A stretch of DNA of 64,000 bases from Diprion similis (taxonomy: Eukaryota > Arthropoda > Insecta > Hymenoptera > Diprionidae): assembly GCF_021155765.1 (NCBI RefSeq), contig NC_060117.1:585001-649000 (forward strand), in the 5' to 3' direction. How positions within the stretch are numbered: the stretch's first letter is position 1; each line of letters opens with the position of its first letter. This document shows positions 1 to 64,000 of this stretch, one piece after another. The position numbers were made by a program, and so were the translations under genes. The notes beneath the pieces were generated by a model, which saw nothing but the letters and a program-made list of their open reading frames with translations, was not told the origin of the DNA and did not search any database.

Positions 1-430
1 AGTAATATAGAAGAAGGATCAGAGATACATAACTGGCGGCAGACATGTTGGGACATACCGAATCTCTGCAAGATCAATCATTCCTCATTGCTCGTACGGA
101 GATCCCAACGGTCACTGTCAATATCTCGTTTTATGGGGTAAGGGCCTCACGTAAGCTGGGCTATCTCTCCGTCTCTCTCCCTCTCTAACTAGATAATATA
201 TAGCTTGGTACGTCAGTTTCCTCCCTGACCGTAATTGAGCGTGAGAGAGAGAGAGAGAGAGAGAGATCCTCATGCGGACTTGAAATAAAATCGGCTGTTG
301 CATGTACATGCTTCGACTTACGAGGATGGTACCCTATTCGAGCGGTGAAGAATGATTGATCCTGCATTTCGTGTAACCTAATTATTTCCCGGCGATACGC
401 AATAAATATATATATATACATACACATATA
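1..430. other. no gene seen; (GA)n microsatellite
   Basis: I see no convincing exon here. A pure GA run lies at about 241-266 and a short TA run at 405-419. If DRC7 transcription starts left of the window, this is part of the intron before the exon at 808. I looked for the DRC7 residues that should precede that exon and did not find them. Confidence 0.5.
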
Positions 431-752
431 TTAGGGTGGTTCGTTTGAGATGACTATTTTTTTTTTCACTCTCGCCCTAAAATTTTATCGAACATGTCGA
501 AATAAAAACTCTCTGAAAGTTAAGGCCCTCAAAATTAACATCGAGCACTTTCGCTTATCGTTAAAAGATCTACCATCTAAAATACACGTAAATCAGGATT
601 TTTTGTTTTTTTTTGTTTTCAAAATACCACTATTCTTACTTAATATTAATTTTGAAGGCTGTAACTTTCCGAGAATGCTTATTTCGACATATTCGATAAA
701 ATCTTAGGTCGAGAGCGAACAAAAAATAGTCGACTCAAACGAAACATCGTAA
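431..752. mobile_element. MITE-like element with ~30-bp terminal inverted repeats
   Basis: Positions 431-460 (TTAGGGTGGTTCGTTTGAGA...) and 723-752 (...CTCAAACGAAACATCGTAA) are imperfect reverse complements, about 25 of 30 matching, including TTCGTTTGAG and GACTATTTT. Both ends are flanked by TATA, a possible target-site duplication. The interior is about 260 bp, AT-rich and carries no transposase. This fits a non-autonomous DNA transposon. The superfamily is not recognised. Confidence 0.55.
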
Positions 753-807
753 TATATTGTATAGATATAGATATACATATACTTAAATCTAGCCACTTTG
801 TTGACAG

Positions 808-3800
808 AAGTTTGTCTCGACGACCATCAGACCGAGTACCCTGCCGTATCCGGAATTGTCTACGTGGCAAGGATGCGCGAAATTCGTCAGCGACTACCTG
901 ACGTACGAACCACCAAGAAATCCAATTCTTATGGTAAGTTTTCCGCTCAATTTCTGCCTACCAGCTCCAGTCAGTGTCCGATCAGTGTCAGTATCAATCT
1001 ATCCCATTCACAGATCTCCGCAAGTACTCGCTTATTGAGGAAAAACGATAACCTACAGTAGGGAATACGGTTCAACAATTGTCTCTTACATATTCCACAC
1101 TCACTGCATGTAATTGTTCTCGGACTGCCGGAGCTAGGTATAATAATTAGGTACATACATATCTATACGTCTATGCCTACACGGTAACGATTAAGGACGT
1201 ATAGGAATAAAATTTTAGCAATGTTTAAAGTTAAATACGACTATCTTCTGATTTTGGTATTACTTCATCTTCTCGGCTAAATACTGCTTACGTACAGTGA
1301 AGTTCCCCCAACCCGCAGTCGCTATCACGTCCGTGTCAGCTCCCGAGTTTCACTGATTTAAGGCATGGTAAAATAATTTTGCCAACGTGTCGCGAACAAT
1401 CAGACCTCTATTGAGTTGATAATTTTGAAAAAATACGAAACCCTCCCCCCGTCTCTCCGGTAATATTACATAGGTAGGTCGGTAGGTACTTACTACCCTA
1501 TGCCTAGAACGATATGGTAACAATATAGATTTATTTTCTACTCCGTTTGAACGTGGACGTTGGTTTTCTGCACGTTTTCAAATTGTTCAACAGATATCTA
1601 AACTGCATGATTTGCATTCGCGATACGGATGGTTGGGAGCACTTTTCCAACCACTTGAGGAACTTCTCCCCGTGGGCTACAGCTTCCTCGGTCGTCAGCT
1701 GTGCATCCCCGGTCTCGCCGTTGCTCTGTTGAACTTGGGTGTTTCGCTTCACATTCTCCTCATCGTCGTCGTCGTCGTCCTCCTCCTCCTCCTCCCTCTC
1801 ATCTATGTTGATGTTGTTATTGCTGTTGATGGTGTTGTTGTTCCCGAGAACGTTGTCGAGCAGTGCCCTCGTCTTGGTGGGAGACTTCTTAACAGCGGCT
1901 GCTGGTGTGGGCGCGGTAGGTGCGAAACCGTACTGCTTGTACCATTTCCAGAACCACGAACCACCGAGGTCCCGACTACCGCCAGGACTGAATATCGCAG
2001 ACTGTTGGCCCAGTAGCTGTTGTTGTTGCGTCAGCCACAGCCACAGAGCTTCGTCCACTTTGTTGTTGACCGTCCCAGTCCCGGCTGCCGCATCAGCACC
2101 GGCGCCGCTACCGCCGACTCCTCCTCCTCCTCCTCCTCCTCCTCCGGCCTTACTACAGTTCTTGGAATCACTCGACTTCTTCGCCTTACCGGGATGCTCG
2201 GAATCGTCGTTAGTCTTGCGAGGCGATGCCGGTGCCGGAGCGAACGGTGCCTCGGCCGCAGGAGGCAGGCTGTTCCTCGATCCGGATTTGTCGACGGTGT
2301 CCAATTGGCTCGGCGCCGCTGCCGATGTGCTTTGCTGCTGCTGCTGCTGTTGCCTCTTGGTTATCCCGGCGCTCCTCGTGTACTGGAGCCCATTCTCGAC
2401 GAGCCCTACCACAGGGCTGCTCTGCGTCCCACCGCCGGACGGTACGTGGAGCAAATTTTTCCCGATCGCATTGGTCGCGGTTGAGAGAAGGCCGAGCTGC
2501 TGAAGCAACAGAGATCCGCTGCCCTCGGGTCTGATTGCAGCTACGCTCGCCATCAGGGCGGCGTAGTCGATCTTGGATTGTCCGCCCTCGAGTTTGCCGG
2601 CGTCCAGCTGTTCCGTCGGCGAACCACCGTCCGCGTCGGTTTTCTGCCGCTTCGCGGTGCATCCCTCGTCCTCGCTGTTCCCCGCCAGCGATGAATTGTT
2701 CGCGTTTACGGAACTAGAAGCCGGGGAATGGGCCTCGCTGTCCGGTGTGCAAGAGTTACGTGCCATTCCCCTTATCTTGTGCTCGGACTTGCACCATCCC
2801 CGCAGCGTCGACTCGGGTACACCGATATCCCGAGCCACTGAAGCCTTGCTCTCGCCCTCGTGGACTCTCTGTATCGCGTCCATTTTTTCCGAGGCTGACA
2901 GCGCCCGCAGGGGACGTTTACCCGGTCGTGCGGCTGATTCACCCCTCATCTTGATCGCTTCACGTTCTCCGCAGTCCGGCAGTCCTTGTTTACGCCGGAC
3001 GATCAATTCCGAGGATCTTCGATATCAAGTCCGGATGTCCTTCGAACGAATTCCCAGGCGATGCTGTAGCCGATTAAAAAATTCATTCACGTCGCCTGAT
3101 TCCTTGTCTCGCGAAACTGTTTCCAACTTCGAGAATCTCGGGATCACTCTCTTTCCAACTTGCTGCTGTTGGCTGTTATTTGTGCTGCGCGACGAAATTA
3201 CGGTTCATGCCGTTAGGCGGTGAGGACCGCGAGAATGTGAGTTCGAGTAGTTGTGTCGTACACGTTGGATAGCACATGCGCCGAATGTAATAAAGAACTT
3301 TTTTATGAATGAAACAACTTCTACTCCCCTCCCCCGCTCCGATCCACCTGGTCGTAAACCACCACGCTATGGCTCGACCAATCCGCGATGCACGCGGGAA
3401 ATGTATGTACTATTACGACACGACGCCGACGACGACAACGACAACCGATACCACGAGGCGGCGACCCCTGCACTCACTGTGTCATTCTATCGGGCTATAC
3501 TTTGTTTACGAATCGTCCGGTAATTGTTTGTTATTATCACCTTGGCTCGACTCGCCGACGGGAAACTTCTTTTGTCGGATTTTCGCTTTGTATTCTTTTC
3601 GCCGTTTATATTCCGAAAGGCGAGCGATAGTTTATTGTTTATTTTTTAAATTTACGACGAAAATTACTTCAACAATTACTACGCCACACTATCACAAATC
3701 AATCACTATTATCGTTAAAGTTTCTTTTAAGCGTCCGATGGGAAATTTATTCTCAGTTTCGAATTCTACGATCGATCATCGATCTAAAATCCACCAATCA

Positions 3801-6800
3801 CCCTCTGAAGCGATAGCTATTAAACTGGTCACTTTATGTTAATCGAGTGCAGCAGAAACGCGGTATGTAATTATAAAAATATGCAGAAAACGCACACGCG
3901 TCGATGGTGGTCCTCGGGTGCCGGTAGTTCCACGTTGTTTCGGTAAGCAGTATACAGACAGAAACTGGCAACTCGTGGCTGTGTTCGAAGGGCACGATTG
4001 ACGATGAACTCGAGCGACGGATGTATGTTATCGGTATCGTTTGCCTGACAATCTGATATTCGTTTGGCCAACGGCGGATGAAAATCGTTCCTTTCGCGAC
4101 GTACCGCGACGCACGACTGTTGGCTCAGCGGACTCTGCGGACGCCGGACGGTCCGCGGACTGGCGACGCCGACAACCGCCCTACCTCCTTCCCTCTTCCC
4201 GCCCGTCAACCCTCCGAGTCTCCTCCCCCTACTCCGTCGACCCCGTCGCGAGTTCGCATCGCGGCACGGCTAAGGGCAAAGGGGCGCCAAGGGATCGGCG
4301 GGGACGCGACGGGAACTACGACGACGACGACGGCGACGACGGCAAGGTAGAGAGGGAGAGAGAGAGCGCGGTAAACGGGCTGTTTCACTCGCCAGGGACG
4401 ACGACGAGGACGCGAGCGAGGCACCGACGACGGTATAGCGACTATAGCGGCAGACCCTCGCATGGCCTGCAGCTGTCTCCTAACGTCCCCTCCTCCCCTT
4501 CCCTGCGCTCGGTATAACCCTCGGAGGCTCACCGCCCTGCCATTCGCTTCGTCCTTTCCCCGGCCCGACCTTCTCCCTTCGCCGCGTTCCTTCCCTCCTC
4601 ATCCCTCCGCCGTTGCCGCCCTTCTGCCCGCCACCCTGGCCGCCCCGTTGCCTCTATGTAATGTACTAGGTACCGACCAGAACCCACCCCGGTGTAAATA
4701 CATAAAGGCAGAAGCGGCGACCGACCGCGGCGTGGCGGGTTCCAACCTCGCGAGAAAACCCTCACGGGAGAAAACTCTACGCGCCGACTACGCGCCGACT
4801 ACGCGCCCCGATCGCCGAGGGTAAGCTGCCGAGGATTCACCATCGCGCGAATGCGCCTCTATATTTTAAATACTTTTCAGCGACCCGTCGTCTGTGGATG
4901 CATATTATAGGTGATTCGCGCCATCGTCTACGTTCTACGTTCACACCTTTCACGCCGTGCAAACGCTGCACGCTAATATGCATACCCGAATCTTATCGCG
5001 ATCACACCGATTAAGCGTAAAAATATGCGTACGGAGCAGGAAATATACGTCGAGGAATCAATTAATTCCGAAATCACGTGTACCTGTAGCTTGTAAAAAA
5101 ATAGACGTAAATAGGTGTGTTATTAACCTAATAATTGGACATACGTGAGTGAGGTATATTTACCTCTGATAGTCATGGTACAGATGGTACTTACGATTAG
5201 CCTTTACATAATAGCTAGCCTCTGCGATCGAGACCTGTGTATTTATACACCAATCAGCGCCGCGAACTTGGGTACTTGTCAAAACTTGGATGGTAATCCC
5301 GTGCACTATACGTTACACCGGCTTAGTCTATCCATATATTCGTAGTAGGGCCTGAACAAATTACTTCTTCCGAGAGGCACCGTAGCTGTATCAACCGTGT
5401 ATGCATCTACAATGAACATGTACTAAACCAACGATGATTTCACTACGTGCAATGCAATATCGCGTTGGATCGCGAAGTTGAACACGTAATTGCTTCGCAC
5501 CGTATACCAGCTGATACACGCTCGTAACCAAAAGCTACAATATCGTTCGATTTGTGTAAATTATGGCAGAGCTGTGGAGTAAGTATTCTTTGCGAATAAT
5601 CTTACGAAAGGATAGGCTGCAGGTCAGAAGCGATCATTGTAGATTAGGGAGTGCGAATTTTCACAGATAAAAGAGGGTTACGAATTACTTCTGAGCATCC
5701 TCGGATACTGTGTACACTACGTATGTACGTGGATATGATAGACCGGTATTACACCTGCGCGTATGTCGGTGTACGTACCCGCGTAGGCTGGTGGCTGAAA
5801 AATAAGGAAAACCGGGAGCGTAGCTTTATAAGCGGGAAAAACACGGCGAAGCCGTCGGACCAGAGGATGGCGCGGCGGGGAGCGGGCCGTTATTTAGCTG
5901 GTCGCGCGGCGTCCCTCGCGACCCAACTCACCCTTGGGCCTTCATCCCTCCGACCCTCCTCCTCGAACCCCCTAGACTTCCACCCTTGCCACCCTGCCAC
6001 CCTCCGGCCCCTCGTACCGCGTCTCACGGTCGGTCTCGTCCTCCTTTGTCGCGCGGATACGAACCTCTACCGCCGCCACCATCACTACCACCACTACCAC
6101 CACTACCACCACTACCACCCCTGCCGACGCCATCGCCATCGCCATCGCCATCGCCATCGCCATTGCCAACCTTTGGAGCGTGCAACGCAGTTTCTGCTTT
6201 CGTGGAAAATTTCACTTCGAAGGCCCTATATAAGCGCGCGGCGCCGAGGCGTCGTTTTCCTGACCACCGCGTGTTCCAGAAATTTTTGGGATAATTAAAC
6301 GGCATACGCGGGCGAGCGAACGGTTTCCGATAATAGGTTCGCCCGACGAGACGCGAAAGAAAAAAATAATAATCTATCGCGATATCGCGGGTCTTTTTTT
6401 TTCAACTTTTCCAACTCAGAACGATAAACGTGACGAAGGTAAGTATAAGCGTCTATATAGCGACGCAATCTACTTACATTGTACATTATACACGTATTTA
6501 CACGTTCATGCAGGATACATTGTAGAAAAATACTTCTCTTCCTTCAACCGTCTGCTTGATCATACTACGAACTACATAACTCGATTTCGCCTTCGACCGA
6601 TTGTGATTGACAAAATTTCCGCATCAATGTAACCCACCGTCGCGCTTCGAACAGTGTTTACATCTCATACCCTCTTTCACTTTAATATCGTACGAAATAG
6701 AATTAAAGACGATACATACATAGTTGCGGATTCGAATATTTGCTTGAATACATTGATTGCCAAAGACTGCAGCTTTGATATCTCGCCGATCTACGTACAC

Positions 6801-7681
6801 ACAATGTTTATAAATATACATACAACATATGTGCTGTGTATGCACACTCATACTACGCGCACACGCCGCATAACTATATACCTTCGTATAAACCATGTGC
6901 ATACGGGGACGAGAACCGACGTAGTAAGGGGGAAGCTGGGGGGCAGCGGGGTGAGGCGGGGGGGCTACAGCCCAGCCAGCCGTCCTGGATGACAGACAGG
7001 ATGCGAGGGTTCGCGATTCCGCGCGCCTTTCGGTGTGCCCGGCATTACGTGCTTCGGTGGCTCTGCTCGCGCTGCAGCTACGGCAGCGTCGGCGACGTCG
7101 TCGAGACATTTACCGGCGATCCGACGACGATGACGCGACATTCCGCCACTGCATACGGATTATATACTAGTTAACGTATTACATACCATGTACGTTATAT
7201 CATGTACATATGTACACAGGTACATAACCGAGGTAGGTGCGAGTATAGGTGTGTGTGTGTGTGCGTGCGTATGTATATGGGTATGTATCGCAGCTCCGCG
7301 AAGAACGTACACCTACGGTGTTGAATTCTGACCGATTCAAGGCCACCCGAGTCGCGTGTTACGCGGGTCAAATAAATGGTAGCAGAGGCCCGTGAAACGA
7401 TCGTAATCAAACACCGCAGGTCTACATAGTCTACATACAACGTATAACGTATAACGTATAACGTGTATGTACTGTACATGTGCCTGCGCAAAGATCCGAG
7501 AGCCTTTGTGAGATCGGGAAGCAGAGGCAACAGCTGCGACACTTGGTTCGCTCGCGAGACCCGCATGATGCACCGTCGTCGCCGCGATGTATCCTGCAGG
7601 GTCTAAAGGCCGCAGGGACCCGACGGTTTTACCCAAGTCGCATATAGCCATCTATACCTCCTCTTTCCTTCACCCCCAACC

Positions 7682-7712
<31 letters not shown>

Positions 7713-10700
7713 ATATGTATAATGCGCATATCCTTCCCAGGAAATTTTTGACGGTCAAAGTCCACCCGCGCGGTCCTTCGGGGCTGTAAGCGTTTCCGTG
7801 TATTCGTACTGCTTCTAAGTCACTTCGCTATAGGATATACGGATAAGGTATAGTGGGTAGTAGGTAGTCGGGTACCGGCCACGATATTCAGCGGTCAATT
7901 CTATTTTAGGTTTAGTTGGGTGCGCGGCGGGCCAAGCATGTAGCTTAGGTACCCGATGCTGGTGTCGACGGGTGTCGTTCATCTCTACCCCTTCCTTCAT
8001 CTCCTTCCTCCTTCTTCCTCCTTCGATCCTTTTCGGAATAGAAAGCACCGCTAAAGTACCGCGGACGGATGGATATGACATCTTTCGTTGCATGGGCATT
8101 CAAACTGATTTAGACCGATGTAAGGGAATCGGTAATCGTTATTGTACGCTGCGAGATACATTCGATCGTTAATTATACACCTTGGCGAATACTCGCCGAG
8201 CTTTCGTCCATCCAGGTCCAAGCTGACGCGCTCTTGACCGATGAAAATCGATGCGTGAGAAAAATTTGTTGCTCCGAAATCATCCACTCCACTCGCACGG
8301 CCGAAAAGCTGTTATTAAATGAGTGTATTGATAATGTGCGGTACGGTGCTTAGACTCCGATCCCAATCAGTCGGTACAGAGGGGAATGCGCAAGTCGTAT
8401 CGCGTCCGGCCGTGTCGAATGCGTACATAAATCGTAATTGCATACGTCATATGGTGTATTATTTTCGGCTACGTAAACTCCCGGTGTCTTTTCTTGCGGG
8501 TAATACACGCGCGCTGCAGTTGTATACAGTCCGTGCGTCGGCGCTCCGGACCAACCCCAACGTGTAGACGAGAGTGTGAGAGAGAGAGAGAGAAAGAGAG
8601 GGAGGGATGTACAGATGGACGAATAAATATATAGTGGTACTAAGTTTGGCGCGAAACGTGCATTTTAATTTCCTAATACAAATTCAATGTTTTCCGCATG
8701 TGTTTGAACCTAGGCGTATCTCCTGTTTCATGGATAGTCCTACGTAAGTATACGAACGAAAAGTTGCTCGCAATTCCCGAGTCAATCGATGATTATTAGA
8801 TATCGCATAACCTGCTGGTGAAACATGCGAAGAATGCCGTCGAAACAGGACGAGGAGACGATAACGCATTCTTCACAATCTGTACAAGTCATAGACTGAT
8901 CTACCTCCTAATGACATCTGTCAGTAGGTCATAGTTGTATATAGTTATGTAATAAATGAGAAACGGGTAACAGCGACGTTATCAATATATACACCGCCAT
9001 ACGCTTCGGTGCTTCCAAGATACATGCCGTACGTGCAAACACGTATTGGTATATGGTATGTATACTGCCGTGAAGCAATGCGTAGGAACTCGCGGCTGTT
9101 GGAAGGTTCGTGTTTACTCCTGCAGAGATAAAAGGAGACCCTTAACCCTGCGGGTGACGGACGAGCCGATGGTGTTGCGGCGACCACGAGCAGGCGAGCA
9201 GATAGACGGACGGACGGACGGACGGACGGACCGTCAGACAAAAGGACGGGCCAGGAGGCGGCGATGCGATGGGAGGACGAAGGGTGGTCGCGAACAGGCT
9301 GGCAGGCTGGCGGCAGGCAGGCAGGCAGGCAGGCAAGCAAGCAAGGCAAGCAGGCAGGCAGGCTGGCAACAGGAAGCTCGCGATGCATGACTCACCGCGA
9401 GCCAGCCGAACAGCGCATAGCGCAGCGTAGAGAAACTAACCCGCGCGCGATCGCGTTCTCCCCGCATCTTCCTTCTTTCTTCGGTTGGTACCCCCATCTA
9501 CCTGGCTATATTGTACGTAGTGCATGCATGCATACATACGCACGGATGCCCGTACATACTTAGGGTCTTCTTCCCGGTCGCGAGGGGAATATATATATAT
9601 ATATATACACATACATAGGTATACATATAATAATATATCGCGGGTGATTCGAGGTTGCCGAAGAAGAGGCGTTTATTGTCGGCTGCTCCCGCGTCTCTTG
9701 TACACACACATGCATATACTTGTGCTGTAAGTATGCAGTACGTATACCTTGTGTACCTATATAGCATAGATTTGTGTGATCAGATTTAAATTCGACTAAC
9801 GGGCACGACAGCGCCGCCCGACCGAATTGCGAGGTGGTCGGCCATCGGGCAAAAACGGCGTCGGAGTGCGGATGAGGGGGGCGACCTTCCCGTCCGCGTC
9901 GCGAGAAGACCCGCGACCTCGCCATCGAGTAATCAGCGCAACGGCACGCGGTCTCGACGCCCGTGCTTAGCTCCCCTTCTTGTATAACATGCACACACTT
10001 TGTCTACTATAGGTATATCGTATGCGAACTGCAGGGATCGCAAATACCTACGTGTCGTACGTATACACGTATGTACATTCGGGTATAATTTTAAGTGCAT
10101 ACGTAATACATCTGCAATGGTACGTGCAGGTCACACGTCGTATTTGTCAGTACCGCGTATGCACATCCATGTCTAAACGGCCACCTTATAACAAAATACA
10201 ATCGTTATGCAATCGTCGACGTTCGTGTTTAACGTGTTTACGTTATCATTTATCAATTTTGCCTTCTTTCGGAAAGGGCGTCCCTTTAGTTAACTCCCTA
10301 ACTTTTTATCCGCGAGAAGGGTCCGTTTAGCCCCACACTCCCCTGCGTTACTTACGTTCAAGGTATACATATATGCGTAAAAGCACCGAGTCTAATCCAA
10401 GGCAATGTACGTGTACGTATGTACGTACATACTTACCTACCTACACACTATATGTATACACTCGAGGCGCAAATAGGGAATATAGTTGAAGAGAATATCG
10501 CGCGAGTGCAGAGCTAGCGAGAGGAGATGCTACTCCAGCTCTCACCTCGGGGCAAAATTTGTGCGCGTTCCAACGCGACCGAGTGAATTTAGGGTGGGCA
10601 CACCTATATATACCGTCGACTAATAACAAGGGCGGCGCGAGGGGGCGGCCGGGGGACGGAAAGGCGGTGACCCGCGGTGCCTGTCTGCCGCTGCCCGCGT

Positions 10701-13700
10701 TGCAGAGGCAGAGAGATCCGTCCGTCTCTCTCTCTCTCTCTCTCTCTCTCCCCCTCTCCCTCCCTCTCTCTCTTCGCGGCGCGCGCGCGCGGTCGCTTGC
10801 ATACACAGGCATCCGTAGGTAGATATACGTGAGTGTTTGTGTACACGTACACACATAGATAGTTGGTTCATGGGGCAGCGAAGAGGGTTGTGGGGGGGAG
10901 GGGGGGTTGCACGGTCGTTCCGTTCGTCCTTCCGTTCGGTCGTCCCGTTCCTCCGTCGGTCCGTCGGCTCGTCCGTCTGTTCGTTCGTTCGTTCGTTCCT
11001 TCGTCGTTCGTTCGCGTATATATATATATATATATAACATCGGTCGTCGGAAAAGGGTGAAACGCGGGACGGCGAAGAGCCGGGGCAGGGTGAACTAAGG
11101 GGGGTAGGAGAGGGGCAGAGGGGTAGCCAAGGTAATTTGAGCGTCACACGCCGAGTGAACGCCAGGCAGCAGCGCCTATGTGCCACATAAAGAGCTCCCT
11201 TATGTATCCAGCAGGCCCATCGCGAACCTCTACCTTCGTTGTATTTTACGCGGTACATGCCGCGCTCCCGCACACACAGAGGTACATCCCTGCACGTATA
11301 CGGGGTGCTCGAAAAGTAGTTACCGACCTGAGCTGAAACCACCCCGTGCATGGGCCGTCTCGATCGGGGCATTATTGCATAGACACTATATAGCTACTAG
11401 GATCTTATTTAACAAGCGAGATGAAGACTCGGATCTTGTTGTCGAGCCGATTGTCTTGCCGGACCAATTACTATACCATTGTTCGTTGGTTCCGGTATAA
11501 CGTCGACGTGATGCGAGGATCATCTTTTTGCTTTTACGTTTTCCGAATACGTTTACTGTTACAGCTACGCGAACGTGTAACAGCGAAGCTGCATGCCTGC
11601 GTCTATCTAATCTCTCTGCTGCTGACCGTTCGTATCCTCTCCCTCCCTCCCTCCCTCTCTTTCATCTACCGTTTCCCGTCACTTTCCTGTTCTTCTTGGC
11701 ACACGAGTTTCCGCACCGATTCGGCAAGTTTTCCCTAGTTAATGAATAAATGCGACGCGGCCCGATATGACCGGAATCGCCGTCGATTACCGCGCGACCG
11801 TTGAAATTTCTTCCCTGTATGCCGGATATGTCGAAGCCGCGTAATTCGAGACCCAGGTCTGGCCTTTTACCGCTTACCGAATAACACGGCCGACATCCGG
11901 CCGTGCGCTGCTGCGTCTCTCCTCGATCGAGGTGCTCGACAAAAGATCACGCAAATTTCATTGCCACTTTCCGGACGCTAGTCGAGCTTATTAATCCGTA
12001 AAAGAGATGGGAAAAATAAGGGATAAGAGCCCCGAGTTCCTATTTGCGGTATAAAAAACCCCTCTGTCCCCGTCCCAATTGTTAAACAGTAACTACCTAC
12101 TGTAGAAATGACTCACAGGAATGATCTACTACGTTACGCGGTGAAAACAGAATGACGACACGTGTTGGTTCAAGAGGTCAAACTATGAAAACACGTATAT
12201 TACAAATATAATATGGTATATAGGTATACGTATATTTATATATATTTATATGCGTGTGTGTGTGTGTGTTTAGCGTATCTACCCTTCTGAAAATTCTCGT
12301 CATTTCATACAAAAATTTGAGGTGCGTTTTTGCTGTCGGCAATTTAATTTGAAAACGATAAAAATTTCCCGGAATACGACACACTGCATCATTATATATT
12401 TAAAAAATTCCTACGGCAAACGAGAAGTAAAATATTGAAGGCCACCGATGTTTGTCCAAAGAAAAGTGTGTTTTCCTTGCGAACCTGTGACAATTAATTA
12501 TGCGCTCGATCACAATGACAAAGTACATTTTCTAGAAACCGATTCTCGTTATTAAAATAATATGTATAATAGCAGTCGTCGCACGTACGCGTACGTATCG
12601 CATACACCTGCATGTATGAGTAGAATGTAGCGTACATGTATAGCATGGAGGAACGAGAGCGTGGAGTAAAAGATATAAGCGTCAATCGCGGTGAATGTTA
12701 TGAAAGATCAGCTTTAAAAAGCAGCAGACTTTAAAAGCCAGAGGGTGTATAACGGCTGGTATAAGGGAAGGAAACCCGGCACATATAGACGTGTAACGAA
12801 CAGAACACGACTGAAGCGGACTCGAGAGTTTTTAGTGGCAACTTGTTGCGCGACGCTCATTCATACGACTCCGACGCTCCCATTACGTTGCATTACCTCC
12901 GTCAGAGGTTGCAACTTCGCAAAGTGCCAACTTCCAACTTCCAAGTGCATGACGTACCTACTAGGTTACGGTACTACGTGTCCCTCCCCACCCCTCAACA
13001 TCATACACACATACTTACGCTTATGGGTTTGAGAAGCATACTTAATTTTTGCGGGTATAAGGAGCGCATGCATACTTTACGTGTGTACCTACTGACATCG
13101 ATATGTGCTGCACGTGTTACACGCAGCGTTTCTGCTTTTATTTCATTTTATTATTTCAATTTTCTTTTTCGTAATTTCTCGATCGTCATACGCGTACGGA
13201 TAAGATATGATATCCAGAGTATTCCGAATTGCCGTTGAACAAGACGCGGCAATGTCGGAGGTGGGAAAGTTGGCCGCGGTACACGACGCGATCGGTTTAC
13301 TGCTGGCCTTAATTTCTTGGTAGCCGAAAATTCCCCGCGGCTTTAAGGACTCTTGTTCCGGAGCCTGCATAGAAGGGAGGGGGGAGGGGGGCCCTGGTTC
13401 GGGTCGGGTCCGGATCCTACCACGCCTACGAGTCCCGAATTTGGCCTCGGGGGCCCCGGCTCTGCAGCCGAGAGTTAGGATAAGGGCCTTCTAGGAATCG
13501 ACTACGCGGTTCTCTTTTCGACCCGCACGACCCTCCGCGACCGGATAAAGGAAAACGCGTCTACCTTGTACATGTATGTATATATATATATATATATATA
13601 CATATGCCGCAGCACACACACACACACACACACAGATGTATATACACGGCGACCAGCCCGGGCTAATGCATATACCTGGGCAACGTCGCAATTTCCCCTC

Positions 13701-16700
13701 CGCCCTCTGGATTTTCCCGAACCCTGCAGCCGGCTACAGGGTTGCACCAGCGAACCCGAAATTACGCGAATTATATATATATATACATATATACATATAG
13801 GTATACACATACTATATACTGTACCGTTATACGTATAGATATTACCAATTACGGTAAATATGCTTTGCATTATCTGCGTGGTCACAATATTATAAAGAAT
13901 GCCAATGAATTGCTGCACTTGTACCTACCTATCGAGAATTTTATACCAACTCGCAAATCAACACCTCATATTAAGGTATAATAATCTCGTATACATACAT
14001 TGTAGCTGCAATGAGTCACCGTCACAGGTCGAGATACATATATATGTGTGTGCGTTATTCGTATGCAGTAATTGCAACAACTATGCGGTCGAGTCGTTTC
14101 GCAGCTGCGATTGTACGGAGTTTGGTTCTCGGATCGCCCTGTCGCATCGCAGGTTTAGCCTTCCCCGAAGCACCCCCTTTTTACAACTCCCAATAACTAA
14201 ATCGCGTCGCTACCTTCGACGGTCATCCTAGCAGCTTTTGTTCGATGTGATTTATTACTTATAATACAAGTATACTTTAATCTGCTGTACTGTTAATCCG
14301 GGCTCAACGCAAATGCCAAGACAACGGGTAATCCCTGTTTCGGCGCGCATTATTGGAATCCAGGAAGACGACAACGAGACGACAATGCCTTATACCTCGC
14401 CTTATACTCGAATATCTCTTATACGAGTACTACGTTCACGTCCCGATTTGAAGATTGTATGATTTCAATTTGCATCTACAAACGTAAAACGTAGTAGCCT
14501 AGCCAGGTCATAGGTGTATTGCACGCGTTGTATACATACGCGATACAGTAAAAACCTCGATACCGCAGGAAAGGCTGGACCGTATCTATTCTACCTACAA
14601 GATAACGATACTCAAATGATTCCACGGTCCGGTCTCCCGAGTTTCGGCTTACCCATACGTACGGTACGGTATAGAACAGATCCGGGATCGAGGGACGTTT
14701 CTGGAAACACGTCGTTTCTCCGGCACTAAATATAGGCGCCCTCGCGACGCCGGCCGTCAATATACCACCCCTGACTAACCCCCTGGGGGGCACCGCCGGT
14801 GGTGCAGGGTATAGCGTATATCCTAGCTCTGGCCGACGTCCTAGACCCTCCGCGTTTTAGCCTAGCTTCTAGCCACGGCGCGGCGTCGGAGCCGCAGGGA
14901 GGACGAGAGACGAGGACGAGGACGAAGAGGAGGAGGAGGAGGAGGAGGAGGAGGAGGTTGGGGGCGAGAGACGTTGCAGATACGCGGTACTCGCCATCCT
15001 CGCGTCGTACTCGCGCGACCCCCCCCTATACGTATACGTACTATACACGTACCGACATACGCGTACATGCGTGCGTGTGTGTGTGTGTGTGTGTATATAT
15101 ACATAGACACACACACCGGGGCTACGGAATACGGCACACGGCTATATCCCCGCGACGTAATCAGCGAGAGGCTCTCACCCCCGGCGCGGACGCGGATTCC
15201 CTTCTCTGCCCCTCGGCGAACCCTGCCTTCGCCCTATATACATATACATCGGCTATGTGTTTGCTTGGATATATATACATAGCCGTTAAGTGTGTACATA
15301 AGATACTAGTTGCAATCTATACGCGTATGCTTGTATCAAGGTGTACACCTATACATGCCATGCATATCTGTGTGTGTGTGTGTGTGTCTACATCTTTGTA
15401 CGTAGGTAGGCGAATATCGCGGGAATGCTGATTTACATCATCGCTAAATGAAATCTTTAACTCGCCGGTCGAGTTTTCTAACACCCGAATTCATCCGTAT
15501 ACAATGATAGATATACCCATACAACCCGAGTTATTTAATTTCCTCTCTCGTAGATATTACAATGGTGACATCTTGTGTATAGATTGGATAGGTATTTTGA
15601 AAGATTGCAGGGATTGTTCCGTTGACGTAGGCTTTACCGTGGATCATACACACCCCGTTATATCTATGGCTTCGCTCCACGGACGCGGGGTATCGGTGCA
15701 GGACGCCCGTTCCAGTTATCAATCATGCTGCACCAACGCGTACGCATAATTTAAAAAACCTGGCGACAATCGAACCGCAATCACGAATCTGCAAATAGGT
15801 TAAAGGTTGATACGTATCGATAAATAATTGACTCGCAGCGTAATCGTGATAGCATAATTTTCGCTTACGTATTGTAATCTTAAATCTACAGTCACGGAGG
15901 TGTCTTTTCCGCACCGGATGGTGGTGGACGTATATTATACTCGCTACACCGTGCGCGAGGAGTTGCGGTGCGGGCTCTCACCAGTGGACTCTCGAGAGTG
16001 CCAATATAATTTAACTATTACCTATATTCTTAGAATTCAACGTTGTAACTTAAAGGAACCACCAAACCAAACTGCTCGCAATGATAAGAAAATTCGACAG
16101 TTTGTTCAACTCTGTTGCGCAAGCGGAGTGAAACAATTAAGATCGATGGTTGGGTATTCAATTCCAATATTCAATCGATCATCTCTCTGCGTACCGAATG
16201 CGTATTCGATAATTATGCAACCGCGCGGTCGAGATGAAGAAAAAATAACAACAATAAAGTGAGTTGAGAACCACCGGGTGCAGCTGCCGCACCGCGGCGG
16301 TATCTCGTCCACGTCGTCCACGCCGCTGGTCACCCACACCTCGAGAGAAGTTGGCGTGAGGAGAAAGCGGGGGTGGCGAAGGTCCGGGCGGTTTGGTATG
16401 AAGGACTGAGGGAGCTGGGTTTGGCAGCGAAGCGGAAAAGGGGCGAGGGGAGGGAGGAGGTGTTTCAACCACCCACTAATTCTCATCGTCAGCCTTAGGT
16501 AGGTTTATACTGGTGTGATGGAGCGGTGCCTACGTATACGTATAGCCAGGTTACACCCTTCTTAGCCAAGAAACGTATACCTCTTCTCAGCTTGGCCGCA
16601 GTTTCGACAAGAAGGGATGCTCATTTCGTACCTGCAGGTCTCTAATACCCTAACCTATATGCAGCGGTCTATAAACTAGGGCATTTATCGAAATCGGTTC

Positions 16701-19700
16701 GTGAGGTTTTTGTGCGTGCGTCGGGGCTGGAAGGGTGAGGTTTACTGCATCAAATCGTGCAAATGCCAAAAGTCTGTCAAGTTATGCTCGTAGCTCGTTA
16801 CTTTTTCATAGGTATAATAAACAAAAGACCGCTTGAGTACCGAATACTACCGCCGATTTTTAACGTCCGTATCATCGCGTGAGTGCGAGATTTGGCTGCA
16901 GAAAGAGGCCGAAGCAACACCTTCGAACGAACACCTTATGTATACCTATATAGGTATACGTATTTCTTGACTTTTCTTAAAATTGGCATTGGAAGGAGAT
17001 TTTGACAAGTTTGCGCTACAGGGATCTACAGCCTGTAGAACGTTTTACGAAATCCGTGGATGAACATGTGTGTTCCTTGGATCGCATCGTAGGTGTAAGC
17101 AAGTATAAAATTCTCACTCGAAATCATTGCCGTCGTTGGATAAGAGTCGTCGGAGCACATCGCGATATCCAAATTCAAATCCCGATTCTCTCGGCTTACT
17201 TATTTCTATCAAAAATTATAAAAGCAAACACCGTTTTCTTGATTAAATTTCATTTAGGTATCAGTATTAATTTCAGTTCGATTTTATTACTTTAAAACAT
17301 TTCCTTCTACTACCATCTTTTCGAAAAACTTGAAACCGATGACAAACCGTCGATGCCGATACGTCAGTTTATTATGCCGATAATGTAGAACACACACTGA
17401 CCGACTGTGACGGCAGTTATAGGCGGGCGGATCATCGACGTGTGGCAGGCGACATCGCGTTCAAATTTTAGAATACCTCTGCCTACAGATACAATGGATG
17501 AATTTCATCTTCTACCGCAACCTTCCAATCATATTCCGAACCCATATTACGTAAATTGTCTCCAACTCTTATCAGATTGCTATGATGAAATTACTTACAT
17601 ATGGCAGAAAATTTATGCAGAGTTTATCGCATAATTCATCGCTCCGATGTCAAAGTAATCCTTAAATTCGTTGACGGAAGATCTATCTTGAGTCAATAAA
17701 TCACGCACAACATCGGCTGCCGTCACCGTGCACTTTTTGCTGTTGCAAGTATAACTTACTCACATCCTGTGACACTGCCAGTTTGATAAATTTCACTCAT
17801 CGATTAATTACAAACGCGTAATTTTTTTTCACCGGCCGATTCGAGAGCGTTGCACAGGAAACAATTCGGAAAATCGATTGTTGTCCTACTTCCCGAGATT
17901 TCACTCAGTTATGTAAAAAGCTACATTCCATTTTTGTAAATCAATCGAAAACAATGTGAAAACTATGTGGACCGATCATTCATTATTAGCATACCAAGTT
18001 CGTGTCTCCGCGATACGTAATCAACCTCCGATTCATAATCATACGTAGGACCGGCCGGAGCTAAAAACAAAAGAGTTATATCCAACGCAACGCGCCCACA
18101 GGTGTGAAGTGAGCCCAAAGCGGGGGAATTCGTATTCTTTTCCCGCTAATTCAGTTCGGAGACAAATGAACAATCTCACCGCACTTCACGCGTATCCGGA
18201 AATTCAAATTACTCTAATTTGTACCGAATTTCGATTCAAAATAATTGTTCCGTGACATTGTAAACTAACAATCTCGATAATCTGTTGATGGTCGCAGGGA
18301 CTGTTTCAATGTTAATATAGGGTTAGATTCATTTTGCAGTATATGATCGTTCGTTTATGGAAGAATCAACAAAAATGCAGACAGTATAAAAAAAGAAATA
18401 AAGTTAAATAAGTTTCAAATTTGTTGAAAGATAATGTCGACATTTATCGATACATTCTATGTACATACCGTTTAATTTTTTAGCCGGATCGCCTGTGCTC
18501 TCCGACGTGGGTTCTTCACAGACAAAAGGGAAATAGCTTCGAATTTTCTACAGTACTGATTAGTCTTCTGTTAGGTCAAGGCTACAACGCCTACGTTGTA
18601 AGTGGCTATGCGAGCAGAGAACAAGTTAGTTACGATTGCACCCGTAAGGTATGCCCATACCTACAGAAACCAGAAGAGCCAAAGCAAGAAGCCGTATCCC
18701 TGGAAACTCAAAGATATCGCTTGAAACCACCTCCCGACATGAGGAGTAAATTTTTGTTGGAAATGGAGGCAAGCGAACGTAAGAAGTTGGAAGATGATTT
18801 GAAATTTCAAGAAGAAGAACGTGATAAGATGATTCAAGTACGATACAGCATCCGAGCATATGAGTCATTTTTAACCAGTGAATTGTATGAACCGGATGAT
18901 TATATAACGTATAATTGTTATTTGACAGGAACTTGAGCGCCCACCACCGGACGAATATTGGGGATACAGAATACACTCATGGGTGGTCATTTTACCTGAA
19001 GAAAATGGTGGGCGCAAGGATGAAATTCTGGAACCCATTTTCATCGAGCCTACGTCGGGGGAATTTCATTATCCTGCCGACAATAAAACCAGTAATCTGT
19101 ACCTGGGCGTAGAGAGCATTTGGAACGATCAGAATTATTGGGTAAACATGCAAATCTGCGCTAACGGATGTGCGTCCATTGACTGGGATCTAACCAAACC
19201 CAAATTGTGGGAGCATCTCCTTCCCGGAGAGCCTTGGACGAAACGAGGAGTAGACGAAGAGGAGGCCGAACAGGATCTCAATATTCAGATGGACAAGCAC
19301 TTGGACATGCCTGTTTCTTGGGTGGAAAAAATTTCATTATCTAGCGTCGGTATGTTCATCCTGACCATTATAATCTGCATGTGCTAGAAACACCTGGTGT
19401 GATTGTATGAATTGCTTTTCTTTTTATACCAATATTGCTTTAGCTTTTGAGAGACGCTATCCAGGTGGAAGTAAAACTATACTTTACAAAAAGGCCAAAT
19501 TAGAACTGTACGCTCCTTATGTTCAGAGGGACGGCTTGGTTAAAAAAATTACATTGTTCGAGGATTATGAGTATATGATCCCTACGGCTATCTACGAGAC
19601 GTTTACTAATCGAACTGATTACAGAGTGAAAACTGTGAAGAATTTAGATACCGAAACGGTAATTGATTACTACAAGAGAGGACGCCCAGATGCATGTAAA

Positions 19701-21570
19701 GGTAAAAATACAGTGTTGATGTATCGTCAAGATAATGCATTAATAGGTATAGGAATTAAAAATTTGTATAGAACATCGATATTTCCTGAGCGACGCTGTG
19801 GTGGATTCAGAAACTTCGTTGGACTTTTACGACGTTGTTCGTTTGGATGGACTAACTCGAATTGAAATACACCCTTCATATCTTATCCAACATTTTGCCA
19901 ATCGCAAAGATCGCCTCTATTATCGGTAATATTTGCTCAACTTCTAGGAATTTTAAAACGTACAATCGATATTTTGACCTTCTTCGAGTTACAAAAACTG
20001 AAATTCCAGATACGTCCAGTATGCCTCGGAGAAGACTACTTCGCTAATTGAAGAATATTTACGGATTGTTTGGGTATATAACATTATTAAAAAAGGGAAG
20101 GGATACAGTGCAACTCAGTACATAAATGATTTTACAGAAAATAACTGAGAAATATCACAGAAACGAATCTATACCTGCTAGCAAAGACGTTTGCATTCGC
20201 GAGTTTGCAGTAGGTGACAACGAAATAAGACTGAAATATCATTACGAAAGCGGCAAGGGTACCAGAGCTACTCGGACGTTTGTAAAACCGCTTCCATCGG
20301 ACAGAGGGGAACGGCTCACCTTTAATCCTGATATGACAAGTGGATATAACGTTCAGTACTTGAAGTCTTCTACCCTTATCGAAAAAAAGTATTGCAATTA
20401 CTCTTCGTTTTAATCCACTAATATTTGCCAATATTCTGGTTGCAGCCAGACCCCATGGCACCTCCAGAAAAATCGTTGACGCTCTATTACGAACTGGACA
20501 AGCAATTGAAGGAAGAAGAGGTATGTAGGACGTTGATCGCAGCTGCAGAGGATGAAGTGAAAGCATTTTTAAAGGGACGTTCGCTCGAGTATTCCCTGCC
20601 CATTTTGTCAGTGTCCTTGTTTGACAGGAATAGAAACGACGAGGCTAAGGCTGGAATGTTTGCCAGGGTAAGTAGACTCATAAATTTCGAAACATATCAG
20701 GAAGAAAAAGGCAAGTCCATAAGTTAACAGAGTCTTCATCTGCTCAAGACCCAATGTATTTCAAGTCGTGTCAAAGGTAAAGGGAGAAGCATTTTTTTTA
20801 CGTTTCAATCCTGGAGTGTTCTTTGAGCTCGGAATCGAATACAAGTGTTTCTTTCAACAACATTGAGATATGTGACAAAACAATCAACAAACATAGAAGA
20901 AATAACAATCTGAGATTTTAAGTAACTTAGTAGATGCAAATTAGCGAAACTTACGGATTAACTTAGCTCTGATTTCATATTTCTCTACAGGAAGAAATAC
21001 TGAGAGCTCAAAGTAAGCGCGAAGTTGTTAAAGAAATGGACTACTTGGGCCCGTATCTGGCTCGCCTTGGGAATCCTATGTATCTGAGCAAGGCTGAAGC
21101 ACTTCAAGTGCAAGAACAATGCTTGACAGACTTCAAACAAGACCTGGTTAATCGAGCCAATTTCATATTGGAAACATTTGAGAAAAGTAAAGAGGAATTA
21201 ATGCAAAAGCAGGCTCGTCATGCCCAGGTATACAATAAAGTGATATTGGGAAAAGTAAAGTGAGAAAATAATTTCGAACGGTAGAGACACATACGTAATT
21301 GAAACTGTAGATCACATCTCGATGATCATACTCTTTACTGAGCCTTTTACATAGTACGAAATGATAATTTTCCATGCTAAACAGGAACGAGAGTTATCCA
21401 GGGAGGATGAAGAAACGTTTCAGAGTGAAATGAACAATGCTATTTTCAATCTGCACACGGTCGAAATGCAATTGAACCGATGCCGAGACCTAGCTACGGA
21501 TCGGTATCAAACTCTACTAATGAATCTTCAAATGGATCCTCGTTTATCTGCCATCCATCGCTCTTTTTAA
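808..21570 (+). CDS. DRC7: dynein regulatory complex subunit 7 (lost boys homologue), 5' end outside window
   Basis: DRC7 belongs to the nexin-dynein regulatory complex of motile axonemes (cilia, sperm tails). Exons read: 808-933 (acceptor ACAG, donor GTAAGT; KFVSTTIRP...LPYPELSTW...AKFVSDYL), 18484-18837 (GNSFEFSTVL), 18929-19349 (HSWVVILP; ESIWNDQNYW), 19444-19701, 19772-19925, 19948 to about 20018, 20138-20350 (KITEKYHRN), 20446-20667, 20991-21227 and 21385-21570 (stop TAA). The order and spacing of these blocks follow vertebrate DRC7 (CCDC135) closely. The exon at 808 joins in phase 0 to the exon at 18484, giving an intron of about 17.5 kb that contains dan on the other strand. The first exons (roughly 120-150 residues) are not in the window. 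The junction near 20018/20138 does not keep phase with the obvious donor and is unresolved; the GTTCAG donor at 20351 is weak. Family assignment is secure, exact splicing less so. Confidence 0.85.
1531..2949 (-). CDS. dan: distal antenna (Psq-type HTH transcription factor)
   Basis: Distal antenna proteins are nuclear HTH-Psq regulators of antennal identity and eye development in insects. The reading frame is intronless and 472 codons long from the ATG at 2949 (MRGESAARPGKRPLR). The open frame extends upstream to 3006, but only through a TTG, so 2949 is the best start. Residues about 12-60 form the Psq helix-turn-helix (LSASEKMDAIQRVHEGESK...GVPESTLRGWCKSE). Conserved tryptophan-rich segments follow: ALWLWL near 301 and WFWKWYKQYG near 332. 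Low-complexity tracts are Q7 (about 199-205), G9 (about 269), Asn-rich (about 370-381) and a Glu/Asp run (about 386-398). The C-terminus has GEKFLKWLEKCS. Flies have two paralogues (dan, danr); only one is seen here. The gene lies inside DRC7 intron DNA, antisense to it. Confidence 0.9.
   Translation of the reverse strand: MRGESAARPGKRPLRALSASEKMDAIQRVHEGESKASVARDIGVPESTLRGWCKSEHKIRGMARNSCTPDSEAHSPASSSVNANNSSLAGNSEDEGCTAKRQKTDADGGSPTEQLDAGKLEGGQSKIDYAALMASVAAIRPEGSGSLLLQQLGLLSTATNAIGKNLLHVPSGGGTQSSPVVGLVENGLQYTRSAGITKRQQQQQQQSTSAAAPSQLDTVDKSGSRNSLPPAAEAPFAPAPASPRKTNDDSEHPGKAKKSSDSKNCSKAGGGGGGGGGVGGSGAGADAAAGTGTVNNKVDEALWLWLTQQQQLLGQQSAIFSPGGSRDLGGSWFWKWYKQYGFAPTAPTPAAAVKKSPTKTRALLDNVLGNNNTINSNNNINIDEREEEEEDDDDDDEENVKRNTQVQQSNGETGDAQLTTEEAVAHGEKFLKWLEKCSQPSVSRMQIMQFRYLLNNLKTCRKPTSTFKRSRK
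2950..5900. promoter_or_regulatory. dan upstream region with CpG-rich stretch
   Basis: No exon is supported. The stretch at 4040-4830 is strongly GC/CpG-rich, with CGACGACGACGG-type runs and a GA run at 4351-4373. It lies 1.1-1.9 kb upstream of the dan ATG. By inference it could hold the dan promoter and 5' UTR. Open frames across it come from base composition. Confidence 0.3.
6075..6168. repeat. (ACC)n / (CCATCG)n microsatellite pair
   Basis: A CACTACCAC-type trinucleotide run (about 6075-6119) is followed directly by six near-perfect CCATCG hexamers (about 6128-6168). Open frames here in either strand (His-Tyr, Ala-Met repeats) are repeat artefacts. Confidence 0.85.
6227..6262 (+). promoter_or_regulatory. 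candidate TATA core promoter
   Basis: TATATAAG at 6227-6234 is followed by a GC-rich run and a possible start about 30 bp downstream (6255-6262). It points right, away from dan and in the same direction as DRC7. No coding exon follows. It could drive a noncoding transcript or be a chance match in TA-rich DNA. Confidence 0.25.
7246..7272. repeat. (GT)n microsatellite
   Basis: Run of GTGTGT grading into GTGCGTGCGTATG. Noncoding DRC7 intron DNA. Confidence 0.8.
7681..7720. repeat. (TA)n microsatellite
   Basis: Twelve TA units at 7682-7705, followed by the degenerate CATGTATATATGTATA. Confidence 0.85.
8575..8607. repeat. (GA)n microsatellite
   Basis: GTGTGAGAGAGA run ending in GAAAGAGAGGGAGGG. 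Confidence 0.8.
9204..9368. repeat. tetranucleotide repeat cluster (GACG)n and (GGCA)n
   Basis: A GGAC/GACG run at 9204-9232 is separated by about 65 bp from a GGCA run at 9297-9368 that has AAGC/GGCT variants. The long reading frames on both strands here (Cys-Leu-Pro-Ala or Arg-Gln-Ala-Gly repeats) come only from the period. Confidence 0.85.
9587..9632. repeat. (TA)n microsatellite
   Basis: TA run at 9588-9606 followed by TACACATACATAGG-like degenerate copies. Confidence 0.8.
10720..11037. repeat. compound simple-repeat block: (CT)n, G-runs, (TTCG)n, (TA)n
   Basis: In order: CT run (10724-10772), CG run (about 10778-10792), G-tracts GGG/GGGGGGG/GGGGGGG (about 10885-10907) that could form a G-quadruplex, a degenerate CGTTCGTCC/TTCG run (10912-11013) and a pure TA run (11017-11037). 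Nothing coding is supported. Confidence 0.8.
12238..12272. repeat. TATA/(GT)n microsatellite
   Basis: ATATATTTATATGC followed by GTGTGTGTGTGTGTG at about 12252-12269. Confidence 0.75.
13575..13636. repeat. (TA)n + (CA)n compound microsatellite
   Basis: TA run at 13579-13600 and CA run at 13612-13634, separated by ATGCCGCAG. Another TA run occurs at 13770-13800. Confidence 0.85.
14900..15118. repeat. (GAG)n and (GT)n microsatellites
   Basis: GAC/GAG trinucleotide run at about 14909-14956, then TACG/CGTA palindromic sequence, then a GT run at 15073-15095. A further GT run lies at 15368-15387. All are in the DRC7 long intron. Confidence 0.8.
15400..18483. other. DRC7 long intron, 3' part; no supported gene
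   Basis: Small open frames occur (for example 17407-17637, 75 codons, and 17002-17295, which lacks an ATG start), but none has a recognisable domain or splice context. The stretch at 16263-16480 is GC-rich. The sequence after about 17300 turns AT-rich and ordinary. Confidence 0.5.
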
Positions 21571-21575
21571 ATAAA
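21570..21575 (+). terminator. poly(A) signal overlapping the DRC7 stop codon
   Basis: AATAAA begins in the last base of the DRC7 TAA stop (21568-21570). If it is used, the 3' UTR would be only about 15-30 nt. I see no better AATAAA before the convergent FRMD8 end at 21974. Confidence 0.45.
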
Positions 21576-21973
21576 ACGCACTTTGCTTGCCATACGATGG
21601 TTCTCCATCCACTGGCTATAAAGAAATTTACATCAAACGTCGCTGGTATCTAATGCATGGGTATAGTACACGTCTTATTCCAGCCTGATATAAGAGATTA
21701 TACTTTGGGAAGCAATTCCCTTTGAAATTGAAGTTTTCTGCCACTGCTGATCTTTCTGTAATCATACTATTTTCCTAATTTACAGGATCGAGCGTCTGTG
21801 CTATGCCGCAGTTATATGTATAATGCTTGCTGCTGCTTACCATGATAATATCGTAGGAAAATACCTACTTATAAACGTAATGTCATTTGCCAAACTTATT
21901 CTAATAATAAATTGTCGAACATGGTGAGGTGTACTGTTGCTGCGTTTCATACCTAAGGCAGGCATCCACAGTT

Positions 21974-23942
21974 TCATTGGAAGGACCAGGAACCCATTTG
22001 ACCGATGCAACGCCCTGAAAATATTCATTGCTGAACTTTTCACACAGACAAGAAGTATTGGGAATTACAACTTGATAACTGTTGCATTTATGATCACCGT
22101 AGCTACTTCAAATTGATATATTACCTTCATCATCGAATGTTGCCAAGGTGAATTTGCTGAGTTTATTGGTAAAACAATTCGCATTCGTCGTGATAGTAAT
22201 GTCAGATGATCGGCTAACACCTGCCATATCACAGCGAGGATTGCATTTTCTGCTTTCTTCCACAAACCCAGAGATCAGGGTATCCATCATAATTGCCTGC
22301 AAGTGATAAGGCAGTTAGGGTGGATCATTCAAAATATCATTTGCCATCATTGAAACAGATGGCAATGGCCCAAACGGGATAGCTTCGTACCTGCCTTGAG
22401 AATACTTGTAGAATTTTAAATACGTGTGCACCATTTTCTCGCACAGGAAATTGGAGAAAAAGACAAGGCAGGCAGTCGGGATTCCTTTCGTCGGAAGGTT
22501 TTGCCATCTCCCAACTAAGTTCAGAGTACTTCAGTCCCAGCAATAGACTCTGAAAAGGTGTATAATTATTGTAATTAGATTATTGTTGTACTCTATCTTG
22601 ATTATGCTCAATCGCTGACCAACTATGGTATTGTTTATTAATTTTTCCACATGTTATTCAATCATATTAGGATCAAAACTTTATCACTTTTATATGTACA
22701 GTAAGATGTTTCTTCTATTTACATACGCACTGTGCGTCATCCACTATGTAGACTCCTAGAGCATTGATAGCAACAAGAACTTTCAAATCCCGATGCGTGA
22801 TCCATGATGCCAGGCCTCTGACTGGTCGCTCTATTTGTCCGTGGAAAAAGGTCGCTCCGTAGCAGGGAAGTCCCCAACAAAACTCCAAATATTTCCTTAT
22901 CAGTTTTCGCGGATTGGCGTTGGTCCCTGTATGTGGGGGTATACGCTTATACTGATCGAGTAGACGCACTTCGGGAGCCCCTTTCCCCCCTACCAGACCC
23001 AAACCAAGACCCAATCCTAATAAGAGAGTCGGAGATGTGAAGTGATGCGGTAAAAATCTGCCTTTATGGCGGCGAAAGTATGCCAGTGTGTGAATCTGTG
23101 CATTATAAGGTCCGAGCTCTATACGTGCTTGAAGCGCCCCGAGACTCGCGTATCTTGCTTGGCCCTCGCACGGATATCTACCTGCAGTAGACGTATTTTC
23201 ATAAAAATTTGATCTTCATTTAGTAACAGATGCCTAAGGGTTGAGTAAAATGTTTACGTTTATGCATATATCGTATGTATTAAACCTTATGCACTCTAAA
23301 ATTGAAAGGGTTTACCTTCTAAGACATTATGTCTGGCCTCAGCGTAAAGCAGTTCCAAAGTCTTTGCCTCCTTGACTTGCTCCTCGTCGCTTCGAGCGAG
23401 AAAAATATTTCTACGATAGTACAAAACTGGCTGCTCTTCATCTCTAATCTCATCGCTTCCGTACTTGGCTAGCAAGCGAGGCCATCTAGTTCCAAGCTCC
23501 AGGGGTTTATGCGTCGGCCCGAGCTGTACTTCCAATTGTTGGGAGCAAAGCCAAAGTGCAAAGACCGGTTGTCCCAGAGGTGGGGATATTCTTCCCAGTC
23601 CCAATTCCTTTTCGGATTGAATTATAGCAATGATATCTTGGGTGGTAGCTGCACGTTCCACTTCCATAGTAAGAATCACTCCTGACATTAAGTAAACGGC
23701 GATGCGGAGCACAGGTTTATTTGCACTTAATTGCTGTGATCGAAGAGTCCGAGTCACTGTAACGAGAGCGGTGAAAAAAAATTCATGACACTGCATTAAT
23801 TGCTGAAAACAATTTTACGGACATTCTCTAATATGGCAGTATACTAACAAGGTGATGCACGAGGATCCGACTGATAATCATTGTGGAATTGGTGATGAGG
23901 TGGCCCTCGTCCGGTTTGGCAATCTTTTTCCTGTAGATCCAT
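21974..23942 (-). CDS. FRMD8: FERM domain-containing protein 8 (Bili-like)
   Basis: FRMD8 is a membrane-associated FERM protein that binds iRhoms and stabilises the iRhom/ADAM17 sheddase; the fly homologue Bili acts on the Wnt co-receptor Arrow/LRP6. Exons (minus strand): 23942-23849 (start MDLQEKDCQT), 23756-23316 (FALWLCSQQLEVQL, RRNIF), 23181-22727 (RYPCEGQA; LGPYNAQIHTLA; CYGATFFHGQIERP), 22549-22391 (LLLGLKYSELSW; VFKILQVFSRQ), 22296-22125 (MMDTLISGFVEESRK) and a short last exon about 22014-21974 (GRCIGQMGSW). The sum is 453 residues, close to the mammalian length of about 464. F1 ubiquitin-like, F2 helical and F3 PH-like lobes can be followed in order. The last exon is my choice among several acceptors; other choices read to 21901 or beyond. 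The gene is convergent with DRC7, about 400 bp stop to stop. Confidence 0.88.
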
Positions 23943-25013
23943 TGTCTTCTGTCGCCCGTTACTACCCGGTTGATGTGTACTCAATGTTTATCATTTAAAC
24001 GGTGTTCGGTGGATGATAAACTTGAAGCCCACAGTCGAGCGTATCTCTATGGTGACTGCAATTCATTCTTAGTTTACTGAAAGCGAAACGTTAAAATTGT
24101 ACCAAGTCCAGGACCGAATAGTTCGATTTCTGTGTGGATAAACTTCTGTCTTAACACTTGCCATTGCAATTTCAACAAAAAAGTTGTTAGGTGCTTTTCC
24201 CTTGTTGCCAACATCCTACTTCTAGAACTGGTTTTGCGTACACCAACAAATTATTTGATACTGAAAACTAATAACACGAATAATTGATAACAAACTGCTG
24301 TTTAAAACAAAGCATAAGTATCCCATCATCTTAGACAGTTCATAGTAGAGAAAGAACTGATCAGCTGGACTTTATCTGGATGGCAGAACACGTTATTGAT
24401 TATTTGTGTCCTCTAACAGGGTGCATCATTTCCTGGACTCAAGACCAGATTCAATTTGACAATTTTACTTCTCTCAAAGTTCTTCATTTTACAGTAGGAT
24501 AAACATATCTGAAATTAGAATATTTTATATTTAGTAATTATGAAGTATACGTATGTATAAATAGGTACTTACCAAGTTATCCTTGATGTAACAATGTTTT
24601 AAGAATGAAACATTACTTGTGGATACAGAATTTTTATTAAAACTTTACATTTGTCATAATTCTTATTATATGCATATATTATTGGACTTAATCCGTGGAT
24701 AAAGATTTTTTATTAAGACTTTACATTCACCGTAATTCTTATTATATGCAAATAATATCGTACCTATTCCGAAGTTTATAGTAAAACGAATTGCTTGTGG
24801 AAAAGTTTATGAACAAAAAAAAAAAACATTAAAGTAGTCTAGAGATTGATTTGTTGGAAAGTATATTTTGCCATTTAGGGCGTACATGTCAGCTGAGGTT
24901 TCACATGAATTTGAAATGAACTAACGCAATGAAAAAAAATGAGCAGCTTTCAATAAACCTGCAACAACGGTGTTCCAGGTACGCATAATTATTAATATAA
25001 ATAATGATAGATA
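23943..25013. other. FRMD8 upstream / eIF4A3 downstream spacer
   Basis: No exon seen. It contains a 2-copy ~76-bp direct repeat (see 24619-24756). AATAAA on the minus strand near 25014-25019 is a plausible eIF4A3 poly(A) signal, about 180 bp past its stop. Confidence 0.5.
24619..24756. repeat. two-copy tandem repeat, period ~76 bp
   Basis: 24619-24680 and 24695-24756 both read GTGGATA(C/A)AGA...TTTTTATTAA(A/G)ACTTTACATT...TAATTCTTATTATATGCA. Identity is high but imperfect, so the duplication is local and not very recent. Confidence 0.8.
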
Positions 25014-25197
25014 TTTATTCACAGGTAGAAAATGTTGCGCCATTGTTTCTTTTCTGACAAATAGGATGAACAGGGCAGAAGAAACTGGTACAAGTAATCT
25101 AGCGTTACTTCGTAGCTATTTAGAACTTTGCAACAAAAACAAATAATACGATTGTTTGCTATCATCAAAACGTTGAAGAGAGCAGGAAATATTTGCA

Positions 25198-27220
25198 TTA
25201 GATTAAATCGGCGACATTCATAGGCATCTCATCAATCTGAGTGGAATAGTATTGCTCAATATCACGTAGAATTCTGATGTCATCGGTTTTGACGAAGTTG
25301 ATGGATACACCTTTCCTTCCAAAACGTCCCGAACGTCCAATTCGGTGTATGTACAATTCTCGATTATTGGGTAGATCGTAGTTTATCACCAATGATACTT
25401 GTTGTACATCTATTCCTCTAGCCCACACGTCCGTTGTGATTAGTACTCGACTGAGGATTCAGAAAACATATGTCATTATTACTCGTAAGATATGCTGGAT
25501 AAAACGAAAGTATCACATGGAAATTTTGGTGAATAAAAGGAAACGATCAGCGTGTCTTAATCTTGGAATTTTAGTATTGAAATTACTTCGACTCTTGTTC
25601 AAATAACGCCTGTAACAGCTTGAAGATGAGTCATGGGTGAAATTACATACCTCTGACCAGATCTAAATTCCTTCATTATGTTGTCCCTTTCTTTTTGCGG
25701 CATATCTCCGTGCATGGAACATACGGTGAAGTTTGCTTCGCGCATTTTTTCTGTAAGCCAGTCTACCTTGCGTTTCGTGTTACAGAAAATAACAGCTTGG
25801 GTTATTGTAAGGGTATCGTAAAGGTCGCACAGAGTATCAAATTTCCATTCTTCGCGCTCGACCGCAACGAAAAATTGCTTAATACCTTCCAGTGTCAATT
25901 CATCGCTAGAATGAAAAATAAGTAACTGAAGAATTGTCGACCGATTAGAACCGTGTATATACGTAAGAGATTTTATTTACCGTTTAACAAGAATACGTAT
26001 AGGATCAGTCATAAACTTGCTGGTCATTTCAAGGATCTCATGGGGTAGTGTAGCGGAAACTAGTACGACTTGGGTAGCTGGAGGCAAATACCGATAGACG
26101 TCGTAGATCTGTTCTTTGAATCCCTTGTTGAGCATCTCATCCGACTCATCCAAAACCAACATTTTTATCGCTCTGGTTCTCAATACTCTGCGTTTTATCA
26201 TATCTACAATGCAAGGAAATTGATTTCAGGTCAAACATAACAGGAAGTAAAAGACTGAATCAGATACAATGGCTACAGGTTCAATACGGTATACGAATGA
26301 CATTGGTTGTTTACTTACCAAATACTCGCCCCGGGGTACCGGACACAACATGTTGTCCATAATCCAATTTTCTGATATCTTCGCCTAAATTGGTACCTCC
26401 GATACACGCATGGCATTGCACGTTCATAAAGTCACCAAGAGCCAATATTACTTTTTGAATTTGTGTAGCAAGCTCACGTGTGGGAGACAGACAGAGAACC
26501 TGAGTCTCACGCACCTGCGTATCCAGCGATTGCAATATGGCAATTGAAAAGGTGGCTGTTTTACCCGTTCCAGACTGTGCTTGGGCGATCACATCTCTCC
26601 CTTTCATAATTGGTTTAATAGATCGCTGTTGAATTGCCGACGGTTTTTCAAAACCTGTTGAAATAAAATTCCTGGGGTTACAAGAAAAAAGAATCACGGT
26701 TTGATAGCTTTGGGTTTGCACATTTCTTGGACATGTGTCAGTGCATTACTTTGGATAGTATTTGCATCAAGTTGGAAGCAATGAATGGTCAGTTTAGAGT
26801 AGAAATCCTTTTTTATACATTTCGTAACCGAGATTGGCAAGTTACGGTGTCTATGTGGTTTTTACTGGCTATCAAGGTCAGGGTAGTAATCAGGGTTCAT
26901 TATATTCAAATATAAATAAATGGATCATCTTTAGATTGGTTTTTGGTAGATTACCATTAGCAGATGTATACGAATATGTGTATGCCCAGAGCTAGATTAC
27001 AGTTTTTTTTTAAGAATCGTGATGATTTTTAGGTTAGATATGTTCACAGCAGGAAAATTAGCGGGGATATCTTACCGTAGGCATAAATCCCTCGTAGTAG
27101 CTCATCGCGGAGTCCCATATTATCAAAAGTCGGGATAACCTCGACATCTTCGCTGGTTTCAAACTCCACATTCGACAAATCTTCAGTTTGCGCGACACGG
27201 CGTGATTTTACTTCCGCCAT
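25198..27220 (-). CDS. eIF4A3: eukaryotic initiation factor 4A-III, exon-junction-complex RNA helicase
   Basis: ATP-dependent DEAD-box protein that clamps spliced mRNA as the core of the exon junction complex. It acts with Mago, Y14 and Barentsz in the nucleus and cytoplasm. Exons (minus): 27220-27076 ([11 protein letters not shown]), about 26654-26319, 26203-25981, 25905-25651 and 25450-25198, summing to 403 residues. Visible motifs: Q-motif [10 protein letters not shown], motif I AQSGTGKT, Ia PTRELA, GG, TPGR, motif II DESD, motif III SAT, motif [32 protein letters not shown], and the C-terminal [17 protein letters not shown] typical of eIF4A3 rather than eIF4A1. Motif II reads D-E-S-D (codon TCG) where the family normally has DEAD. 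It is divergently arranged with the RRM gene to the right. Confidence 0.96.
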
Positions 27221-27556
27221 CTTGTTAGAATTGACACTTCGCCACAATCACAATCAGATTTGGTCTAACCGTTTACAAACGGAAGCGACTGGAAGCAGCG
27301 ACACCCACGCCATGGCCTGCTTCGGCACTGCTCGTTCTAATCCCGTTCCGTCAGAGAGCAGTAGAATCGACTTCCGTCTCCCTCTCGAACGAATTTGGTA
27401 TTGTTGGAGGGAATGACGCCACCCGGCTTTGCGACCATTTGCAACGTCCATTCCATTTCCGTTTCTGTGGCGTCGAGGGTCGGTTAGTCGATGATTAATT
27501 GCATTCAGTAATACGTTGTTGATTTTATAACTGATCTTACCGTTCCGTAGGCGCTC
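27221..27556. promoter_or_regulatory. probable bidirectional promoter eIF4A3 / RRM gene
   Basis: The eIF4A3 ATG (minus) is at 27220. A strong donor (CTCCG/GTGAGT at 27557) marks the likely end of a noncoding first exon of the RRM gene on the + strand. The roughly 335 bp between them would then contain both starts. No TATA box is evident. Confidence 0.4.
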
Positions 27557-28268
27557 CGGTGAGTACAGATCATTTATTATTTCCGTTCATTATCAGCTGA
27601 AAGCTTAAAATCAAATAGATTTGGTCTTTGAGGTGTGTTAGATACCTTCTCCGGCATCGGCGTAACGCTATCTCAATTGCCCGTTTAGCCACGCTATGCG
27701 GGCGGTGATTCAGATTCCCTTTCGCTGGTGTAAATTTATTTGCGGCGTAATCCATCGAAGTAAGGGAATCTTTCAGCCGAGATTATATTATGCTTCTTCC
27801 CGCCCTCCCAGCACTGGTAATATTTACGTTCTAGCATTAGAACAGCGGCTCGTTTTAGGGCACGCGAGGCCCACTGAAATTTATTGAAAACCCGACATGG
27901 TGCGATGCCTTTAATGGCGCATCGCCGGGTATTTGGTCTACAATATTTCGTAAAGACGGCGTCGCAACTTTTTGCAATTGTATATAAAGTTTGAAAATGA
28001 CTAGATATGCACCGAGCTTACTGCCGATGGCGTTGTTCTTTGCTTTAAATGGAAGCAGTGCAGAAAAATGTTTTGAGAAAAAAGCTTGCCATTGAGGCGT
28101 GACCGACGTTGATGCGTTAAACTCCAATTTACGGAATTCCCCTCCTGCCCTCACGAATGTTTCTTACACCATACCCATAATAATATTTGTTATTTGTGCA
28201 TATAAATGATTATACTAATTATATTTCTATTTTGTTTTTGTTACAGCTGATATTTCCTTCTTACAAAA

Positions 28269-31200
28269 ATGACTGAAGAGAAGGTATGTACTTTCAAATT
28301 AGCTAGATGTACATTCACACTTTATGGATGGGACCAAGTTATAGATTCGTAAAGATTTATTCTACTCTCGCTGCGTATAAAAATTGCCTTATTTTGTTTC
28401 GATTAATCTCAAGCTAGCAGAGCCGATCTTGCTGAACATTAAAATTGGCTAATTCAGCCAAATATTGCTGTAAAAATATCAGCTCTCCATGAAATTTGAC
28501 AAAATTTCAATTGCTAGTTTATTATCTTATTTTACCCGTATGCGGCAACTTGAGCTTTATCTTGTTCTGCGACTTGACCCTGTTGTTACGTTGAGAAATT
28601 GATATTTCATTATTTTTCCACTCGTCTACTTTTTGTCAGAAGAATTTTGTAGAACACAATTTCTCTGATTAATATTTAATGTAATAACTGGTGTTTCTTT
28701 CCTTACAGAAAATAGTTTCTACTGCTGCGCCGGTAAGTGAAAAAGCACAACATCACCCATTCGACGAACCAAGCCATGCTCGACATATTTCACATCAATT
28801 CAAAGTGAATTTTGTGAGATTTGTTCATCAGTTGGATCGAGCTATAGAAAAGTTGACTCTTCAACAGACACCATATTTGTATTGTACATAATTATGGTCG
28901 ATTTGAAAGATACAGTACTTGGGTTTCCGCACGTCTAACCTGTTTATCATTTTGTAAAAATTTCGTCTTTAAATGTGTGCCAAAAAAAAACACTTATTTA
29001 CACATAATTCGTTACCATACTTGAAATCAATGAATCTATCCTTCGTTGTCATTAAAGAGCTTTGTGCAGGAACAACTTTATTTATGAAAGTTTCACAAGG
29101 CAGTTAAGAGCCAAGCATTTCTTTTTCTTGGTTCTTTGAATTTGTCCCTGAAATAACGCACAATATGTCTTTATTTTAATTCATAGAGAAAAACTAAGAT
29201 CTTTGTCGGCCGACTGCCAGAAAATTGTCGCAATGATGAATTGCGACAGTTGTTCCTACGATTCGGCGAAGTCACAGAGTGTGATGTGATGAACCGTTAT
29301 GGATTTGTCCATATGGCAAGGGAAGAGGATGCAGCAACGGCGATCAAAACTCTTCACAATTCAAGTTTCAAAGGAGCAACCATCAATGTCGAACAGTCGA
29401 CAGGAAAATCTCGAGGGGGTGGTGGCGGGGGTGGTGCTCGCAGAGACAGCGATCGTCGTGGTGGTCCAATGAGAGGGGGGCGAGGAGGTCGAGATGGAGG
29501 ACGGGACGGACGACCGGGACCTTATAATGATCGTCGAGGTAAAAATACCGACAACACTATGATTAAGAATTTTCATACAAGATGTCAAAATGATCGATAT
29601 TGTGATATAGTTTGTTCATGCATGTTAAATTGTATATGAAAGTGCCTCAGAACCTGGGCAAGGACTTTCTGTAATTCAGACAGTTCCTAATCTTCCGAGG
29701 CTACATCAAATAATCCTTGTATAATCCCAGTTAAATCTCATCATATTTAACTGATTCATGGCAAAGATACAAATCGTCGAAATCAAACAAAAGTGCCGAT
29801 AATTAAATTGATCATTCAAGCAAAGAACATATGAGAAGCAATGTGGGTTTTTTTCAGGTGGTAGCAGAGATGGCGGCTTTGGTGGCAATGATCGAGGTGG
29901 ACGGGGTGACTTTGGTAGAAGAGGCGATTTTGGCAGCAGCAGAAATGGCCCCGGTGCCGGGGGTGGTTACAACGACTACGGTAATCGGGGAGGAGGCGAC
30001 TACACTGGTCGCGGCGCTGATTTCGGCGGTGGATACAACGATCGCGGTGGTTACGGACAAAATAGCGGAAGTGGTCTGGGAGGATACTCGACAAGCTCAC
30101 CAGGAATGGGAGGAGCGTACGGCCCTGCCTCGGGGGCTTCTGGAGGATACGGACCTACGGCCACACCAGAGTATGGACGAGGTGCAGACTTTGGTCGAGC
30201 TGCAGACTTTGGAGCCAGAGCAGATTTTGGGGGCCGTTCTTGTAAGTGTTACTACCGGCTGTGAACCTTATAGTTGTATAGGATCCATGTTCTATATTGA
30301 AGTGCAACAGACATGTTTGTTCTATAACGTGATTATATTGGATCGTAGTGATACGTATGACGTTTATACTGATCCGTTTGCAAACTTGTATTTCTCAAAG
30401 CAGCTGGTATGGGAGGTGACTTCAGCCGTGGTGGCCCAGCTGATTATGGCCGTAGCGACACATTTGGCGGCGCTCGTACTGCCGAATATCCACCGAGAAA
30501 CGATTACGATCGCGGAGTATCGGGACCAATGAGGAATGGAGGCGCCACAGCAGCTTATGGCGGAGGTTTCACAGAAGCTGGGTATGCTTTCCCCGAGACA
30601 TTATGGTTTTTGCTTACTAAACTAAGAGATTTCGTTTTTCCTAACTCTCTTCCAAGATCTCGCTAGTGCATTTGTCCCAAAGAATAATTTGGTTCACGCA
30701 ATAATTTGAACCCTACTAAGCGCGATACGCCTATTTCACATATTGTAGCATGTGGAGTATTTCACACGAAACATTGCTTTATTCATTTGATTTGGATGAA
30801 AGATAATTTGGTTACAATATTATAACGCCGCGTGACAGGGGTTTCCAGCAGGTCTAGGGGGTGTAACTGTAAATCAGGGATAGACTAATGTATTTCAATA
30901 GGAACGAAAGGACTTTTCTTAGTAATTTTTCTTTATTGGACAGGCCCATTGGTGCAGTACCCAATTATAGCACAGGTCCCGGGCCACAAGCGGACATGTT
31001 TAGCAGAAGACCGGGGAGTGCCGCTCCTAGCGGAGGGTATCCTCCAGTTGGTGGAGGGTGAGTAATTTGAATGATTTTCAATACCATCATTAGTTTTAAA
31101 CAAATATGTATTCGACATTCATACGGCGATCCATATGGCTGGTGAACTCACGATTAAAGCCTCGAAATTTGGGCAAGATGTGTCTTCCTTAAATTAAGAC

Positions 31201-31849
31201 AATTTCTAATCTTTCGAGGCAATATAAAGTCCTTGTTTAATCCCAGTTAAAATCTTTGTATTGAACTGATTCATGGCAAGGATACAATCGCATCAACAAC
31301 TAAGCTAAACAATCCAATGTCCGTTTAATTTTTCTGATCAATCGTTTTTCGATATACTTCAGTTACAGCGACGGATATGACCGGACGGATCCCTACGGTC
31401 CAAGGAGTGCCGGACGGTGAGTTAATATTAGCACTGATTTTTTGCCGTTCGTACGCATCGTACGTCGTTATAATTCTTTGTCTGCGAGGTTGATATTTAG
31501 GCAGCGAACGCATTTAAATGAAAACCGTTATTGTCCCGAATCACAGTTAATTACGACAGTTTTTTTACGACGGTCCTAGACCTTTCTTCGCTTTACCTAC
31601 ACTTCCCTCGTGCCGTTACCCGGCTGCAGAATCACGTTTTTTCGCGTCAGTTTCCATTCAAAAGTCATTTGTTTCTCAAGCGTCAACGAAGGGACAACAA
31701 TATTTCAGTTTGACTGACGGCAGTCTTGATTCTTCTGCCCTGTAACTCTAACAAGCCGCGGTACGAAGCGAAAAAATTAATCTGCGATTTTCAATTTTTG
31801 ACCTTTTAGCTTCCCAGGTCCGGCAGACTCGATGCCGCCGAGGTACTAA
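28269..31849 (+). CDS. single-RRM glycine-rich RNA-binding protein (lark/RBM4/RBM14-type RRM)
   Basis: Coding exons: 28269-28283 (MTEEK), 28709-28732 (24-nt microexon), 29187-29538 (RRM), 29858-30241, 30401-30581, 30944-31057, 31363-31416 and 31810-31849 (stop). They total 387 residues in phase. The RRM spans about residues 17-85, with RNP2 KIFVGRLP and RNP1 RYGFVHMA; the ECDVMNRYGFVH stretch resembles lark/RBM4/RBM14. The rest is a Gly/Arg/Tyr/Asp-rich low-complexity tail (RGG, GGY, DFG repeats) ending PPRY, typical of condensate-prone hnRNP-like proteins. The exact orthologue is not recognised, so no symbol is given. A noncoding 5' exon probably ends at 27556. AATAAA lies at 31885-31890. 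Introns at 29539-29857 and 31058-31362 each carry an H/ACA snoRNA candidate. Confidence 0.88.
29641..29774 (+). ncRNA. box H/ACA snoRNA candidate A (intronic)
   Basis: The fold is hairpin-hinge-hairpin-tail. Hairpin 1 lower stem: GCCTC (644-648) with GAGGC (697-701); upper stem AGGACT (661-666) with AGTTCCT (682-688). Box H: ACATCA (703-708). Hairpin 2 lower stem: TCCTTG (714-719) with CAAAGA (762-767, one mismatch); perfect upper stem CAGTTAAAT (728-736) with ATTTAACTG (745-753). Box ACA: 769-771, followed by 3 nt. (All are 29xxx.) The pocket-to-box distances are 14 and 15 nt, as the family rule requires. Pocket 1 (CTGGGCA ... AATC) complements conserved 28S GAUUUCUGCCCAG, modifying U in UC. 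Pocket 2 (TAATC ... TTCATG) complements 28S CAUGAAUGGAUUA. The 28S sequence is from memory. It ends 83 nt before the 3' splice site, as usual for intronic snoRNAs. Confidence 0.8.
31157..31289 (+). ncRNA. box H/ACA snoRNA candidate B (intronic paralogue of A)
   Basis: Same architecture as candidate A, three introns downstream. Lower stem 1: GCCTCGAAA (159-167) with TTTCGAGGC (212-220), perfect. Upper stem 1: AGA (176-178) with TCT (205-207), then TGTCTT (181-186) with AAGACA (196-201). Box H: ATATAA (222-227). Lower stem 2: TCCTTG (230-235) with CAAGGA (277-282), perfect. Upper stem 2: CAGTT (244-248) with AACTG (264-268). Box ACA: 284-286 plus 3 nt. (All are 31xxx.) Distances are again 14 and 15 nt. 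Guide segments TTGGGCA/AATC and TAATC/TTCATG are the same as in A, while the upper stems differ in sequence but still pair. That is the pattern expected of a functional duplicate. It ends 73 nt before the 3' splice site. Confidence 0.82.
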
Positions 31850-31884
31850 AGTACTATACCGATCGGTAGCGTTCGTCGGAGACA

Positions 31885-31890
31885 AATAAA
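31885..31890 (+). terminator. poly(A) signal of the RRM gene
   Basis: AATAAA, 36 nt past the TAA at 31847-31849. Confidence 0.6.
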
Positions 31891-33208
31891 TACCTTGCGG
31901 CGATTAGCGTGCGGATATAAACCTGCGCCACAACTGTTTCGATCTGCCCTATGAAAGAGAAAAACGCAGTCCACTCAATTATGAATTACTGAAACCTAAA
32001 TGTATAATTTATATTAAACTTGAAGTAACAATTTTAAGGTAACTATCATAAGATGCAGTAAGACCGGGAAAAGTTATTAACGCAAAACTTAGATTTAGGT
32101 TGACAGCGACACTATGTAAGTATTAGATTCCCACGACAATTATTGTGTAGCAAAGGTGAACGGATTTCGCGTGACTATCGCTGACCGTTCGATATGATAT
32201 TTTATACCCTGAATCAAGTTTCATTGAGAATTAGTTTTGTTGCCAAGTTTATCTCACGTATTGTAGAGAACGTATTTTGCTGACGACAGTGTTGGTTTTT
32301 AACTGAAATAATATTCCATTCAAGCATAGACCAAAGGCCAACAGTTTGAAACCTTACTGAATATAATATTTTTCATTCCCTTAGTTAGCGTAGGACCGCA
32401 GTGGAAAGGGTAAACATGAGCTATGAGGGATGTGCTGTGTATCATTTATTTTTTTTTTTATACATGTAACAATTATGTCTGACTGTTCATCAATAAACCG
32501 AAAACGTCATTGAGATGATTTTTAATGTATGTCTACAAATTTCTAATGGAAAATCGATACAACATGGAGATAGAACTGAAATACAAAATGTGGAACGGGT
32601 GTCTCTTCCCTTTGATAATAATTTCACTAGTCATTAGCCGATCTACCGCAGTGCCCGGTTGTATTGATTTCGTCTCAATCGGCTTTCCGTTATTACATAT
32701 ACACCTATTTTTTATTCTTTAATACTATGCTGAATTTCCAAATGTCGCATGATTGTAGCTGGTTCTTCAATGCCCTGAGCGATTGGTTAAAAAACACAAT
32801 GCACAAATTATAGATAACAAACCAATGATTTTTGAGACAACATTGGCGTTAATTTGTTTGAATAATTTAATCCGACATATCCCACCTACCGCTCTTTACA
32901 TGGTAGATTTTATAAACGAGTAGAAAAAAATATGAGACTCGTATCGATCCAAATCACGAATCGTGACAATCATGCCTAGGGTGTATTATGTAAGGACTAT
33001 AGAAATCAAGAAAGGTAATCCATTGACCCCCAACTTTGGGCATACAAGGCTATCGATCTTAGCGCCTGGCCACGCGTTGCCCTGGGATGCGAGCGATGAA
33101 GTGGCTGTTGAAAAAGGCTCCTAAAAGTTATGTCGGTTTAGTCCGAAAATCCATTGGAAAACGACCTGGGTTGCCAGAGAACACGATTTGCAGTCACCTT
33201 TGTCTGTA

Positions 33209-33480
33209 CGCGTGGCTTGTTTATGCGATCGCACGGCTGGATTAGCTCGATATCAACTGACCATGCACTTATACTCCAATAACGAGAGTGCAACCGAAGC
33301 GTTGGCGTTGCCCGGCCGTAGATGCGAGCGCTTAACTGGATTAGCCGGATATCAACGGGCGACGCTCGTCATCCTCTTATAAATGGAGAGCAAAAACAAC
33401 GGTCTCCTCTTGCCTATATGCGCCCGATAGATGCGGATAGAGACTCTGGCGATTTATCATCCTCCAATAACCGGATAGCG
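33209..33480. repeat. degenerate ~100-bp tandem repeat, about three units
   Basis: Units near 33209-33300, 33304-33404 and 33411-33480 share GATGCG(A/G), CTGGATTAGC.(C/G)GATATCAAC.G and CATCCTC...AATAACCGG blocks. The first copy of the GCGTTGCCC...GGATGCGAGCG block may lie at 33073-33095. The repeat is old and decayed. Confidence 0.55.
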
Positions 33481-34327
33481 TGAAGCGATTGCGTTTCCGT
33501 TCCAAAGCTGATGGCTTTGAAGTGGGAAAAGGTATGTTGAGACGCGTGCGCCCTTCACTTTACTTTTTCATTACTACCGTTTTTAGAATACATTCAATTC
33601 TATGCCATCATACGTACACATCTGTATCCTCCTATTGTATACAATATACATACATACATATAATACACCTCCGTGTGTAATTCATACATTTTCAATTTAA
33701 CCGAACTTGCCCCCTATCAAGTATTTGCTTCAGTGGCTGATTATCAATTTTCACTATAACAATTCACATGTTGCCATAAAATCAATAAATAGTGCAGAGC
33801 GTATGTACTACGTTACTTGCGTGCTATCTACAGCTTTTAGCGTTCGTTTAGAGTTCAAATTGGCTGAAAACTGTGAAAAGTGTTACAAGTTGACGAACTC
33901 TGGCGTTAGAGTCATGCCGACGTTTTCTTACACTTCCGACATTGCGCTACTGGAATTTGCGTGGTTAATAATGCGATTAGACAGGATGGTACTGCCACAT
34001 CAACCATATAAGCCACAGGCTCGTTTAGGGTGCAGATATTTCTGTGTAAAATTGATTTGAAATGGTGGCAATTATTTTTTTTTTTTCTTTTTTTTCGATT
34101 CATCTCTAGTTCTATGCTTTTCCAAAATTGACTGATTTTTGTCGTCTTTCAGCTGTTGATGTAAAATTATTATAACGAGGCCGCGAAAAACAAATATACT
34201 TGATATTTGACGGTTCACGTGCCGAAAATTAGTCAATGAGGTGCATTAGGTACACTCGTTCTCTAACAAAATTCATATTTCTATACTTTGCGTTAGAGAG
34301 TCTGTATTAATATAATTTTCTTAACAG

Positions 34328-34505
34328 ATATCCACCAGGATGAGCGGACTATTACCTGCATTGAGATGAACTCAAGTTGGAATCCCTCGAGCGATTAAAT
34401 CCCATCCACGGTGAGGAAAGCACAACAGGTGCCGGATGCAAGGCAGACGACACCGAACATGTGCCATTACTTCTGGTTTGGCTAGCTCTGTTGTACCAAA
34501 ATAAA
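34328..34505 (+). other. possible alternative terminal exon of the RRM gene
   Basis: A good acceptor (TTTTCTTAACAG, ending 34327) is followed, in the phase left by the exon at 31363-31416, by R-Y-P-P-G-stop (TGA 34341-34343). AATAAA lies at 34500-34505. The peptide resembles the start of the normal last exon (R-F-P-G-P). The splice, phase and poly(A) signal agree, but so short a coding piece can occur by chance. Confidence 0.3.
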
Positions 34506-35877
34506 TATATAACACATGACTTACCTAAAAAAGAATCCCGTGTATTCGTATATTTCCAATTCCCTGCATTTTTGTGTACCACCATCGACTGCAGGAGACT
34601 TGTAACTTGCGGCTGTCGGAAGTTCACAAGGGGGAGACAAACTGTTGGATTTCTGTAACCCTGATTGAAGAACAATTCCCTATATTATTAGTATGTGTTT
34701 AATTGTATAAGTGGATTCAGACCCCAACAAATTGCACGAAGAATTGTGTAAAGCACAAATTGCGATTTCGTAAAATCCGTGCCATCTCTTTATTTCGGCG
34801 GCAATTTAAAATGCATTGGAGTGTTTTTCCTCTGAGTTGCGTACAGAATCAGGCTGTTGAGCCCTTTATCGCGCTTGAGATGCATGGACTTCGGAATCTG
34901 AAAATGTATACGACAACGTCGGAATCGACCCGGGGACCCCCTTAAATTCGAGTTGCGTTAGGATTTGATACAGATATATATATATTATATATGTATATAC
35001 CAACTATAATCGGATTTTCATACCACCCAAGTTTGAACAAAGAGGTTCAAATGACGAATTTAAAAAGCAATAGCACCGATAACTTTACAGTATCAAACAT
35101 ATCTCAAAAAAACCCAAAAAACTACATTTCATATTGCATCAAATTCTAACTACTCCGATCCGCAGTCTGTTTGCCGGACTCTCAATTGAGTTGGTCAGTT
35201 TCCGGTTTCCGCCGCATGTCATGTGTGGTCTACACAACCGTCACAACCTCAACAGTGTGCGCCTGGTGCTCGTAGCGATGCAGGTTTCGCTGTGCGCAAA
35301 TTCGTACGGATTTGGACAGATAGTGATTCAGTTTGATCGAACAATCGTTTAATTTTTAAAGGGAACGATAGAACGTGAAAGCAAGCCTCGTAGATAAAAG
35401 GAATTTCATTCATTCCCGTCCAAAGGTAAGTACCGCAACGACGATTTGGCCCGGTTATTAAATCGGCGTTAACCTCACAAGCCGTCACATGGCGATCGCC
35501 AATGTCGCTCATCCGTCTGGTCTGCGGGCGCCAAATTCCAGGCATATGCGTCAGCTTGGCGAGCAGAAGTGATCGCGTTTCGAATATTCGATAACTTGGA
35601 CCTTATGTCATTTACACGTTGCTACACTTTATGCTAATCCCCACATATGTTTGCTCGCGTATCTCATGTTACGAGGCCGGCCGAAGTTGTGAGAATTGGA
35701 AAATTAATTTTTTCGTCGTATCCTCAGATTACCTTTTCATTATTATTGTTCGACACCAGAGATTGTTCAGTTATTTGCAAAGGTAGTGATTCTTATTAAT
35801 ATCCAAATATCTCAATGTCTGTTAGAGTATGATAAACGCAGCTAGTTGCAAGTATCGTCAATTCTGGAATATTTCAG

Positions 35878-38437
35878 ATGTCTGTGGCCTCGTCAAGGCT
35901 CAGCAGTGTATCCTCGATATTGAAAAGCCCAGGCATTAGAGCAAAAGTTGTCAACCAGGCAAACAGAGTACAGTTCAAACTTCCCAAAAATCTCAAGGAT
36001 ATATTGCTCAACTTCGAAAGTGGGATAAATCACAAACAATATGAAAATCTTGTGTGTACCATTCGTGACTCGGATATTAGGGTATGTATTATTATCCCAT
36101 ATTGTTATATACATTTTTGGCAAACTTATTAATCGACATAGTCGTAATTTCTACCTGTTTGTCACTTTTCACAACTCATAATTTTTTCTAGGAAAGCGAG
36201 TTGATAGAGTTACTGACGGAGACACACGCTTGTATCACGCTACTTGGCCCGTCCCATAGATTATTTATCGAGGCACTGCTGACGCTTAATTGGACAACCA
36301 GATCGTTGCAAGTAACGACGATCTACAAAGAATTCCTTGAAGATCTAGTATCTGCTCATAACTATCATGCCAAGCTTATAATAGACAAGCTAGTAGATCG
36401 ATTTAAATCCGGTAAGTAAAGCCGTTACGTACCTGACTTCACCTGTCACTCATTTGCACCCTTCAACGGCCCTCGTTATCTGACTCATTATTCATTTTCA
36501 GAAGAGGACGACAATGCTACAGAATGGGAATTTGCCAAATCAAAAAAACAGGATCTGCAAACGTTAAGACACGTGCATGACGTCCTGCGGATGCTTATGA
36601 AAATTATTCCCATGTAAGGATGTGAATTCTTACGCTCTCCAATGCTTCATAATTTTCTACTGCAGTTGCCGACTCATACTGAGCAGATCGGTTTGTTTAT
36701 AATGCCTCCTAACAATTGTGTTTCTTTTGTAGGGCTACCGACCTTTTGTTACAATCACTTGTGGCGAACTACCCATACTGGAGGCTCAACACGCAAAGAC
36801 ATGAAATTTACATATACGCCCTTCTTCAAATACTGGAGTATGCCCCACATCTCAGATCTGACATTCTCTCGCTTATAATCAACAGGTATTTAAAACTGGA
36901 GGTTGATGTAATATAACCTTATATACCTATTGGTCTGGATATAAATCAATCGTGAATATCCATCAACCCCTAATTTAGCACTATTTCCGGGATTTTTTTT
37001 TCTTAATCAACCAAGTATAGTTGAATCAAATTTGATAAGAAAATGACCTGTTATTACACGAGGTATTTTTATTCATTATGTTTTGTTTTCAGGCTAATTG
37101 TTTTGGACGTTTATGCGCCACGATCTGAAATAGACGAGTGCGAAGACGACGAAGATATGGATGAAAGTGACGATGGCGCACAGTTCGTATTCACATTAGA
37201 CGAAGTGCAGGGTGACGCGATAAAAAATGAGAAACAGAAGGAAATACGAAAAATGAAACATCCTGTTGCGAACACCTTGGACGTGTGCATGGAGCAGGTG
37301 CTTGCATATATATATAACTGCTGCCACAATCAGGGAATACTCAACTGGGAATCATTGAAAAGTCTCTATCACGATCTCCTAAAGATGTTTGAACAAATAA
37401 TATTGCCCACGCACGCCAGCCATCACGTACAGTTTATCATGTTCTATATTTGTAGTTTTAAACCGACAGTATCCGAAGCCTTTGTAAATTGGCTGTGGCA
37501 GAAAGTCTCTGACCCAAACGTTGCCCCTGTTATACGACAATCTTCCGTATCCTATATCGCCAGTCTACTCGCCAGAGCAACATTTATTCAACTTGAGTAC
37601 GTCAATCTTTAATAAACCTATATGTACTTTATGAAACTTATCTTTCAATATTGCACAAGTTTTATCTTGACATATCTCTAGTATGGTATTTCAAAAATTT
37701 GCGTATGAACACTCCCTAAATAATAAAAATTTCAATTTTGCAGAGTGATCAAATCAACGTTATTGAAAATGTCGATGTGGATACACAGCTACATATCATC
37801 GCAAGATAGCCTTGAGTGCGCTAATAGCGATGTAAGGGTGCACGCGGTATTTTATGCCGTATGCCAGGCAATGTTTTATGTCATTGCTTTTAGGCACAAG
37901 CATCTCGTTGAGACAAGAAAAAGTATGTAGACACGATGTCGGTACAAAGCTTTCAAATTGATCGATGATCGTTACTTACGAACTTGTATACTTTCAGACT
38001 TGTTGTTCCTTCAAAGCCTGAATCTGACGAAGATTATAGCATGTCGACTGAATCCATTAAAAGTTTGCCAACCGGCAGTAGTGCGGAATTTCGCGGCTAT
38101 AACGCGCACCTACCAGTTGGCCTACTGTTACACAATAATCGAACACAACGCTCGGAGTAATCTACCCGTCGTTCAAAGTACCAACCGTGTCACTCTGTGG
38201 CTGGATACTTTCTTTCCTTTTGACCCCTACATTCTCCTGAGAAGTGGCCGAAGATTTACTTCGATTTACATGGTATATCAAGGCAGTGCAACCGATGAGG
38301 AATCAACATTGACCACTTGCAGAGATGACAATGACGATGACGATTTTATGGATGAAACCTCAATTCCATTGTCGAGCTCGTGCAATCACATGGATGTCTT
38401 CTCTTATGGAACATCACCTGGTTTCTTGCAACCCTGA
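35878..38437 (+). CDS. RRN3: RNA polymerase I-specific transcription initiation factor RRN3 (TIF-IA)
   Basis: RRN3 bridges RNA polymerase I to the promoter factor SL1 in the nucleolus and couples rRNA synthesis to growth signals. Exons: 35878-36081 (ATG directly after acceptor TTTCAG), 36192-36411, 36502-36613, 36733-36885, 37093-37596, 37744-37922 and 37998-38437. The sum is 603 residues, near the usual ~650. The HEAT-like helical body is recognisable (LQSLVANYPYW, EIYIYALLQILEYAPHLRSDIL, HHVQFIMFYICSF, PVIRQSSVSYIASLLARA, NPLKVCQPAVVRNFA, FFPFDPYILLRSGRR). An acidic loop EIDECEDDEDMDESDDG lies in the fifth exon. The C-terminal tail carries another acidic stretch (RDDNDDDDFMDE) followed by a Ser-rich segment. 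It is tail-to-tail with DAGLB (about 490 bp between stops). Confidence 0.95.
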
Positions 38438-38927
38438 ACATTCAACACTGTGTAGGGACTCGCGATGTCCCACGTTTTGTCATAAAATTCCTACACACGG
38501 TACCGATCAATCTTTTTATGTTACAAAAGTATTTTATTTATTTATTGATAACTGGAAATACTAAAATATCGACACATCACTGGCGTGTACTTGACACCTT
38601 ATCCCAAATGCTACAGATTTTTTTAAGAAATTCATTAAACGCCTATCAATGTTCCGAATCAAGCGTCACACACCAAGCTACTTGGTACGTTGTATTATGA
38701 ATTGGGATAATTTAGTTCAATTGATTTCTTGGTAAACTTGATGTATAATCTTGTACATAAAGATGAATTTTACGAATGATCAATAATTTGGTTCGCAGTA
38801 TAAATTGATTCGAACATCTTTTGATTCTAGGTATAATGTGTATAAATATAAAAATACTGATTTTCTTGGTCAATTTTCAGCTAGTCTTTATCATGATGCT
38901 GAACTTTGGCGGTTGAACGCCATTGAA

Positions 38928-41900
38928 CTACACTATACTAATGTCCTCGGGTACCTCGTCCTGCTGACCAAGTAACACAGTCAGCGCATGCTCCAAGTTT
39001 TCAGGCAGGTGGTCCAATAACATCCTCGGCATCACCGATAACTCCATGAAGTCTTCAGCTTGCGCCCAACGCATTTCGTATCGACATTTGTCACTTTTGC
39101 TTTCATTACTGTAACATACTTGAAGCTGGTTATCGGACCTTAGCTTAAGTGAGCCATGAATCGCAAAAGAGGTGAATTTTGTTAGTTAACATCAATGAAT
39201 TCATTTCAATTCATTCACAGGTACGACGTTGAAGGTGAAATTTTTAATTTGCGAATTACCTGTTTTTTTGCTGGAGGGCTGATTTGAGCCTTGAAATATG
39301 AAGTATACGCCCAGCTGTGTATAATCGAACACTCGAGTACCTTCGCAGAGCCACATTGCGTTCCAATATTGTTGCATCCTTGAAAAAGTAAGAGTGTGGC
39401 ACTACAGAATGACTCAAGGTAACAGATACATAGTTTGTTAATGAAACATCACCGGATTATAATTGTTTGCCAAAATGGCCAACTTGAATCACCATCAAAC
39501 GGGAATTTGATGACCACTTGATGTATTGTATTTATATTCTAATGCAGACTTCTGCCGCTATGTAATGACGATCTAGAGAAGTTATTAAATTATACCCACC
39601 ATCTGTCTTGTGTGTCGATCGGCAAGGAGTGGATGTTGCCCTTGTATAGATCCAACTGTGTTACCGTTTTGCCACAACATTTCAAGGTCCCTCTCAGGTA
39701 TACCAAACAAAGTATAACCGAGACCATTGAGGACCACTCTGTACTGAAATTATTGTGAGTCTTTAATATCTCCTTTTTCTTTTTTATCACTACTGCGCGA
39801 AACATTTGCATTTCTTGTTGAGAATGCATCGTTAAATATAACACGCCGCAAATTATACCTATAGATCTAGGGGCACATGTTCTATGGAAGCTTCACATGG
39901 TATATGGATTACCTTGGGTAAACGGCAAGCCTGCAGGGTAATGAGAAGAGAAGTCCTGAAATTTTCAATGCTGTCTACGCCAAGTCTCATAACAAGATCG
40001 TCTCCGAGACCTATTGTGAAAACAAATTCTTCGGTGATCCTGGCGGCTTCTCGACTAAGCAGTCCAGCTGTAATTTACACGAGGTAATTGCCATTAAGCA
40101 TCATTCACGGCAGGGTTATCCGGTACGGATAAAAGGTATTTTGGTGTGAAAATCTCTAGGAGTACGTTATTCCCACTCGTAGTGCAGCGAAAAAATTGTC
40201 ACGGTACGCGCTCACCTGGTGTTGAGAATGCGTAGACTCTCAGATTTGGATACAGCGGTCGAATCAGGAGGCCTAGGAGGACGGATAATCCAGCACCCAG
40301 ACTGTGACCTTGAAAATATTTGGAAATTTCAGACCCGTGTGGTATACTACATTTTTAAAAGTTGTACTCAATTACCCGTGAGTGTGAGGTTGTAGTGCGG
40401 GTACGTGGCAAACGCTTTAGTGAGAATCTTGGATTGTTCGAGCTGTTTCAATAGCACCTTGGCACCAATAATCATCCCTCTGTGAGCCTGTAATGAACCG
40501 TGTATTCTTGGACTTTTGCCGAAATTACGCCAATTTTAAAGAAAGAAACGCACTTGCCGTAATTTACGTACCATACTACCAGGTGGTAAGCCATCCGCTT
40601 CAAATAGATCGGAAGCTGCTGCAATATCTGTAAACAGGTCACGCAAAGATAGCGATCCCCGAATCACTATCACGATGCTTGCAGTTTTATGGTCAGCAAC
40701 CACGCAGAAAGGTATCTATTGATAGGGTGAAGAAAAATTCTGTTAGTTGCGTAGATATCTTTTTTCTAGCTTGTTGGTTCATCTCATTTCCGCGCACCTC
40801 GCAAAGGTGGTTTCGAAACGAAGCGTATAAGATATCGTCCTCTGATAACTGAGACAAGTATTTTACACCGGCAAGATTACACAAACAGCAATTGTCATCG
40901 ATCACCGCGTTGTCCTTCCGCCTAGAACAAGTCAAGATGTACACGGATATTAGGGATCATTAGCTGGGTCTGGTTTATCTCGCAAGTCGTAGTAAAATTT
41001 GAATTTCAGTTTCTTGAAATATATCAATATAGTTTTACGGTTTAGCTCAATATACCTGAAACACGCGCAACAAGTCATGTATTTGGTAAGTCTGAAGCAG
41101 CCTGTACACATATGCTGATACATGACAAATACCCAAGCATAAGAAGCTACGGATAACTGCATGTAATGCTGAGCCCATTCGAGCGACATCCAGCTCGGTG
41201 TGAGGCGAAAAATTTCCTGTGCATCTGGGAAAAAGTGGGAGAGAATTAATCGAATAAGAGTAACTATACTATAGCGATACTACTAAATTAGAGAACTTGT
41301 ATTATTTGAGCATTGTTCTCACCGGAAGTATATACTGGGCGATTTAAGATGCGAAGCCGCTTCAATTCAAGCGTCTCCCGCTTTTGTCTGACTCTCAACA
41401 GAATACAGCCCGCCATAACATCAGATGGAACTAGATCTGTGCCTCGAAACAGTGCGCTGAGTAATCCTAACGCATAGGATGAAAACGAAACGAAACGTTT
41501 TTGAATCTTGACAAAATAGCCATTGTAATTTGATATTTCTAACCGACTTATTCCATTCACAAACGGACTATAGATACCGAATCATTTCTAAGCATGTCAT
41601 GTTATACGAAACTCGAGAAGTAGTACAAGCTTCGGTTCTTGCGTCTTTAAAATGACATAACGCTGCCGATCGAATACACTCTCTGTCTCCAATAATTAGT
41701 GCTCCGCAAAACTGGTACAAGCTTCGTTGCAATCAACGATCACGTGGCAACCTCACCCATATGTACCTATGTCTCACCAGCAACATGTTGAAACGTTTCG
41801 TCGGCACTTTCATCTCGCTGCATCCACCATAAAAATTTGAACCTTCGTATCCACGTGTTGGATACTTTGCGATGTTCCTCGAAATCTTGTAAAGTCTTAT

Positions 41901-42682
41901 CTTCGAGGCCTAAAGAGCCGAGAGGATCGAAGACGAGAGCCAGTCCTAGCATCGTTAAGCCAAGTAGTACCCAGTGGAACAAAACCAGCCCCTCTACGAC
42001 GGGTATTGTATAGTTGTCATCGGAACATTCGACGTGTCGAGTGAATACCCAAAATGTTCCCAGAACATTCCACGCTACTTCAGGGAATATTAACAATACC
42101 CTGAAACATTAACGTATGTATGTATGTATGTACCTGCACTGTTTTTCAGCCACATTTATTGCTCATTATAGGTATATACCACAGGTTGGAGGGAATATTC
42201 GAAGGAAAATTAGTGATCTGGGAGGAGGATTCTGCAAAACTGCGATCTAATTATGGCTTACTTGACGGTCAGGAGCGGTTCGACCAGTCGACGAGAGTAC
42301 GTGTCTGTGATAGACCCTTTCGAACTGTAGGTTACTATGACGAATAACAGCGTGGCGATTATGCCCAGGAGCGTTAGTTCCCCAGCTAGGAATACACGCA
42401 CCAATTCACCACCGGTCCGGCATTTCCAAGTCTCCTCATAATATTTTATACACGCAATTGTCATTAGGATTAACCTGAGGGAATAGTCAAAGCCGTGACA
42501 CGTGTTTAGAGAATTTTGTTAATATTCACCGAATGAATCAGGTGCTATGAAATATTTTTAGAATGTCAATCGATGTTCCGGCCTTACCAAATAATTCGAA
42601 TGAAAATTTCGAACAGCCCGGGGTATACGAGATCGTCAGTGGCAGCTAACCACTTTCGTCCAAATAATTTCAAGGCTGGCAT
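38928..42682 (-). CDS. DAGLB: sn1-specific diacylglycerol lipase beta
   Basis: Membrane serine hydrolase that cuts diacylglycerol to 2-arachidonoylglycerol. Thirteen exons can be joined in phase: 42682-42588 (MPALKLFGRKWLAATDDLV), 42474-42262, 42100-41778, 41466-41323, 41224-41056, 40921-40798, 40715-40572, 40487-40376, 40308-40216, 40067-39913, 39743-39600, 39378-39260 and 39138-38928. The total is 681 residues (mammalian about 670). The N-terminal third has four hydrophobic segments. GTDLVPSD and the lipase core follow (VIRGSLSLRDLFTDI). The nucleophile elbow GHSLG puts serine at about 444, and its bases are split by an intron after the first G of the Gly codon. The acid is in GDDLVMRL (about D496, 52 residues on, as in DAGLB). 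The tail has LYTAGRILHI and the conserved MLLDHLPENLEHAL. Confidence 0.94.
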
Positions 42683-51154
<8,472 letters not shown>

Positions 51155-51393
51155 TTAATTATGTCCCAAATTTACGCTGTCGCATTGACAAACCTCGTTT
51201 TTAGATAGTCTCTGTATGATGATGCGTACACACCTCTACAGGTTTATCATAGTGTTGCACATATATGTCACAGATTATCAACAACTTGCGTTGAGTGTTG
51301 TTACGTGTGTCCTGTAAGAGTGACTTTCAGGCACGTGTTATACGTACGTACATACAAATAGATTGTTAGTAGGAATTCTTTGCAAAGAATGTG

Positions 51394-51399
51394 AATAAA
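51394..51399 (+). terminator. poly(A) signal of Miro
   Basis: AATAAA about 240 nt past the Miro stop codon, followed by T/GT-rich sequence. Confidence 0.55.
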
Positions 51400-51419
51400 A
51401 TTATTTTTGCTTTACTGTT

Positions 51420-53127
51420 AAGCTGCGGAACTAAACTCAAGGTTGAATGACACAAATCTGTAAAGAATATATATGCATACATAGGTATGATGAATATCTT
51501 ATATTTATATGTAGGTGAAAAAAATATTTATTCATTACTTCTAGTTATCATTGAAAAATAAGAAGTTTCATTTGGAGAGTTATAGTGGCAATGATTCTTA
51601 GTCGTCTACGAGGATAGATTGATTCCCATGTAAGGTATAGTCATAGACATCATGTAACTCGTCTTCTGTGTGCTTTGCGTTGTTATATAAAAGCGTTGCA
51701 TCTAGAAATGACATTGAATGCAATAAAGTTATAATTGTCAAATAATTTGTGCCCTACTGGGCTTGCACCGTACCTCTGTGAATGGTCAAAGATCGTCAAC
51801 AACTTATTTATTTGATTGTTCGCAAGCATAAGAGGGAATTGTACTGTTTTTCCTTATGGTCATATTCTGTAATTAAATTGACAATTAGAAGCAAGCCAAA
51901 TTTTGTAATTGAATTTTAGCCCTCCATATTTTTGCGATTTCTGAAGCCAAAATTTTTTCCTCGGAATCGTGCATGTTTCTTTTTTCGCCAATTAGACTCT
52001 CAGGAGTGCAAAAACGCCTTGGGCGTAAGGACCCATACTAGAATCCCAATTCAATAGTTCATGACCTATCGAAAATCAACGGGAAAGTGCCGAAAATTAC
52101 AATCTCATCAGCATGTCCTGCGTTGACGTATGCGGATCATTTGCGAATGACTGCCAATGAATGAACTGTTTACCAGATTTGCCGCTAGATGCAGTCAATG
52201 GGGGCATACGTGCTAATTCACAAATTGGTAGTGGTATTTCTACACTCGAATCGTGCGTCACAAGTGAAGTTAGTGCCGTAATGAATGAAACGCTACGAGT
52301 GCTAATTCAATTGGACGAACGACCTGGAGCCGGTGTACTCGGCGGGGGGGTACACGCCTGCGCAGGGATTCTCAGGCTTTCCGACATGCCATTCTGTGTG
52401 TTGGGAGGCCTCTTGAAGGAGCGTTAGGCGCAAGGCAGCTTTCGATGTGCTATAACTCGGAATTTCTCAATAATTAAGAATGGCATGCAGGAGAGGTGGA
52501 AAGGTGATAAATGAAGATTCTTTCTACATAATAACGGCATGAATATTGTACAAGCACGAATTTTCCACATCGTGATACATGAAGATTCTTTCTATATAAT
52601 TACGGCAGGAATATTCTACAAGCGAGTATTTTTCACATGATCATATCATACGATGTAATTGTACATGTAATGATAGCACATAAAATTATAATACATATGG
52701 TTATGCCGGACAAAATGACTCTATGCCTTTTATACCAAAGTGGAGAAGAATGATTCGGAAAAAGTATATTGAACACATCTACTATGTAATTTAGATTTTG
52801 AACAATTACCTATTGAATAAGGAAAATTGAATAGGTCAGCTGATGAAAAATCGATTAGAGAAACGGTTACGCTTGAATTTATGTATATCCGGAAGACGGA
52901 ACTAACTCTTCGTTTTTTTGTCTATGACATTTTGAGTTGAGGTTTGCGATGGGAATGTAAGCTATGCTGGCTGCAAACAGATGAATTATGCACCACTGGA
53001 GATTATAATGTAATGTCCGATATCCTTGTATTGTTCATGTGTAACTAAATTTGCGAATAAAAAAACATAACAATATCCCACACAAATTGTTCTACACATA
53101 ATTCATCTAATTTATACATCTGGAAAA
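51420..53127. other. spacer before the satellite array
   Basis: AT-rich, with no recognised gene. An 88-codon frame at 52161-52427 starts with ATG but shows no known domain. A two-copy ~68-bp tandem repeat lies at 52505-52640. Confidence 0.5.
52505..52640. repeat. two-copy tandem repeat, period ~68 bp
   Basis: 52505-52572 and 52573-52640 are adjacent and align along their length (TGATA(A/C)ATGAAGATTCTTTC..., ...CGGCA.GAATATT.TACAAGC...TTTTC(C)ACAT) with about 80-85% identity by eye. Confidence 0.85.
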
Positions 53128-56100
53128 TTGCAACGACTTTGAGAAATGCTGTAAATGGTTCGTTAGTGTCCTATTCCGACGTAATTTTGCGAGAAAAATC
53201 GAATTATCGCAGTCCCAATGCGCTGCGAGCAACACCTGTAAAGTTACAGCCGAAAAACTGCGGATTTTCATCGTCATTTCTCTGCTGCTGGTCCTACGCT
53301 ATTTTTCATGTGTTTTTTGAGTTCCTGGGCGTCCAATTAGTCTAAGAAGCGTCATAGTGATCGATTCCTAGACCAAAAAATTTTTGACCGAAAAAAATCG
53401 AAGGCTAACCCCTTTGCATTTTTGATGAAAATTTCGACGACTTTAAAAACTGCTGCAATTAATTCTTTAGAACACTATTCCGACGTAATTTTGCGAGAGA
53501 AATCGATTTATCGCAGTCCCAATGCGCTGCGAGCAACACCTGTGAAGTTACAGCCAAAAAACTGCAGATTTTCATCGTCATTTCTCTGCTGCTGGTCCTA
53601 CGCTATTTTTCATGTGTTTTTTGAGTTCCTGGGCGTCCAATCAGTCTAAGAAGCGTCATAGTAATCGATTCCTAGACCAAAAAATTTTTGGCCGAAAAAA
53701 ATCGAAGGCTAACCCCTTTGCATTTTTGATGAAAATTTCGACGACTTTAAAAACTGCTGCAATTATTTCTTTGGAACACTATTCCGACGTAATTCTGCGA
53801 AAGAAATCGATTTATCGCAGTCCCAATGCGCTGCGAGCAACACCTGTAAAGTTACAGCCGAAAAACTGCAGATTTTCATCGTCATTTCTCTGCTGCTGGT
53901 CCTACGCTATTTTTCATGTGTTTTTTGAGTTCCTGGGCGTCCAATCAGTCTAAGAAGCGTCATAGTAATCGATTCCTAGACCAAAAAATTTTTGGCCGAA
54001 AAAAATCGAAGGCTAACCCCTTTGCATTTTTGATGAAAATTTCGACGACTTTAAAAACTGCTGCAATTATTTCTTTAGAACACTATTCCGACGTAATTCT
54101 GCGAGAGAAATCGATTTATCGCAGTCCCAATGCGCTGCGAGCAACACCTGTAAAGTTACAGCCGAAAAACTGCAGAATTTCATCGTCATTTCTCTGCTGC
54201 TGGTCCTACGCTATTTTTCATGTGTTTTTTGAGTTCCTGGGCGTCCAATCAGTCTAAGAAGCGTCATAGTAATCGATTCCTAGACCAAAAAATTTTTGGC
54301 CGAAAAAAATCGAAGGCTAACCCCTTTGCATTTTTGATGAAAATTTCGACGACTTTAAAAACTGCTGCAATTAATTCTTTAGAACACTATTCCGACGTAA
54401 TTTTGCGAGAGAAATCGATTTATCGCAGTCCCAATGCGCTGCGAGCAACACCTGTAAAGTTACAGCCGAAAAACTGCAGATTTTCATCGTCATTTCTCTG
54501 CTGCTGGTCCTGCGCTATTTTTCATGTGTTTTTTGAGTTCCTGGGCGTCCAATCAGTCTAAGAAGCGTCATAGTAATCGATTCCTAGACCAAAAAATTTT
54601 TGGCCGAAAAAAATCAAAGGCTAACCCCTTTGCATTTTTGATGAAAATTTCGACGACTTTAAAAACTGCTGCAATTATTTCTTTAGAACACTATTCCGAC
54701 GTAATTTTGCGAGAGAAATCGATTTATCGCAGTCCCAATGCGCTGCGAGCAACACCTGTAAAGTTACAGCCGAAAAACTGCAGATTTTCATCGTCATTTC
54801 TCTGCTGCTGGTCCTGCGCTATTTTTCATGTGTTTTTTGAGTTCCTGGGCGTCCAATCAGTCTAAGAAGCGTCATAGTAATCGATTCCTAGACCAAAAAA
54901 TTTTTGGCCGAAAAAAATCGAAGGCTAACCCCTTTGCATTTTTGATGAAAATTTCGACGACTTTAAAAACTGCTGCAATTATTTCTTTAGAACACTATTC
55001 CGACGTAATTTTGCGAGAGAAATCGATTCATCGCAGTCCCAATGCGCTGCGAGCAACACCTGTAAAGTTACAGCCGAAAAACTGCAGATTTTCATCGTCA
55101 TTTCTCTGCTGCTGGTCCTACGCTATTTTTCATGTGTTTTTTGAGTTCCTGGGCGTCCAATCAGTCTAAGAAGCGTCATAGTAATCGATTCCTAGACCAA
55201 AAAATTTTTGGCCGAAAAAAATCGAAGGCTAACCCCTTTGCATTTTTGATGAAAATTTCGACGACTTTAAAAACTGCTGCAATTATTTCTTTAGAACACT
55301 ATTCCGACGTAATTCTGCGAGAGAAATCGATTTATCGCAGTCCCAATGCGCTGCGAGCAACACCTGTAAAGTTACAGCCGAAAAACTGCAGAATTTCATC
55401 GTCATTTCTCTGCTGCTGGTCCTACGCTATTTTTCATGTGTTTTTTGAGTTCCTGGGCGTCCAATCAGTCTAAGAAGCGTCATAGTAATCGATTCCTAGA
55501 CCAAAAAATTTTTGGCCGAAAAAAATCGAAGGCTAACCCCTTTGCATTTTTGATGAAAATTTCGACGACTTTAAAAACTGCTGCAATTATTTCTTTAGAA
55601 CACTATTCCGACGTAATTCTGCGAGAGAAATCGATTTATCGCAGTCCCAATGCGCTGCGAGCAACACCTGTAAAGTTACAGCCGAAAAACTGCAGATTTT
55701 CATCGTCATTTCTCTGCTGCTGGTCCTACGCTATTTTTCATGTGTTTTTTGAGTTCCTGGGCGTCCAATTAGTCTAAGAGGCGTCATAGTAATCGATTCC
55801 TAGACCAAAAAATTTTTGGCCGAAAAAAATCGAAGGCTAACCCCTTTGCATTTTTGATGAAATTTTCGACGACTTTAAGAACTGCTGCAAATAATTCTTT
55901 AGAACACTATTCCGACGTAATTTTGCGAGAGAAATCGATTTATCGCAGTCCCAATGCGCTGCGAGCAACACCTGTAAAGTTACAGCCGAAAAACTGCAGA
56001 TTTTCATCGTCATTTCTCTGCTGCTGGTCCTACGCTATTTTTCATGTGTTTTTTGAGTTCCTGGGCGTCCAATCAGTCTAAGAAGCGTCATAGTAATCGA

Positions 56101-59100
56101 TTCCTAGACCAAAAAATTTTTAGCCGAAAAAAATCGAAGGCTAACCCCTTTGCATTTTTGATGAAAATTTCGACGACTTTAAAAACTGCTGCATTTATTT
56201 CTTTAGAACACTATTCCGACGTAATTCTGCGAGAGAAATCGATTTATCGCAGTCCCAATGCGCTGCGAGCAACACCTGTAAAGTTACAGCCGAAAAACTG
56301 CAGATTTTCATCGTCATTTCTCTGCTGCTGGTCCTACGCTATTTTTCATGTGTTTTTTGAGTTCCTGGGCGTCCAATCAGTCTAAGAAGCGTCATAGTAA
56401 TCGATTCCTAGACCAAAAAATTTTTGGCCGAAAAAAATCGAAGGCTAACCCCTTTGCATTTTTGATGAAAATTTCGACGACTTTAAGAACTGCTGCAAAT
56501 AATTCTTTAGAACACTATTCCGACGTAATTTTGCGAGAGAAATCGATTTATCGCAGTCCCAATGCGCTGCGAGCAACACCTGTAAAGTTACAGCCGAAAA
56601 ACTGCAGATTTTCATCGTCATTTCTCTGCTGCTGGTCCTACGCTATTTTTCATGTGTTTTTTGAGTTCCTGGGCGTCCAATCAGTCTAAGAAGCGTCATA
56701 GTAATCGATTCCTAGACCAAAAAATTTTTGGCCGAAAAAAATCGAAGGCTAACCCCTTTGCATTTTTGATGAAAATTTCGACGACTTTAAAAACTGCTGC
56801 ATTTATTTCTTTAGAACACTATTCCGACGTAATTCTGCGAGAGAAATCGATTTATCGCAGTCCCAATGCGCTGCGAGCAACACCTGTAAAGTTACAGCCG
56901 AAAAACTGCAGATTTTCATCGTCATTTCTCTGCTGCTGGTCCTACGCTATTTTTCATGTGTTTTTTGAGTTCCTGGGCGTCCAATCAGTCTAAGAAGCGT
57001 CATAGTAATCGATTCCTAGACCAAAAAATTTTTGGCCGAAAAAAATCGAAGGCTAACCCCTTTGCATTTTTGATGAAAATTTCGACGACTTTAAGAACTG
57101 CTGCAAATAATTCTTTAGAACACTATTCCGACGTAATTTTGCGAGAGAAATCGATTTATCGCAGTCCCAATGCGCTGCGAGCAACACCTGTAAAGTTACA
57201 GCCGAAAAACTGCAGATTTTCATCGTCATTTCTCTGCTGCTGGTCCTACGCTATTTTTCATGTGTTTTTTGAGTTCCTGGGCGTCCAATCAGTCTAAGAA
57301 GCGTCATAGTAATCGATTCCTAGACCAAAAAATTTTTGGCCGAAAAAAATCGAAGGCTAACCCCTTTGCATTTTTGATGAAAATTTCGACGACTTTAAAA
57401 ACTGCTGCATTTATTTCTTTAGAACACTATTCCGACGTAATTCTGCGAGAGAAATCGATTTATCGCAGTCCCAATGCGCTGCGAGCAACACCTGTAAAGT
57501 TACAGCCGAAAAACTGCAGATTTTCATCGTCATTTCTCTGCTGCTGGTCCTACGCTATTTTTCATGTGTTTTTTGAGTTCCTGGGCGTCCAATCAGTCTA
57601 AGAAGCGTCATAGTAATCGATTCCTAGACCAAAAAATTTTTGGCCGAAAAAAATCGAAGGCTAACCCCTTTGCATTTTTGATGAAAATTTCGACGACTTT
57701 AAAAACTGCTGCAATTATTTCTTTAGAACACTATTCCGACGTAATTTTGCGAGAGAAATCGATTTATCGCAGTCCCAATGCGCTGCGAGCAACACCTGTA
57801 AAGTTACAGCCGAAAAACTGCAGATTTTCATCGTCATTTCTCTGCTGCTGGTCCTACGCTATTTTTCATGTGTTTTTTGAGTTCCTGGGCGTCCAATCAG
57901 TCTAAGAAGCGTCATAGTAATCGATTCCTAGACCAAAAAATTTTTGGCCGAAAAAAATCGAAGGCTAACCCCTTTGCATTTTTGATGAAAATTTCGACGA
58001 CTTTAAAAACTGCTGCAATTATTTCTTTGGAACACTATTCCGACGTAATTCTGCGAAAGAAATCGATTTATCGCAGTCCCAATGCGCTGCGAGCAACACC
58101 TGTAAAGTTACAGCCGAAAAACTGCAGATTTTCATCGTCATTTCTCTGCTGCTGGTCCTACGCTATTTTTCATGTGTTTTTTGAGTTCCTGGGCGTCCAA
58201 TCAGTCTAAGAAGCGTCATAGTAATCGATTCCTAGACCAAAAAATTTTTGGCCGAAAAAAATCGAAGGCTAACCCCTTTGCATTTTTGATGAAAATTTCG
58301 ACGACTTTAAAAACTGCTGCAATTATTTCTTTAGAACACTATTCCGACGTAATTTTGCGAGAGAAATCGATTTATCGCAGTCCCAATGCGCTGCGAGCAA
58401 CACCTGTAAAGTTACAGCCGAAAAACTGCAGATTTTCATCGTCATTTCTCTGCTGCTGGTCCTACGCTATTTTTCATGTGTTTTTTGAGTTCCTGGGCGT
58501 CCAATCAGTCTAAGAAGCGTCATAGTAATCGATTCCTAGACCAAAAAATTTTTGGCCGAAAAAAATCGAAGGCTAACCCCTTTGCATTTTTGATGAAAAT
58601 TTCGACGACTTTAAAAACTGCTGCAATTATTTCTTTAGAACACTATTCCGACGTAATTCTGCGAGAGAAATCGATTTATCGCAGTCCCAATGCGCTGCGA
58701 GCAACACCTGTAAAGTTACAGCCGAAAAACTGCAGATTTTCATCGTCATTTCTCTGCTGCTGGTCCTACGCTATTTTTCATGTGTTTTTTGAGTTCCTGG
58801 GCGTCCAATTAGTCTAAGAAGCGTCATAGTAATCGATTCCTGGACCAAAAAATTTTTGGCTGAAAAAAATCGAAGGCTAACCCCTTTGCATTTTTGATGA
58901 AATTTTCGACGACTTTAAGAACTGCTGCAATTAATTCTTTAGAACACTATTCCGACGTAATTTTGCGAGAGAAATCGATTTATTGCAGTCCCAATGCGCT
59001 GCGAGCAACACCTGTAAAGTTACAGCCGAAAAACTGCAGATTTTCATCGTCATTTCTCTGCTGCTGGTCCTACGCTATTTTTCATGTGTTTTTTGTGTTC

Positions 59101-61125
59101 CTGGGCGTCCAATTAGTCTAAGAAGCGTCATAGTAATCGATTCCTAGACCAAAAAATTTTTGGCCGAAAAAAATCGAAGGCTAACCCCTTTGCATTTTTG
59201 ATGAAATTTTCGACGACTTCAAAAACTGCTGCAATTAATTCTTTCGAACACTATTCCGACGTAATTTTGCGAGAGAAATCGATTTATCGCAGTCCCAATG
59301 CGCTGCGAGCAACACCTGTAAAGTTACAGCCGAAAAACTGCAGATTTTCATCGTCATTTCTCTGCTGCTGGTCCTACGCTATTTTTCATGTGTTTTTTGA
59401 GTTCCTGGGCGTCCAATTAGTCTAAGAAGCGTCATAGTAATCGATTCCTAGACCAAAAAATTTTTGGCCGAAAAAAATCGAAGGCTAACCCCTTTGCACT
59501 TTTGATGAAATTTTCGACGACTTCAAAAACTGCTGCAATTAATTCTTTCGAACACTATTCCGACGTAATTTTGCGAGAGAAATCGATTTATCGCAGTCCC
59601 AATGCGCTGCGAGCAACACCTGTAAAGTTACAGCCGAAAAACTGCAGATTTTCATCGTCATTTCTCTGCTGCTGGTCCTACGCTATTTTTCATGTGTTTT
59701 TTGAGTTCCTGGGCGTCCAATCAGTCTAAGAAGCGTCATAGTAATCGATTCCTAGACCAAAAAATTTTTGGCCGAAAAAAATCGAAGGCTAACCCCTTTG
59801 CATTTTTGATGAAAATTTCGATGACTTTAAAAACTGCTGCAATTAATTCTTTAGAACACTATTCCGACGTAATTTTGCGAGAGAAATCGATTTATCGCAG
59901 TCCCAATGCGCTGCGAGCAACACCTGTAAAGTTACAGCCGAAAAACTGCAGATTTTCATCGTCTTTTCTCTGCTGCTGGTCCTACGCTATTTTTCATGTG
60001 TTTTTTGAGTTCCTGGGCGTCCAATTAGTCTAAGAAGCGTCATAGTAATCGATTCCTAGACCAAAAAATTTTTGGCCGAAAAAAATCGAAGGCTAACCCC
60101 TTTGCATTTTTGATGAAAATTTCGACGACTTTAAAAACTGCTGCAATTAATTCTTTAGAACACTATTTCGACGTAATTTTGCGAGAGAAATCGATTTATC
60201 GCAGTCCCAATGCGCTGCGAGCAACACCTGTAAAGTTACAGCCGAAAAACTGCAGATTTTCATCGTCTTTTCTCTGCTGCTGGTCCTACGCTATTTTTTA
60301 TGTGTTTTTTGAGTTCCTGGGCGTCCAATTAGTCTAAGAGGCGTCATAGTAATCGATTCCTAGACCAAAAAATTTTTGGCCGAAAAAAATCGAAGGCTAA
60401 CCCCTTTGCATTTTTGATGAAATTTTCGACGACTTTAAGAACTGCTGCAAATAATTCTTTAGAACACTATTCCGACGTAATTTTGCGAGAGAAATCGATT
60501 TATCGCAGTCCCAATGCGCTGCGAGCAACACCTGTAAAGTTACAGCCGAAAAACTGCAGATTTTCATCGTCATTTCTCTGCTGCTGGTCCTACGCTATTT
60601 TTCATGTGTTTTTTGAGTTCCTGGGCGTCCAATTCGTCTAAGAAGCGTCATAGTAATCGATTCCTGGACCAAAAAATTTTTGGCCGAAAAAAATCGAAGG
60701 CTAACCCCTTTGCATTTTTGATGAAATTTTTGACGACTTCAAGAACTGCTGCAATTAATTCTTTAGAACACTATTCCGACGTAATTTTGCGAGAGAAATT
60801 GATTTATCGCAGTCCCAATGCGCTGCGAGCAACACCTGTAAAGTTACAGCCGAAAAACTGCAGATTTTCATCGTCATTTCTCTGCTGCTGGTCCTACGCT
60901 ATTTTTCATGTGTTTTTTGAGTTCCTGGGGTTCCAATTAGCCAGAAAAGGGTTATACAAATCGATTTGGAGACCAAAAATTTCCAGCTTCAAAAATCTCA
61001 TCAAAAGTAAGGCTAACCCCTTTGGATTTTTTGCCAAAATTTCGACGACTTCGAAAAATTGTAAAATCAATTCTTTCATGCACTATTCCGACGTAATTGC
61101 GCGAGAGAAATCGATTAATTGCTAT
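53128..61125. repeat. 304-bp satellite DNA array, about 26 monomers
   Basis: Successive landmarks (for example CATGTGTTTTTTGAG at 53308, 53612, 53916 ... 60604, 60908) are exactly 304 bp apart over 25 intervals. Central monomers differ by only a few bases. The first (53128-53330) and last (from about 60940) are clearly diverged, and the array fades out near 61125. Each monomer contains a dyad (CCAAAAAATTTTTGG, e.g. 53676-53690), TTCGACGACTTTAA and a GC-richer block (CAGTCCCAATGCGCTGCGAG). Every monomer carries a 75-113-codon open frame, but 304 is not a multiple of 3. The frame therefore stops and restarts once per unit; its recurrence follows from sequence homogeneity and is no sign of a protein. 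Confidence 0.97.
55854..57660. repeat. 608-bp higher-order repeat within the satellite
   Basis: Six consecutive monomers alternate between type 1 (AAGAACTGCTGCAAATAATTC with TTTTGCGAG; units at 55854, 56462, 57070) and type 2 (AAAAACTGCTGCATTTATTTC with TTCTGCGAG; units at 56158, 56766, 57374). This makes three tandem copies of a dimer. Elsewhere in the array the variants do not alternate. Confidence 0.85.
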
Positions 61126-61135
61126 CCCCGTAGAA

Positions 61136-61490
61136 TTCAGCGAATCGGAGAAATTTCGGCCGGCAATTGCTTTTCGTATCAGGAGAACATCTGAGCCGAG
61201 GAGGTCTTCTCAAAACAGGGACTGATCGATTGACTGCTTATGATATTGATGCTGCGTGTCTAAATGCATGCCTGCTTGTTTGAGAAGCACTGATCTCTAC
61301 TATACACGATCGCTTACTCACATGTTACATCTACTTCGAATTAAGCAAATTGCAGAAATTTCAGTCGAAAATTGCTCCTGGTATCAGGAGAATATCTGAG
61401 CTGAGGAGGTCGCTCAGAAACAGAGATTGAGTGGTACACACGATGCTGTGTGTCCAGCGATGAGTACGTGTCTGCCTGTCCAAAAGGGCA
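61136..61490. repeat. diverged direct duplication beyond the array, spacing ~205 bp
   Basis: 61136-61290 and 61340-61490 share AGAAATTTC.G.CG..AATTGCT, TATCAGGAGAA.ATCTGAGC.GAGGAGGTC, AAACAG.GA.TGA and GATGCTG.GTGTC blocks. Identity is about 70-75% by eye. This is a different unit from the 304-bp satellite, although the satellite's last monomer runs into the first copy. Confidence 0.65.
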
Positions 61491-61499
61491 TGCGTCTCA

Positions 61500-64000
61500 C
61501 ATGTAAGTATGGTTGCCCCAAATAAGGCGCCTTTAAATTGAGCAGGCACGGCCATCATCGCATAGGTAAATTTTGCATAAATTTGAAACGGCATGCAACT
61601 GGGACAGGAAAGTGATCACTCCCAAATTTTATGCGTAATCAAATATTTATTCAGTTTCTGCACACATTCTTCCACCAAATATCTCTTCGGACATAGTATT
61701 ATGTTACATTCCATATTAATGTTTAGTATTGGCGTTGACTGAGGATATGTACCAATTCACTTCAGTTACTATAGTATCACGATTTTTTAACCAAATTTTT
61801 CACTCGTCAGAAGTGATCTGCAGAATTCACTGATCTATATTCCAATCAATCATTACGATCAGGTCAATAGTCAGGAATTTGAAAAACACATCTACAACAT
61901 AATAGGGCCAACAGCTGAGAAATTATAACGAAAATGGTTGATTTCCTGGTTGCAACTCACGATCCATTTTCTACAGTGACTCTAGATTATGCGCAATTAT
62001 TTCTTGGACGCAAAAATGAATATCATACACGCCACGCACGGGAATAAATATTGAATATGATCAGTACAATGAATGTCTTTTTGGACCACCGTCCATGATA
62101 TAAAGATGTCGTAGTTTTTTTTTCCTAATCGAAGCCGACCATACTCATGTATCTATAATCTATCTAATAATCGTCGTATGCTGCAAAGATGGTTCATCAT
62201 CTGCACGCACCCTGTCCAATCCGAGAATACTAAAAATACTTATATACCACTATAGACTAAATACCAAAACAATATTTATTCGCTTGGTTTGTTTCTTCGT
62301 ATATTTTTACGAGCCTCCAATCTCATAGAAAACAATTCAAATTCTATTATAGCACTTGAAGTTACCAAACAATTTCTAAAATAAATGTCTCGTACGTATT
62401 TCTATTTTATGGAAATATTGAAAATTTCAAATCCGAGTCTGTAGGCAGGAGTAGAATCTGTTCCCCAGGAGTCATTGATGAGCCTTGATGCTGTTTCAAC
62501 TCGCTCTTCAACATGTTCATCACATGTCAACAACCGTTCGCAACAGGAATATGATTGATATTGCGTTTTCTGATTTTCTTTCTGCGGTAAAATGATGGTA
62601 AAGGTCAAAGCACTGCAATAGTGTATGATACTTTGTGAGAAACTGATACGAATTTTCAATCTTACCAGTCTTAGGTAATAGTAGTTTTTCCTGGTTCAGC
62701 TTGGACATTGCCATGACGGTTTCTATAGTACAAGGTTCGCATCGGTACGACTTCAAGAACATGAGGCTGCAGTGAGGTGTCGATTTCTGTAGCAAGCTGC
62801 GAAATCATGAATTCAGAAGCAAACCTGAGTTATTTATATAGTTGTGATTTTTAGATACAGCGTCCGATTACAAATTTGGAGATGAGGATTAGAATATGTT
62901 AATGTTACAGCCAAAATTTAACAAAATTTATTTGTGATGTATATATACTGTATCTGTACCTGTATTTTATTCGAAGCTAGACTTTGAATTTTCCCCGCTA
63001 GATTTTGTAGGTATTCTATCTTTACACTATAAGCTTGCTACGATTCACATCTATCAATGCGTGCGTTAAGGCATTAACACCGACTGCATAGAGTAAGGCG
63101 TTTACGCACGCGTCCGGCCGGCTTGTGGTGCCCTCGAGGATGTTTCAGTGGAAGCAGGGTATCCCATGAAAACGACGACAGGTCGAGCTACGAGTGCCGG
63201 AGTTCGAACGAACAAGGATAGCGAGCTTCAGGATTTCGAAGATGAGGTCAGAGGAACTGAAGCCTTCTGCGTTTAGTCGGGTAGTATTGTGGCGGATGGT
63301 CGGACATGCGCGATTCTTACGGGAGTGGACCTCGGGTGTGTGATTAAGGAAAGCAACAATGCGATATTCAAGTCACGTATTGCAAAGCACAATGTGATTA
63401 CTGGTGAAATGATCATGTATTTTTCCTATTTTCTAAAGTACGTGTAACACAGAGAATATTGTAATAGTTTCACGCGTTGCGATATATATCAACGACGACC
63501 GGTGATTTGTATACGTTAAAACAAGATCTACAAAAACGTATATATCGACGATATAATCGGAATTGAATTTAATGGTGAATATTTTCCACCCACCTACGAC
63601 ACCAGCATGGTTGCTAAGCATTTTACTCAGGGTGAGTTAACTTATTATTCTTCACGCATCCCCATTTTACAATCGTGAATATTCGGAATCATTCCAGAAA
63701 AACTAGACCGACTACTGCATTCATCGTCGACGAAGGAGTATTAATTTTCATACGCACATTCAACGCGACTCACACCCCTAACAAGTTCACCCTCACTTCT
63801 TCAAGTTTGATTTTCGGCACTCTTGCTCATTGTCAGCAGCACGCTACAATCCGTTCGACTGCCAACTGTCAAGGGTGGATCATCTCTCCACGCCGCATCA
63901 CATATACATTGCGTTGTTTCACTCATACCTTAATACACATGTCAAACACACTTTTCTACGCTGATGCGATTTCCATCCTCCGAATGATTCGGAGTTTCGT
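61500..64000. other. right-hand flank; no confident gene
   Basis: Mostly AT-rich noncoding sequence. A minus-strand frame near 62402-62800 with splice-like borders is listed separately. A short + frame at 63166-63276 (MKTTTGRATSAGVRTNKDSE..., 36 codons, with a donor-like GATGAG/GTCAGA near 63247) could be a first exon but is not recognised. Confidence 0.4.
62402..62801 (-). other. possible exon pair of an unrecognised gene
   Basis: On the minus strand, an acceptor-like TTTCGCAG near 62801 opens a frame reading LLQKSTPHCSLMFLKSYRCEPC...LNQEKLLLPKT to a donor G/GTAAGA near 62664. After about 88 bp an acceptor ACCGCAG (near 62578) opens another frame with QSYSCCERLLTCDEHVEERVETASRLINDSWG, stopping at 62402. 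The two frames are not in phase across that intron as I join them; the in-phase joining stops early at 62520. The cysteine-rich, amphipathic look suggests real coding ancestry, but I cannot name a family. It may be a pseudogene or a chance frame. Confidence 0.25.

Follow-up and report, generated by a model that had tools for sequence, protein, structure and literature searches.

Two related 133-nt blocks, located in introns 3 and 6 of a single RRM-protein gene of the sawfly Diprion similis, are proposed here to be box H/ACA snoRNA genes, released from their introns, guiding two uridines of the 28S rRNA and duplicated within the host gene; this reading is given a probability of about 0.93. The sequence analyzed, hereafter the window, is a 64,000-nt stretch of the assembly GCF_021155765.1 (NC_060117.1, positions 585,001-649,000, forward strand), and all coordinates are window positions (Table 1).

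Table 1. Features of the host gene and of the two putative H/ACA snoRNA genes (guide arms and their pairings are predicted).
Feature	Position	Strand	Evidence and remarks
Host gene, coding region (one isoform)	28269..31849	+	eight coding exons; one RRM and a tail rich in glycine
Host intron 3 (copy A inside)	29539..29857	+	GT...AG; in-frame splice; product equals annotated 386-aa protein
H/ACA snoRNA copy A, whole	29642..29774	+	133 nt; RF01655 ceN84 52.3 bits, 1-130/130; fold z -3.50
Copy A pocket 1, 5' guide arm CUGGGCA	29654..29660	+	pairs 28S UGCCCAG; top site among rRNA pieces
Copy A pocket 1, 3' guide arm AAUC	29689..29692	+	pairs 28S GAUU; 14 nt to box H
Copy A, box H ACAUCA (ANANNA)	29703..29708	+	sequence reading; spacing count
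Copy A pocket 2, 5' guide arm UAAUC	29722..29726	+	pairs 28S GAUUA
Copy A pocket 2, 3' guide arm UUCAUG	29755..29760	+	pairs 28S CAUGAA; 14 nt to ACA
Copy A, ACA box	29769..29771	+	3 nt short of 3' end; sequence reading
Host intron 6 (copy B inside)	31058..31362	+	GT...AG; in-frame splice
H/ACA snoRNA copy B, whole	31157..31289	+	133 nt; RF01655 ceN84 49.3 bits, 1-130/130; fold z -3.40
Copy B pocket 1, 5' guide arm UUGGGCA	31169..31175	+	pairs 28S UGCCCAG, one G-U; top site among rRNA pieces
Copy B pocket 1, 3' guide arm AAUC	31208..31211	+	14 nt to box H
Copy B, box H AUAUAA (ANANNA)	31222..31227	+	sequence reading; spacing count
Copy B pocket 2, 5' guide arm UUAAUC	31237..31242	+	pairs 28S GAUUAA
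Copy B pocket 2, 3' guide arm UUCAUG	31270..31275	+	pairs 28S CAUGAA; 14 nt to ACA
Copy B, ACA box	31284..31286	+	3 nt short of 3' end; sequence reading

Host Gene and Shared Intronic Blocks

The spliced host protein of 386 aa contains an RRM_1 domain (PF00076, E 2.6e-16) and is identical (100% over 100% of its length) to the annotated Diprion similis protein "glycine-rich cell wall structural protein 1.8-like isoform X2". Introns 3 and 6 share a single blastn match with 102 of 133 identical positions (77%, E 4e-24), and no alignment between them was found beyond this block at E ≤ 0.01. An earlier note on this DNA had described a duplicate pair inside one RRM-protein gene, with a block of ~133 nt common to both introns and the remainder unalignable, and both descriptions are borne out by the match between the introns and by the identity with the annotated protein.

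Two copies bounded inside introns fit, at first sight, with a short structured repeat or mobile element that was copied twice and is not a snoRNA. However, DNA searches of the 269-Mb assembly with copy A or copy B gave the same two places only, among the matches listed, and the H/ACA family model RF01655 (ceN84), at E ≤ 0.001, likewise found only the two block loci (45 of 37,650 candidates scored). A repeat or mobile element was rejected because only these two copies were found among the matches listed, and it is further opposed by the full-length sense-strand match to an H/ACA family and by the presence of the expected boxes and guides, leaving this explanation barely credible.

Both blocks fold more stably than all 200 of their dinucleotide shuffles. 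Their reverse complements have z-scores of -2.81, matched by 1 of 200 shuffles, and -1.99, matched by 10 of 200. When copies A and B were used to build a covariance model, it recovered in the window its two source copies together with three minus-strand matches (E 0.042, 0.078 and 0.22), the latter all overlapping the blocks. The lone minus-strand Rfam match belongs to a C/D family (E 4.5). An antisense RNA was rejected as the real product because the reverse complements fold less significantly and no H/ACA family matches the minus strand there.

Box H/ACA Anatomy

Both copies have the layout of the class, consisting of a hairpin, a box H (ANANNA), a second hairpin and an ACA box followed by 3 nt, as the earlier note had read them and as the sequence reading and the folds confirm. 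The distance from pocket to box is 14 nt in all four pockets, within the 14-16 nt of the rule. For hairpin 1, this is the spacing given earlier, while the 15 nt given for hairpin 2 were counted here as 14, or as 15 if an extra unpaired A is included. The guide strands, described as conserved, differ between the copies at 1 of 22 positions, compared with 29 of 132 ungapped columns over the whole block.

The stems had been described as changed in their upper parts and still pairing, which the column counts uphold only in part. Constrained folds form the upper stem of hairpin 1 in both copies from differing sequence (outside the column count), and in the upper stem of hairpin 2 two pairs of copy A are absent from copy B in that register. 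Across the three stems counted, a single pair is altered on both sides, from G-C to A-U, in basal stem 1. Copy A carries an A/C and a C/A mismatch in its basal stems, at positions that form standard pairs in copy B. When the pocket is constrained, just 4 basal pairs form in hairpin 2 of copy A.

These basal mismatches of copy A, as well as its weaker hairpin 2 with the pocket held open (-9.2 kcal/mol, against -12.2 kcal/mol in copy B), would suit one working snoRNA accompanied by a decaying duplicate; snoRNA pseudogenes are a recognized class according to the available part of PMC12309372, which deals with C/D snoRNAs. This possibility overlaps the H/ACA reading, and the odds of the two are not exclusive. 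Nevertheless, at 77% identity, damage to the boxes or guides of one copy would be expected from decay, whereas neither copy has lost box H, ACA plus 3 nt, the spacing of 14 nt or any of its four guide arms, and the copies agree at 21 of 22 guide positions, the one change still pairing as G-U. The decay of one copy is thus considered unlikely.

Match to the Nematode ceN84 Family

The blocks align end to end with RF01655, a Caenorhabditis H/ACA snoRNA family, with E-values for copies A and B of 5e-7 and 2.1e-6 over 2.1 kb, and of 1.5e-5 and 6.5e-5 over the window. This full-length match of both copies to the covariance model of the family supports the H/ACA identity assigned to them in the earlier note. 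Both scores lie below the gathering score of the family, which is 80 bits and was reached by no match at the blocks in the Rfam scan; the blocks are therefore called ceN84 homologs and not members by the Rfam rule. Among 4227 Rfam families searched against the window at E ≤ 1, ceN84 alone is found at the block loci (best overlapping match per clan listed). The search over 2.1 kb also gave weaker sense-strand matches there, with E 0.88 for ceN86 and with E 1.4 and 6.7 for snoR83, which were taken as chance. No match to RF01655 was found in 14 control genomes.

The sawfly copies resemble ceN84 in length class, in having two hairpins and in the ACA box followed by 3 nt, and they share with its consensus the guide arms GGGCA and AAUC of pocket 1 and AAUC and UUCAUG of pocket 2. 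They differ in their scores below the gathering score and in that a model from nematodes is matched by two copies in one insect gene.

Predicted Targets in 28S rRNA

The targets were predicted by a scan of six Diprion similis rRNA pieces, confirmed with Rfam as 18S, 5.8S and 28S, with a total of 7,733 nt and 1,747 uridines, one stretch being counted twice; the 28S pieces are interrupted or cut-off copies of the assembly, and the scan may miss some 28S. In this 7.7 kb, the predicted uridine ranks first for all four pockets. Shuffled guides equaled the score of the real pocket in 6, 9, 7 and 4 of 300 trials, so that a single pocket is not overwhelming. Both complementary 28S stretches are present in the assembly (where inspected, the 28S copies are interrupted or cut off), which, together with the top rank in four of four pockets, upholds the two target stretches named in the earlier note.

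Measured from the helix-69 uridine that corresponds to yeast 2258, the predicted sites lie 67 nt upstream and 56 nt downstream. In the available part of PMC8307265, yeast 25S Ψ2191 is assigned to snR32 and Ψ2314 to snR86. The human 28S positions 3674, 3741 and 3797 are all modified. Because the offsets of 67 and 56 nt match those among yeast 2191, 2258 and 2314 and among human 3674, 3741 and 3797, the sites were assigned by position: the target of hairpin 1 is probably the equivalent of yeast 25S-Ψ2191 and human 28S-3674, and that of hairpin 2 probably the equivalent of yeast Ψ2314 and human 3797. Accessible portions of the literature attribute the helix-69 sites to snR191, which guides 25S Ψ2258 and Ψ2260 (PMC8307265), and to U19/SNORA74, which guides 28S 3741 and 3743 (PMC6466398). 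Hairpin 1 had been thought to serve the target of human U19 and yeast snR191; this did not hold, and U19/snR191 was rejected as its relative because the uridine addressed by pocket 1 sits 67 nt upstream of the helix-69 target.

The same data bear on whether these H/ACA RNAs are aimed elsewhere, at the helix-69 sites of U19/snR191 or at a target other than rRNA. The scoring of short arms is not highly selective, given the 4-9 of 300 shuffles that match, and to that extent leaves room for another target. However, helix-69 uridines are absent from the six best sites of all four pockets in the rRNA pieces scanned, one of them scoring 7.0 with the first pocket of copy A, for which the predicted site reaches 28, and the top uridine of every pocket is modified in both yeast and human, which makes a different target very improbable.

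Relation to Known Guide RNAs and Novelty

Taking the blocks as guides of the two 28S uridines, the predicted addressing is of the snR32 type (2191-equivalent uridine) in pocket 1 of both copies and of the snR86/SNORA48 type (2314-equivalent, 28S 3797) in pocket 2 of both. By our own offset arithmetic on fly snoRNA numbers, the name of Drosophila snoRNA:Psi28S-2622 is presumed to point to the pocket 2 site, a likeness by name alone. This snoRNA name occurs in the available text of PMC12123297. Compared by target position, the sawfly RNAs are predicted to address the same two positions as yeast snR32 (25S Ψ2191) and snR86 (25S Ψ2314), which are two separate snoRNAs in the consulted part of PMC8307265, whereas the sawfly RNA unites both pockets. 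The human SNORA48/ACA48 shares the pocket 2 position, 28S-3797, and a protein-coding host, although that host is SENP3-EIF4A1 according to the portion of PMC6466398 at hand. In the parts of the sources examined, no guide named for human 28S 3674 was seen, and the available parts of PMC9997552 and PMC3511168 hold no data on sites equivalent to 2191 or 2314.

In vertebrates it is usual for snoRNA paralogs to occupy separate introns of a single host, to which they spread via intragenic (cis-) duplication, as described in the accessible part of PMC2653536. The sawfly pair resembles those paralogs in its diverged backbone, its retained guide regions and its location in introns of one host, and differs from the vertebrate cases described there in that its host is a sawfly RRM-protein gene. 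This pattern is already established, and the pair is less new than the earlier note had implied. An earlier report of the pair was not found in the snoRNA, insect, Hymenoptera and ceN84 literature, a scope with most subscription papers outside it, and no paper on sawfly snoRNAs was recognized in that scope by title and start of abstract.

Proposed Function and Significance

Following the proposed reading, the host introns would be spliced and debranched, and exonuclease trimming would free the expressed snoRNA, which would be bound by dyskerin/Nop60B, Nhp2, Nop10 and Gar1. Hairpin 1 would then guide the isomerization of the U in GAUU-U-CUGCCCAG (yeast 25S 2191, human 28S 3674), and hairpin 2 that of the U in GCAUGAA-U-GGAUUAACG (yeast 2314, human 3797). 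The two genes would have originated from duplication of a snoRNA-bearing piece within the host gene. The guide arms are alike in copies A and B, and the copies are therefore probably redundant.

As a tentative extension, rather doubtful at present, a dual-pocket H/ACA RNA uniting the functions of snR32 and snR86 might have been present already in the last ancestor shared by insects and nematodes, or earlier, with a duplication in sawflies inside a gene for an RNA-binding protein; the copies might then provide two doses of the guide, or be starting to split the sites between them, with their output tied to host splicing.

The arrangement is tidy but ordinary and leaves the general picture unchanged. 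It adds two well-defined hymenopteran snoRNA genes, with a corrected predicted target, ties an insect snoRNA to a nematode family that shares its guide arms in both pockets, and offers a small test case for the persistence and duplication of dual-guide snoRNAs within host genes.

Shared intronic block and host gene

Two introns of a single host gene in Diprion similis (assembly of 269 Mb in 60 contigs) carry 133-nt blocks, copy A and copy B, with the anatomy of box H/ACA snoRNAs. As the earlier note had described, the introns share this block while the remainder does not align: blastn between them found the blocks to agree at 102 of 133 positions (E 4e-24), the only match at E <= 0.01. When each copy was used as a DNA query against the whole assembly, at least two matches were returned, the two copies themselves. 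The spliced host product of 386 aa matches an annotated D. similis (pine sawfly) protein without a difference from end to end, and has a single RRM (PF00076, E 2.6e-16) and a glycine-rich tail. The annotations of its relatives disagree, including 'RNA-binding protein 4.1-like', 'RNA-binding protein 14', 'glycine-rich cell wall structural protein 1.8' and others, in a list of 118 proteins for which scoring was confined to the 7,994 candidates with most words in common. The opposite-strand neighbour (25198-27247, -), with Pfam matches to DEAD and Helicase_C, encodes a DEAD-box helicase; its N-terminal exon, which starts ~1 kb from the first coding exon of the host gene, presumably resembles eIF4A3, and no Pfam family was found in this exon.

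Coordinates of the host introns, the two blocks and their boxes
Feature	Position in window	Strand	Remarks
Host intron 3 of isoform	29539-29857	+	GT...AG ends, in-frame join
Copy A	29642-29774	+	in intron 3
Copy A box H	29703	+	ACAUCA
Copy A ACA	29769	+	3 nt downstream to end
Host intron 6 of isoform	31058-31362	+	GT...AG ends, in-frame join
Copy B	31157-31289	+	in intron 6
Copy B box H	31222	+	AUAUAA
Copy B ACA	31284	+	3 nt downstream to end

Structure and divergence of the two copies

None of 200 dinucleotide shuffles of either block folds as well as the block itself (z -3.50 for copy A and -3.40 for copy B), and the 3' guide arm has 14 nt from its first paired base to the box in all four pockets. 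The guide strands are conserved, as had been claimed, with 1 of 22 positions changed between the copies (C to U, retaining the pairing with G) against 29 of 132 ungapped columns over the whole blocks, which also have 8 gapped columns. The upper stems were said to have changed and still pair; this is partly borne out. Upper stem 1 forms in both copies from unlike sequence with no column-by-column alignment, and in upper stem 2 two pairs of copy A are lost in copy B. Across the three stems counted, a single pair has both bases replaced (G-C to A-U, in basal stem 1), and copy A has two mismatches at positions with standard pairs in copy B. Compensatory change between the copies is modest.

Predicted targets in 28S rRNA

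The target scan covered six Rfam-confirmed rRNA pieces of the same assembly (7,733 nt, 1,747 uridines): 18S, 5.8S and the 5' part of the 28S from the stretch L030, two 28S parts from L018 and a 3' part from L031. Site 1 is present in two of the six pieces, and part of the 28S may be missing from the set. In both copies, each pocket scores highest at its predicted uridine, pocket 1 at GAUU-U-CUGCCCAG (site 1) and pocket 2 at GCAUGAA-U-GGAUUAACG (site 2), which supports the proposed match of both pockets to conserved 28S stretches. A separate scan of assembly stretches, mostly non-rRNA, gave the predicted uridines identical first ranks. Shuffled guide arms equalled the real score in 6, 9, 7 and 4 of 300 trials for the four pockets, so a single pocket alone is moderate evidence; the target evidence rests on the agreement of the four pockets and on both uridines being known modified sites.

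The sites were named by their offset from helix 69, with UAAC-U-AU taken as yeast 2258; this letter assignment is our own, and it yields uridines at 2258, 2260, 2264 and 2266 as expected. In L018, site 1 is 67 nt upstream and site 2 is 56 nt downstream of the 2258-equivalent uridine, the latter with the insert after helix 69 excluded. These spacings equal those of yeast Ψ2191 (snR32), Ψ2258 (snR191) and Ψ2314 (snR86) in PMC8307265, and of human 3674 (Ψ), 3741 (Ψ) and 3797 (Ψm) in PMC6182160; SNORA48 is assigned to human 3797 in PMC6466398. By position, hairpin 1 is a predicted guide of snR32 type. It had been assigned to the target of human U19 and yeast snR191; in the papers cited, these guides address the helix-69 pair, 2258/2260 for snR191 (PMC8307265) and 3741/3743 for U19/SNORA74 (PMC6466398), not the GAUUUCUGCCCAG stretch. 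The helix-69 uridines were absent from the six best sites of every pocket (four pockets, scanned rRNA pieces), and the U19/snR191 assignment is rejected.

Insert between the two targets

Seven of the 22 exact matches to the site-1 motif were inspected as 28S copies (assembly stretches L012-L018). CTCTTAAGG is at its expected place in six of the seven, being one G short in L015, and in none of them does TAGCCAAATG follow it directly. In L014 (G000:C11:14207400-14212400, gap at about 735-4416) and L018 the two parts are separated by ~3.7 kb; TAGCCAAATG is absent from the other five stretches. Inside the L014 gap there is a 517-aa ORF, which we take to resemble a reverse transcriptase. The gap resembles an R2-type element inserted where such elements usually lie, between both predicted pseudouridine targets; no exact empty site was found in the assembly. 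At the start of the insert, just after helix 69, CTCTTAAGG is doubled, ~21 nt apart, in five of the six stretches compared (L012, L013, L015, L016 and L018), the first copy being the short one in L015, and is single in L014. One possibility is that the doubling marks a variant of the element's junction.

Relationship to known snoRNA families and proposed function

The Rfam scan of the window at gathering scores found no family. With an E-value threshold instead of the gathering score, both blocks matched the Caenorhabditis H/ACA snoRNA family ceN84 (RF01655) over all 130 positions, copy A with 52.3 bits (E 5e-7 for 2.1 kb, 1.5e-5 for 64 kb) and copy B with 49.3 bits (E 2.1e-6 and 6.5e-5). Since neither match reaches the curated score of 80, the blocks are termed ceN84 homologs and not Rfam members. 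An RF01655 search of the genome at E <= 0.001 returned only the two blocks (45 of 37,650 first-look candidates scored), and there was no match in 14 control genomes. Elsewhere in the window, a weak match to the C/D snoRNA SNORD25 (17575-17660, +; 25.8 bits, gathering 39, E 0.4) is probably chance. Matches to MIR2619, mir-297, mir-466 and mir-3149 (490-694, 13556-13647, 15028-15117 and 45207-45281), all below gathering scores, are presumably repeat-like artefacts.

Processing from introns is an established route for the H/ACA snoRNAs of animals. In fly S2 cells, 95% of expressed snoRNAs are intronic, according to PMC13228274. Both sawfly RNAs would be trimmed out of the debranched host introns, be bound by the dyskerin complex and direct Ψ formation at site 1 and site 2. 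Two copies per transcript would double the dose, and the near-identical guide arms of A and B would provide redundancy. Paralogous snoRNAs spread over several introns of a shared host are an established pattern, described for vertebrates in PMC2653536. In the fly gene mfl, a single C/D snoRNA is present as four intronic isoforms (PMC1821038). The ceN84 consensus has the same guide arms as the sawfly blocks in both pockets, so the predicted dual-guide design, as read from that consensus, is common to the sawfly blocks and nematodes.
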